This document shows, in pieces, positions 1 through 64,000 of a stretch of 64,000 nt of DNA. The notes below the pieces were generated by a model. The model ran no database searches, was not told where the DNA came from, and saw only the letters and a program-made list of their open reading frames with translations. The DNA lies in the NCBI GenBank assembly GCA_964017045.1, contig OZ024795.1, positions 50,826,850 through 50,890,849 of the forward strand, in the 5' to 3' direction. Position 1 is the first letter of the stretch; the number at the start of each line of letters is the position of its first letter. The position numbers were made by a program, and so were the translations under genes. This stretch comes from Omphiscola glabra (taxonomy: Eukaryota > Mollusca > Gastropoda > Lymnaeidae).

Positions 1-682
1 GTAGCTTGTAGTAAGTTGTAGGTCTATAATATTAGCTCTTTGATATTCACAGGTTAAACTTGTTTGATATTTGAGATGATGACCCACCAGTTCCCACTCC
101 TAAGTTTCTCCCAGTCAGAAATCCAGGCTTACATCTGAGGGAAGAAATGTCAGCGTGGTTACAGTGAGCCAGTTTCTTCATCCTAAAAGTTTTTCAAGAT
201 ATTTTTCACACTGGATTTGTTGAAACATTTGTAAAATACACCAGCTATCTAAACCTTCCATCAACAGAGGTTGGTCGATGTTTCAACAGATGAATTTTAC
301 AAATTTCTAGGAACACTCATGTGCATGGCAACTGTAACGGTACAGGTCCAGGGGTACAAATATACTCGTCAACTTCAACAATCTTTTATTACAACAATGA
401 ATTTTGGGCTAATGCTGTATTCCCAAAAACAAATTTATTCAAATTATGACATTCTTTAAAGTTTCTAATATTGAAACAGACAATAAGGACAAAATGTGCA
501 AAGGGAATTTTTGTTGTCAAACTTTATTAACTTTAAAATAAAAGGGTAAGAAAAAAAACAAAGAAATGTGATTTGTGGTGTATAGGAGCAAATGCTCAGT
601 GAATAGAAAATAAAATAGTCTCACTTACTGCTAATAATATAACAGTAAATTAATTTTCTATAGGGATCAGAACCAAAACTGA
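1..682. other. AT-rich intergenic or intronic sequence, no gene recognised
   Basis: No convincing exon, RNA gene or transposon is visible. Short open frames occur, for example a 62-codon frame at 271-459 on the plus strand, but it has no recognisable motif and no flanking splice signals. Confidence 0.5.
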
Positions 683-1010
683 TGACGTATTTTCTCCATA
701 TCCGTAAATTTGATCGAAAGAAATTTCGACGGAAAATTGATTGACGGAAATTTGATCGAATGGAAGCATAGTTGAATATTTTTTTTAGTTCACATGTTAA
801 AATTTTGCTTCAAATTTCTTTTTGAACGCATTATTTTGTTTTACTTTATAGTACAGTGCGTTCAAAAAGAAATTTGACAAAAATTTTAACGTGTGAACTG
901 AAAAAAAGATTTGACAAAATTTCTGATCTATCGAATTTCCATCGATCAATTTTCTGTCAACGAAAATTCGTTCGATCAAATTTCCGGTAACCATTTTCTC
1001 ACCTGAGGGC
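683..1010. mobile_element. Foldback / MITE-like element with long inverted arms
   Basis: The left arm (about 700-826) and right arm (about 865-1005) are imperfect inverted copies of each other. The innermost part is the clearest: the region ending at 826 reads TTTCTTTTTGAACGCA and the other arm opens with TGCGTTCAAAAAGAAA at 855. Outer segments share AAATTTGATCGAA and GAAAATTGAT in inverse orientation. The loop is about 30 bp. This is the structure of a non-autonomous foldback DNA transposon. No transposase is encoded, I could not define a clear target-site duplication, and I cannot name the family. Confidence 0.6.
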
Positions 1011-2717
1011 TCCAAAAGCACAAATCTTTTGCTTTTTTAATTGTTTGATATTTTTAATTTTATTCATTTTTTCTGTTTGTTCGCTGATGAAGGCTTCCTG
1101 CGACATGTTCGTCTTTTTGTTGCGTTCCTTTTTTCAGGTTTAACCTTACTGTGTTTTACTAATTTCCTATTGTGCTAAGTTGATTGCAGTCTCTCCCCTT
1201 ATTACCCTATAAAAATTGAAGAGGTATTCGGTTCTACATTTTATTTGGTCATCTTTATCATGTTCATTGTGTTACATATTCATCGTGCTACATGTTCATT
1301 CTGTTTAACCCACTATCTATGAACAATGCATAGACAGCTGTGTCCCTAGGTTGACTGTACCCAGAGCCTCATACTTCTTAAGCTGACCATGCATCATAAC
1401 AAACCAAAATTAGAGTACAAACACATGATATTGTTCAAAGTCATAATTGCAGTGTGGGATTTACTTTAAGATTAAATGAAACCATGTCTTTTGGGGTAAA
1501 AGATCCCAAGGAGCAGCATAAAATCAAATCTTTGAAATTATAATGAGTATATTATAGAGATTTATTGAACTAAGACTAATAAAAATTTTTTAGTTACAAT
1601 TATATGTAAAAAATGACAATGGGTGCATTAAATGATAATTTCAGAAAATGGCAGCTTCTCCTGGGCACTAACTTCTTGAAGTCATTTCTCATGTACTTTT
1701 TTTCCCACTCATAATGCATTTTAACTGAATGTTTTGGCCCCTGTGGAAGGCTGAAGCAAACTATTTGTTGCTTTAATGCAGGCCTTCTCACTGTCACATT
1801 AAGCTTGTGCCATGTCATGCCATGTCATTCTGTGTCATCAAAGTAAAACATCTGTCAAATTGCTGTAGTTAAGGCTTGCTTTTTTTAATACGTTGCTCCT
1901 TTTGTTCCACCCAATATTTCTACTTAACTGGTTCAGAATAAAAGACATGACTTAAATACACTGAATTTATAGTTCCACTGTCTCATAATAATTAGTAGTA
2001 ATTGATGGTCAAATAAAATTATGCCTTGCGCCTTTTAATCTTTAAAATGTCTTTATTTTCGTTACGCTTGACCAAAAATGCCGCCCACCTCTATATAGAC
2101 AAAATAGTGCTGCTAGGGGTAAACCCCCCCCCCAATGCCATTGAATGTATAGCTTTCACTTTCAATGGAAAGACATTGTTCTCTTTTAATTCTACTTTAC
2201 AGTACAATAATCTTCAACAGTACTCGTTAGATAGAGAGAGACAACATAATGGTGAGAAATGAAATCAAGAAGATTGAGGCATGTGATATGGTATTCTGGG
2301 ATGGCTTGGCTTAGCAAGCAAGAAATGTGTATTAAAAAGTATATTTATCAATTATTTTTGTTACAAATTCCCACTCACGCATGACAACAAGTAAAACTTT
2401 ATCATTACATATTCAAAGCAGATTAATATGATATTGATTGTAGAATTTATATCATTTTATACAATACACTCAAAAGTAAAATTTTGGTCAAGAAATTTTT
2501 TCATAAAATATTTTGTTATTGACCTACTTTAAAAACAACACATCTACACAAACCTCCAGAGCCCATCATCAGCATAGACCTTAAAATAGACAGTTTTATT
2601 TCAACAAGTTTGTTGTGTGTCACAAGCTGTTTATGACTTGATCACTTGTATGAAGATTTCACAAAATATTTAATGATGCCAGTCTACAGCCCTCATCATT
2701 GTCGGTTTATCTGGCAG
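1011..2717. other. Noncoding AT-rich stretch
   Basis: No exon with both splice sites and a recognisable product was found. A 72-codon minus-strand frame at 1600-1818 contains no stop but has no family motif that I recognise. If the plus-strand exon at 2718 is real, this is intron sequence. Confidence 0.4.
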
Positions 2718-2870
2718 GTCCAAAACAAGACTAAACTTTCACTGGAGAGATTAAAGATGGCGGAGAGCAGCTTCCTCGTGTTGGAGAATGAAGAGCAACG
2801 ACAGCTCTATGATGAGAAATGTCTTGATGAGACAGCCAATCAGGTGGTCCAGGCCTTGTTGGCTCACAAG
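2718..2870 (+). CDS. Candidate internal exon of an unidentified plus-strand gene
   Basis: This 153-nt stretch is open in frame 1 (51 codons). It is preceded by CTGGCAG and followed by AAG|GTACCT, so it has both splice signals. The translated segment is rich in charged and helical residues, with the core SFLVLENEEQRQLYDEKCLD followed by ETANQVVQALLAHK. It looks like real coding sequence from an alpha-helical protein, but I do not recognise the family. Length and phase (0/0) let it join the candidate terminal exon at 4438. The exon lies about 22 kb beyond the RET stop codon on the opposite strand, so it belongs to another gene. Other exons of that gene must lie to the left of the window or were missed. 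Confidence 0.5.
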
Positions 2871-3131
2871 GTACCTATCTTTATAGGGGTTTCTTTACCT
2901 CATGTGTAGCTCTACTTGTCGGTTTAATACATTTAATAAAATATATAATCTATTTATCGTTTATAATTTCAATATATTATTGTTCATTAAATATTATTTT
3001 ATTTTAATTTCAATTTTTCATTTAACAGATATAAAATGTAATAAATAATGTACTTTTTCTATTCAAGATATTAAAAAATTATTGACATTTCATGACTGAG
3101 GTTAAAAAGAAATTGAATTAACCCATTCTTG

Positions 3132-3505
3132 CCTAATATTGATTGATTGATTGGATACTTCTATAGCGCTGGTATCCATGCTACTTTAGCATGCTTACTG
3201 CGCTCAGGTGTCATCAAATCTATTAAACAAATACGTCTTTAAATTTTTCCTAAATAATTTTCTGTCCTTGTCAGTACTCCTCAAAGATGGAGGTAAAATA
3301 TTCCATAACTTTGGCGCTACCGCTTCAAAAGAGCGCACTCCGTACAACTTTTTTCTGTGTTCATCCACACTGGGAATTTTCAGTAAGGACTGAGTTGATT
3401 GAGGACCGCAGGTTCTTTAAGGTTACATGTTTATAAAGCAGTTCTTTCAGATATTCCGGTGCATAAGAAATGAGGCATACAATCAATTTTAAAATGTAAA
3501 TGTTA
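3132..3505 (-). mobile_element. CR1/L2-type LINE, 3' end of ORF2 with (TCAA)n tail
   Basis: On the minus strand the stretch reads as the C-terminus of a non-LTR retrotransposon ORF2. It has APEYLKELLYKH, then (after a one-base frameshift) the typical YGVRSFEAVAPKLWNILPPS block, a charged FRKNLKTYLF segment and a stop near 3208. A short 3' UTR follows and ends at 3139 in repeated TCAA, the kind of microsatellite tail used by CR1/L2 elements. It is 5'-truncated and frameshifted, so it is dead. It lies in the presumed intron between the plus-strand exons at 2718 and 4438. Confidence 0.85.
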
Positions 3506-3721
3506 TCTTAAAACTTAAAAAAAAAGGAAAAAAAGAAACATCCATGAAGCAATGTCATTGTTAAATTTTTATTAAATATAAAACATCATGAATTGTAATA
3601 CTCACAATAACAAAATAAGGTTACTGGTCTGAGGAAAATAACCTTTTAATCACAATATCTAAAGTTGACTATCCACATATGGAACATAAATTTGCACGCT
3701 GTCTGATGCGCCTTTGGGGAA

Positions 3722-3957
3722 TTTGATTTGTCAAGCTGTTGAATGAGATTTACACACGTACTTTAGCTTCTTCTTTGCATATTATTACATGGAGAGGTTT
3801 GATTTGTCAAGCTATTGAATGAGATTTACACACGTACTTTAGCTTCTTCTTTGCATATTATTACATGGAGAGGTTTGATTTGTCAAGCTATTGAATGAGA
3901 TTTACACACGTACTTTAGCTTCTTCTTTGCATATTATTATATGGAGAGGTTTGATTT
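3722..3957. repeat. Minisatellite, 76-bp unit, 3 copies
   Basis: The motif TTTGATTTGTCAAGCT recurs at 3722, 3798, 3874 and partly at 3950, giving a constant 76-bp period. The copies differ at only one or two positions, which suggests recent duplication. Confidence 0.9.
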
Positions 3958-4437
3958 GGCTTTTTATCTTTCTTGATTGAGTTTGACACATTTAGAAAGT
4001 TTGTAAAAATTAATTGGTAAATTTTTGGGACATTTTAAAACTTATTTAAAATTATGATTTGTTGTTTATTTATGAAGATTTTGTCCAATGAACATTTTAC
4101 ATTTCTGATACTTGATTTGAGAGCTTTGTTGCATGAACATTTTTGTAACTAAAAAAAGAAGCAAAGAAGAAGTCAATGACCTATTTGGCTAAATCATGAA
4201 CACAACTTTATGGGGAAACTCTTATCTATTTGGCCTTATGATTAACTCAAATTTATTTCATTAAACAACTTAATGGGACAAACTAAGAAATCATTTCTTT
4301 TGAAAATTATTTTGGAGGAAGCACTTTACCCTAACTGCCAATGAACACAACCAAATATTTTAACATCTTTTCAAATATATAAATTCTTGTCAAAAATATG
4401 TTTTTTCAGTATAATCTTTTTCTTTTCTTCTAATAGT

Positions 4438-4500
4438 CAATACAAGAAGAAGCTATGCTTACAAGTCAAGGCTACTTGTGTAGATTGCTTACATATTTGT
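4438..4500 (+). CDS. Candidate terminal exon of the same unidentified plus-strand gene
   Basis: A strong pyrimidine tract (TCTTTTTCTTTTCTTCTAATAG) ends at 4437. It is followed by 21 codons (SIQEEAMLTSQGYLCRLLTY and a leucine) and a TAG stop at 4498-4500. In phase 0 this continues the 2718-2870 exon. An AATAAA lies about 100 nt downstream. Acceptor, frame, stop and poly(A) signal agree with each other, but I do not recognise the protein, so the call rests on signals only. Confidence 0.45.
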
Positions 4501-4602
4501 AGTGGACTCTGGTCTGAAATTGAATCTTGTCTGAAGTGGATCTAATCTTGATTATGGACAAGAAAGTACATGTTAGTTCATCTCAAATTTTTAACATATT
4601 TA

Positions 4603-4608
4603 AATAAA
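4603..4608 (+). terminator. Candidate poly(A) signal of the plus-strand gene
   Basis: AATAAA lies about 103 nt after the TAG of the candidate terminal exon, within AT-rich sequence. The hexamer is common by chance here, so its value comes from its position. Confidence 0.35.
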
Positions 4609-5209
4609 AACTGTTGCATATATTTATGCTGTTTTTATAAAACTTTATTAATATCCTGAAATTTGAATTGCTTTTAAATTGTTTTCTAAATTGAACTTTA
4701 GAATAAACTTTAAGCAACAATAGCTACCCAATCTGAATAAGCCAGCACCAGCCACTGTTAAATCCAAATCTATTGTTAGCTACAGCAACAGGTCAACCAG
4801 CACCATTGTTATTAAGAGATAAAACAACACACCAGCTGCTGTTAGCTCCAATTTTTAAAATAATTTGAAAACTTTCAGGAATATAAATCTTTATTTACAA
4901 TAAAGTATTAACTCTTTAAAAAAAAATATAAAAGATTTATGTCTAAAAATAGAATATGAAAAGTTAATTCAACATTAATGCTCTATCCACGTTGTTTTCA
5001 TGGAGGCTTCAATTTCAATCTAAAATTATTCACCCTTTAACTTTTTCCGTGCTGCATTTAGAATTCTATAATAGTAAATTAAATGAACAAAATTAAATTA
5101 TGAACAGGCTGAACACATGTTACTGTATTGCATACTCTCTGAACTAAAATGTATTTTTTTTTAAACCTACAGAATGTCTCAATCACAAAGACCAGGTACA
5201 TTTGAGATC
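4609..5209. other. Intergenic AT-rich stretch
   Basis: A short run near 4735-4860 repeats words such as CCAGC and GTTAGCTACAG. I see no gene or transposon. Confidence 0.4.
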
Positions 5210-8008
5210 CTCACTGAGGTCTGAGGGACTATGTACATCTTGGAGTCAAGATTAGGAGCTCATTGAGGTCTGAGGGACTATGTACATCTTGGAGTCAAGA
5301 TTAGGAGCTCATTGAGGTCTCAGGGACTATGTACATCTTGGAGTCAAGATTAGGAGCTCATTGAGGTCTCAGGGACTATGTACATCTTGGAGTCAAGATT
5401 AGGAGCTCATTGAGGTCTCAGGGACTATGTACATCTTGGAGTCAAGATTAGGAGCTCATTGAGGTCTCAGGGACTATGTACATCTTGGAGTCAAGATTAG
5501 GAGCTCATTGAGGTCTCAGGGACTATGTACATCTTGGAGTCAAGATTAGGAGCTCATTGAGGTCTCAGGGACTATGTACATCTTGGAGTCAAGATTAGGA
5601 GCTCATTGAGGTCTCAGGGACTATGTACATCTTGGAGTCAAGATTAGGAGCTCATTGAGGTCTCAGGGACTATGTACATCTTGGAGTCAAGATTAGGAGC
5701 TCACTGAGGTCTCAGGGACTATGTACATCTTGGAGTCAAGATTAGGAGCTCATTGAGGTCTCAGGGACTATGTACATCTTGGAGTCAAGATTAGGAGCTC
5801 ATTGAGGTCTCAGGGACTATGTACATCTTGGAGTCAAGATTAGGAGCTCATTGAGGTCTCAGGGACTATGTACATCTTGGAGTCAAGATTAGGAGCTCAT
5901 TGAGGTCTCAGGGACTATGTACATCTTGGAGTCAAGATTAGGAGCTCATTGAGGTCTCAGGGACTATGTACATCTTGGAGTCAAGATTAGGAGCTCACTG
6001 AGGTCTGAGGGACTATGTACATCTTGGAGTCAAGATTAGGAGCTCATTGAGGTCTCAGGGACTATGTACATCTTGGAGTCAAGATTAGGAGCTCATTGAG
6101 GTCTCAGGGACTATGTACATCTTGGAGTCAAGATTAGGAGCTCATTGAGGTCTCAGGGACTATGTACATCTTGGAGTCAAGATTAGGAGCTCATTGAGGT
6201 CTCAGGGACTATGTACATCTTGGAGTCAAGATTAGGAGCTCATTGAGGTCTCAGGGACTATGTACATCTTGGAGTCAAGATTAGGAGCTCATTGAGGTCT
6301 CAGGGACTATGTACATCTTGGAGTCAAGATTAGGAGCTCATTGAGGTCTCAGGGACTATGTACATCTTGGAGTCAAGATTAGGAGCTCATTGAGGTCTCA
6401 GGGACTATGTACATCTTGGAGTCAAGATTAGGAGCTCATTGAGGTCTCAGGGACTATGTACATCTTGGAGTCAAGATTAGGAGCTCATTGAGGTCTCAGG
6501 GACTATGTACATCTTGGAGTCAAGATTAGGAGCTCATTGAGGTCTCAGGGACTATGTACATCTTGGAGTCAAGATTAGGAGCTCATTGAGGTCTCAGGGA
6601 CTATGTACATCTTGGAGTCAAGATTAGGAGCTCATTGAGGTCTCAGGGACTATGTACATCTTGGAGTCAAGATTAGGAGCTCATTGAGGTCTCAGGGACT
6701 ATGTACATCTTGGAGTCAAGATTAGGAGCTCATTGAGGTCTCAGGGACTATGTACATCTTGGAGTCAAGATTAGGAGCTCATTGAGGTCTCAGGGACTAT
6801 GTACATCTTGGAGTCAAGATTAGGAGCTCATTGAGGTCTCAGGGACTATGTACATCTTGGAGTCAAGATTAGGAGCTCATTGAGGTCTCAGGGACTATGT
6901 ACATCTTGGAGTCAAGATTAGGAGCTCATTGAGGTCTCAGGGACTATGTACATCTTGGAGTCAAGATTAGGAGCTCATTGAGGTCTCAGGGACTATGTAC
7001 ATCTTGGAGTCAAGATTAGGAGCTCATTGAGGTCTCAGGGACTATGTACATCTTGGAGTCAAGATTAGGAGCTCATTGAGGTCTCAGGGACTATGTACAT
7101 CTTGGAGTCAAGATTAGGAGCTCATTGAGGTCTCAGGGACTATGTACATCTTGGAGTCAAGATTAGGAGCTCATTGAGGTCTCAGGGACTATGTACATCT
7201 TGGAGTCAAGATTAGGAGCTCATTGAGGTCTCAGGGACTATGTACATCTTGGAGTCAAGATTAGGAGCTCATTGAGGTCTCAGGGACTATGTACATCTTG
7301 GAGTCAAGATTAGGAGCTCATTGAGGTCTCAGGGACTATGTACATCTTGGAGTCAAGATTAGGAGCTCACTGAGGTCTGAGGGACTATGTACATCTTGGA
7401 GTCAAGATTAGGAGCTCATTGAGGTCTCAGGGACTATGTACATCTTGGAGTCAAGATTAGGAGCTCATTGAGGTCTCAGGGACTATGTACATCTTGGAGT
7501 CAAGATTAGGAGCTCATTGAGGTCTCAGGGACTATGTACATCTTGGAGTCAAGATTAGGAGCTCATTGAGGTCTCAGGGACTATGTACATCTTGGAGTCA
7601 AGATTAGGAGCTCATTGAGGTCTCAGGGACTATGTACATCTTGGAGTCAAGATTAGGAGCTCATTGAGGTCTCAGGGACTATGTACATCTTGGAGTCAAG
7701 ATTAGGAGCTCATTGAGGTCTCAGGGACTATGTACATCTTGGAGTCAAGATTAGGAGCTCATTGAGGTCTCAGGGACTATGTACATCTTGGAGTCAAGAT
7801 TAGGAGCTCACTGAGGTCTGAGGGACTATGTACATCTTGGAGTCAAGATTAGGAGCTCATTGAGGTCTCAGGGACTATGTACATCTTGGAGTCAAGATTA
7901 GGAGCTCATTGAGGTCTCAGGGACTATGTACATCTTGGAGTCAAGATTAGGAGCTCATTGAGGTCTCAGGGACTATGTACATCTTGGAGTCAAGATTAGG
8001 AGCTCATT
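5210..8008. repeat. Large minisatellite, 49-bp unit, about 57 copies
   Basis: A 49-bp unit (GGAGTCAAGATTAGGAGCTC, then about 29 more bases ending GTACATCTT) repeats with almost no variation for 2.8 kb. Rare variant units carry CACTGAGGTCTGAG instead of CATTGAGGTCTCAG, for example near 5997, 7368 and 7809; the last two are nine units apart. The near identity points to recent expansion or gene-conversion homogenisation. All frames contain stops. Confidence 0.97.
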
Positions 8009-8078
8009 AAAACCAAATAGTTGCATTCATTACATTTGGCTGTGATATATATATTTAAGTATGATTATTGCACCAATT

Positions 8079-8194
8079 CAGTGGTTCTCAACTGAAGACC
8101 AGAAATTATAGTGATTTTAAAAAAAATGTGAAAAATGAATGTGGGCTGCAACAAACTTTGCATGGGGTCGCTGCGATAAAAAGGTTGAGAACTG
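8079..8194. mobile_element. Degraded SPIN-like hAT element
   Basis: It opens with CAGTGGTTCTCAAC and closes with AAGGTTGAGAACTG, the inverted termini typical of SPIN-type hAT elements, with GGGGTCGC inside. The interior differs from the better copies at 53521 and 60273, and no clear 8-bp target duplication is visible, so this is an old or rearranged copy. Confidence 0.6.
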
Positions 8195-8469
8195 CCACAT
8201 TAATAATAAACGTATGAAATGTTATAAAAATTGTAATCTTTATATGCATGTCACATTTCATAGCTGCAATCTGTACAATCTCTCCCCTCTGCTATTCTGA
8301 TAAGGTGGCTTTGAATGAATTGACGGACAATCTTTTACTGGTCAAGGTATGCTATTATGGTCCACTGACTGTTTTTTAGATGGGCCATACAGGGTACAGG
8401 GTCATGTTTCTTTGCCACAGTTACCTCTCTTTTATAGTGTACCAGCTCTTTTTGGGTCTTCCTTAGATT

Positions 8470-8995
8470 TGTGTTCCATGTTCTGTCCATCTTAGCGCTG
8501 TCCTGGGATGTGTTCCACGTTCTGTCCATCTTAGTGCTGTCCTTGGATGTGTTCCATGTTCTGTCCATCTTAGCACTGTCCTGGGATGTGTTCCATGTTC
8601 TTTCCATCTTAGTGCTGTCCTGGGATGTGTTCCATGTTCTGTACATCTTAGCGCTGTCCTGGGATGTGTTCCATGTTATTTCCATCTTAGTGCTGTCCTT
8701 GGATGTGTTCCATGTTCTGTCCATCTTAGTGGTGTCCTGGGATGTGTTCCATGTACTGTCCATCTTAGTGCTGTCCTGGGATGTGTTCCATGTTCTGTCT
8801 ATCTTAGCGCTGTCCTTGGATGTGTTCCATGTTCTGTCCATCTTAGTGGTGTCCTGGGATGTGTTCCATGTACTGTCCATCTTAGTGCTGTCCTGGGATG
8901 TCCTTGGATGTGTTCCATGTTCTGTCCATCTTAGTGGTGTCCTGGGATGTGTTCCATGTACTGTCCATCTTAGTGCTCTCCTGGGATGTGTTCCA
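8470..8995. repeat. Minisatellite, 39-bp unit, about 13 copies
   Basis: The unit is GTGTTCCATGTTCTGTCCAT followed by CTTAGTGCTGTCCTGGGAT. Because 39 is a multiple of three and the unit lacks stops, long open frames appear on both strands; I regard these as artefacts. Units alternate TGG/TTG and GCG/GTG/GCA variants. Confidence 0.93.
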
Positions 8996-9156
8996 TGTTC
9001 TTGTTTGTTGCTCTCGATTGGCATTTCAGTTGGTTGCATTTCTTTGGTTAGATTGTTCTATGGGAGCATATTAGGCATTTTGTCTGGATAAATCTCGCTT
9101 CCATTTTAATGTGATAGTTGCCTTCCAGCATAGAGGATGATCAAGATAGTTTTATT

Positions 9157-9428
9157 GTTACAACTGCCATTTACTGTGTCCTCACTGCCTAGGTACTTTG
9201 TAACATCTTTGAGGGGATGTTGTTGTTACAATTGCCATTTACTGTGTCCTCACTTCCTAGGTACTTTGTAAGATCTTTGAAGGGATGTTGTTGTTACAAT
9301 TGCCATTTACTGTGACCTCACGTCCTAGGTACTTTGTAACATCTTTGAGGGGATGTTGTTGTTACAATTGCCATTTACTGTGACCTCACTTCCTAGGTAC
9401 TTTGTAACATCTTTGAGGGGCTGTTGTT
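9157..9428. repeat. Minisatellite, 68-bp unit, 4 copies
   Basis: GTTACAA(C/T)TGCCATTTACTG recurs every 68 bp, and each copy ends with a TTTGAGGGGATGTTGTT block. A few substitutions separate the copies. Confidence 0.9.
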
Positions 9429-9568
9429 CAGTGAGTCTGCTCTCCACTTGTGTTTGTTTTCCTCATGACCTGTGTTATCCTGGTTGTGAATTTAACTTAA
9501 CACTCGGTTTTTTACATGAAAAAAAAGGATTGAATGTTTTGATTTAAACAAATATTGAAAAAAATTGT

Positions 9569-9825
9569 TAAAGCATGACACAGTTTCCATACTTTTCTTT
9601 TAAAGCATGACACAGTTTCCATACTTTTCTTTTAAAGCATGACACAGTTTCCATACTTTTCTTTTAAAGCATGACACAGTTTTGATACTTTTCTTTTAAA
9701 GCATGACACAGATTCCATACTTTTCTTTTAAAGCATGACACAGTTTCCATACTTTTCTTTTAAAGCATGACACAGTTTCCATACTTTTCTTTTAAAGCAT
9801 GACACAGTTTTGATACTTTTCTATG
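9569..9825. repeat. Minisatellite, 32-bp unit, 8 copies
   Basis: AAGCATGACACAGTTTCCAT plus ACTTTTCTTTTA repeats every 32 bp, with a TTTGATAC variant in the fourth and last copies. Confidence 0.92.
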
Positions 9826-10105
9826 TGTTAAAGATATTTGTGCCTACGTTCATATCAGCATGAGTGAAGACATTGTATTGCAAAATCAAATTTAATTTTA
9901 TGATGTTATATGTGCAGAAAAAATAGATTTTATGATATTGTATGTGCATAAAAAATGCATAGAATGCAAACCCTCTCCTTTTCTCTTGACTACTTACTAT
10001 TCAATACATTTATGTATGTAGGCATTCCTAAGTAGAAAGAGATGTCAAAATATGTATATGATGCAATTGATGTTTAGTTTTGTTCTAGTAGATACATTTT
10101 TGTTA

Positions 10106-10553
10106 GCTCAGATACATGTGGCATGGCTGAGCTCAGATACATGTGGCATGGCTGAGCTCAGATACATGTGGCATGGCTGAGCTCAGATACATGTGGCATG
10201 GCTGAGCTCAGATACATGTGGCATGGCTGAGCTCAGATACATGTGGCATGGCTGAGCTCAGGTACATGTGGCATGGCTGAGCTCAGGTACATGTGGCATG
10301 GCTGAGCTCAGATACATGTGGCATGGCTGAGCTCAGGTACATGTGGCATGGCTGAGCTCAGATACATGTGGCATGGCTGAGCTCAGGTACATGTGGCATG
10401 GCTGAGCTCAGGTACATGTGGCATGGCTGAGCTCAGATACATGTGGCATGGCTGAGCTCAGATACATGTGGCATGGCTGAGCTCAGGTACATGTGGCATG
10501 GCTGAGCTCAGATACATGTGGCATGGCTGAGCTCAGATACATGTGGCATGGCT
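10106..10553. repeat. Minisatellite, 25-bp unit, about 18 copies
   Basis: GCTCAGATACATGTGGCATG plus GCTGA repeats every 25 bp. One purine position alternates A and G between units (CAGATAC or CAGGTAC); the rest is essentially invariant. Confidence 0.95.
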
Positions 10554-10598
10554 GTACCGTAATGTCTGGTTTTGTCCCTAGTCTTCACCAAGTTAACA

Positions 10599-10740
10599 TG
10601 TTTGATTGTATGTGACGGTGTTTGATTGTATGTGACGGTGTTTGATTGTATGTGATGGTGTTTGATTGTATGTGACGGTGTTTGATTGTATGTGACGGTG
10701 TTTGATTGTATGTGACGGTGTTTGATTGTATGTGATTGTA
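10599..10740. repeat. Minisatellite, 20-bp unit, 7 copies
   Basis: TTTGATTGTATGTGACGGTG repeats every 20 bp and decays into TTCATTGTTTGTGATTG at the right edge. Confidence 0.92.
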
Positions 10741-10903
10741 ATTCATTGTTTGTGATTGTATGTGATTTATTCTATTTAACATGTTGGTATGTAACTTGGT
10801 AAGGTGTAATTCTGTACAAATATATTTTTTTATTTCTTTGTACAGCTATGGATTGTGGCCAGGAATGGGGGGGGCAAGCTACTATGCCACATCTGAGTGC
10901 ATG

Positions 10904-11657
10904 CGCACTCTGACTGGCACATGGGCACTCTGACTGTCACATGGGCACTCTGACTGTCACATGGGCACTCTGACTGGCACATGGGCACTCTGACTGTCAC
11001 ATGGGCACTCTGACTGTCACATGGGCACTCTGACTGGCACATGGGCACTCTGACTGGCACATGGGCACTCTGACTGGCACATGTCACATGTGCACTCTGA
11101 CTGGCACATGGGCACTCTGACTGGCACATGTGCACTCTGACTGTCACATGGGCACTCTGACTGTCACATGGGCACTCTGACTGTCACATGGGCACTCTGA
11201 CTGTCACATGGGCACTCTGACTGTCACATGGGCACTCTGACTGTCACATGGGCACTCTGACTGTCACATGTGCACTCTGACTGGCACATGGGCACTCTGA
11301 CTGTCACATGGGCACTCTGACTGGCACATGGGCACTCTGACTGTCACATGGGCACTCTGACTGTCACATGGGCACTCTGACTGTCACATGGGCACTCTGA
11401 CTGTCACATGGGCACTCTGACCGTCACATGGGCACTCTGACTGGCACATGTGCACTCTGACTGTCACATGGGCACTCTGACTGTCACATGGGCACTCTGA
11501 CTGGCACATGGGCACTCTGACTGGCACATGGGCACTCTGACTGGCACATGTCACATGTGCACTCTGACTGGCACATGGGCACTCTGACTGGCACATGTGC
11601 ACTCTGACTGTCACATGGGCACTCTGACTGTCACATGGGCACTCTGACTGGCACATG
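10904..11657. repeat. Minisatellite, 20-bp unit, about 37 copies, with higher-order duplication
   Basis: The unit is GCACTCTGACTGTCACATGG, with variants GGCACATG and TGTGCAC. A unit bearing an extra seven bases (CACATGTCACATG) occurs at 11081 and again at 11548, 467 bp apart (23 units plus the 7-base insert), with the same order of variants around both. A block of the array was therefore duplicated as a whole. Confidence 0.95.
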
Positions 11658-12300
11658 TTCTGTGTTTATTTGATTCTCTGCTTGGTCACACTCCATATTT
11701 TTGTGTTGTTTACTTTCTCATCTCTCTGGGTTTGTTTTATTTCATATATTTGATTTGTTCCTTAATTCAGTATTTGGTAAGGTTTGTGTGTGATGTTTGG
11801 ATTGGACAGCCTCTTTCTTCAGGCGGTGATTGGCTGGAGCGACCATGGATTTGGGGGCGGGCATTGCATTGGGCATGTGGGTTTGTATTCGGTGATGGTT
11901 GGTTGGGGCTGGTTTCGTTTGGGGGGGGATGATGGGGTTGTTGTTTTGTTACCATGCATTTTTTTCTATTTTTCGGAATAAAATTTATTTGAGAGTCTGA
12001 GGATTTGCTTTGTTGTTTCTGTCGTTGGGGGGGGGGGGGGGTCGCCTGTGTTCGGCATGTCATGGTTGTCTCCCCCTTTTTTCGTTTTGCCTTCTTTGTC
12101 TTGGGTTGTCTCCCCCTTTTTTTTCCCTTCTCTGTCCTGTCCTACCACAGGGGGTCTTCTTTCCCCCATGTCGCAATTGCGTTTTCTTTGAGTGAGTTGG
12201 TATTCGGGCCGGTCTTATTTTTGGGCCCTGTTTTGCCCACCTCGTTATTACCTCCCCGACCTACCAACCCCCAGATTCATTGAAGACATGTTAAAAGGAT
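11658..12300. other. G/T-rich plus strand with homopolymer runs, no gene recognised
   Basis: The plus strand is strongly G- and T-rich, with G runs at about 11919-11927 and a run of more than ten G at about 12027-12041. Frames on both strands are low-complexity and match no family. The run-rich G strand could form G-quadruplexes; no direct support. Confidence 0.5.
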
Positions 12301-12544
12301 AGCATAATGTGATAGGTGTTTAAGAATTTACATATAAAAATTTAAATTGCTAATATCAAAAATACAAAAGCATATTTATCGGATATATTATGTATTTTTT
12401 GTTTTAAACATAGATCTGGTCATTAAAATATAATCAGAATGTCTTAATTGCATAAGCCTTTCTAATATACATGCATATAAACTTTATTAAATATACGGTT
12501 TTGTTATCTTTCTTGTTTCATGCCTTTTTTATTTCCCCTGGTTT

Positions 12545-13250
12545 CCATCATCATCATCATGCCCCATAGTTCTTCGACCGTTGGGGCGCCACAGATGACA
12601 TTCACACTATTCTTCTCCATTCCTCTCGGTCTCCTGCCCTATGCATAGCATCGCCTAGTTGTAATCTCGTCCATTCTTTGATGTCATCTTCCCATCTTTT
12701 TCTCTGTCTACCTCTTCTTCTTCCTCCTCTAGTAGTGCTCTGCAAGATTTCTTTGTTTTCTGGTCACGTAGCCATACCATTCACATTTGCGTTTTTTACA
12801 GACACCAGGAGGTCATAATACGAATCCTTTCTTTCACTTGTTCATTGTTGATATGGTCTCTATAGTAGATGCCTAGAATGCCTCTGAAACATCTCATCTC
12901 CATCGCCTTTATTTTCTTTTCAAGTTCTGATGTTAATGTCCATGACTCACAGGCATATAAGAAAATGAAAAGGATTAATGAGCGCATCAGCCTGATTTTG
13001 GTGCTGGGGGCTATATTTTTGTCGTTCCATATTTTCTTGAGCCTCTTTAGTGCTGTCGTGGTCTGCGCAATCCTGGCCATCAATTCAGGCTTGGAGCCTT
13101 CTTCCGAAACTATTCCTCCGAGGTACTTGAAGCTGCCAACTGTCTCTAATCTTTCCTTACCGACCTTGATTTCAGTGGCGATGCCAGTGGTGCTATTCGT
13201 CATTATTTTTGTCTTTTCTGCACTGATTTGCAATGCTGTTATATCCAATC
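12545..13250 (-). mobile_element. LINE reverse-transcriptase 3' fragment with (ATG)n tail
   Basis: On the minus strand this reads as the C-terminal part of a LINE ORF2. It has ISAEKTKIMTN, FKYLGGIVSEEGS, IRLMRSLILFIFLYACESWT, the EMRCFRGILGI block, and then, after a stop and frame change, RQRKRWEDDIKEWT and GDREEWRRIV. The 3' end is GGGGCATGATGATGATGATG at about 12545-12565, a microsatellite tail typical of RTE/Jockey-like elements. It is 5'-truncated inside the reverse transcriptase and carries stops and a frameshift, so it is a dead copy. Confidence 0.88.
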
Positions 13251-13290
13251 AAGTCACTGATTCAGAACGAAAACTTTTCATGACGTGAAC

Positions 13291-14346
13291 TTAGTCTTGT
13301 TCAGCGCAACTCATTCAACAACTAAGCATTAGTAGGTTAAACAGTACAATTAACGAGAAAATATATTTTGCCAATTTAGTAGTAAACTTTAATGGTCGTA
13401 AGGAAATCACCTTCAATTCTTACGGTAAACGGGAGGCCTGCTTGCAATTTAAAAAAAAATAAAAAATCTAAAGCTTGAATTCTTACGGTCAATTGGAGGC
13501 TATCATGTATATTTTTAACATTTTTAAGATTGCAACAGTTACCTCCCATTTAATCTGAGACATATATTTAGGGTTAAATTTTTCTGTGCCACGTTATTTC
13601 CCCTACACCGTAAAAAAAATTTGCTTCAAATATTTATTTTCTCGGTTATCTCTCTTTGATTTTCCTTTTATATAAACTTATACATTTTAAATGAGCCACA
13701 ATGGTATGCATGCCTTTAAGATTCGCAAATGTGCAAAATATCTTAAATTAATTTTTTAAAACCGGGACGATTTTCGGCAATTATATTTTAGTTTTTATTC
13801 AACTATCTGAATTTGTGTATATTAATAAACTAATAGTTTAAACTTAAAATAGACTAATAGTAAAAATTTGAATTTAGGGAAACAAAATCCTCCTTAAAAA
13901 ACCAATTAATAATGTAGAGAATTTATAAAACAAACTTGTACTCCCATTCATTAAAACCCTAAAACTTGTATAAAAATTGGTTTCATAATTTTCTCATATT
14001 TTCAATGATAGCTAGTATCAGTTACTCAACTGTAATTATTAGTAACATTTCAAAAGTAAACAGTGAGTTAATGTTGTTTGTCAATGCTTATCTCGTAATC
14101 ACTGATCTCAAACAAGATGTTAATTTTCTCAGCTGGACTTAGCAGCAGGAATGAGCTTATACGCATCAAACTACATTGAAACACTTTACATATATGAATT
14201 AATGAACGTGGTTGCAAAAAGAGATTTTATCAAGTGGATTGCCTTACAATAAAAATTTTAATTAGCATCACAACAAATTGGTAGATAACCACTGCTTAGC
14301 ATATATATATATATATATATTCTTAACAAGGGTTCCCTATAAAGTA
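13291..14346. other. AT-rich intergenic stretch with an AT microsatellite
   Basis: No exon, RNA gene or recognisable transposon. A pure (AT)n run occupies about 14303-14320. Two nearby segments share TTCTTACGGT and GGAGGC (13417 and 13480), a weak local duplication. Confidence 0.4.
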
Positions 14347-14403
14347 CCCGATGGGAGAAGAAGACACTACATCCTGATCTAAGCCAAAAGGCAGAGAAGC
14401 TAT
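14347..14403 (-). pseudogene. U2 snRNA-like fragment (5' portion)
   Basis: On the minus strand, starting at 14403, the sequence GCTTCTCTGCCTTTTGGCTT continues AGATCAGGATGTAGTGTCTT. This closely follows the first 45 or so nucleotides of U2 snRNA (GCTTCTCGGCCTTTTGGCTA, AGATCAAG, TGTAGTATC). The branch-site pairing region is changed (GTAGTG instead of GTAGTA). The Sm site and the later stem-loops are not found downstream. I therefore call it a truncated pseudogene or a retroposed fragment rather than a functional snRNA. Confidence 0.65.
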
Positions 14404-15680
14404 TGTATTAGTTATGGGATTATTCCACCAACTGCAAGAATCTTAGTATATATTTATATCCAAAAGTAGCTTTACAACTTGTACATAATTAACCCTCCAA
14501 ATGTTCCTTTTTATTCTGAATTTAGTCTTAAACACATTACTTTGATTGATTAATAAATGCAAAGTTTAAAGTTTTGGAATGCACTAAAGCCCAAATGCAA
14601 AAAATAAAATAATTAAAATTAAATTTAAAATAAAATAGTTAATGAAATGAATGAAAAAAGTACCAGCCTATTTTTTCCATTAGGCAAACAATGTTTTGAT
14701 TGTTAAAACATCCAACATACCCCAACTATTGAGAACAAAGTAAATACAAACAACCAAAACAAATTGATTAGTAATCTAATTATTTTATTTCATCATTCAC
14801 ATTAATCATTCAAGAGAAACATGGGAAAACTCTTTTATTTATGGATGGCACTTATTCTACATCCCATAACAACTGATAAAATAAAATGAACACCTCTCTT
14901 TGAATAAAACCAGCTTTGGCTACCAAGGTACATTTGCTAATTTTATGTAAATTGTAAACAGCAGTTTAAAGATTTAAAATGTTAACTGAGAATTGTTTCA
15001 ACTACCCTAACATGAGAGGAGTATTTTTTAAAAATCAGAATCACTTATGTGGAAATATAGAAATCTCATGAAAGTATGGCATGATAAGATTTGAATAGTG
15101 TAAGCGTATTTACAAATAAACAATGTATTTTATTTTACTATTTTGTACCTCTTTAGTCTTAATATTAACTAGAACAATATCTTGTATTTTCTTTGTACAC
15201 ATTCTTTACAACAAATAGGTTTGATTTTTTACAAATTCTTTTACTACATAACAAAGACTACTAAATCAGGAGTTAATGAACCAGTTTAGTAAAATAAGAA
15301 ATTTGGGTTATTGAATAAATTGTAGAATATAATATTGGTCTTTTTACTTGAGATTTGTGCTCATAAAATAACAAGAAGCGAGCTAGCTGAGACTATATTC
15401 CACACAGCACAGCATCGTCTGGAGTTAAATTTACATCATGTTGGAGTTTTTCAGGTGGTCTCAACTCTAGAAGAATAGGGACAAAACCAGACATCAAGAT
15501 AGAGCCATGACATGGATTATGATAAATATTTAAGTTTTTGTAGTGTAAAAATCAATGTTTGGAATTCCAATAATGTTTATTGATTGTTAAAAGTAAATAT
15601 TTTTTTTAAAAAGTAAATATTTCTTTAAAAAACTGTAGAGAATTAGAATTACATATTGGAACTAATAGCAAATGGTGAGG
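14404..15680. other. AT-rich intergenic stretch
   Basis: No exon, RNA gene or transposon recognised. Confidence 0.4.
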
Positions 15681-16197
15681 AGTCATCCATTGGATCTACA
15701 ACAGTGGTTGTTGATGGGTCATCCATTGGATCTAACAGTAGTTGTTGATGGGTTGGATCTAACAGTAGTAGTTGATGAGACAACCATTGGATCTAATAGT
15801 AGTAGTTGATGAGACAACCATTGGATCTAATAGTAGTAGTTGATGAGACAACCATTGGATCTAATAGTAGTAGTTGATGAGACAACCATTGGATCTAACA
15901 GTAGTAGTTGATGAGACAACCATTGGATCTAACAGTAGTAGTTGATGAGACAACAATTGGATCTAACAGTGGTTGTTGATGGGTCATCCATTGGATCTAA
16001 CAGTGTTTGTTGATGGGTCATCCATTGGATCTAACAGTGGTTGTTGATGGGTCATCCATTGGATCTAACAGTGGTTGTTGATGGGTCATTCATTGAATCT
16101 AACAGTGGTTGTTGATGGGTCATCCATTGGATCTAACAGTGGTTGTTGATGGGTCATTCATTGAATCTAACAGTGGTTGTTGATGGGTCATCCAATA
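15681..16197. repeat. Minisatellite, 34-bp unit, about 15 copies, two subfamilies
   Basis: One subfamily is GATCTAACAGTGGTTGTTGA plus TGGGTCATCCATTG; the other is GATCTAATAGTAGTAGTTGA plus TGAGACAACCATTG. The second forms a block in the middle (about 15760-15960) flanked by the first, so blocks expanded separately. Confidence 0.92.
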
Positions 16198-16669
16198 TTG
16201 TAGCTGCCCGTGGTTGTTGTTCCTGTCATCAATAATTGAAGCTAGACAGAGAACACAAGTTTAAACAATTACATTTGAAGATGTAAAGAAAGGTTTATAG
16301 AAAAATTCTTTTAATGTTTATATTTAAGTATTATATTGTTTAAATTAAAATGAAAACACGTTTTAAAAATGTGTTATTATCAAATCTGACGTAACATTAA
16401 CCCATTCTTGTCCATTACCAAGCCAAGAGCTTACCTCAGACACAGATATCTGCAAACATGTAGCATCCCATAACCTTCTCGGAATAACTGTTAGAAGAAA
16501 AATAGAATGGAAATATTTTTGAAATGTGTTTATTGATAATTATTTCTACATTTGAAAATATGTTAAAATGTTTGGTTAAGTAATTGGCAGTGAGCATGGT
16601 ATTATTCTTACAAAATAATATGAAGAAATGATATTTTAAATTTTCCCAATAATTTGTGACAAACAACGC

Positions 16670-16868
16670 AAACTATTAAGTCCCATATTTTGTTGTGGCC
16701 TACAACTATTAAGTCCCTTATTTTGTTGTGGCCTACAACTATTAAGTCCTGTATTTTGTTGTGGCCTACAACTATTAAGTCCCATATTTTGTTGTGGCCT
16801 ACAACTATTAAGTCCTATATTTTGTTGTGGCCTACAACTATTAAGTCCCATATTTTGTTGTCCTTCAC
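16670..16868. repeat. Minisatellite, 33-bp unit, 6 copies
   Basis: CCCATATTTTGTTGTGGCCT plus ACAACTATTAAGT repeats every 33 bp. The period is divisible by three, so both strands are open; no coding role is likely. Confidence 0.93.
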
Positions 16869-17051
16869 TCATTTATTATTATTTTGTTTTCATGTTTGTC
16901 AAGAAATTTGTAAAAGTTTTTATTGTATGAAAACAGAGGAAAGGATGTAATAGAACATAACTTAACTACTCTTGTCTTTATCTTCATGTGTAACTAATTT
17001 TTTTTTAAAAATTCACCATCTGATAATTATGTATAGTTGAATTAATTGATT

Positions 17052-17313
17052 TTTCATGTTTTGACTTTCATGTTTTGATTTTCATGTTTTGACTTTCATG
17101 TTTTGACTTTCATGTTTTGACTTTCATGTTTTGATTTTTCATGTTTTGACTTTCATGTTTTGATTTTCATGTTTTGATTTTCATGTTTTGACTTTCATGT
17201 CTTGATTTTCATGTTTTGACTTTCATGTTTTGACTTTCATGTTTTGATTTTCATGTTTTGACTTTCATGTTTTGACTTTCATGTTTTGACTTTCATGTTT
17301 TGATTTTTCATGT
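17052..17313. repeat. Minisatellite, 14-bp unit, about 18 copies
   Basis: TTTTGACTTTCATG repeats, alternating irregularly with TTTTGATTTTCATG. Confidence 0.93.
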
Positions 17314-18396
17314 TGTTCATAAGAAATTAACAATTTCCATCCTAAATGTGCAGGACAAGTGAATACTGAACTCTTGAATAGCAATGACGCTGAACACTCT
17401 TTCACATGTGCCTGGATCTAATCAACTGTGAATGTTTTAAAATTAAGTTTCTATCATTATGTGAAAGTGTTAAAAGAGTAAGTTTCTATCATTGTTGTGC
17501 TAATAAGATTATATACAAAGTGGCTCTTTTCTTTTCAGTACTTATACAAGTTCACATCTCTCAAGCCCATGATTTGATACTACCTCACTTTGAACAATCA
17601 TTTGAATAATCATTCCTGCTGATTGCAAAAAAGTATATCATTTGATCTACTGGAGGTCCCTGGCTCTCCTCAGACCTTACCTGACATAGAATCTCTTTGA
17701 TAGAATTCGGACTCACTTTTGCCATTCACTATATGCAAATAATCTGTTTCGTTTTAAGATCGTAATACCTTCTGAAGGAAAAGTAAATATCTGAAATTGG
17801 TTTAGATATAAAGGGGGGAAAAAATATTTAAAGCTATTTTTAATCATGTTCAAGAAAAAAAATGTTCAACATGTTTAAAATTTGTTTATTTAAAATCTAA
17901 AAAAAAACCCCAAAACAAACGTTAGGAAATAAATAAATAAATAAAATAAGTAATTGGTTATTTTTAAATCAATGACCAACCAATGACCAATGAATGACCA
18001 ACCAATGACCAATGAATGACCAACCAATGACCAACCCTTTGAGTCGATTCATTAAAACTTGAGTGTAGAAGATTTAAGTTCTTTTTATTCACAAGTTATG
18101 AGATATCCCATGATACCATTGTTTTGACTTGTGCCATATAGTTAGAGAGTATTCTTATTTGTGCCATATAGTTAGAGAGTATTCTTATTTGTGCCATATA
18201 GTTAGAGAGTATTCTTATCCCCTTTAGTGATCTTGGCCATGTCATTATTTTATTATATAGCTGACCAATCAAAGTTTATGCATTGTTGATTGGCTTATAT
18301 GTTTATTCTGATGTTAAAATGAATTTCAATGATCTTAAAGTGAAATGAGAATAGATTAAAAGTGAAGACCCTGCATATTTTTTTCTAAATGCAAGT
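17314..18396. other. AT-rich stretch with two short repeats
   Basis: Includes AATGACCAACC-type repeats at about 17966-18035 and a 30-bp unit (TTGTGCCATATAGTTAGAGA plus GTATTCTTAT) in three copies at about 18129-18218. A 22-codon open stretch ending in a stop at about 17625-17695 was considered as an exon, but its acceptor is poor. Confidence 0.5.
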
Positions 18397-19791
18397 AAAC
18401 TTAAATAATGTGATATAAACTTAAATAATGTGATATAAACTTAAATAATGTGATATAAACTTAAATAATGTGATATAAACTTAAATAATGTGATATAAAC
18501 TTAAATAATGTGATATAAACTTAAATAATGTGATATAAACTTAAATAATGTGATATAAACTTAAATAATGTGATATAAACTTAAATAATGTGATATAAAC
18601 TTAAATAATGTGATATAAACTTAAATAATGTGATATAAACTTAAATAATGTGATTTAAACTTAAATAATGTGATATAAATTTAAATAATGTGATATAAAC
18701 TTAAATAATGTGATATAAACTTAAATAATGTGATATAAACTTAATAATGTGATATAAACTTAAATAATGTGATATAAACTTAAATAATGTGATATAAACT
18801 TGAATAATGTGATATAAACTTAAATAATGTGATATAAACTTGAATAATGTGATATAAACTTAAATAATGTGATATAAACTTGAATAATGTGATATAAACT
18901 TGAATAATGTGATATAAACTTGAATAATGTGATATAAACTTGAATAATGTGATATAAACTTGAATACTGTGATATAAACTTGAATAATGTGATATAAACT
19001 TAAATAATGTGATATAAACTTAAATAATGTGATATAAACTTAAATAATGTGATATAAACTTAAATAATGTGATATAAACTTAAATAATGTGATATAAACT
19101 TAAATAATGTGATATAAACTTAAATAATGTGATATAAACTTAAATAATGTGATTTAAACTTAAATAATGTGATATAAATTTAAATAATGTGATATAAACT
19201 TAAATAATGTGATATAAACTTAAATAATGTGATATAAACTTAAATAATGTGATATAAACTTAAATAATGTGATATAAACTTAAATAATGTGATATAAACT
19301 TAAATAATGTGTTATAAACTTGAATAATGTGATATAAACTTAAATAATGTGATATAAACTTGAATAATGTGATATAAACTTAAATAATTTGATATAAACT
19401 TGAATAATGTGATATAAACGTGAATAATGTGATATAAACTTGAATAATGTGATATAAACTTGAATAATGTGATATAAACTTAAATAATTTGATATAAACT
19501 TGAATAATGTGATATAAACTTAAATAATGTGATATAAACTTGAATAATGTGATATAAACTTGAATAATGTGATATAAACTTGAATACTGTGATATAAACT
19601 TAAATAATGTGATATAAACTTAAATAATGTGATATAAACTTAAATAATGTGATATAAACTTGAATAATGTGATATAAACTTGAATAATGTGATATAAACT
19701 TGAATAATGTGATATAAACTTAAATAATGTGATATAAACTTGAATAATGTGATATAAACTTGAATAATGTGATATAAACTTGAATAATGTG
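18397..19791. repeat. Large AT-rich minisatellite, 20-bp unit, about 70 copies
   Basis: The unit is GATATAAACTTAAATAATGT, with a TTGAATAATGT subfamily common in the second half of two blocks. A rare pair of changes (GATTTAAAC followed one unit later by GATATAAAT) occurs at 18652 and again at 19151. That is 499 bp, or 25 units less the one base missing from the 19-bp unit near 18741. The array therefore contains a duplicated block of about 500 bp. Confidence 0.96.
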
Positions 19792-20411
19792 TCAACATTT
19801 TAAAATAAATTTAATGATATAATAACAAGGTTTAAAAAAATGTTTTATTTATTTTTTGTACTCCATGAATTTAATAAACATAGTTAACAGCCAAGAATAG
19901 ATCAAATTATTTATAAAATATTTTCTCAATGAAACTGTTTTCAACAATATGGCATCAAAATTCTTTGATTGATTAAACAAATTGTTTCACTAAAAGTATT
20001 ACTTTCTTTGTCCTATAAAAAAATCAGTTTATTAATTTGATGTGCTTTGATTTTTAAATATATTTAAGAAGTGTCATAAGATTGGCAAAAAATCCATTTT
20101 GCATGCATTTGTTGCCGTGTCTGCATGTCTTCCGTGTGTCGTATGAAGTATGGACTGTTCCCATCATTTGACCAATGCTAGTTCCCTGTTCCCAAAATTG
20201 AACCAATGCTAGTTCCCTGTTCCTAGTTCCTCAAGTACAGGGAGCTTTTTCTGAATTTCATATTTAGAGTTTCATTTTTATTTTAAAATTTCTAAAGACA
20301 GTTTTGTATTCTATTAATTTATACTGTTGGTTGCATTCAGTTGACTAAATACATACAACTTTCAATCAACCTATGGAAAAGGGGATAAATACTAACATTA
20401 ACATTTAATTA
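19792..20411. other. AT-rich stretch, nothing recognised
   Basis: A short direct repeat (ACCAATGCTAGTTCCCTGTTCC) occurs at about 20171 and 20203. No gene found. Confidence 0.4.
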
Positions 20412-20631
20412 AAGTCTAGGCTATTTGTATAGAACATAACTGTGCTTAATTTAAAAGAAGTCCAGGCTATTGTATAGAGCATAACTGTGCTTAATTTAAA
20501 AGAAGTTCAGGCTATTGTATAGAGCATAACTGTGCTTAATTTAAAAGAAGTCCAGGCTATTGTATAGAGCATAACTGTGCTTAATTTAAAAGAATTCCAG
20601 GCTATTGTATAGAGCATAACTGTGCTTAAGG
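20412..20631. repeat. Minisatellite, 45-bp unit, 5 copies
   Basis: The motif CAGGCTATTGTATAGAGCAT recurs every 45 bp from about 20463, with TTAATTTAAAAGAAGT between. Confidence 0.9.
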
Positions 20632-23323
20632 GCTAGCAGATAAATTAAATTTAGGGCATTGAACAAGAGATTTAATTAGGTTTATCAAGTTCAACACAGA
20701 ACAGGTATTGGTCAGCAGGCTGAACTCTTGACGAACTATCTGTTACATAACTTGGTAATGTAATTCACTTACCTGAATATACAAAGAGAAATGTTTAAGT
20801 AATAAAAACAAATTAAATAAAAAAAACAAATTAAATAAAGTAATAATAATGCATGTTCAAATACTGATCCTCCTTTTTAACTTGTGTTTTAAAATGATAA
20901 AATAACATTATAAATCTTTCTGTCAGCTCTTTGTTTTGGATTCTGACAAAAATCACAGTCTCACAGAAAGATTCTAATTTATAAAAAAAAATTAATTAGT
21001 GTCATTTCAAAACTTAAAATTATAATACAGAAACTCATTTACAATGAATTAGAACAAATCAATTTTAGTCATTTACTTTCTTTGTAAAAATTTAAATTTG
21101 ACCCCCAAAAATGGCACTTACGTTACATATGGCGTTTATAAAATTTACTCCAAAAGAAACTCCCAAATTGAAAAAAAAAAAGGTCAACAAATTTAATTTT
21201 TTGAAAAGAAATTTCTGAGTGTGAAAAAATTTGTTCTAATTTTATAATGTGTGTTTGTTGTTGTTAGTGTAAGAAAAATGCAAAATACAATCTGTTGTAA
21301 TAAAAAACAATTCAGTTGAAAAGAAAAACCCACTCATTCTGAATAGAAATTATGAAAACAAATTATTCAAAATTATACACTTTACAGTGTTATCACATGA
21401 ATCCCCAAAAGGTCGTCTAAGTTTAAATTAGCAACAAAGATTTTTCTTCCCAACAATAATGAAAAAAAAAAAGGGGAAAAATCACTCAAATCTTGAGGAA
21501 AATTATTTTAAAAATGTTTAAATCACTGTTTTGAATCAAGTTTAAAGTAACATGGTTTTAAGGGGAAGACCTAGTGTCTGTCCACTAATTAAATCAAACA
21601 CACTATAATTCTTAATGTAAGCGACCAAGAAAAAAATGAATCATTAATTAAAAAAAAACATGTTATTTCAATCAGTCAGAAATCAGCCATGTTTCATTCA
21701 CGTTTTTAACAAAATCTTAAATTTTAGCACAAATTTTGCAGACGACTTAAGGCACTCTCTAATGTTTATACCAGGGATTCTTTCCTCATCTTTAATGACA
21801 GAATTAGATTATCTTATATTTTAATTTTTACATGGGAGGTAATCTCACACATCCTTTCATGGGGTGATGCTCTCCTTACTCTTATGATGTCAGAAAATTA
21901 AATAAATTTAGTTTTAAATAGTTGTGTTAATTATAAAAAAGACAACTATATATATATATATATATATATATAAAGATATTGTATTAAAATAAATCTAAAT
22001 AACATTTAATGGACTTTATTTAAATTAATGAAAATGTATTTTCAAATAGAAACCAAAATCTATTTGAATTTAGCCTACAACGAAAATTTCTGTTTTCCTA
22101 CAGTGCAAAGAATTAAAAAAAAAAAACACCTAATAAAAAATGAAAACTTAAAATAGAAACAGCTGTTTTTAAATATCAAATTTCTGCAGACAAAAATTCA
22201 CAATTTGATATAAAAACATTTTAATTCAAACAAATTTGTGAAAAAATGAAAAAAAAAATTGTTTTCCTCACCCACACATTATACAGTGTAAATAACTCAT
22301 GAAAAGCATATCAGACTAATTTTTAAGTGAATATAAAAAAATGTTTCAAAACATCATTTAAGTCAATTTTTTTTAAGTTAAGTTACGTGGCATATGATAG
22401 CTGATTTTTTAGCTTGAAAAAATACTTTTAGATTTCTCGTCTCAACTTGTTCTAGTTTAAAAACGTTATTCTGTGTAATAACTATTTCAAAATTATAATA
22501 TTTACGTGCTGAAAATGAAATCTGCACATGGTAATAAAAAAACATTTCCATTTATTTGGATCAATAAACAAATCTTGCTTTGTCCTGTCTTGTCTTATCT
22601 TATAAGCCCTATTATCTTATCTTATCTTATCTTATAAGCCCTATTTTGATTTAAACATCTCAAACTCTTCTTGTAGCACCAAAGAGTCCAAAGGACTTTT
22701 ACAGATCAGACATCACCAAGTGAAAGTAAATCACAAGAGAAACTGTTTAAAAGCCCAATCTGAGATTCACAATGTTGGGATTTTATAAACGATCGGTCTA
22801 CTTGAATTCTTGAAATTCACACGTTTATTCATTGCGCATCACAAGGTTTAGCAATAATTTTAAATTATTTACATTGACATCAGGGGAGCGACAGCTTGAA
22901 GAGAAAGGCACCACAAATAAACATCATCCAACTTTTAAAATGGCTCCGCTCCATTCCTAGCCACTAGTCTGGTCAAACTAAGAGATCAAATCATTTAAGA
23001 ATTTAAAGAAACAATCCATCTCATTCATGCTGAAGTTTCAGACGTCTACGGATCAGTTGGGAAAATTAAAATCATACACATAAGCTCTGTATTGAAAGTT
23101 TAAACAAGAAAATTTTGAATTGGAAACCTAAAATTAATTTGTGAGAAAATTTGACAAAAGCTTACGTTGGATACGTTGGATGGGAGGGAGGGGAAAAAAT
23201 GGTTTTAAAGAGAATGTTTGAAGAATGTAATATTCTCAATCGTGGACCATCAGTTTGTTACAGGGCTGTAGAGGTAATAAGCACAAACGACATTTAACTT
23301 AACAACGGGACGAATGAAATACA
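20632..23323. other. Long AT-rich stretch downstream of RET, no gene recognised
   Basis: I find no open exon with splice sites on either strand. Simple runs include (TA)n at about 21946-21972 and CTTAT repeats at about 22600-22636. It lies beyond the RET poly(A) signal on the minus strand. Confidence 0.45.
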
Positions 23324-24391
23324 TGATGTAGTTTGACATGATGTAGTTTGACATGATGTAGTTTGACATGATGTAGTTTGACATGACGTAGTTTGACATG
23401 ATGTAGTTTGACATGATGTAGTTTGACATGATGTAGTTTGACATGATGTAGTTTGACATGATGTAGTTTGACATGATGTAGTTTGACATGACGTAGTTTG
23501 ACATGACGTAGTTTGACATGATGTAGTTTGACATGACGTAGTTTGACATGATGTAGTTTGACATGATGTAGTTTGACATGATGTAGTTTGACATGATGTA
23601 GTTTGACATGATGTAGTTTGACATGATGTAGTTTGACATGATGTAGTTTGACATGACGTAGTGTGACATGACGTAGTGTGACATGACGTAGTGTGACATG
23701 ACGTAGTGTGACATGACGTAGTGTGACATGACGTAGTGTGACATGACGTAGTGTGACATGACGTAGTGTGACATGATGTAGTGTGACATGACGTAGTGTG
23801 ACATGACGTAGCGTGACATGATGTAGTGTGACATGACGTAGTGTGACATGACGTAGTGTGACATGATGTAGTGTGACATGATGTAGTGTGACATGACGTA
23901 GTGTGACATGACATAGTGTGACATGATGTAGTGTGACATGACCTAGTGTGACATGACGTAGTGTGACATGACGTAGTGTGACATGACGTAGTGTGACATG
24001 ATGTAGTTTGACATGATGTAGTTTGACATGATGTAGTTTGACATGATGTAGTTTGACATGATGTAGTTTGACATGATGTAGTTTGACATGATGTAGTTTG
24101 ACATGACGTAGTGTGACATGATGTAGTGTGACATGACGTAGTGTGACATGACGTAGTGTGACATGACGTAGTGTGACATGATGTAGTTTGACATGATGTA
24201 GTGTGACATGACGTAGTGTGACATGACATAGTGTGACATGATGTAGTGTGACATGACGTAGTGTGACATGACATAGTTTGACATGATGTAGTGTGACATG
24301 ACGTAGTGTGACATGACATAGTGTGACATGACGTAGTGTGACATGACGTAGTGTGACATGACGTAGTTTGACATGATGTAGTTTGACATGA
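23324..24391. repeat. Minisatellite, 15-bp unit, about 71 copies, just downstream of RET
   Basis: Units alternate in blocks between GTAGTTTGACATGAT and GTAGTGTGACATGAC. The second type creates TGACGTA, a CRE half-site-like word, many times over. Since 15 is divisible by three, minus-strand frames run through the whole array as low-complexity MSHYV- and TTSCH-type repeats; I treat these as artefacts. The array starts about 230 bp past the RET poly(A) signal. Confidence 0.96.
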
Positions 24392-24617
24392 ATTCAATTT
24401 TAAGGCTTTATTTTTGCCCAAAAAATTTTGAACACAGTGACTTCATAATCAATGACAAATTGAAAAAAATATATTTAAAAAAAAAATGATTTTGACAGTT
24501 ACAATATCAGACACATTTCCCATTAGAACTTCTAATCCTTTCTCATTGTTTGAACTAGAACTTCTAATCCTTTCTCATTGTTTGAATTATCAAACAGTTT
24601 TTAAAAAAATTACACAT

Positions 24618-24623
24618 TTTATT
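24618..24623 (-). terminator. RET poly(A) signal
   Basis: AATAAA on the minus strand about 290 nt after the RET stop codon, in the context TGCCAATAAAATG. It is the first clear hexamer in the 3' UTR. A second one at 24407-24412 directly adjoins the 15-bp repeat array. Confidence 0.65.
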
Positions 24624-24910
24624 GGCAGACATCATGAAGTTTTAACAACATATCCACGACGCTAAGCGTGGCCAGGTCTTAGGGCTCTTGTTTTATAGTG
24701 TTTAAGTTTGTGTGTGAATTGTTCATGAGCTCACTTTTGAACCTAACAGGCATGTGGCTTTTAAGTTGTTAAAAATAAAAAAAAACAACTGGTGAATATC
24801 AAGAAAGGGATGAGAATGGGATCATCAGATGGGGTCGAAGGACTTGGTCATCTGGCTTTAGCCAAGGGATATAACTGTCGCATTACCAACTGCAAGAGTT
24901 GTGTCCTCTG
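24624..24910 (-). other. RET: RET 3' UTR
   Basis: Sequence between the stop codon and the first AATAAA. Near 24653-24671 it contains a small perfect stem (CCACG...CGTGG) around CGCTAAGCG that could fold as a hairpin in the mRNA. No binding protein or microRNA site is claimed. Confidence 0.55.
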
Positions 24911-25176
24911 CTAAACATAAGTTAGGTTTTCGTGGACTAGCAGACGGCCCGTTCGTTTGTGGCTATCTTTACAATGTTTATTTTTCAGGCTGTCCTCGGC
25001 GCCCAGCTCCGTTTCGGTTTCACTTTGGACCAGAAGTTTGGACATTTCCGGGCACTCCCCGTCACCGAGCTCTTCTCCAGGCCAGTGCGTGGTAACATAT
25101 GCATCCGGTGGGCACTGGTTCACACAGCAGACATTGCCATAGTGAGGCATGATGTCGCGACGTCTGTCATCGCTGT
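24911..25176 (-). CDS. RET: RET exon E14: C-terminal tail and stop
   Basis: The acceptor CTTTTCTCAG precedes 25176, and the reading frame (phase 1) runs to TAG at 24911-24913. The exon encodes the last 87 residues. They are acidic and cysteine-containing and align poorly with vertebrate tails, but they carry useful tyrosines. HYGNV is a pYxN motif of the kind bound by the GRB2 SH2 domain. The final residues HENLTYV contain NxxY (compare ENKLY around human Y1062, a PTB-protein docking site). The protein ends in TYV, which fits a class I PDZ ligand (S/T-x-hydrophobic). The motif functions are inferred from vertebrate RET and from motif rules. A plus-strand open frame over the same DNA is a shadow. 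Confidence 0.9.
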
Positions 25177-25412
25177 CTGAGAAAAGGATATAAAAAAAAA
25201 AAGTGACCTTTAGATGATTTTGATGACAAATTCGGTTCAAAGGTCAGCTCATACATTAACCTCAACATGTCTAAGTGGCACAGCCACGCATTAAAAGATA
25301 AAGTACATACTCATTTGATCAGGTTGTGTATTCTATAATAGAAATAGCCTCGTGACCCAAACGGTAATTATTTATGCAATTTCTTCAGTAATTACTGAAC
25401 TCTTTGACTTAC

Positions 25413-25464
25413 CACAAGCAGAATTCGAGGAAAAATAGTTGTCATTGGAGAGTTCCAGGTATTC
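25413..25464 (-). CDS. RET: RET exon E13: start of the C-terminal tail
   Basis: This 52-nt exon has clean borders (CTCCCCTCAG before it, G|GTAAGTC after it), entering in phase 0 and leaving in phase 1. It reads EYLELSNDNYFSSNSAC. EYLELS matches the RDYLDL segment just after the vertebrate kinase domain, whose tyrosine (human Y981) is a SRC-binding site. NDNY is a second NxxY. The rest diverges from vertebrates. Confidence 0.9.
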
Positions 25465-25969
25465 CTGAGGGGAGATAAATCACAACAAGAACAATAATTT
25501 GAATGTCAGTAGCCCAAGCCAGTAAAGAAGTAATATTTATAATTCTCTTCAGCTTTAGGCTTTGATAATAATTGCGATAATTGTTTTTCTTTGTGTCTTT
25601 TTCTGGGATTAGCACAAGCGGGGATAGTAACGGTTTGTACAAACAAATAAAAGAATACAGGGAAAAAGATTTGTCAATTAAAGTTTATTGCTGATTTAAA
25701 AAAACGAGGTTCATGTCCTGGAATATTTCCGGAACAAACCAGAAACTCAGATATAACTAATCTCTTAAGATGCATGGTAAAACCATTCATAGCCAAAACG
25801 TTCTCTTTTTGTTTCCCTGTCTTTGTATTTCAAGCTTCCACAAACACCTTGTTCCACTATTTCTCTAAAACTATTAAAGAAGTTTTCAAACAGCCGGCAA
25901 CGTGTGGGAGAAAAGGAAAAGGGGACAGGGTTGTTAATGTTGGTCAGAATAGAATTTTTTTTTGATTAC
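25465..25969 (-). other. RET intron E12-E13
   Basis: A 505-bp intron without tandem arrays or recognisable transposons, one of the few compact introns in this gene. Open frames in it match nothing. Confidence 0.7.
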
Positions 25970-26069
25970 TGTGTTCTGCTGCAGCAGGTGGTCCAGAATG
26001 TCTCTGAGCATCGAGAAGTGCGGCCTGTTCTCTGGTTCCGTCTTCCAACACTTCTGCATTAAGGCATAC
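25970..26069 (-). CDS. RET: RET exon E12: end of kinase C-lobe
   Basis: A 100-nt exon, the same length as vertebrate RET exon 18 as I recall it. The acceptor is TTTAAAAG and the donor ACA|GTAATC is weak but consistent in phase. It encodes YALMQKCWKTEPENRPHFSM followed by LRDILDHLLQQNT, with the CW and RPxF signatures of the last kinase helices. The human equivalent is YRLMLQCWKQEPDKRPVF. Confidence 0.93.
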
Positions 26070-27256
26070 CTTTTAAATCAAGCAAACACATAATTTAATT
26101 AGGTCATTTAAATAGGTCATTTAATTTGAATATCTATTTTGCCTTGTGAAACTTCATAAAAAATTTTTTTATTCCTGTCTCTGTCTGGAGCTAACAAAAA
26201 GAGGAATAACCTTTGAAACAGCTTGGTATTCTCAAACTATGCATTTGGGTTCACTGTAAAAAAAAAATCCACAAAAAAACTTATTTTTTTTTAGCACACT
26301 AACAAATAAAGTATTAGCATAAGAGAGAGAACCTTTGAAATACCACTGCAATTTCAGAATATACTCTGCCACCACTTTTAAAATTCTTTATTGATGAAGC
26401 TCTTTTACATGCGCAATTTTTTAACTTGTTAATGTTACATTCTTGTTATAAACTATAGCTTGATCATCAGTTCCATCTTCAGTTCTTGATTTTAAAATAC
26501 TTTTTGACTGCTTCGTCTACAGAGAGATCACATGTTGGATGACGTCTACAGAGAGATCACATGTTGGATGACGACAGACTTGATTCAGTGAATACAGAAT
26601 CCAACCATTAACATAAGCTATTGTAAGGCAAGCTGCTTAATCTCAAAAATTGAAATAAGTAAAACAAAGTATGGGGGGGGGGGGGGGGGGGGAGCCCTGA
26701 AAAAAAAGGACACAATAAAACTTCATTGTTAGTTTTTTGCACCCCCCCCCCCCAAAACCATGTTTTTTCCCAAATATTTTATTTCACTTATTTCCCTCTA
26801 CCCAACCTGATTGCAGTCTCTCCCCATAATGATCATTAATCTCAAAGATGGCAGAGCATACATTAAGCATATGACATTAATATCGATGATACTTCTCGGA
26901 CTTCACCTACCATTAATGGGGGTTAGTCCTTGGTTTGACCACCCCCACCCACCATTATAAATTATTTATCATTATTATTTTTTACATTTCCGTAACCTCA
27001 TAAAATATATTCATTTAAAATATATGTAGGGCCTATATAAAAATTATCTATATAATGTATATAAAATATATGTATATAAAAATATATATATATTTAAAAT
27101 ATATCTAAATAAATCTATTTATATAAAGTATATCTATATAAAGTATATCTATATTAAATATAAAATATACCTATATAAAGTACCGGTATATCTATATTAA
27201 GTATATCTCTATAATGTTCCAAAAGGAGAGATGACCTAGCACAGGGGGTCACTTAC
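26070..27256 (-). other. RET intron E11-E12
   Basis: About 1.2 kb. It contains a 26-bp direct duplication at about 26517-26571, a run of about 20 G at 26673-26692, a C run at about 26742 and AT-rich TATATAAA-type microsatellite at 27000-27200. No gene. Confidence 0.6.
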
Positions 27257-27353
27257 AACTCTTCCGGACAATCCTCAGGTCTGTCCATACGGTAGCCGGT
27301 ACTCAAGAGGGGAAACAATCTTTCTGGAGGGATTCCAGGATAGGGTGATGCCC
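27257..27353 (-). CDS. RET: RET exon E11: kinase C-lobe (second half of vertebrate exon 17)
   Basis: 97 nt, acceptor CCAAAAG, donor TT|GTAAGT. It encodes [20 protein letters not shown] followed by [11 protein letters not shown], matching human [20 protein letters not shown] almost residue for residue. It enters in phase 1 and leaves in phase 2. With E10 (41 nt) it sums to 138 nt, the length of the single vertebrate exon 17 as I recall it. Confidence 0.95.
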
Positions 27354-27949
27354 CTTTTGGTTAGAATATAAAAACACAAATAACCGTCTCTCTTTTCACA
27401 ATTCAATGGAACAAAATGTACAAACAGTTCCGTCTTAAAGACATGGGCACACTGAGCAGTTGCCCAGTGCCTCACACTTCTGGTTGCCCATATTGTTCAT
27501 GAATATTGAAAGATCTCCAGGTCTTAGGCAATTGCATTTGCTTTTAAAGTAAAGTGCGATGTTGCCAAGTTTCTGTTTTTTGATTTTCAATTAAATTAAT
27601 TTATTTTTTTAGTTTTATATAAGCTTTAGAAAAATTATTTAATTTAAATATTTAAAAGATTGTCCCTGTTTAAAAAAAAATCGTGTGTGTGTGTTTGGGA
27701 GTTGGGCGGTGTGTGTGTGTCAAATGTGTTAAAGGCACAAGTTTGATGAAAAGGTCGCTTATGACCGGCTTATGTTTGTTAATGAGTAATTTGTGTGAAG
27801 AAAGTTATAATTGTTGGAATGAAACAAAATACACTTCAATGCACAGAATTTTGGGGATATTTATACTACCCCCCCTCCCCCATCCGCACCTCCCAAGCTA
27901 AAAAGGATGTTAGTCATTAAAATGATGTTCCTTTAGTTTTTTGTATGTA
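27354..27949 (-). other. RET intron E10-E11, part with no array
   Basis: Noncoding, with a (GT)n-like stretch at about 27682-27720 and a C run at 27870. The rest of this intron is the 20-bp minisatellite to its right. Confidence 0.6.
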
Positions 27950-28495
27950 TAATTTGACGGTCCTGTGTACAATAAGTCGGCCTTGTGTACAATAAGACGG
28001 CCCTGTGTACAATAAGATGACCCTGTGTACAATAAGACGACCCTGTGTACAATAAGACGGTCCTGTGTACAATAAGACGGTCTTGTGTACAATAAGATGA
28101 CCCTGTGTACAATAAGATGACCCTGTGTACAATAAGATGACCCTGTGTACAATAAGACGACCCTGTGTACAAAAAGATGACCCTGTGTACAATAAGATGA
28201 CCCTGTGTACAATAAGACGACCCTGTGCACAATAAGACGGCCTTGTGTACAATAAGACGCCCTGTGTACAATAAGATGACCCTGTGTACAATAAGACGAC
28301 CCTGTGTACAAAAAGATGACCCTGTGTACAATAAGATGACCCTGTGTACAATAAGACGACCCTGTGCACAATAAGACGGCCTTGTGTACAATAAGACGCC
28401 CTGTGTACAATAAGATGACCCTGTGTACAATAAGACGACCCTGTGCACAATAAGACGGTCCTGTGTACAATAAGACAGTCCTGTGTACACAGTAA
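27950..28495. repeat. Minisatellite, 20-bp unit, about 27 copies, with a 139-bp higher-order unit
   Basis: The unit is ACAATAAGATGACCCTGTGT with GACGA/GACGG/GATGA variants. A rare AAAAAGATGA unit and the following series, including a 19-bp unit (GACGCCCTGT), occur at 28171 and again at 28310, 139 bp apart (seven units minus one base). It lies in the intron between E10 and E11. Confidence 0.95.
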
Positions 28496-28771
28496 GACCG
28501 AGTTTTCTTGCAAACTATCTATATGTTAGTAATGAAATAGATAGGATTTAGTAGTAGAAAATTATATATTTTGATCCATTTATTTTAAACGATTTCTGAG
28601 AACAGGTAAGTTGTAAATAACTAGGCAATCGTTAATCATACAATAGTTCTCTAGTTTATTTTGAGCTTTTCATATCAACAAATAAGTTGGAAAAAAAAAT
28701 CCCTTACCAACAAAAAAATTTAAAAAAATAATTTAAATACACAATTTGTGAGAAGTGACTCAAATTCTTAC

Positions 28772-28812
28772 CTAATGTGACAATTTCCCACAGTACGATT
28801 CCATACGACCAT
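28772..28812 (-). CDS. RET: RET exon E10: 41-nt micro-exon of the kinase C-lobe
   Basis: The acceptor GCTGCTAAG precedes A-TGG at 28812, and the donor TTAG|GTAAGAA follows 28772. It reads WSYGIVLWEIVTL, equal to the WSFGVLLWEIVTL helix of human RET. Phase 2 in and phase 1 out match the neighbours exactly. It is too short to show as an open reading frame and is recognised only by homology. The intron after it (E10-E11) splits what is one exon in vertebrates. Confidence 0.93.
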
Positions 28813-29621
28813 CTTAGCAGCATTAAAACACAACACAACACAAGTGAGATGAATGCAAGTGACAAGTATCGCCATAATTGTTATTCTTTTTAAACAAACC
28901 CTTGCAATATTTAGCGATCGTATCATTTGAACACAAAGTTAGTTTGCTACATACAGGCTGAAATTTTGTTTGCAAACTTCATTCCTAATTGAATAGGATA
29001 AGATTTGTTTCGTTTAATAATCTCGAAATCTGAGTAAAAGACGTTGGAGAGTTCTCGTTTATAAATTGTGCTCAAGTGCGCACGAGTGCTTGCTCGCGTT
29101 AACGTCTCAGGAGCAAATCTCATCCTGAGGCTTATGAATGAATGCAGGAAGCGTCAATCAGGTGCAGGTAGATAAATACTATTTTTTTAAACACCTCGAA
29201 TCCGTTGAAGTCCACTCCCCCCACATCTTTTTTCCCCCAGCACGTCAAGGTCCACCAGTGAATTCTTCAGAGCAAGCAAGTGATGGTATTAGATTGTGCT
29301 TGTACATCGCAAAACAAACATCTCATCACTACCCGTGACGCTATATTATTAATAGCGATAAGACCCCCCCCCCGCCAAAACAACAACAACAAAACAACAA
29401 ACAACCCCTCATTTATTGGGCTCCCTTTAATGTTCAGGAATTCTTATGGGTTTCATCTGTTGACGAGAGACATCGATCACGTGCTAGAGTTGGCCAAAGA
29501 GACCTGAGTTGTTTGTACAAACTGCCGCGTTCAACACCTGGCCACTACTCAATAAAACATGCATTTCATCTCAGAGGTGGGCACCCCTCTATGACACGAA
29601 GCAAGTCTGCGTGAAGCACGC
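28813..29621 (-). other. RET intron E9-E10, 3' part without arrays
   Basis: Noncoding. No exon is missing here, since E9 and E10 join in phase. Several CpG-containing words occur near 29080-29110. Nothing recognised. Confidence 0.5.
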
Positions 29622-29833
29622 GAGTCGTGTCTCGCCCGGTACAAACACGATGATGTAAGTCGTGTCTCGCCCGGTACAAACACGATGATGTAAGTCGTGT
29701 CTCGCCCGGTACAAACACGATGATGTAAGTCGTGTCTCGCCCGGTACAAACACGATGATGTAAGTCGTGTCTCGCCCGGTACAAACACGATGATGTAAGT
29801 CGTATCTCGCCCGGTACAAACACGATGGTGTAA
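29622..29833. repeat. CpG-rich minisatellite, 35-bp unit, 6 copies
   Basis: GTCGTGTCTCGCCCGGTACA plus AACACGATGATGTAA repeats every 35 bp with hardly any change. Each unit has four CpGs, unusual in this AT-rich window, which could make it a methylation-sensitive patch in the intron. Confidence 0.93.
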
Positions 29834-30159
29834 CGGGCAAATCAAGGGGAGGTTATTGAGATCTCCAGGAGAAAATATTTTTTTTAATGAGTTGTCTTAT
29901 CCTTCAACCTCAAAATGCGTATTGAATTATAGTCCGGCAGACACAAGTGGTGATGTGGATGGATGAACATGAAAGGAAGCAGCCATAACTCTAACACAGA
30001 TCGTTGCCATATAAACATATTTACATTTGTATGGCCACAGATAACATCCATCAAACTGAGTCGCATATGGAAGAGTTAACATTACTTTCAGCATCGTTTT
30101 GATCATAAATGTTTATAAAATGGGGTTTAAATAAAATATCGCAGTCGTGAAATTGTACG
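29834..30159 (-). other. RET intron E9-E10, spacer between arrays
   Basis: AT-rich, nothing recognised. Confidence 0.4.
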
Positions 30160-31199
30160 ACCAACATATTGGACTAAGGTCTTATTTTATTTACATTTTG
30201 GCGTAAAAGTCTTAAATTATTTACATATTATTATTGGACAAAAAGTTTTAAATCATTTACATATTGGGCTAAAAGTCTAAATATGAAATTAAAAGTCTTA
30301 ATCTATTTACATATGAAACTAAAAGTCTTAAGCTATTTACATATGACATTAAAAGTCTTAATCTATTTACATATGAAATTAAAAGTCTTAATCTATTTAC
30401 ATATGAAATTAAAAGTCTTAATCTATTTACATATGACATTAAAAGTCTTAATCTATTTACAATGAAATTAAAAGTCTTAATCTATTTACATATGAAATTA
30501 AAAGTCTTAATCTATTTACATATGAAATTAAAAGTCTTAATCTATTTACATATGACATTAAAAGTCTTAATCTATTTACATATGACATTAAAAGTCTTAA
30601 TCTATTTACATATGAAACTAAAAGTCTTAATCTATTTACATATGAAACTAAAAGTCTTAAGTTATTTACATATGACATTAAAAGTCTTAATTTATGGTCA
30701 CTTTGTACTTAAAGTCTTTATTTACACATTAAACTAAAAGTATTATTTTATTTCCACTTTAGACTAAAGGTCTTAAATAATTTACATATTAAACTAAAAG
30801 TCATAAGTTAATGACATATTGGACCAAAAGTCTTAATTTACCAATAAATTGGACCAAAAGTCTTAAGTTACCAACAAATAGGACCAAAAGTCTTAAGTTA
30901 CCAATTAATTAGACTAAAAGTCTTAATTTACCAACAAATTGGACCAAAAGTCTTAAGTTACCAACAAATTGGACCAAAAGTCTTAAGTTACCAATTAATT
31001 AGACTAAAAGTCTTAAGTTACCAACAAATTGGACCAAAAGTCTTAAGTTACCAACAAATTGGACCAAAAGTCTTAAGTTACCAACAAATTGGACCAAAAG
31101 TCTTAAGTTACCAAAAATTGGATCAAAAGTCTTAAGTTACCAACAAATTGGACCAAAAGTCTTAAGTTACCAACAGATTGGACCAAAAGTCTTAGGTTA
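30160..31199. repeat. Two-part minisatellite, 30-bp unit, about 34 copies, abutting the E9 donor
   Basis: The left part has units CATATGAAATTAAAAGTCTT plus AATCTATTTA; the right part has TTACCAACAAATTGGACCAA plus AAGTCTTAAG. Both have the same period and share the AAAGTCTTAA core, so they look like diverged halves of one array, joined by transitional units at about 30700-30850. The right edge reaches 31199, only five bases from the E9 exon end. Confidence 0.93.
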
Positions 31200-31204
31200 C
31201 TTAC

Positions 31205-31275
31205 ATGTCACTTTTCATCGTGTAGATTTGAGCATACAGAGACTCAGGGGCCATCCATTTGACAGGCATGCGTCC
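31205..31275 (-). CDS. RET: RET exon E9: kinase activation segment end / P+1 loop
   Basis: 71 nt, as in vertebrate RET exon 16. The acceptor is GATCTACAAG and the donor AT|GTAAGTAA. It reads GRMPVKWMAPESLYAQIYTM followed by KSD and part of an isoleucine codon. The methionine of KWMA is the residue equivalent to human M918. Human RET has WMAIESL here, while this protein has WMAPESL, the form common in other receptor tyrosine kinases. Phase 0 in, phase 2 out. Confidence 0.95.
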
Positions 31276-31439
31276 CTTGTAGATCAAACATGTGGGTTAA
31301 CTTATCATAGATACTTATCGAAATAGCAACAGCACCAATCAACGAACCACCACGATTACCAGCTCCTCTCCAATCCACAACCCTGTCACCCAACCTCCAC
31401 ATCTAACGTTCTTCACCGTCTATACTAACAATCCCCAAA
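31276..31439 (-). other. RET intron E8-E9, 3' end
   Basis: Spacer between E9 and the 39-bp array. Nothing recognised. Confidence 0.5.
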
Positions 31440-31995
31440 ATGCATTCTCTAATCTCTTATCTACTAACAATTCATTAAACATAATCTCTAATCACTTATC
31501 TACTAACAATTCATTAAACATAATCTCTAATCTCTTATCTACTAACAATTCATTAAACATAATCTCTAATATCTTATCTACTAACTATTCATTAAACATA
31601 ATCTCTAATATCTTATCTACTAACAATTCATTAAACATAATCTCTAATATCTTATCTACTAACAATTCATTAAACATAATCTCTTATCTCATTTCTACTA
31701 ACAATTCATGAAACTTAATCTCATATCACTTATCTACTAACATTTCATTAAACATAATCTCTAATCTCATTTCTACTAACAATTCATGAAACGTAATCTC
31801 TAATCTCTTATCTACTAACAATTCATGAAACTTAATCTCATACCTCTTATCTACTAACAATTCATTAAACATAATCTCTAATCTCTTATCTACTAACATT
31901 TCATTAAACATAATCTCTAATCTCTTATCTACTAACATTTCATTAAACATAATCTCTAATCTACTAACAATTCATTAAACATAATCTCTAATCTA
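31440..31995. repeat. Minisatellite, 39-bp unit, about 14 copies
   Basis: AATCTCTAATCTCTTATCTA plus CTAACAATTCATTAAACAT repeats every 39 bp with many point variants. It fills most of the short intron between E8 and E9. Confidence 0.93.
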
Positions 31996-32099
31996 AACAT
32001 GCCGGTTTGTAGTTCTTTAGATTCCTGATTAATTTTACAACTGCACCCACTCCCCCCCCCCCCCCCAAACCCCCTGCCCTTGTAATAATTTTGACTCAC

Positions 32100-32222
32100 T
32101 TTGCTCATTTTTAAGTATGTGTCTGCTTCATACACATCCCGACTGAGGCCAAAGTCTGAGATCTTCATCTTGAAGCCTTCGGTCACCAGGACGTTCCTTG
32201 CGGCCAAGTCTCGGTGGACAAT
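32100..32222 (-). CDS. RET: RET exon E8: catalytic and activation loops
   Basis: 123 nt, as in vertebrate RET exon 15. The acceptor is CCTAACGTCAG and the donor AAA|GTGAGT, with phase 0 at both ends. It encodes [20 protein letters not shown] and then [19 protein letters not shown]. The catalytic aspartate (HRD), the metal-binding DFG and the two activation-loop tyrosines (human Y900 and Y905) are present, so an active kinase is expected. A C run of about 15 lies just downstream in the intron (32052-32066 on the plus strand). Confidence 0.97.
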
Positions 32223-32461
32223 CTGACGTTAGGAAAAAAAATATATAAAAAAGTGATATTTTTTTAACGATGTTAAGCCATAACCGGATTTCCAGTTACT
32301 AGTTTTAAACCAATATCCGGTCTTTGTTTTAACAAAAAAAAATGGTAACATATAATTTTTTTTTTCGATTATTTTTTAAATTTATTTTTAATTTTATAAA
32401 TGCAGACTTTCTAAAATCAATATTATGTAAATAAAAGACTTTAAAACTAGTAAAAGTACAG
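32223..32461 (-). other. RET intron E7-E8, 3' end
   Basis: Pyrimidine- and AT-rich approach to the E8 acceptor, no repeats. Confidence 0.5.
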
Positions 32462-32640
32462 CCTGATTCTTCTCCACAGACAAGTCCCCACAGCACACTT
32501 GGATTCTTCTCAACAGACAAGTCCCCACAGCACACTTGGATTCTTCTCAACAGACAAGTCCCCACAGCACACTTGGATTCTTCTCAACAGACAAGTCCCC
32601 ACAGCACACTTGGATTCATCTCAACAGACAACTCCCCAAC
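32462..32640. repeat. Minisatellite, 37-bp unit, about 5 copies
   Basis: CTTGGATTCTTCTCAACAGA plus CAAGTCCCCACAGCACA repeats every 37 bp. Confidence 0.92.
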
Positions 32641-32704
32641 CTCTTACGACCGGGCGCGATTAAAAAACAAAACAAATTATTGAGCAATAACTTCAGAAGA
32701 ATAA

Positions 32705-33875
32705 AAACAGGAATGTTTGTTAGTAAATGTACACAGACATATTTGCTAGTATATGAAGCCAGGAATGTTTGTTAGTAAATGTACACAGACATATTTGCTA
32801 GTATATGAAGCCAGGAATGTTTGTTAGTAAATGTACACAGACATATTTGCTAGTATATAAAGCGAGCAATGTTTGTTAGTAAATGTACACAGACATATTT
32901 ACTAGTATATGAAGCCAGGAATGTTTGTTAGTAAATGTAAACAGACATATTTGCTAGTATATGAAGCCAGGAATGTTTGTTAGGAAATGTGTATATACAT
33001 ATTTGCTAGTATATGAAGCCAGGAATGTTTGTTAGTAAATGTACACAGACATATTTACTAGTATATGAAGCCAGGAATGTTTGTTAGTAAATGTACACAG
33101 ACATATTTGCTAGTATATGAAGCCAGGAATGTTTGTTAGTAAATGTACACAGACATATTTGCTAGTATATGAAGCCAGGAATGTTTGTAAGTAAATGTAC
33201 ACAGACATATTTGCTAGTATATGAAGCCAGGAATGTTTGTTAGGAAATGTGTATATAGATATTTGCTAGTATATGAAGCCAGGAATGTTTGTTAGTAAAT
33301 GTGTATAAAGATATTTGCTAGTATATGAAGCCAGGAATGTTTGTAAGTAAATGTACACAGACATATTTGCTAGTATATGAAGCCAGGAATGTTTGTTAGG
33401 AAATGTGTATATAGATATTTGCTAGTATATGAAGCCAGGAATGTTTGTAAGTAAATGTACACAGACATATTTGCTAGTATATGAAGCCAGGAATGTTTGT
33501 AAGTAAATGTACACAGACATATTTGCTAGTATATGAAGCCAGGAATGTTTGTTAGGAAATGTGTATATAGATATTTGCTAGTATATGAAGCCAGGAATGT
33601 TTGTTAGGAAATGTGTATATAGATATTTGCTAGTATATGAAGCCAGGAATGTTTGTTAGTAAATGTGTATATAGATATTTGCTAGTATATGAAGCCAGGA
33701 ATGTTTGTAAGTAAATGTACACAGACATATTTGCTAGTATATGAAGCCAGGAATGTTTGTTAGGAAATGTGTATATAGATATTTGCTAGTATATGAAGCC
33801 AGGAATGTTTGTTAGGAAATGTGTATATAGATATTTGCCAGTATATGAAGCCAGGAATGTTTGTTAGGAAATGTA
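32705..33875. repeat. Minisatellite, 52-bp unit, about 22 copies
   Basis: The unit ATATTTGCTAGTATATGAAG continues CCAGGAATGTTTGTTAGTAA and ATGTACACAGAC. A second subtype has GGAAATGTGTATATAG in place of GTAAATGTACACAGAC, and the two types are interspersed. Confidence 0.95.
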
Positions 33876-33889
33876 CGCGACAATGACAC

Positions 33890-34320
33890 TCGCCTATTTT
33901 GCTAGTGAATGTACACAAGACTATTTTGCTAATGTATGTACACAAGCCAGCTGTGCTAGTGAATGTACACAAGCCTATTTAGCTAATGTATGTACACAAG
34001 CCAGCTGTGCTAGGGAATGTACACAAGCCTATTTTGCTATTGTATGTACACAAGCCAGCTGTGCTAGGGAATGTGCACAAGCCTATTTTGCTATTGTATG
34101 TACACAAGCCAGCTGTGCTAGGGGATGTGCACAAGCCTATTTTGCTATTGTATGTACACAAGCCAGCTGTGCTAGGGAATGTGCACAAGCCTATTTTGCT
34201 ATTGTATGTACACAAGCCAGCTGTGCTAGGGAATGTGCACAAGCCTATTTTACTATTGTATGTACACAAGCCAGCTGTGCTAGGGAATGTGCACAAGCCT
34301 ATTTTGCTATTGTATGTATA
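33890..34320. repeat. Minisatellite, 54-bp unit made of two related halves, about 8 copies
   Basis: ATTTTGCTATTGTATGTACA, CAAGCCAGCTGTGCTAGGGA and ATGTGCACAAGCCT repeat every 54 bp. The words TTTGCTAGT and AATGTACACA are shared with the adjoining 52-bp array, so this array probably arose from its edge. Divisibility by three leaves both strands open without making it coding. Confidence 0.93.
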
Positions 34321-34747
34321 CACATTTGTTTTCTTTTGTTGCAGGTTCCTGCCCACGAAAACATTTGTTTTATCCTTGTATAGCAATTTCAATGTCTGGC
34401 TCCAATACAGGCGTGATCATGGAAAAAGAAATTCATGGTTACTCAGATTAATCTATACAAGAACAACTTAAAAAAAAACAAAAACAAAAAACTAAAAAAA
34501 GAACAAACAAACCCCCCCCCCCACCCAAAAAAAAAAAACAGACAAAAAACACAACAAAAAAGCAACCAAAAAACATACAACATAAAAAGAATACATATTA
34601 GACATTTTTGGGGTAATGTTGAAGCTTCCCCTCAGTATTATATATCTTTATACGTACATACGTAATATATATATATATATATATATAGGAGTTGCATGTG
34701 AGGAAAACTATTTTAGGCTAAAACTGGAGACATTTTTCAAGAACTAG
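34321..34747 (-). other. RET intron E7-E8, A-rich spacer
   Basis: Contains a long A/C-rich segment (34468-34590) and a (TA)n microsatellite at about 34663-34686. No gene. Confidence 0.5.
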
Positions 34748-34930
34748 GATGAGAAAGGTGGTAAACATGTATTCTTGAATGAGAAAGGTGGTAAACATGT
34801 ATTCTTGAATGAGAAAGGTGGTAAACATGTATTCTTGAATGAGAAAGGTGGTAAACATGTATTCTTGAATGAGAAAGGTGGTAAACATGTATTCTTGAAT
34901 GAGAAAGGTGGTAAACATGTATTCTTGAAG
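34748..34930. repeat. Minisatellite, 30-bp unit, 6 copies
   Basis: GATGAGAAAGGTGGTAAACA-type unit (later copies start AATGAG) plus TGTATTCTTG. Copies are nearly identical. Confidence 0.93.
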
Positions 34931-35034
34931 CTCATTGTAGAGTTCTATTTTTATCCCCTCAAACAAAGATCGTTACTGAAAGGGTTTTCCCAGTGGGCGT
35001 GTGGACCCAGGCACACGCAAGCTGTTATGAGTAA

Positions 35035-35229
35035 ATAGAGAGATCTGGCATGACCTTTAAGAGAGATCTGGCATGACCTTTAATAGAGATCTGGCATGAC
35101 CTTTAGCAGAGATCTGGCATGACCTTTAAGAGAATCTGGCATGACCTTTAAGAGAGATCTGGCATGACCTTTAAGAGAGATCTGGCATGACCTTTAAGAG
35201 AGATCTGGCATGACCTTTAAGAGAGATCC
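35035..35229. repeat. Minisatellite, 23-bp unit, 8 copies
   Basis: AGATCTGGCATGACCTTTAA plus GAG repeats every 23 bp. Confidence 0.93.
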
Positions 35230-35269
35230 CGAAGTATTTTTTTTTTAACAATGGCTGCGTCTAATAGAC

Positions 35270-35460
35270 GCCAGCCTTCTCAGCCCTTTTGTCAACCTTC
35301 TCTGACCTCTGTCAACCTTCTCTGCCCATTTAAAACCTTTTTCGCCCTTTGTCAACATCCTATGCCATATGTCAACATCCTAGGCCCTTTGTTCACATCC
35401 TCTGCCCTATGTCCACATCCTCTGTCCTATGTCAACATCCTCTGCCCTTTGTGAACCTTA
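35270..35460. repeat. Degenerate 20-bp repeat
   Basis: Variants of TCTGCCCTTTGTCAACATCC repeat about nine times with many changes. Confidence 0.8.
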
Positions 35461-35652
35461 TCAGTGAGATTGAAAGTGCGTTTTAGTTACTGAGATGTCT
35501 ATCCGCTCTGCAATGGTATGTGTGCACTCCTGACTTAAATTTGACCAGTACTTCAATGACCACATCTCTGACCATTTTAAAGTTCTTTGGCCTTGACAGT
35601 GAAGTCTATTTATAGGTTTTTGTTGTTTTTCTGATAAAAAAAAACAGGCAAC

Positions 35653-35863
35653 GTTTGTCTGAGAAAATGTCTGGTAACAACGCTTGTTTGTCTGAGAAAA
35701 TGTCTGGTAACACTTTTTTGTCTGAGAAAATGTCTGGTGACACTTGTTTGTCTGAGAAAATGTCTGGTAACAACGCTTGTTTGTCTGAGAAAATGTCTGG
35801 TAACAACACTTGTTTGTCTGAGAAAATGTCTGGTGACACTTGTTTGTCTGAGAAAATTCCTGG
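35653..35863. repeat. Minisatellite, 30/33-bp units, 7 copies
   Basis: TTGTCTGAGAAAATGTCTGG followed by TAACAACGCTTG (33 bp) or TGACACTTG (30 bp). Units of two lengths alternate, both divisible by three. Confidence 0.9.
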
Positions 35864-35984
35864 AAATGCATATTTTTTCGATGGAGGAATATCTCAAATC
35901 AGTTCCAGCAGCAAAGATAGCTCATATTTATTACTCTCTAAACAACTCTTTATTGAACATTCGGATGCCATCAGATCAGGGTAT

Positions 35985-36245
35985 CACCAGAACAAAAGTG
36001 CCACAAGAACAGGGTGCCACCAGAGATGGTACCACCAGAACAGAGTTCAACCAGCACAGGGTGCCACCAGCACAGGGTGCCACCAGAACAAGGGTGCCGC
36101 CAGAACAAGGGTGCCACCAGAACAAGGGTGCCACCAGAACAAGGGTGCCACCAGAACAGGGTGCCACCAGAACAGGGTAACACCAGAACAAGGGTGTCGC
36201 CAGAACAGGGTGCCGCCAGAACAAGGGTAACACCAGATCAAGCAG
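35985..36245. repeat. Minisatellite, 16/17-bp units, about 16 copies
   Basis: CACCAGAACAAGGGTGC and the one-base shorter CACCAGAACAGGGTGC alternate. Confidence 0.9.
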
Positions 36246-36391
36246 GCAGTCTCTGAGGAGGTCCTTGGGAAAAATCTGGGGGAATAAAACTTGGGGTAAC
36301 ACCATGAGTTTACAGCTCTGGGTGACACAAACCCAGGTGACGCCACTGGTTGAAAGGTAGCTTAATAGAACCACCGCCGTCTCTAATATCC

Positions 36392-36680
36392 GAACGTAGC
36401 TCTGATTCCCAACGTAGCTCTGATTCCTAACGTAGCTCTGATTCCTAACGTAGCTCTGATTCCCAACGTAGCTCTGATTCCTAACGTGGCTCTGGTTCCT
36501 AACGTAGCTCTGATTCCAAACGTGGCTCTGATTCCCAACGTGGCTCTGATTCCTAACGTAGCTCTGATTCCTAACGTAGCTCTGATTCCCAACGTAGCTC
36601 TGATTCCAAACGTAGCTCTGATTCCAAACGTAGCTCTGATTCCAAACGTAGCTCTGATTCCAAACGTAGCTCTGATTCCT
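36392..36680. repeat. Minisatellite, 18-bp unit, 16 copies
   Basis: CGTAGCTCTGATTCCTAA with CCCAA/CCAAA variants. Confidence 0.93.
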
Positions 36681-36699
36681 TAAAATTGCAAGTGCATTA

Positions 36700-38427
36700 A
36701 CTCATGAATATAAGGATGCAGTAAAGTGCACTTTAAAAAAACAAAAATTATTTGTTTTTTATCCTTCTCACCAAGGGGGGGGGGCCCATTCCCCCAAGGC
36801 GACCCCCACCCACCCCCAGATACAAATCATAAATAAAGGACGTAAGGGTTTCATCCTGAATGGCGGATTATGACGCAGGGATTACGTCCCTATAAATATT
36901 GCAAGCCGCATTTATTTTGAGCTGTTCTTTGAGTTCTGTTCTCCGGTTTGATGGACAAATATTTCTCTGAGATTATGGGCTTAAGAAGTTACATTTCAAC
37001 AGTGGTTAGCCGACTCCTGAATAATTTATCAACTTAACAAAAGTGGGTGGAGGCTTTGTGGAGGGAGTGTGGTGGGGGGGGGGGGGCTGAGAACTCTCAA
37101 GAATCGTCCTCTACCCACTCACTCGTTTAAAAACATGTTTTAAAATATTTTTCCTGGCCATTTGTTAAGGTAAGGTGGCTGAAAAGAAAACAAAAAGAAG
37201 ATGGAATGTGATAGAAAGACAAATATCATTGCTAGAAATGAACCAAGTCCCCCCCCCCCTCTCCCTCTTTTTCTCTCCCTGTAACTGACTTTCAGTCTCT
37301 CCCTTTCTCTCCCACTGACTTTCTCCCTCACTCTTTATCTTCTCTGTCTCTCATTCTGCATTTCCCCCTCCCCGTCTCTCTCCACACTCTCCCCCTTTCT
37401 CTCACCTATCTTCCCACTCTCTCCTCTCTCTCCCATTCTCTATTTTCTCCTCTCCCCACCTCTATTTCCTATTTCCCCCCCCCCACTCTCTTCCCCCTTC
37501 TCTCTCCTCTTTTCCCCTCCCCTCTCTCCTAATTTATCTCCCATTCTCCCCCTATTTCCACTTTCTCTACCCTCCTAATCTCTCTACCCTCCATATCTCT
37601 CCCCCTCTCTCTCAAACACCATCTCCATTTCTCTCTACTGCGTTATCGCCACTACTCTCTAGTGCCAATCAATCACATTTCTTTCTACAGCTCCAAGTTC
37701 TAACCACCAGCCGACTTGTAGGCGACTATTGTAGCAAGGCTCTGGGGTCATATCATTTCTGATTGATAACGTCGCCATCCTCCACGTTCGTAGATTAGGC
37801 GGTGGTCGATTTAAGGGTTGCCACGTGCGCGTGATTCAAAATCCTTTGCGAAATCTGAACCGTAGCGGATTACACTTAACTATTATCGATATGTCTACGG
37901 GCGTCCACATGAGCAGACGACAATAAGGTCCCTTTAAAATACAAACCCTCGTTGAATTCGCTTTAGCACGTGGTCTGACAGACTTCTTCTTCAAGAAAAT
38001 TTAAAATGGTAAACTTTTTAAATTCCCAATTTTTAAAAAGATGAGAACAATTTGAAAACTATAATATATATATATTTATATATATATATATATATATATA
38101 TTTAACTGGGTATTTTTCTAAGACATACTGGCAGCTTGTCACTTATGTATTTTGTAACAATTTGAATATGTCTGGTCATATGTTTTCACTTCAAGGTAGA
38201 GCTCACCTTAGACACCACCACTTGTCTAACCCTAGCATGGCTTTGCTATTGATGTCACCGATGTGCCGTGTGATACCTTACCCACCCCCCACTTGGTTGG
38301 GAACAGGTTGTCTACGTTAAATACGTTCTATATGTTCTAAATAATGCCATCGGGTGACGAAATGTCTAGAATTTTTTTACTAGATGTTCTGATTGAATCA
38401 CAGAATATACAGATCGACAGAGTTATT
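36700..38427 (-). other. RET intron E7-E8, CT-rich and AT segments
   Basis: Contains a C/T-rich tract at about 37250-37640, G runs at 36774 and 37073, and a (TA)n microsatellite at 38067-38101. No exon is needed here, since E7 and E8 join in phase, and none was found. Confidence 0.6.
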
Positions 38428-38430
38428 AGA

Positions 38431-38464
<34 letters not shown>

Positions 38465-38557
38465 TGAGCGAGAGAGCGAGAGTGAGAGAGAGCGATAGAG
38501 AGCGAGAGAGAACGAGAGAGAGAGAGAGCGAGAGAGTGGGAGAGAGCGAGAGAGAGA
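38428..38557. repeat. (GA)n-rich microsatellite
   Basis: Mostly GAGA with GC and GT interruptions (GAGAGCGAGAGAG). The minus strand is the polypyrimidine strand. Confidence 0.9.
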
Positions 38558-38629
38558 TGTTTGCTCCATTTACCGAAATTTAAGAGACGTTATATAATTT
38601 TGTTTGATAAATGTGTGTATTTTTTAGGA

Positions 38630-39170
38630 GTGTACCGTTTCACTTGCTTTGCTGTACTGTTTAACTTGCTGTGCTGTACTGTTTCACTTGCTGTGCTGTA
38701 CTGTTCCACTTGCTGTGCTGTTCCACTTGCTGTGCTGTACTGTTTCACTTGCTGTGCTGTTCCACTTGCTGTGCTGTACTGTTTCACTTGCTGTGCTGTA
38801 CTGTTCCACTTGCTGTGCTGTTCCACTTGCTGTGCTGTTCCACTTGCTGTGCTGTACTGTTTCACTTGCTGTGCTGTGCTGTTCCACTTGCTGTGCTGTT
38901 CCACTTGCTGTGCTGTACTGTTTCACTTGCTGTGCTGTACTGTTCCACTTGCTGTGCTGTTCCACTTGCTGTGCTGTACTGTTTCACTTGCTGTGCTGTG
39001 CTGTTCCACTTGCTGTGCTGTTCCACTTGCTGTGCTGTACTGTTCCACTTGCTGTGCTGTTCCACTTGCTGTGCTGTTCCACTTGCTGTGCTGTACTGTT
39101 TCACTTGCTGTGCTGTACTGTTCCACTTGCTGTGCTGTTCCACTTGCTGTGCTGTACTGTTTCACTTGCT
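38630..39170. repeat. Minisatellite of mixed 15- and 22-bp units
   Basis: Units of CACTTGCTGTGCTGTTC (15-bp steps) and CACTTGCTGTGCTGTACTGT plus TC (about 22 bp) are mixed in recurring patterns, implying block duplications. Several low-complexity open frames on both strands are artefacts. Confidence 0.9.
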
Positions 39171-39582
39171 GATGATTTAGTTTTTTTTGTTTCTGTATTT
39201 GAACTTGAATACTCTTTCGAATTCTAATTTGCATAGAAATTGAATAGTATAACTTCACTGACTTATTGTTAGCACCACTAACGTTGGTAGTGTTTTCCTT
39301 GCATACAGGTTGTTTCTCAGTCCTTTGTTACGAATTGCTTATTCTACGATCCAAATCTCAACACAGATTAAATTGACACACCTATAACGGCACGTGACAT
39401 GCTAGCGATGTGGAATGTTGATAAACAACACACAACGCAACAAAAAAATTTGAAAAAAAACAACAACAAACAAACAAACAACCTGGTGGACCAAAAAGTA
39501 TTCTGTGGGAAAGCAATGTGGGTGGTTTGGGGGGGGGGGGCGGTAAAGAAAACTATTTTAAAGTTACAGAAGTGACTACCGC

Positions 39583-39977
39583 AAAACTCCATGGCATTAG
39601 GAAGGCAACTGGGCCAGAGTCTGACCAAAACTCCATGGCATTAGGAAGGCAACTGGGCCAGAGTCTGACCAAAACTCCATGGCATTAGGAAGGCAACTGG
39701 GCCAGAGTCTGACCAAAACTCCATGGCATTAGGAAGGCAACTGGGCCAGAGTCTGACCAAAACTCCATGGCATTAGGAAGGCAACTGGGCCAGAGTCTGA
39801 CCAAAACGCCATGGCATTAGGAAGGCAACTGGGCCAGAGTCTGACCAAAACTCCATGGCATTAGGAAGGCAACTGGGCCAGAGTCTGACCAAAACGCCAT
39901 GGCATTAGGAAGGCAACTGGGCCAGAGTCTGACCAAAACGCCATGGCATTAGGAAGGCAACTGGGCCAGAGTCTGAC
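39583..39977. repeat. Minisatellite, 44-bp unit, 9 copies
   Basis: AAAACTCCATGGCATTAGGA, AGGCAACTGGGCCAGAGTCT and GACC repeat every 44 bp. The only regular variant is CTCC versus CGCC. Confidence 0.94.
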
Positions 39978-40069
39978 AAAAAACAACCAACCAAGTAAAA
40001 TCACGCACGTCAAAAAATATTAACCTTCTCAAACAATTTGGTTCTTTCTTTTTGTCTTTTGTTGTCCTA

Positions 40070-40385
40070 AACTCTCTCTCTCTCTCTTTTCTCTCTCTTT
40101 TCTCTCTCTCTTTTCTCTCTCTCTCTTTACCCCTCTCTAGATCCCCTCTATATCTTTTCTCTCGCCTTTTTCTCTCTCCCTATCTCTCTCTTTTCTCTCT
40201 CTCTCTTTTTTCTCTCTCTCTTTACCCCTCTATAGATCCCCTCTCTATCTTTTCTCTCGTCTTTATCTCTCTCCCTATCTCTCTCTTTTCTCTCTCTCTT
40301 TTCTCTCTCTCTTTTTTCTCTCTCTCTCTCTCCAACTCCTCCTTCTCTATCCCCTCTCTCTCACTCTCTCTCCCTCTCCCGTCTA
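40070..40385. repeat. (CT)n-rich tract next to the E7 donor
   Basis: CTCTCTCTTTT-type sequence, containing a duplicated block of about 100 bp (TTTACCCCTCTNTAGATCCC at 40127 and 40221). On the sense strand it is a purine tract that begins about 25 bases after the E7 donor. Confidence 0.85.
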
Positions 40386-40411
40386 TTGAGTGCATTCCAA
40401 AAGTGTCGTAC

Positions 40412-40635
40412 CTTGAGACCGGCCAGGTAATCCATGCCCTTAGCAATCTGCCAGGCGAAGGACAGCAGGTCCCGGAATGTCAGAGTGCGCGTACTGTCGT
40501 GGTCCGTGCCGATGGCGTCATTTCCGCACCGCTGTTTGTCCTCCCAGCTCCTGCCCCTGTTCCTCAGCTTGGCGCCTCGGAGGAAGCTCCGGAGTGATCC
40601 CAGTTCACAGTACTCCACTATGACGTACAGGGGTC
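40412..40635 (-). CDS. RET: RET exon E7: hinge, kinase insert, helices D-E
   Basis: 224 nt; the vertebrate counterpart (exon 14) is 215 nt as I recall, so there are three extra codons. The acceptor AACAATAG has a poor pyrimidine tract and the donor is AAG|GTACGA. It starts PLYVIVEYCELGSLRSFL, where the valine before EY is the gatekeeper (human V804). A 38-residue kinase insert follows (RGAKLRNRGRSWEDKQR...), then TFRDLLSFAWQIAKGMDYLA. The insert is the least conserved part. Phase 1 in, phase 0 out. Confidence 0.96.
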
Positions 40636-41027
40636 CTATTGTTCAAAATAATTATTTATGTTTTAAAAAAAAAAATTCCTACAGCCTCTACTTGGGAGGA
40701 AATAGGATCGAAAGTGCGACAAGGCCGTAGGAAGAAAAAGGGGGGGGGGGTGCAAGGGGGGTCCAACCTGGGCTGAACTTTTTACCTATCTTTTCGAAAA
40801 GGGGGGGGGGGGTGGGTATTTTAAAAAAAAAATAATTAGGGTCTCACGACGGATGGCACTAACTCTTGCTACGCCGCTGTAGATCGTATGCGCTATCTGG
40901 CAAGATTGATAGAATTCAGCAACGACGATTTAATAATTTGATAGGAACGTTTCTACATGGTCGCGGTAACTTTTTTTTTCTTTTTTAATTTAGAATTATT
41001 GCGCAAAGTCAAGGTTCGATCAAAATT
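40636..41027 (-). other. RET intron E6-E7, 3' end
   Basis: G runs at 40739-40750 and 40801-40812 on the plus strand. No gene. Confidence 0.5.
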
Positions 41028-41360
41028 TCACATGTGTGACGGGGTGGGCGGGGCTAGTGACATGTGGGACGGGGTGGGCGGGGCTAGTGACATGTGGGAC
41101 GGGGTGGGCGGGGCTAGTGACATGTGGGACGGGGTGGGCGGGGCTAGTGACATGTGGGACGGGGTGGGCGGGGCTAGTGACATGTGGGACGGGGTGGGCG
41201 GGGCTAGTGACATGTGGGACGGGGTGGGCGGGGCTAGTGACATGTGGGACGGGGTGGGCGGGGCTAGTGACATGTGGGACGGGGTGGGCGGGGCTAGTGA
41301 CATGTGGGACGGGGTGGGCGGGGCTAGTGACATGTGGGACGGGGTGGGCGGGGCTAGTGT
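41028..41360. repeat. GC-rich minisatellite, 30-bp unit, 11 near-perfect copies
   Basis: The unit is GTGACATGTGGGACGGGGTG plus GGCGGGGCTA. All eleven copies look identical except the first (TGTGAC for TGGGAC). GGGACGGGGTGGGCGGGG in each unit satisfies a four-tract G-quadruplex motif on the plus strand and contains a GC-box-like core. Confidence 0.96.
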
Positions 41361-41684
41361 AGACAAAATGTTACATTTTACTATATTTCTAGATTGTTAT
41401 ATCTTTTAAGTTGGTATTTATAGAATGCATAAGAATTTGTTAAAAAGTTTAAGCCAGAGCGCAGATCCGAGCAGGGCGGATTTGAGGGATTATTAAAAAA
41501 TATAAATATAAAAAAAAATGATAAAAGCCGGGTGTGATGTCATAGATTTATTCCCTAAGATGTTTGGGGATTGGGAACGCAAAATGGGGAGTAGAAAAAT
41601 GGCGTGGGGGCGTTATTTTTGTATTGAAATATATTGGAGAAATGTGTCTTTAAAACGTGTGTGTGAGCGAGTACGTGTGTGAGA
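41361..41684 (-). other. RET intron E6-E7, spacer
   Basis: Nothing recognised. Confidence 0.4.
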
Positions 41685-41690
41685 GTATGT

Positions 41691-41723
<33 letters not shown>

Positions 41724-41955
41724 AGAGAGAGAGAGGGAGAGAAAGTGAGGGAAAGAGAGAGGGAGAAAGAGAGAGAGAGAAAGAGATAGAGAGAGGGAGG
41801 GAGAGAAAGTGAGGGAAAGAGAGAGGGAGAAAGAGAGAGAGAGAAAGAGAAAGAGAGAGAGAGGGAGAGAAAGTGAGGGAAAGAGAGAGGGAGAAAGAGA
41901 GAGAGAGAGAGCGAAAGAGATAGAGAGAGAGAGAAAGAGAGAAAGAGAGAGATGT
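41685..41955. repeat. (GA)n-rich tract with internal block repeats
   Basis: GAGAGAGAAAGAGAG with a recurring GGGAGAGAAAGTGAGGGAAA block about every 64 bp. Confidence 0.9.
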
Positions 41956-42064
41956 CAATGCATTGGAGGCAGTATATTTCTTTCAAATAAAAGAATATTC
42001 CTTTACGTTAGATATACATTTTAAAAAAGGTTTTAATCAATTCCTGTTGATGTGTAGAAGAAAA

Positions 42065-42285
42065 CAACCAACAACCCACACACTTGATAAAACAAACAAA
42101 AACCCACACACTTGATAAAACAACCAACAACCCACACACTTGATAAAACAACCAACAACCCACACACTTGATAAAACAACCAACAACCCACACCCTTGAT
42201 AAAACAACCAACAACCCACACACTTGATAAAACAACCAACAACCCACACACTTGATAAAACAACCAACAACCCACACACTTGATA
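42065..42285. repeat. Minisatellite, 28-bp unit, 8 copies
   Basis: AACCAACAACCCACACACTT plus GATAAAAC repeats every 28 bp, with one ACAAACAAAAACCC variant. Confidence 0.93.
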
Positions 42286-42429
42286 TCTGGCTGACTTCTT
42301 TTAGGTAGATATTGTTTCATTACAAGAGATTAATTTTTGAGATCTATCTTCAGGCCGATAGTGATTCTTATATGGGACGGTGTTGGATTTCAAGGTGGAG
42401 ATTAGAGTGTTTGGTTACTTTTCTCAATA

Positions 42430-42545
42430 GTGAGTCAAGCAGACAGTTTGAGACAAGCAGACAGTTTGAGACACACAGACAGTTTGAGAAAAACAGACAG
42501 TTTGAGACGGACAGACAGTTTGAGAAAAGCAGACAGTGTGAGAAG
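42430..42545. repeat. Minisatellite, 18-bp unit, 6 copies
   Basis: AGACAGTTTGAGACAAGC with variable last bases. Confidence 0.88.
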
Positions 42546-42624
42546 TTGCAAAGGCTCAGCTACGAAATATCTCTACAAAATTGAAACAATTTCACCATTA
42601 GCTTACATTGAAGAAAAAAGAATC

Positions 42625-43078
42625 TGAAAATGTGGTACTGTCTGAGATTGATATAAATGTGGTACTATCTGAGATTGATATAAATGTGGTACTGTCTGAG
42701 ATTGATATAAATGTGGTACTGTCTGAGATTGATATAAATGTGGTACTGTCTGGCATTGATATAAATGTGATACTGTCTGAGATTGATATAAATGTGGTAC
42801 TGTCTGAGATTGATATAAATGTGGTACTGTCTGAGATTGATATAAATGTGGTACTGTCTGGGATTGATATAAATGTGGTACTGTCTGGCATTGATATAAA
42901 TGTGGTACTGTCTGGCATTGATATAAATGTGGTACTGTCTGGGATTGATATAAATGTGGTACTGTCTGGCATTGATATTAATGTGGTACTTTCTGGGATT
43001 GATATAAATGTGGTACTGTCAGGGATTGATATAAATGTGGTACTGTCAGGAATTGATATAAATGTGGTACTGTCAGAC
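42625..43078. repeat. Minisatellite, 27-bp unit, 17 copies
   Basis: TGAGATTGATATAAATGTGG plus TACTGTC repeats; TGGCATT, TGGGATT and AGGGATT variants dominate the right half. Confidence 0.94.
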
Positions 43079-43599
43079 TACCAGGGTGTGGGGGGGGGGT
43101 ATGGCGGGCACTGCTCCACCAGTCCACACATTTTGAGAATGTTTTCACTAGATCTCTATAAATCGCCCATGGTATAACGACAAATTAGGACCCGGGTCTC
43201 TCTAAAAGACAGACTAGACCACTAACATTGACCCATATATCTCTATAAGAAGACAGACTAGACCACTGACAATGGCACATGTCTCTCTAAAAGAAGACTT
43301 CACCGATCTAATTCCCAAAACAAATTGAAAACGATCAATTTCCTTAGAGTTGACACGTGCGGTCTATAGGGCCTCGATTGGGGCATCAATAAAACATAAG
43401 CCTCGGCTCTAACAACAAACCACCAACAGATGCAGTAACGCTCAAAACCATAACATTGTTTTAGTAACAATAAGGGCGGTGTCAATAAGGATTACATCAA
43501 AAGTTAGTTTCTTCTATTAAGGACGGCTGAAGAGCTTTTTATTATGGGATACATCACGAGATAGTTGCAGTACTAAAAGGACATTATATTATCATTGTT
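43079..43599 (-). other. RET intron E6-E7, spacer
   Basis: A roughly 60-bp unit with TCTCTAAAAGACAGACTAGACCAC is present in two to three diverged copies at 43197-43305. No gene. Confidence 0.5.
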
Positions 43600-44610
43600 T
43601 TTAGCAAGGAAAGCACCACTAGACAGTGACAATAAATAAAACATACCAAGGACAGCACCACTAGACAGTGAAAATAAATATAACATATCAAGGACAGCAC
43701 CACTAGACAGTGACAATAAATAAAACATACCAAGGACAGCACCACTAGACAGTGACAATAAATATAACATATCAAGGACAGCACCACTAGACAGTGACAA
43801 TAAATATAACATACCAAGGACAGCACCACTAGACAGTGACAATAAATATAACATATCAAGGACAGCACCACTAGACAGTGACAATAAATATAACATACCA
43901 AGGACAGCACCACTAGACAGTGACAATAAATATAACATAGCATTTTTATAGTAAGGATTGCACCACAAGACAGGGCACTATATATAACATACCCATATTT
44001 TAGTAGGAACTGCACCAAGACAGAGGCACAATATATAACATAACCATATTTTAGTAGGGACTGCACCACATACAGAGGCACTATATATAACGTAACCATA
44101 TTTTAGTAGGGACTGCACAAGACAGAGACACTATATATATATACTGTAACAATATTTTAGTTGGGACTGCACCACAAGACAGAGGCACTATATATAACAT
44201 AACCATATTTTAGCAGGGACTGCACCACAAGACAGAGGCACTATATATAACGTAAAAATATTTTAGTAGGGACTGCACCACAAGACAGAGGTACTATATA
44301 TAACGCAACATTGTTTTAGCCAGGACAGCACCACTAGACTGCGGAACTACATATAACGTAACATTTTTTTAGCAAGGACAGTACCACTAGACCGCGGAAT
44401 TACTTATAACATACCATTGTTTTAGCAAGGCCAGCACCACTAGACCGCTGCACTACATATATCGTACCATTGTTTTAGCATTGACAGTGTAACTACATAT
44501 ATAGTACCATTGTTTTAGCATTGCCAAACAGCCCTGGACAGCTCCGCTAGACAGCAGAACTACATATATCGTACCATTGTTTTAGCATTGCCAAACAGCG
44601 CACGACAGCT
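43600..44610. repeat. Minisatellite, 42-bp unit grading into diverged 55-70-bp units, abutting the E6 donor
   Basis: The left part is regular: AAGGACAGCACCACTAGACA plus GTGACAATAAATATAACATACC, 42 bp, about 8 copies. From 43950 rightward the units diverge (ACATATATCGTACCATTGTT, TTAGCATTGCCAAACAGC). The last diverged unit (CCAAACAGCGCACGACAGCT) runs directly into the E6 splice donor at 44613. Confidence 0.88.
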
Positions 44611-44613
44611 CAC

Positions 44614-44721
44614 CTTTCTGGGTGCACACTCCCAGCAGTTTGATGACATTGGGGTGGTCCACTTCCTTCAGGAGCTGGAACTCCGACACGAGATCCTGAT
44701 ACTCTGACCCTGAGGCATCGG
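44614..44721 (-). CDS. RET: RET exon E6: kinase helix C and strands 4-5
   Basis: 108 nt, equal to vertebrate exon 13 as I recall. The acceptor is ACATCTTGCAG and the donor AAAG|GTGAGC, with phase 1 on both sides. It encodes [20 protein letters not shown] followed by [15 protein letters not shown]. The glutamate of SEF is the helix-C residue that pairs with the ATP-site lysine. The human sequence is [32 protein letters not shown]. Confidence 0.96.
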
Positions 44722-45336
44722 CTGCAAGATGTGCTTGATGTTACTTTAAGTAGTGCGAAACAACTTTATATGACATTAAAACCATGATAAATATATATAT
44801 ATAATCCATCCATCCACCCATATATAAATACTGTGAGCCATTTCCCCTGGATGGGATGTAGGTCAGAAATCTAGATCGACTCATTAAAGAGATACGCATT
44901 CCTTTGTTTGAAACAAACAAACACACAAACAAACAAACACACAAACAAACAAACACACAAACAAACAAACACACAAACAAACAATGACAACTTGTGATGG
45001 AAATGATTAACTTATTAAATCCTTCATAATATAGACTTCGCTTTTGGTCCTATTTCTTTTGGGTGGAAAAAATCTTCAGACGGCTAATTGGCCCCTGTCC
45101 CGTCAACCTATTGAGCTGAAACAATGCACATAGATTCGTTGCCGATGACAACGCATTCTATCGAATCCACTCCTCTCCCCCCCCCCCCATGTCCAAAAAA
45201 TCGTTTTTCCTACTTTTCAAGGGAAGATGAAGGAAACATGGATGCCACTGATTTCACGAAATAAAATTCCCGAGATTCTTTTTAAAAAATCGAACTAGTG
45301 CGTTTGGTGCGTGATATTGTCTTTTTCTTTTCTGAA
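44722..45336 (-). other. RET intron E5-E6, 3' end
   Basis: Includes a CAAACAAACAAACACA microsatellite at 44918-44985 and a C run at 45177. No gene. Confidence 0.55.
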
Positions 45337-45339
45337 CTA

Positions 45340-46100
45340 GTTGGTGTAATAAATCTGTGGTGTAATAAATCTGTGGTGTAATAAATCTGTGGTGTAATAA
45401 ATCTGTGGTGTAATAAATCTGTGGTGTAATAAATCTTTGGTGTAATAAATCTGTGGTGTAATAAATCTGTGGTGTAATAAATCTGTGGTGTAATAAATCT
45501 TTGGTGTAATAAATCTGTGGTGTAATAAATCTTTGGTGTAATAAATCTGTGGTGTAATAAATCTGTGGTGTAATAAATCTGTGGTGTAATAAATCTTTGG
45601 TGTAATAAATCTTTGGTGTAATAAATCTGTGGTGTAATAAATCTTTGGTGTAATAAATCTTTGGTGTAATAAATCTTTCGTGTAATTAATCTGTGGTGTA
45701 ATAAATCTGTGGTGTAATAAATCTGTGGTGTAATAAATCTGTGGTGTAATAAATCTGTGGTGTAATAAATCTGTGGTGTAATAAATCTGTGGTGTAATAA
45801 ATCTGTGGTGTAATAAATCTGTGGTGTAATAAATCTTTGGTGTAATAAATCTTTGGTGTAATAAATCTGTGGTGTAATAAATCTTTGGTGTAATAAATCT
45901 TTGGTGTAATAAATCTTTCGTGTAATTAATCTGTGGTGTAATAAATCTGTGGTGTAATAAATATGTGGTGTAATAAATCTGTGGTGTAATAAATCTGTGG
46001 TGTAATAAATCTGTGGTGTAATAAATCTGTGGTGTAATAAATCTGTGGTGTAATAAATCTGTGGTGTAATAAATCTTTGGTGTAATAAATCTGTGGTGTA
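45340..46100. repeat. Minisatellite, 16-bp unit, about 47 copies, with a 240-bp higher-order repeat
   Basis: GTGTAATAAATCTGTG with a TTTG variant. A rare double variant (ATCTTTCGTGTAATTAATCT) occurs at 45672 and 45912, exactly 240 bp or 15 units apart. Each unit carries AATAAA on the plus strand, antisense to RET. Confidence 0.95.
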
Positions 46101-46564
46101 AAAGCGGGTGGGTCATTGGAATATTAATATAATTCAGGGGCAAGAAAAAATGTGAGCCTTTTGGGGGGGGGGGGGGGGATTTTTATAAAGTGGTTTACTT
46201 GTATGCATGTTTTGTCAACTTTCAGCCCCACCCCCCATTGCTCGACAATAAATTTTATATCGGATTTTTTATGAAAAACTTTGTTTTTAGGGTTTAAAAA
46301 AAATTTCCATATAAGATTCTTGAGATGTTTTTGCAATAAATTGAATTGAAATAAAACACAGCCTTTTCCCGCTATCTTGAATTGTAAACACATTTTTTTT
46401 CTTTTATAAATCTTTAAATGAATCGAGTGACGGGAAATTTATGAAGCCCAAGTCTTAGAATTTAATTTCTTGATTTGAAAATCCCCTAAAGAGTTTCAGA
46501 GCTGGATTGAAAAAACAGACGTCATGCATTTATTTGTTAGCATGGCAAGTCAAACGATTAGGGG
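46101..46564 (-). other. RET intron E5-E6, spacer
   Basis: G run at about 46164-46178; otherwise AT-rich with nothing recognised. Confidence 0.4.
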
Positions 46565-46915
46565 GTTGTACTCGTCAGTGTTGTACTCGTCAGTGCTGTA
46601 CTCGTCAGTGTTGTACTCGTCAGTGTTGTACTTGTCAGTGTTGTACTGGTCGTTGTTGTACTCGTCAGTACTTTACTTGTCTATGCTGTACTTGTCAGTG
46701 TTGTACTGGTCATTGTTGTACTCGCCAGTGCTTTACTTGTCTATGCTGTACTTGTCAGTGTTGTACTGGTCGTTGTTGTATTCGTCAGTGCTTTACTTGT
46801 CTATGCTGTAGTGTCAGTGTTGTACTCGTCAGCGTTGTACTTGTCAGTGTTGTACTCGTCAGTGCTTTACTTGTCTATGCTGTACTCGTCAGTGCTGTAC
46901 TTGTCAGTGTTGGTT
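46565..46915. repeat. Minisatellite, 15-bp unit with 60-75-bp higher-order blocks
   Basis: GTGTTGTACTCGTCA-type units. The ordered series with CTTTACTTGTCTATGCTGTA recurs at about 46671, 46731 and 46791. Confidence 0.9.
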
Positions 46916-47035
46916 TACAGGCTGCCGGCGAGAGCAAGAGTTAAAATATTGATGACATTACGAGAACGTTCTAGAGCCCGTGGGCGTTTGATCAGGTGGT
47001 ATGGGTTCAAACTCTTCAAAATGGAACTGATCGAG

Positions 47036-47110
47036 AACTTGGGTCCTCCACTACGGCCCGCGTGCCGGATGCAGCACGCCAGGGGCTCCTTAATCCGGCC
47101 CGCCTGTACG
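47036..47110. mobile_element. hAT-like terminal fragment (GGCCCGC-rich)
   Basis: The segment GGGTCCTCCACTACGGCCCG followed by CGTGCCGGATGCAGC and, further on, TTAATCCGGCCCGCCTG resembles the terminal region of many hAT-type nonautonomous elements (CAGGGGTCCCCAACTACGGCCCGCGGGCC). It is GC-rich against an AT-rich intron. Only one end is recognisable and no target duplication was seen. Confidence 0.35.
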
Positions 47111-47254
47111 CCGTAAAGTGACTGGCTTGCAGCGACAAACATGGAAACGGACATTTAATCATGTCATAAGCCAAAAGCAAGGCTTCCCTCGGGAAAAACT
47201 GGTTAGTTCAAATATCCTTGTTTTTTTAACGTTTTTTTCCCCACTGCATATAAG

Positions 47255-47425
47255 ATATGTGCAATGTGCATAAAAGTGAGATGTGTACAGTGTGCATAGA
47301 ACAGAGATATGTGAGATGTGTTTGAATTGAGATATGTACAGTGTTCATTGAACTTAAATATGTGCAGTGTGCATAGAAATGAGATATGTGCGATGTGTAT
47401 ATAATTGAGATATGTGTGTGATGCA
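47255..47425. repeat. Degenerate repeat of about 27-30 bp, 6 copies
   Basis: GAGATATGTGCAGTGTGCAT plus AGAA-type units with many substitutions. Confidence 0.82.
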
Positions 47426-47589
47426 TATAATTCTTTCATATTTTTTTCAAACTATTTTGTGACCCCCCTGATACAGGAAACAGAAGAAAACGCCGAGAAA
47501 ATAACAAATTATAATGGAAATAAAAGAATAAAAGATCTAGAAAATGCTCTGGGAACATCTGACCCAGAGATGACCAGACGGTCACTCAC

Positions 47590-47737
47590 GTTTCAGCATC
47601 TTGACCGCCACGACGGTGTTGCCCTCTTGACCGTTCAACATGAATGCCTGGGCGCGGACAACCTGACCGAACTCTCCCTCTCCGATCACGTGCTCGATCG
47701 TCAGGTAGCACCGCGGGAATTCCCACTTGTCTTCAAA
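47590..47737 (-). CDS. RET: RET exon E5: kinase N-lobe, glycine loop and ATP lysine
   Basis: 148 nt, equal to vertebrate exon 12 as I recall. The acceptor is CCGTATTTTGCAG and the donor AAAC|GTGAGT; phase 0 in, phase 1 out. It begins [20 protein letters not shown], continues [20 protein letters not shown] and ends TVVAVKMLK. The glycine-rich loop GEGEFG and the VAVK lysine are intact. WEFPR is the RET-typical entry to the kinase domain. A plus-strand open frame over this exon is a shadow. Confidence 0.97.
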
Positions 47738-48889
47738 CTGCAAAATACGGAACAAAAATTTGTCGGAAACACTTTAAACATTATTTTGGAAGAAAACCGA
47801 CGAAACAATTATTGTAAGGGAAACAATAACAATATTTTGGGAGAAAAGCGAAACAAATATTTGGCAGAAGCACTAAAAAATGATTTTGGAAAAAAGCAAA
47901 AAACGAATATTCGGGGCGAAAATCATTTTTAGTTGTTTGGACAACCGTATAAAAATGTACATCAGTTCCAGTGTGTACACGATTTTTATCTGTCTAGAAC
48001 AGCGATTGACCTGTCCACACTTTACCTACACGACTACGAAATAGTCGACTTCTTACTATCACACTTCAACTGACACGAAATGTGTTCTAAAAAATCCCCC
48101 GTCAAGATTATAGCCACCAAGAAATTAGACACGAAAGAGATTTTTTCTGATGTTTTTAACGCATACAGTACTTGAAAAAGTGCTAAAGAGAAAACTGGTA
48201 TGCTTTTGGCTCGTGCTCCGTGCATCCGGCCCTACCACACTAACGTTCGATACCAGCTCTGACCAACGTTTAACACCGTTTTTAAGACTGCAATTGTGTA
48301 CATGGCAGGACAAAGGGTTGCCGTATCATTGCAAGCGTTTATTGTCCAATATATATATCAACAAGTTGGAAAATCGCAGTCTCCCATAATTTTGCGCCCC
48401 CCCCCCAACTTTTAATTAACGAAAACTGAAATGTAAAGAGAATCGCATAAAGAGATAAATAAGCAATGTTAAGTACATGAAGGGGATCGAACATGGCACC
48501 AAACAAAACAAAAGAACAAAAACGAAGAGATTCCCGGGGGCGAACAGCCTTCACCGTCTCCTCTCCCTACTCCCGTGGATGGAAGGTGGATGGAAGGTGG
48601 ATGATAATATCTTATTTATAAAATATTATATCGATGTGACATGGCTGCGAGGTACTGGTTGGAATGGATTGCAAAAAGGAGTCACTTTCTGGGGGCAAAA
48701 GTGTGGGAACTCATTCAAGAAGAGACCAACCCCCCTCCTCCAATTAAATATGTACAGGAACGACGTTCCAATGCGTCCCCGTAGGACTTGAGCATTGCTT
48801 TAAAAACCACAAACTGGTTTAAAACAGGATTTCTTTTAACATCGCCTTGCTAAAAAAATAAACAGTATTAACATCCTTACTTATTTCCC
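47738..48889 (-). other. RET intron E4-E5, unique part
   Basis: About 1.15 kb with A-rich diverged repeats next to the E5 acceptor (GGAAGAAAA-type, 47770-47930) and otherwise nothing recognised. Confidence 0.5.
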
Positions 48890-49088
48890 GAATCCCATCG
48901 ACGGCCGAATCAAACTGACGGCCGAATCCCACCGACTGCCGAACCTCACCGACGGCCAAATCCCTCCGACGGCCGAATCCCACCTACGGCCGAATACCAC
49001 CGACGACCGAATCAAACCGACGACCGAATCCCACCGAAGGCCGAATCCCAGTGACGACCGTATCCCACTGACGACTGAATTCCACTGA
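48890..49088. repeat. CpG-rich minisatellite, 17-18-bp unit, 11 copies
   Basis: AATCCCACCGACGGCCG with AAACCGACGACCG and similar variants. On the sense strand it begins about 15 bases after the E4 donor. Two or three CpGs per unit. Confidence 0.92.
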
Positions 49089-49102
49089 CGGGAGTTTCTT
49101 AC

Positions 49103-49404
49103 CACGTCCTGCCCAAGTCCTATTTTGGTCTGGCATTGACCTGAAGCAGGCGATGAGGTCAGTCTGTTGCCGTGGGTTCTCTGGTCGCGCGGATCGTCGA
49201 CGATGTAGTCCGACGGAACAGCCGCCATGGATACCAGGCTGTTGACGTGCTTGAGTGACACGGGGGCCCGTACCCCCCTCCTGCGCCACGCCACCCATCC
49301 CAGGCCACTGGCCACGGCCACGAGGAGAAGGATGGTCACTGACACGGCGATGCCTGTCTTGCAAGACGGGGAGCATCCGTTGCCATCGTCCACCGAGTCG
49401 TCAG
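49103..49404 (-). CDS. RET: RET exon E4: transmembrane helix and juxtamembrane region
   Basis: 302 nt, phase 1 in, phase 0 out. The acceptor is TTTTCCCCCCTCAG and the donor GTG|GTAAGA. It reads ADDSVDDGNGCSPSCKTG, then a membrane helix (IAVSVTILLLVAVASGLGWV), the basic stop-transfer AWRRRG, and a juxtamembrane region of about 60 residues with SDYIVDD. The pair C-x3-C just outside the membrane matches human CDELC (C630 and C634, the second being the main MEN2A site). The juxtamembrane region is not conserved with vertebrates beyond length and charge. Confidence 0.94.
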
Positions 49405-49444
49405 CTGAGGGGGGAAAATATATTATATAGAAACGTAGTGAGGT

Positions 49445-50080
49445 GGTCAGTCTTGGAGACTGTATGGTCACTGGTGGAATACGGTGGTCAGCCATTTGAT
49501 ATTTCTGTCATTAATTGGATATGTTGGTCAGTCAATGGATACGTTGGTCAGCTATTGGATAATTTTGTCATTAATTGGATATGTTGGTCAGTCAATGGAT
49601 ACGTTGGTCAGCTATTGGATAATTTTGTCATTAATTGGATATGTTGGTCAGTCAATGGATACGTTGGTCAGCTATTGGATAATTTTGTCATTAATTGGAT
49701 ATGTTGGTCAGTCATTGGATAATTTGATCAGCTATTGGATAGGTTGGTCAGTCATTGGATATTTTTGCCATTCATTTGATATGCTGGCCTGTCATTGGAT
49801 ATGTTGGTCTTTCATTTGATGTTTTTGTCATTCATTTAATACGTTGGTCAGTCATTTGATTTGTTGGTCATTCATTTGATATGTTTGTCAGTCATCTAAT
49901 GTTGTTCAGTCATGGGGTATTTTGGTTAGCTATTGGAAGGGTTGGTTAGTCATTGGATATGTTGATCAGTCATGGGATATTTTGGTCAATCATGTAATAT
50001 GACTGTACACCGCATGATAAGATGGTGACTTGTGGGACAGGATGGTCGTCTCCAACGCGACAAGATTGTCAGTCATGTGT
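49445..50080. repeat. Minisatellite, 18-20-bp unit with three 60-bp higher-order copies
   Basis: Units like TTGGTCAGTCATTGGATATG. From 49503 to 49702 a 60-bp block (three subunits) repeats almost exactly three times, and further right the units decay. Confidence 0.9.
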
Positions 50081-50680
50081 TACATTGGCCAGTGGTCTGT
50101 CAAATGAGTTATTCAGTTATTGTATTTTGAATAGTTCACATTTAATGCAGCAATATGATACCAGAAATGCCTACTCCCCCCCCACCCCCCCTCAAAAAAA
50201 AGTCTACGTTAGTATACCAAACTCATAAACTAAATTATATATTTTTTTCATGTTTTAAAAACAAAATAGAAGTTAGTGGTAGAAAAGAAGTTTGGATTAA
50301 AAAAAAATAGAAATATGAAAAACAGCAAATAAAAACTAAAGATTGTTTCATTATTTATACTTTTTTTGCTCCCATTTCAACACAACCCACACCCCCCACC
50401 CCCCATTTTTACCACATCAAATATCCTAAGGAATTAGCTTGTAATCAGGACAGACAGATATATATATATATCTGGAAGCAAATCTACCAGAGACAAAATT
50501 GTATATTTTAGATCAACTCTGTAGGTTCAATATAAGTTGAGTAGATCTTGTTGCATCCGAACATCTCCCTAAGCTAGCACACAACAAACAAAGTGATTAC
50601 GCTACATAATTCAACGAAACACGTGCACTTAACAACAAAATGATTCTTTTGTGGATTGCGATGGCATCGATTACAAAATA
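50081..50680 (-). other. RET intron E3-E4, unique stretch
   Basis: C-rich run at 50175-50192, AT-rich elsewhere, no gene. Confidence 0.4.
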
Positions 50681-50850
50681 GATACTTACTCGGCCTATGT
50701 CGATACTAAGAATTACGAATACAAACTCGATATTTCTTCGGGACTTGTGGGTACTAAGAATGGCGACAGCAAACTCGATATTTACACGGGCTATGTCGAT
50801 ACTATGAATGATGTGGGTGAACCTGTTAGTAAGAGTATGTGTATGCATAC
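50681..50850. repeat. Diverged 57-bp repeat, 3 copies
   Basis: A unit containing AACTCGATATTT...TATGTCGATACTA recurs three times (50672, 50729, 50786). The frame stays open (KID/KLD...YVDTKN), but there is no wider coding context. Confidence 0.75.
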
Positions 50851-50889
50851 GGAAGACCGCCAGGGCACATAGCCGCGTGAGTGCATCTC

Positions 50890-51115
50890 TCCTTAATGAA
50901 TATGTGTGTCTTTGTAATGTATGCGTATGTCTCTGTAATGTATACGTGTGTCTTTGTATTGTATGTGTGTGTCTCTGTAATGTGTGTGTCTCTGTAATGC
51001 ATGCGTGTGTCTCTGTAATGTATGCGTGTGTCTCTGTAATGTATTCGTGTGTCTCTGAAATGTATGCGTGTGTCTTTGTAATGTATGCGTGTGTCTCTGT
51101 AATGTATGCGCGTTG
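50890..51115. repeat. Minisatellite, 21-bp unit, about 11 copies
   Basis: AATGTATGCGTGTGTCTCTG plus T with TTTGT and TACGTG variants. Confidence 0.9.
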
Positions 51116-51544
51116 AGTGCGAACCAAGCTAAGGGAAATGAGAGATTAATCATGCACACCAAGGACACACAACTTGGTGCCTTTGAGCGTAAACCAAACA
51201 AGTGGTGACCCCTCCCCCCATCGTCCCAGGCGTATTAGTATGTCCGGGAAAGTTGTCCTGATAAATACTAAAAGCTACGCTGAATGCTGTGTTGAGACAG
51301 CCAGGCGAAAGTCTTCATTGGTGCCACGAGTGTTTGGGCCATTCCCAGGAAAGAAAAGCATACTTTCAACCACCATCAATGGACTCTTCCCAAAGAGGTT
51401 ACTCAAGGTCAAGGTCATGGTTAGATGGGTGATGTAACGAATCGGTCCCAATCTAGAGTAGAAACTATTGTAACTGGAACATAGCAGACGTTGAGTGCAT
51501 ATTACAGGCTCGTAGTATTTTATTAAAAACACATTGAAAACTGT
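51116..51544 (-). other. RET intron E3-E4, unique stretch
   Basis: No repeat or recognisable gene. An 87-codon plus-strand open frame (51174-51437) has no family motif. Confidence 0.4.
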
Positions 51545-52316
51545 TTATGATACTGGTGTTTGGCACTGACATAGTGCTTTGGTGTGTCATGGTTGCAATT
51601 GGGACATGCCGGTGTTTGGCACTGACAGAGCACTTTGGTGTGTCATGGTTGCTATTGGGACATGCTGGTGTTTGGCACTGACAGAGCACTTTGGTGTGTC
51701 ATGGTTGCTATTGGGACATGCCTGTATTTGGTATGGACAGAGTGCTTTGGTGTGTCATGGTTGCTATTGGGACATGCTGGTGTTTGGCACTGACATAGTG
51801 CTTTGGTGTGTCATGGTTGCTATTGGGACATGCTGGTGTTTGGCACTGACATAGTGCTTTGGTGTGTCATGGTTGCTATTGGGACATGCTGGTGTTTGGC
51901 ACTGACAGAGCACTTTGGTGTGTCATGGTTGCTATTGGGACATGCTGGTGTTTGGCACTGACAGAGCACTTTGGTGTGTCATGGTTGCTATTGGGACATG
52001 CCTGTATTTGGTATGGACAGAGTGCTTTGGTGTGTCATGGTTGCTATTGGGACATGCTGGTGTTTGGCACTGACAGAGTGCTTTGGTGTGTCATGGTTGC
52101 TATTGGGACATGCTGGTGTTTGGCACTGACATAGTGCTTTGGTGTGTCATGGTTGCTATTGGGACATGCCTGTATTTGGTATGGACAGATTGCTTTGGTG
52201 TGTCATGGTTGCTATTGGGACAAACTAGTTTTTGGCACTGACAGAGTGCTTTGGTGTGTCATGGTTACTATTGGGACATATTGGCTTTTATCACTGACAA
52301 GGCGTTTTTGGTGTGT
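51545..52316. repeat. Minisatellite, 56-bp unit, about 14 copies, with higher-order structure
   Basis: TTTGGTGTGTCATGGTTGCT, ATTGGGACATGCTGGTGTTT and GGCACTGACAGAGTGC repeat every 56 bp. The variant CCTGTATTTGGTATGGACAG occurs at 51721, 52001 and 52169, which is five and three units apart. Confidence 0.95.
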
Positions 52317-52322
52317 CATGGT

Positions 52323-52532
52323 CAATGTTCCCTTTAAGCTGCGCGGCCGCGCAGCTACCTCACAGAAGCCGCGCAGCAGTTTTGAGCATCCGCGCAGCAA
52401 ATTTTTATAAAAATACATTCGAACAGATACGATGCACTCTGCAAAGTAAAACTTTGCACACATGCAAAGTAAAACTTTGCACACAACTTTATGATTTTGC
52501 ACACGAACCAGCAAACCTTAGAGGGAACATTG
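52323..52532. mobile_element. hAT-type MITE with perfect 8-bp target-site duplication
   Basis: The termini are CAATGTTCCCTTTAAG and, inverted at the other end, CTTAGAGGGAACATTG. The flanks at 52315-52322 and 52533-52540 are both GTCATGGT, a perfect 8-bp duplication as expected for hAT transposition. The 210-bp interior has GC-rich repeats (GCGCAGC) and a duplicated CAAAGTAAAACTTTGCACAC. It encodes no protein. The duplicated word is part of the 56-bp minisatellite unit, so it inserted into the last copy of that array. Confidence 0.9.
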
Positions 52533-52736
52533 GTCATGGTTGCTATTCGCTCACCAAGCGAAGTTTAAAATCCAGTCATTGCATAAAGAACCGGAGAGTC
52601 AGAATATATACGAATGGACAAGGAATGGACAAAAAATAGACTTAGTCTCAGTGTCTCAATAACATAGAATCCTTGAGTTTGAAATGGAATCTTAAATGAC
52701 GTCACAATTTTAAGGTACATCAACATTAACCATTTA

Positions 52737-52948
52737 ACATGGCTGTCTCTTTATCCAAAGTTAATATGGATATCTCCTTATCCAAAGGCAACGTGCATAT
52801 CTCTTTATCCAAAGGTAACATGGATATCTCTTTATCCAAAGGTAACATGGCTGTCTTTTTATCCAAAGTTAATATGGAAATCTCTTTATCTAAAGGTAAC
52901 ATGGCTGTCTTTTTATCCAAAGTTAATATGGATATCTCTTTTTCAAAA
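52737..52948. repeat. Minisatellite, 27-30-bp units, 8 copies
   Basis: ACATGGCTGTCTCTTTATCC plus AAAGTTA and related units (GGATATC, GGAAATC) alternate. Confidence 0.88.
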
Positions 52949-53520
52949 TTTTGCTTAAAAAAAATACGGCCTCCATGCTATTTATATTGTCATTTATAAA
53001 GACCTACTAGAAATAAACCATCTTTGCGATGACGCACCTTGAAAGTCTAGCGCTTTCGAAAATCAGCAGCTGTGGAATGCTCGTCTCTTAAATCCAGTAA
53101 CTAGATCTATAACACTTAACACCGACGCCTTGGCCCATCCGAATGATTAATCCTGGGATTTGGAATCCTTGAAGCCTCTCTCCGCGAGGCTGCATCATTG
53201 ATTTCCCAACCACTTTGTAAGCGCCATTTCATCAGGGTGGTTTTTAAAAATTATTTTACTTGCTTAAAAAAAAGTCAATCGGGCACTTCCTTATATTATT
53301 CATCCAGATGACAAGCCTTGGGGGCTAGAAGATTATGAAGGCCAGCTTTTTAGCTGTTGCATGGCGTGGGTTATTAATCTAATATACCGCAAGCGTGCAG
53401 CAGACTAGATATAGATGAGGCCTTTTTTACGACAATAAAGAGACACACAAAAAGACCCGGGGGGGGGGGGGGGAGAGGATTATATGGTCGGTTTGAAGTC
53501 GGACATATCTTTAGCTAGAA
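52949..53520 (-). other. RET intron E3-E4, unique stretch
   Basis: A G run at 53458-53473. No exon or transposon recognised. Confidence 0.4.
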
Positions 53521-53697
53521 CAGCGGTTCTCACAGCGGGTCAAATGACCCTTTCAAAGGGGACGCCGAAGACCATAGGAAAACACATATACTCTACAGTT
53601 ATGAAATAGCAAAGAAAATAATTTTGTGGATGGGGGTCGCCACAACATGATGAATTGTATTAAAGAGTCGCGGCATTGAGAAGGTTGAGAACCACTG
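53521..53697. mobile_element. SPIN-like hAT nonautonomous element
   Basis: It starts CAGCGGTTCTCA and ends AAGGTTGAGAACCACTG, with the internal words GACCATAGGAAAACACATAT, ACAGTTATGAAATAGCAA and GGGGGTCGCCACAACATGA, all of which match the SPIN family as I know it. The flanks AGCTAGAA and AGTTAGAC are a 6-of-8 degenerate target duplication with the TAGA core typical of SPIN. 177 bp, no coding capacity. Confidence 0.87.
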
Positions 53698-54132
53698 AGT
53701 TAGACAGAAGATAACATTTGAGATCACACCAGCGTTAAATTTTGCCTATCGTTGTCCAGCAAAGAGCGTTGGCTAAAATGTGGGGGTTTTAATAATGAGT
53801 TGTTTAGGGATAGTATGGGGCACACATTGGGATTGGATTGGATTTCGTGGCGACCCCCCCCCCCCAACCCCGGCGGCATCCTTTTCTATCTTTGGAAGGG
53901 ATGGTATTTTTTGCCAACAGCAGGGTGTTTTCTCGCGGAGGGGTAAGCAAAAGTCCTATCCCATCCCGGGTGGAACTAGCCGTAGCTACGCCAATGCAAG
54001 TTGAAGGGGGTTCAAAATACACTAAACTGTAATCTTTAATGAGTACTCTTGGTATAGCTGGGTAAGGAAAAGGTAAATAGCTGTGACGATGGACAAACTT
54101 AAGCGTATTTAGTGAAGTAACGGGTAGCTTAC
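53698..54132 (-). other. RET intron E3-E4, 5' part
   Basis: Unique sequence next to the E3 donor, with a C run at about 53857. No repeat array starts at this donor. Confidence 0.5.
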
Positions 54133-54270
54133 CTCGGAGGTCACTCGGAAACCCAGGCTCCGGTTCACATCTGCATTGTTTTTCTTGCCTGTCGCACCAG
54201 CACGGCCCCTTCGCCCTGTAGATGCCACGTTGACTGTTCTTTTTCCTGAACGCCTCACCTCCTATTTTTT
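54133..54270 (-). CDS. RET: RET exon E3: second part of the cysteine-rich domain
   Basis: 138 nt, phase 1 on both sides. The acceptor is TAATTTCTCTCAG and the donor CGAG|GTAAGC. It reads KIGGEAFRKKNSQRGIYRAK and then GPCWCDRQEKQCRCEPEPG and FPSDLR. The CWC...CRC pair matches human CNC...CFC, that is C609, C611, C618 and C620, which form the membrane-proximal disulphides and are mutated in MEN2. There is no long open frame through it, so it is recognised by homology and splice signals. Confidence 0.93.
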
Positions 54271-54404
54271 CTGAGAGAAATTAGACAACCCTTGAAAGAA
54301 AAGTTTCTGCTCAATAGGTGGACCGGAAGTGGGTCAATTAGCCGTCCCAAGATTTTGAGCCAAAATCACAAAGGCGAAGTTAATATAAAGGATTTTTAAA
54401 AAAT

Positions 54405-57400
54405 CAATAAACAAACATGGAGAACATGAAAAAATGAATGACATGACACAATGAATGGCACAAAACAATGAATGAAATGAAACAATGAATGACATGAAAC
54501 AATGAATGACATGAAACAATGAATGACATGAAACAATGAATGACATGACACAATGAATGACATAAAACAATTAATGGCATGAAACAATGAATGACATGAC
54601 ACAATTAATGGCATGAAACAATGAATGACATGACACAATGAATGACATGACACAATGAATGACATAAAACAATTAATGGCATGAAACAATGAATGACATG
54701 AAACAATGAATGACATGACACAATGAATGGCATGAAACAATGAATGACATAAAACAATGAATGACATGAAACAATGAATGACATGACACAATGAATGACA
54801 TAAAACAATGAATGACATGAAACAATGAATGACATGACACAATGAATGACATGAAACAATGAATGACACGAAACAATGAATGACATGAAACAATGAATGA
54901 CATGACACAATGAATGACATAAAACAATGAATGACATGAAACAATGAATGACACGAAACAATGAATGACATGAAACAATGAATGGCATGAAACAATGAAT
55001 GACATGAAACAATGAATGACATGACACAATGAATGACATAAAACAATTAATGGCATGAAACAATGAATGACATGAAACAATGAATGACATGACACAATGA
55101 ATGACATGACACAATGAATGACACGAAACAATGAATGACACGAAACAATGAATGACATGAAACAATGAATGACATGACACAATGAATGACATAAAACAAT
55201 GAATGACATGAAACAATGAATGACATGAAACAATGAATGACATGAAACAATGAATGACACGAAACAATGAATGACATGAAACAATGAATGACATGACACA
55301 ATGAATGACATAAAACAATTAATGGCATGAAACAATGAATGACATGAAACAATGAATGACATGACACAATGAATGACATGACACAATGAATGACACGAAA
55401 CAATGAATGACATGAAACAATGAATGACATTACACAATGAATGACATGAAACAATGAATGACATGAAACAATGAATGACATGAAACAATGAATGACATGA
55501 CACAATGAATGACATGACACAATGAATGACACGAAACAATGAATGACATGAAACAATGAATGACATGACACAATGAATGACACGAAACAATGAATGACAT
55601 GAAACAATGAATGACATGAAACAATGAATGACATAAAACAATGAATGACACGAAACAATTAATGACATTACACAATGAATGACATGAAACAATGAATGAC
55701 ATAAAACAATGAATGACACGAAACAATGAATGACATTACACAATGAATGACATAAAACAATGAATGACATGACACAATGAATGACATAAAACAATTAATG
55801 GCATGAAACAATGAATGACATGAAACAATGAATGACATGACACAATGAATGACATGACACAATGAATGACATAAAACAATTAATGGCATGAATTAATGAA
55901 TGACATGACACAATGAATGACATGAAACAATGAATGACATAAAACAATGAATGACATGACACAATGAATGACATGAAACAATGAATGACATGAAAGAATG
56001 AATGACATGAAACCATGAATGACATGAAACAATGAATGACATGAAACAATTAATGGCATGAAACAATGAATGGCATGAAACAATGAATGACATGACACAA
56101 TGAATGACATGACACAATGAATGACACGAAACAATGAATGACACGAAACAATGAATGACACGAAACAATGAATGACATGAAACAATGAATGACATGACAC
56201 AATGAATGACATAAAACAATTAATGGCATGAAACAATGAATGACATGAAACAATGAATTACGTGAAACAATGAATGACACGAAACAATGAATGACATGAA
56301 ACAATGAATGACACGAAACAATGAATGACATGAAACAATGAATGACATGACACAATGAATGACATAAAACAATGAATGACATGAAACAATGAATGACATG
56401 AAACAATGAATGACATGAAACAATGAATGACACGAAACAATGAATGACATGAAACAATGAATGACATGACACAATGAATGACATAAAACAATTAATGGCA
56501 TGAAACAATGAATGACATGAAACAATGAATGACATGACACAATGAATGACATGACACAATGAATGACACGACACAATGAATGACATGACACAATGAATGA
56601 CATAAAACAATGAATGACATGAAACAATGAATGACATTACACAATGAATGACATAAAACAATGAATGACATTACACAATGAATGACACGAAACAATTAAT
56701 GGCATGACACAATGAATGACATGACACAATGAATGACATGAAACAATTAATGGCATGAAACAATGAATGACATGAAACAATGAATGACATGACACAATGA
56801 ATGACATGACACAATGAATGACACGAAACAATGAATGACACGAAACAATGAATGACACGAAACAATGAATGACATGAAACAATGAATGACATGACACAAT
56901 GAATGACATAAAACAATTAATGGCATGAAACAATGAATGACATGAAACAATGAATGACATGACACAATGAATGACATAAAACAATTAATGGCATGAAACA
57001 ATGAATGACATGAAACAATGAATGACATGACACAATGAATGACATGACACAATGAATGACATGACACAATGAATGACATAAAACAATTAATGGCATGAAA
57101 CAATGAATGACATGACACAATGAATGACATAAAACAATTAATGACATGAAACAATGAATGACATGAAACAATGAATGACATGAAACAATGAATGGCATAA
57201 AACAATGAATGACCTGACACAATGAATGACATGAAACAATGAATGACATGGAACAATGAATGACATGAAACTATGAATGACTGAAACAATGAATGAATGA
57301 AACAATGAATGACATGAAACAATGAATGACATGAAACAATGAATGACATGAAACAATGGATGACATGAAACTATGAATGACATGAAACAGTGAATGACAT

Positions 57401-57470
57401 GAAACAGTGAATGACATGAATTAATGAATGACATGAAACCATGAATGACATGACACAATGAATGACATGG
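54405..57470. repeat. Very large minisatellite, 17-bp unit, about 180 copies
   Basis: AATGAATGACATGAAAC with the variants CATGACAC, CATAAAAC, CACGAAAC, CATTACAC and AATTAATGGCATG in recurring orders, implying many block duplications. It fills 3.1 kb of the E2-E3 intron and ends about 135 bp before the E3 acceptor. Because three units make 51 bp, all minus-strand frames stay open as low-complexity SLFHVIHCFMS-like strings; these are artefacts. Confidence 0.97.
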
Positions 57471-57599
57471 TCTATGGTAAGTAGGTTAAAACACAGGAAA
57501 CGATGTCAGCACACTTTGGTGGTAAGCTTAATTTACACATATAATAAGACTTGAGCATCTATCACACTCTCAGGAATGGCTTGTTGAATACGCAGGTCC

Positions 57600-58050
57600 T
57601 TGGGAAAAAATATGTAGCTTCTGGCAAGTACAGCTTAACACAATAGTTCTAGCAGGTACAGCTTAACACAATAGGTCTAGCAAAGACAACTTAACACAAA
57701 AGTTCAAGCAAGGACAACTTCTCACAAAAGTTTTGACAAGTACAATACGTCTCATTAGTTCTGGCAAGTACAGCTTGTCCAAAAGTTCTGGCAAGTACAG
57801 CTGGTCCAAAAATTCTGGCAAGTACAGCTTGTCCAAAAGTTCTGGCAAGTACAGCTTGTCCAAAAGTTCTGGCAAGTACAGCTGGTCCAAAAGTTCTGGC
57901 AAGTACAGCTTGTCCAAAAGTTCTGGCAAGTACAGCTTGTCCAAAAGTTCTGGCAAGTACAGCTTGTCCAAAAGTTCTGGCAAGTACAGCTGGTCCAAAA
58001 ATTCTGGCAAGTACAGCTTGTCCAAAAGTTCTGGCAAGTACAGCTCATCA
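57600..58050. repeat. Minisatellite, 27-bp unit, about 15 copies
   Basis: TTCTGGCAAGTACAGCTTGT plus CCAAAAG; the left end has a diverged form (CTAGCAGGTACAGCTTAACACAATAG). Confidence 0.94.
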
Positions 58051-58754
58051 TAACAGTGATTGTAGTACACATGAAGACAATAAAATGGGTTTTCATAAAA
58101 TGAAGGCTTTCCAAGTTCTTCCTACTTGACAACACTGAACAAAGACAACCCGTTATTTTGACAGTGTGGTACAATACTTCCTGGGACGATTTGATTGGCC
58201 AATCGGAAAATTTTAATTAAAGGATTACCCAACTGTAACAGCTAAAAAGAATTGGATTTAGAATATATCTATGCCATTGTGTATACAGCGCAATGAGTAA
58301 CTACAAGAGCACACATACACACAAAACAAATCGATCCTGCCACTCAAAGTGTTGAAATAGTCTGCGCTAATAATTAGCGCACCCAGCCAACTTGAGCCTG
58401 CCGCTATGAGAATTGCCACTACCTCCGGCCACTACAGGAATTGCCACCACCTCCGGCAGCACGTTTCAAATTAATTGTGGCCATTCTTTCTCTCATCTTA
58501 AGCGTGTGTAGGTTTGTTAGCGCTGTTGGTTATTTCAGACAAACGATGGATTTATTTCAATTGCGGCTTTTTTGTTGTTTCTCCCATCTATAAAAAAAAC
58601 ACCGTTTTATCCATCGTACGATAGCCTGTCCTTCTCGTGTAGTGGTCGAGGCGGCAGATTAAATGGCTTTCGGCTGCAGGCCCAGAAGCCAAACCCTCGC
58701 TAATTAAAAATGAGTCATAGATTATTTTAAAAAAAAAAATCAAACACTCTATTT
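58051..58754 (-). other. RET intron E2-E3, unique stretch between arrays
   Basis: Short local duplication (CACTAC(C)TCCGGC) at 58418-58462. No exon, RNA gene or transposon recognised. Confidence 0.45.
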
Positions 58755-60050
58755 CTGTAAGAGCCCCAAGATTTTATTTTTGTGTAAGAGCCCCAAGATT
58801 TTATTTTTGTGTAAGAGCCCCAAGATTTTATTTTTGTGTAAGAGCCCCAAGATTTTATTTTTGTGTAAGAGCCCCAAGATTTTATTTTTGTGTAAGAGCC
58901 CCAAGATTTTATTTTTGTGTAAGAGCCCCAAGATTTTATTTTTGTGTAAGAGCCCCAAGATTTTATTTTTGTGTAAGAGCCCCAAGATTTTATTTTTGTG
59001 TAAGAGCCCCAAAATTTTATTTTTGTGTAAGAGCCCCAAGATTTTATTTTTGTGTAAGAGCCCCAAGATTTTATTTTTGTTTAAGAGCCCCAAGATTTTA
59101 TTTTTGTGTAAGAGCCCCAAGATTTTATTTTTGTGTAAGAGCCCCAAGATTTTATTTTTGTGTAAGAGCCCCAAGATTTTATTTTTGTGTAAGAGCCCCA
59201 AGATTTTATTTTTGTGTAAGAGCCCCAAGATTTTATTTTTCTGTAAGAGCCCCGAGATTTTATTTTTCTGTAAGAGCCCCAAGATTTTATTTTTCTGTAA
59301 GAGCCCCAAGATTTTATTTTTCTGTAAGAGCCCCAAGATTTTATTTTTGTGTAAGAGCCCCAAGATTTTATTTTTGTGTAAGAGCCCCAAGATTTTATTT
59401 TTCTGTAAGAGCCCCAAGATTTTATTTTTCTGTAAGAGCCCCGAGATTTTATTTTTCTGTAAGAGCCCCAAGATTTTATTTTTCTGTAAGAGCCCCAAGA
59501 TTTTATTTTTCTGTAAGAGCCCCGAGATTTTATTTTTCTGTAAGAGCCCCAAGATTTTATTTTTCTGTAAGAGCCCCGAGATTTTATTTTTCTGTAAGAG
59601 CCCCAAGATTTTATTTTTCTGTAAGAGCCCCAAGATTTTATTTTTCTGTAAGAGCCCCAAGATTTTATTTTTCTGTAAGAGCCCCAAGATTTTATTTTTC
59701 TGTAAGAGCCCCAAGATTTTATTTTTAGTCTAAGAGCCCCAAGATTTTATTTTTGTGTAAGAGCCCCGAGATTTTATTTTTCTGTAAGAGCCCCAAGATT
59801 TTATTTTTAGTCTAAGAGCCCGAAGATTTTATTTTTGTGTAAGAGCCCCGAGATTTTATTTTTCTGTAAGAGCCCCCAAGATTTTATTTTTTCTATAAGA
59901 GCCCCAAGATTTTATTTTTCTGTAAGAGCCCCAAGAATTTATTTTTCAGTAAGAGCCCCAAGAATTTCTTTTCTGTAAGAGCCCCAAGAATTTCTTTTTC
60001 TGTAAGAGCCACAAGAATTTATTTTTCTGTAAGTGCCCAAAGATTTTATT
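58755..60050 (-). repeat. Minisatellite, 27-bp unit, about 48 copies, with sense AATAAA in nearly every unit
   Basis: In the RET sense direction the unit reads GGGGCTCTTACAGAAAAATA plus AAATCTT. Every regular unit has AATAAA followed by a G/T-rich TCTTGGGGCTCTT. In the part transcribed first (about 59230-60000) most units read TTACAG, like a 3' splice site; in the part transcribed later (58755-59220) they read TTACAC. The right end (59720-60050) is diverged. Low-complexity open frames on both strands are artefacts of the 27-bp period. Confidence 0.95.
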
Positions 60051-60272
60051 TTTCCTCACTGTGGGCAACATTTTTTTGTTTTATGGAATAAAGAATACAA
60101 AAACATTTTAGAAAAAAGTTTTGTTCGATTTAAATTATTATATATTTTATTTTTTGTTAAGGGTGTGTTTGATCCCGTAATCAAGCATTTAACAAGCATC
60201 TGTTTTAATTCCTCGCACAAGCATTGACAACATGCTAACGTATTTTGCCTCCCAGTGCAGTGTTACCTAGAG

Positions 60273-60426
60273 CAGCGGTTCTTAACCTGTGGGGCCTAAG
60301 ACCACCTGAAAACATATATACTCTACAGTTATGAAGCAGAAAGTAAATAATTATGTGGCTGGGGGTCGTCACAAAATGAGAAACTGTATTAAAGGGTCCT
60401 TTCATCAGGAAGGTTGAAAACCACTG
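60273..60426. mobile_element. SPIN-like hAT nonautonomous element
   Basis: It starts CAGCGGTTCTTAACCTGTGG and ends GAAGGTTGAAAACCACTG, with ACAGTTATGAAGCAGAAAGT, TGGGGGTCGTCACAA and TGTATTAAAGGGTC inside. The flanks ACCTAGAG and CCTTAGAG agree at 6 of 8 positions with a TAGAG core. 154 bp. It is a second copy, diverged from the one at 53521. Confidence 0.87.
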
Positions 60427-60867
60427 CCTTAGAGGGACGTCATTAGGGTAGGGCAGGATGGGGCATTTCCCCTCCCCCCTCCACGAATTTGCAGTTTTTG
60501 TTTAAATTGCTATGTACTGTGGTGCCTCCAGTAATAAACAACTTTACAGGCGGACCACGTTTTGGTTTTGCGCCCCACCCCCCGAAATGAAATGACGCCC
60601 CTGGTTACGAACCGTCATATGGTTTGCAAATTAAACAACCGGATATCATTCTTTAGAAGAAAGTCAGAACGTACTCAGCCCTTTTGCCAAATAAGGGAGG
60701 GGTTGGTGGGGTAGTGCGGGGAGAGAGACGGTGGAACGCTCTTGCTCTATGCTGTAACATAATTAGGTCAACACACAGGCTATAATAACAAAAATGATAG
60801 CAGCTATTCTTAAGACACATTCTTGTACTAGGCCATAACCTCGCTTTTCATGGTTAAACTTCGTAAG
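60427..60867 (-). other. RET intron E2-E3, unique stretch
   Basis: CpG-poor AT-rich DNA with C runs at 60471 and 60580. Nothing recognised. Confidence 0.4.
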
Positions 60868-61290
60868 TGATACAGTCTTTGTGAAACCTCGGCCGAGGTA
60901 CAATCGTTGTTAAATCTCAACTGTGGAACAATCTTTGTTAAATCTCACCTGTGGTACAATCTTTGTTAAATCTCACCTGTGGTACAATCTTTGTTAAATA
61001 TCACCCGTGGAACAATCTTTGTTAAATCTCACCTATGGAACAATCTTTGTTAAATCTCACCTGTGGAACAATATTTGTTAAATCTTACCTGTGTTACAAT
61101 CTTTGTTAAATCTCACCTGTGGAACAATCTTTGTTAAATCTCACCTGTGGTACAATCTTTGTTAAACCTCACCTGTGGAACAATCTTTGTTAAGCCTCAC
61201 CTGTGGTCAATCTTTGTTAAATCTCACCTGTGGTACAATCTTTGTTAAACCTCACCTGTGGTACAATCTTTGTTAAACCTCACCTGTGGT
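60868..61290 (-). repeat. 28-bp minisatellite of 5' splice sites, about 15 units including the authentic E2 donor
   Basis: In the RET sense direction each unit is CAGGTGAGATTTAACAAAGA plus TTGTACCA. The first unit overlaps the end of E2 (TGTACCACAG|GTGAGG), so the real donor is part of the array. The word CAG|GTGAG occurs ten times including the authentic site, and one unit has CAG|GTAAG. The others are mutated (CAGTTGAG, CGGGTGAT, TAGGTGAG). The unit length is not divisible by three, and the first in-frame TAA comes ten bases into the intron. Confidence 0.95.
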
Positions 61291-61496
61291 ACAGTCTTGC
61301 GGGCAGATGAAAAAGTCCATCATCTCCAGGTCGCTGCAGAAACCATCTGGACACGTGGTCAGTTCGGGCGAGCACGTGGTGTAGTTGACAGACAATGTCG
61401 GGTCACCCTCTCGCCACTTGCACTCGCCATTGTCGGCACCCAGGCCACAGGACGCATTGCAAGATTTCTTCGTGTTGTGAATTGCGCAGCCTTCCG
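61284..61496 (-). CDS. RET: RET exon E2: first part of the cysteine-rich domain
   Basis: 213 nt, phase 1 at both ends. The acceptor is CAAATTTCTGTACTTCAG and the donor CAG|GTGAGG. After EGCAIHNTKKSCNASCGLGA it has NGECKWREGD, VNYTTCSPELTTCPDGFC and ends FFICPQDCTT. Human RET reads GRCEWRQGD, NFSTCSPSTKTCPDGHC and INICPQDC at these points. Nine cysteines and two N-glycosylation sequons (NAS, NYT) are visible. This domain binds the GFRalpha-ligand complex side in vertebrates; the ligand in molluscs is not shown here. Confidence 0.96.
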
Positions 61497-61772
61497 CTGA
61501 AGTACAGAAATTTGGCAATACACTCACAGCAGCATTTGATGACGTCATACCATTTTGCCAACATCAACATAAAAATCTCAATTCTCTTTACAAGAAAACA
61601 TGTTTATTTGTTTCGTTTTAAATGTTGTAATCTACCCCAACTTTTTATTTATTTTGTGTGTTTTTTTTTTGGTTCCGGAGTGAGAAAACACTATTTACGA
61701 CTCTTGCGACTCCACAAGTTTCTCAAAAAATATATTTTTTTAAGTACCTCTTTTTATATTAGATTTAATATA

Positions 61773-62125
61773 CGGAAAATATACGGACAAACAAAGTATG
61801 AATATGGATGGAGAATACGAACCAACCAAGAATTGTATTGACTACAACAGGATCCCACGCTAGTAGCAGAAATAAATAAAGGGCAGGCTAAGATGGACGG
61901 GACACTTAGAAAGAATGCCAAATGACAAAGGAGTGAAGGGGTGCACCACCAAAACCCAAGAGGAACACGGCTCAGAAGCAGACATAGGCTTAGATGGATG
62001 GTCGATGTGGAGAGGGATCTACATCAGCTGCGAATCCAAGCATGGAAAAGCACTGCTTCATTCAGGTCTCAGTGGAAGGAAGTGGTGAGGCAGGCCAAGG
62101 CCTTCCATGGACTGCAGCGTCACAG
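61773..62125 (+). mobile_element. LINE ORF2 C-terminal fragment, antisense to RET
   Basis: On the plus strand the frames give KYEYGWRIRTNQELY, then MDGTLRKNAK, then SRHRLRWMVDVERDLHQLRI and WKEVVRQAKAFHGL. These are the typical end of LINE reverse-transcriptase proteins (GEWRIRSNxEL, GRPRLRWxDxVExDL, AKALHGL). Stops and frameshifts break it. It sits in the intron between E1 and E2. Confidence 0.8.
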
Positions 62126-62339
62126 TGATGGATGGAAGAATTGGAGACCATCGCTGAGCACCGATTCAGCTGGCGAACACCAGTGTATGAAGGAGTCAAA
62201 CAGGCAGAAAAGGCGAAAAATGAAACCCTTGCAACAAAAAGAGCATTAGATATATATCTTCTTTTTCTTCTTTTGTATCTTAAGGGCCCAAGATCAATGT
62301 ATTTATCATTTTGGCTAATATTTATTTAGAGGTGATTAG

Positions 62340-62540
62340 CGATGTTTCTGTGCCTGGTATTGAAGAGGATATTTCACTGGTTGATCAGCGAAGGTATCGG
62401 GAACTGGGGTTGGAAGGCCTGAGTCAAATCGACGCAAGTGTGTCAAGTGTTGTCACCTCAACTGTTCCTTTTGGAAGCTTGCCCCAGTCCCTGATTGTCT
62501 TTGGCAAGAATAAGCAGTCCCTGTACTGTGTTCTTGGGAG
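62340..62540 (-). mobile_element. Second LINE 3' fragment, minus strand
   Basis: On the minus strand it reads PRTQYRDCLFLPKTIRDWGK then LPKGTVEVTTLDTLAS and a stop at 62424-62426. This is the conserved end of another LINE ORF2 family (YRDSFFPRTIRDWNxLP). About 85 bp of possible 3' UTR follows. Confidence 0.78.
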
Positions 62541-63005
62541 TTGTTGAACCATAGCATTTAAATTGCGTGTAGTAGCATTACATTATTGGCTACTTAATAT
62601 GCTAACTACGAGTGCTACCTGAATATAGAGTTTAACAGCAATTTTTTTTTAAAATTGTCAGAGGAATACATCAAGATATCAACACAAGTCTAAGTTGTGT
62701 ACGGAGTACTCCACTCTCTAGGATTCTGGAAGCTGAGAGAAAAATAGGCGCTTAGAAATTCAACCACGACAAACCAAAAATAATTAAACAAACCTGGGAT
62801 TAATTTTAAAGTGAAGTAGAAGGATCTAAAATAGAGGCTCTAACTTATAGATATATTTTGCATTACCCATAAGGACGACCAAGCAGATATGCAAATGGCT
62901 GTTTAAGTTGAAAAAAAAATGGGGAGGGGAGTAGAAGAAGTATCAGTGAAACAAAAGTGTGCACAGAATACAACTATCCATGTGGTCACATGTCCAGCTA
63001 CTTAC
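62541..63005 (-). other. RET intron E1-E2, 5' part
   Basis: Unique AT-rich sequence, nothing recognised. Confidence 0.4.
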
Positions 63006-63130
63006 TGCAGTTTCTCGGCGCTATGGGTGCCCGACTGTGTATGAGCAGCAAAGCTATCTCAAATTCTTCGGTGGTGCTTCCGTCGACTTTTTTCTTAATT
63101 GTCGCCGTCAGTGACCCGGTGCTTGAAAAG
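63006..63130 (-). CDS. RET: RET exon E1 in this window: end of cadherin-like domain 4
   Basis: 125 nt, phase 2 in, phase 1 out. The acceptor TTCTCTCTTTCCCACAG and the donor TGCA|GTAAGT are both strong. It encodes FSSTGSLTATIKKKVDGSTT followed by EEFEIALLLIHSRAPIAPRN and a cysteine. The alternating hydrophobic strands (SLTATI, FEIALLLI) fit the last beta strands of a cadherin-like fold. The terminal RNC joins E2 to give the NCTEGC start of the cysteine-rich domain (human GCPLSC). Similarity to vertebrate CLD4 is low, so this call relies on phase, position and the cysteine. Confidence 0.82.
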
Positions 63131-63204
63131 CTGTGGGAAAGAGAGAACTACACGTCCTGCGTTCACGTACATGAACAATAATGGCTAACTACCCTGAGAA
63201 GACC

Positions 63205-63455
63205 GCGATCACGTGGCAACAAGTCACAGTCAAGCAGATCACGCGGCGACACGTCACAGTCAAGCAGGTTACGCGGCAACACGTCACAGTCAAGCTGATC
63301 ACGCGGCAACAAGTCATGGTCAAGCAGATGACGTGGCAACGAGTCACAGACAAGCAGATCACGTGGCAACACGTCACAGTCAAGCAGATCACGTGGCAAC
63401 AAGTCACAGACAAGCAGATCACGCGGCAACAAGTCACAGACAAGCAGATCTTATA
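63205..63455. repeat. Minisatellite, 30-bp unit, 8 copies, some with CACGTG
   Basis: CAGATCACGCGGCAACAAGT plus CACAGACAAG with variants. Three units carry the palindrome CACGTG, others CACGCG. It starts about 75 bp before the E1 acceptor, in the upstream intron. Confidence 0.92.
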
Positions 63456-64000
63456 TTACAGATGGACCATGAAAAACTACTATGTCTTACATTACAGATG
63501 GACCATGAAAAACTACTGTGTCTTACATTACAGATGGACCATGAAAAACTACTGTGTCTTACATTACAGATGGACCATGAAAAACTACTGTGTCTTACAT
63601 TACAGATGGACCATGAAAAACTACTGTGTCTTATATTACAGATGGACCATGAAAAACTACTGTGTCTTACATTACAGATGGACCATGAAAAACTACTGTG
63701 TCTTACATTACAGATGGACCATGAAAAACTACTGTGTCTTACATTACAGATGGATCATGAAAAACTACAATGTCTTACATTACAGATGGACCATGAAACA
63801 CTACTATGTCTTACTTTACAGATGGACCATGAAACACTACTATGTCTTACACAAGAGATGGACCATGAAACACTAATGTGTCTTACATTACAGATGGATC
63901 ATGAAACACTACTATGTCTTACATAACAGATGGACCATGAAACACTACTATGTCTTACATAACAGATGGACCATGAAACACTAATATGTCTTACATTACA
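63456..64000. repeat. Minisatellite, 36-bp unit, about 15 copies, runs off the window
   Basis: ATTACAGATGGACCATGAAA plus AACTACTGTGTCTTAC repeats every 36 bp; the right half has AACACTACTATG variants. It continues past position 64000, so its size is unknown. Confidence 0.94.

Follow-up and report, generated by a model that had tools for sequence, protein, structure and literature searches.

In Omphiscola glabra, the 3' end of a RET exon together with its splice donor constitutes the first unit of a 28-bp minisatellite, which continues into the following intron and repeats the donor motif from unit to unit. The array is probably a passive and unstable duplication of the exon boundary, in which the exon-proximal donor would be used and the rare mis-spliced mRNA would be decayed. 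Such an architecture is already published for human factor VII (F7) and amphioxus, and the RET array is another case in another lineage. The whole stretch of DNA analysed, 64,000 nucleotides in length, is called the window below. The RET features that frame the array are as follows.

61284..61496, minus strand: RET exon E2, coding for the N-terminal two thirds of the cysteine-rich domain (Pfam and PDB matches)
54271..61283, minus strand: E2-E3 intron, 7013 nt, 74% tandem repeats
54133..54270, minus strand: RET exon E3, coding for the remainder of the cysteine-rich domain (with E2, Pfam positions 2-103 of 103)
63130-63006, 61496-61284, 54270-54133, 49404-49103, 47737-47590 and 44721-44614, minus strand: the RET exons joined

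The exon upstream of the array was identified as encoding the RET cysteine-rich domain (Pfam RET_CRD, PF22540, E=1.8e-23), and its comparison with PDB matched RET chains (best E=4.1e-18), with four distinct sequences at E up to 1. E2 is bounded by the acceptor CTTCAG/CG and the donor CCACAG/GTGAGG and is followed by a phase 1 intron. An AG acceptor and a GT donor were present at all six RET exons, the phases of the following introns being 1, 1, 1, 0, 1 and 1, and the joined exons gave a single open frame that includes a transmembrane-like stretch and the start of the kinase, the kinase pieces being assigned by Pfam. With E2 joined to E3 through the first donor, the RET_CRD match rose in score from 83.1 to 107.4 bits and extended over profile positions 2-103; another in-phase acceptor for E3 lies 9 nt farther downstream, and the upstream one is slightly better (107.4 vs 104.1 bits). 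The same join aligns to PDB RET through CPQDC and on into the next exon. Because the join at this point completes RET_CRD and aligns to PDB RET, the ancestral E2-E3 junction is, as judged from the alignment, the one that uses the first, exon-proximal donor.

The anatomy of the array was then resolved into the following features.

60867..61298, minus strand: 28-bp minisatellite, 15.5 copies with 90% matches (Tandem Repeats Finder, TRF)
61284..61298, minus strand: last 15 exon bases, lying in the first repeat unit by the TRF boundary and including the D-C codons of CPQDC
61279..61286, minus strand: authentic donor CAG/GTGAG in the first unit (U1 duplex prediction)
60944..61258, minus strand: ten further CAG/GTRAG (nine GTGAG, one GTAAG), one TAG/GTGAG and one CGG/GTGAT

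The unit reads AAAGATTGTACCACAG/GTGAGATTTAAC on the gene strand, and the last base of E2 is 61284 with intron base 1 at 61283. The array overlaps the exon by 15 bases, which agrees with the initial annotation that the exon end and donor are the first unit of the minisatellite, and 14 of the final 16 exon bases are identical to the unit consensus. On the minus strand of the array we counted ten copies of CAGGTGAG, the authentic donor included, and one of CAGGTAAG, exactly the numbers given earlier. Their clustering also stood, while the length of about 400 bp given for it did not, since the sites span 343 bp (61286-60944). Among the 16 aligned units, 11 carry CAG/GTRAG, one TAG/GTGAG and one CGG/GTGAT, and three have no GT at the donor position; the spacing of the at least 11 near-identical donors is 27-84 nt. 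The motif CAGGTRAG occurs 15 times on both strands of the whole window, 11 times in the array and four times elsewhere, against a mean of 3.08 and a maximum of 7 in 100 dinucleotide shuffles of the window.

The strength of the donors was compared by their predicted pairing with U1. The authentic donor gave a duplex energy of -11.6 kcal/mol, lower than that of any of the other five RET donors in the window, which range from -5.1 to -9.6. Three of the copies reached the same -11.6 and seven more -11.0 or -11.1, and the degraded copies TAG/GTGAG and CGG/GTGAT gave -9.5 and -7.5, respectively. Outside the array, an energy of -11.6 was reached by none of the 542 GT sites of the E2-E3 intron and by one of 3846 GT sites on the whole minus strand. 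Within this simple duplex model the near-equal competing donors are real, and the proposal that the first site faces many equal competitors was confirmed for predicted pairing by the ten copies at -11.0 to -11.6. The mean unpaired probability in a single-sequence fold of 797 nt was 0.26 for the authentic donor, the lowest of 13, vs 0.32-0.45 for the 12 copies; masking of the decoys by RNA structure was therefore rejected as the cause of first-donor choice, the authentic donor being the least accessible. That the fold does not favour the first donor, and that three copies equal it in U1 pairing energy, both count against a passive reading of the array.

The consequence of choosing another donor was followed through the reading frame.

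61273..61275, minus strand: first in-frame stop (TAA) met on use of a downstream copy or on intron retention, in the frame of the open reading frame 61273-61563

All 12 downstream GT copies tested, as well as full intron retention, gave the same protein end, CPQDCTTGEV followed by the stop, in keeping with the earlier statement that an in-frame TAA would end the protein in the cysteine-rich domain. Use of the nearest copy would place the stop 17 nt ahead of the E2/E3 junction and 155 nt ahead of the E3/E4 junction, and use of any downstream copy would place it at least 155 nt ahead of the latter. A stop that precedes a later junction by more than 50-55 nt usually marks an mRNA for decay; by this rule and the distance of at least 155 nt, the truncated RET mRNAs should be targets of decay.

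The frequency of arrays in the window determines what is unusual about this one. With minisatellites defined by a period of at least 10 and at least 3 copies, 55 merged loci make up 43.2% of the window, and 74% of the E2-E3 intron is minisatellite. Their periods are mostly 14-60 bp, with up to about 179 copies (54424-57469, 17 bp). Over all circular shifts of the arrays round the window, at least one of the 12 RET exon edges fell inside an array in 99.8% of the shifts (mean 5.2 edges), so that an array meeting an exon edge is no surprise. The real count is one of 12 edges, a count of one or fewer being found in 2.0% of the shifts, and the arrays in the window rather avoid exons. The unusual point is the repeat unit containing the junction, not the array meeting the exon. 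The 28-mers straddling the other 11 RET exon edges had no copy at 20 or more of 28 positions within 3 kb, in a test in which the acceptor coordinates of E2, E3, E4 and E6 were off by 15, 4, 1 and 2 nt; the duplication is therefore peculiar to the E2 donor edge. The RET E4 donor (49103) is followed after 12 nt by a separate 17-bp array (48888-49091) that does not include it. Two transposon-like stretches were also observed in the vicinity. The one at about 60272-60430 has the ends CAGCGGTTCTTAACCTGTGG ... GGTTGAAAACCACTGCC, like a hAT-type short transposon, and presumably resembles SPIN/URR1 elements; the other, at about 61876-62250 on the plus strand, holds an open stretch (LERMPNDKGVKGCTTKTQEE...), which we take to be similar to the 3'-terminal part of a LINE reverse transcriptase.

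The D-C of CPQDC, encoded by the repeated exon bases, is conserved in PDB RET sequences. Because the exon bases of the array encode these conserved residues, growth from exon to array is the likelier direction, and the array was most likely seeded from the exon, as the initial annotation had proposed in deriving it from the real RET donor. The reverse history, in which an intronic repeat came first and the exon end was derived from it, for example by slippage or gene conversion, would be in line with the last exon codons (T, T), which are unlike the aligned PDB RET residues. It is nevertheless very improbable, since the D-C codons within the repeat are conserved in PDB RET and the junction aligns without change of length through CPQDC and the residues after it. 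Outside the array, the exonic half of the unit had no 16-mer with 14 or more matches on either strand, and two with 13. Units 2-14 closely resemble one another, and the two at the distal edge carry 7 and 8 differences, a pattern of homogenised core and diverged edges such as the available portion of PMC3087553 describes for the amphioxus 'mirages'. A C shared in GACTGT by the exon unit and a degenerate distal edge unit was discarded as evidence for exon origin, being one base in a unit with 8 differences. Tandem arrays are prone to collapse and misassembly and the present sequence is that of one assembly, yet the scattered substitutions, the one single-base deletion and the degenerate distal edge units, together with the intact exon frame, make it hardly credible that the array is an assembly artefact; the copy number could nonetheless be wrong.

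Similar arrays are described in other animals. Intron 7 of human F7 contains 37-bp repeats in variable number, and the most upstream donor is normally the sole one used, which is attributed to oriented scanning, according to the accessible part of PMC6627357, where Borensztajn et al. (2006, PLoS Genet) is cited as the primary paper. The real donor lies in the first, exon-proximal unit of highly similar repeats in both genes, and donors of comparable strength follow it in the intron. The two differ in unit length (37 vs 28 bp), gene and lineage, and copy-number variation and RNA evidence are available for F7, whereas the RET array is known here from the DNA of one assembly. Amphioxus mirages are described in Adh3, globin, TnC and PGBD5 genes in the portions available of PMC3087553 and PMC3902484. 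The RET array shares with them a unit that holds exon and intron sequence of the real junction, AG/GT signals kept in many copies (11 of 16 units with CAG/GTRAG and two more GT donors), and cluster edges that are diverged around a homogenised core. The mirage units, in contrast, are 10-72 bp in Adh3 and 150-160 bp in globins and may lie at either exon edge, and somatic instability is reported for Adh3. Adh3 data and globin RT-PCR suggest regular splicing without interference (PMC3087553, part of text), and splicing is likewise described as undisturbed in Adh and TnC (PMC3902484, part of text). Intron gain through tandem duplication of AGGT-bearing segments is a further precedent (Rogers 1989, as cited in the available part of PMC3087553). 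The RET array resembles it in the tandem copies of an AG/GT segment, but its copies sit in an intron that was already there, with no sign of a new one. A potato case of this kind of intron gain is also said to exist (PMC4974935). The defining anatomy of the RET array, as compared here, matches that of F7 intron 7 and of the amphioxus mirages. A literature search, which was not aimed at RET, found no publication of this array from snails.

The likeliest origin is a stepwise one, in which a tandem duplication of 28 bp straddling the RET exon 3' end (about 15 exon and about 13 intron bases) would have seeded the minisatellite. It would then have grown into the intron by unequal exchange or slippage, each unit taking along a copy of the donor. 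The first donor may be chosen as the one met first during transcription, as the one that fits the defined exon, or both. The other copies would be bystanders under neutral drift, their number probably varying between alleles, and the occasional use of a copy would give an early-stop mRNA that is decayed.

Selection on the decoy donors was examined by counting non-consensus bases in units 2-14, the authentic unit and the two degenerate edge units being left out. Such bases made up 5 of 104 in the donor core (-3 to +5, without +6) and 13 of 260 elsewhere in the unit (Fisher p=1.0), in a weak test on 13 related units, whose low power would miss weak selection. The donor columns vary like the other columns and do not depart from neutral variation; selection on the decoys was thus rejected, and this weak test gave no sign of their being kept or purged. 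The conservation of the donors above the rest of the unit, which a functional decoy or governor would display, was not seen in this low-powered comparison (p=1.0). A leaky or regulated choice, in which downstream copies tune the RET level through mRNA decay or produce a soluble receptor cut within the cysteine-rich domain, would draw on the ten further CAG/GTRAG sites with U1 energies of -11.0 to -11.6 vs -11.6 for the authentic donor. In human F7, a donor farther down the intron becomes active when the first one is weakened (PMC6627357, available part), and an intronic minisatellite of C. elegans is over-represented near alternative splicing regions (PMC4039745, available part). Such a choice is unlikely, however, as the donors in the copies have no excess conservation, the product would stop inside the cysteine-rich domain from an mRNA with its stop at least 155 nt before the E3/E4 junction, and the first donor is the one used in the human F7 and amphioxus precedents, so far as the accessible text of those papers goes. 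The suggestion that the array acts as a U1 buffer, a splicing governor or a source of truncated receptor found no support, because the decoys vary as much as the other positions of their units, arrays are so common in this window that one enclosing an exon edge is expected, and the architecture is published with normal splicing.

The E2-E3 intron also contains a second array of interest.

58752..60054, minus strand: 27-bp array of 48.1 copies, with 46 AATAAA and 22 acceptor-like CTCTTACAG on the gene strand

Two further arrays, at 45342-46101 and 43605-43939, have AATAAA in about every unit on the plus strand, opposite to RET. U1 suppresses intronic cleavage, and the donor array might load U1 particles and shield the nascent RNA (telescripting) from early cleavage at the AATAAA array that follows after about 1.1 kb. 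The layout agrees with this, as 46 of the 48 gene-strand AATAAA of the E2-E3 intron lie in the 27-bp array and two elsewhere, the first one is 1133 nt past the authentic donor, and no GT site of the intron outside the donor array (0 of 542) attains the U1 energy of the authentic donor. The AATAAA arrays are not special, though, the hexamer being present in most units of three arrays, two of them on the other strand, and the donors are not conserved above background, so that a U1 shield is considered highly doubtful. It is equally far-fetched that the yield of full-length RET mRNA spared from early cleavage is determined by the relative copy numbers of the two opposed arrays; if it were true, minisatellite length would be a tunable dial on the growth-factor receptor RET.

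The RET array amounts to a natural competition experiment, with at least 11 near-identical donors in one intron and a common truncating outcome. It sets first-come scanning against exon definition in choosing among equal donors, in a lineage other than human or amphioxus, and the Omphiscola glabra lineage could differ from these two in its donor choice. The array would further suggest that exon-boundary minisatellites arise in any minisatellite-rich genome.
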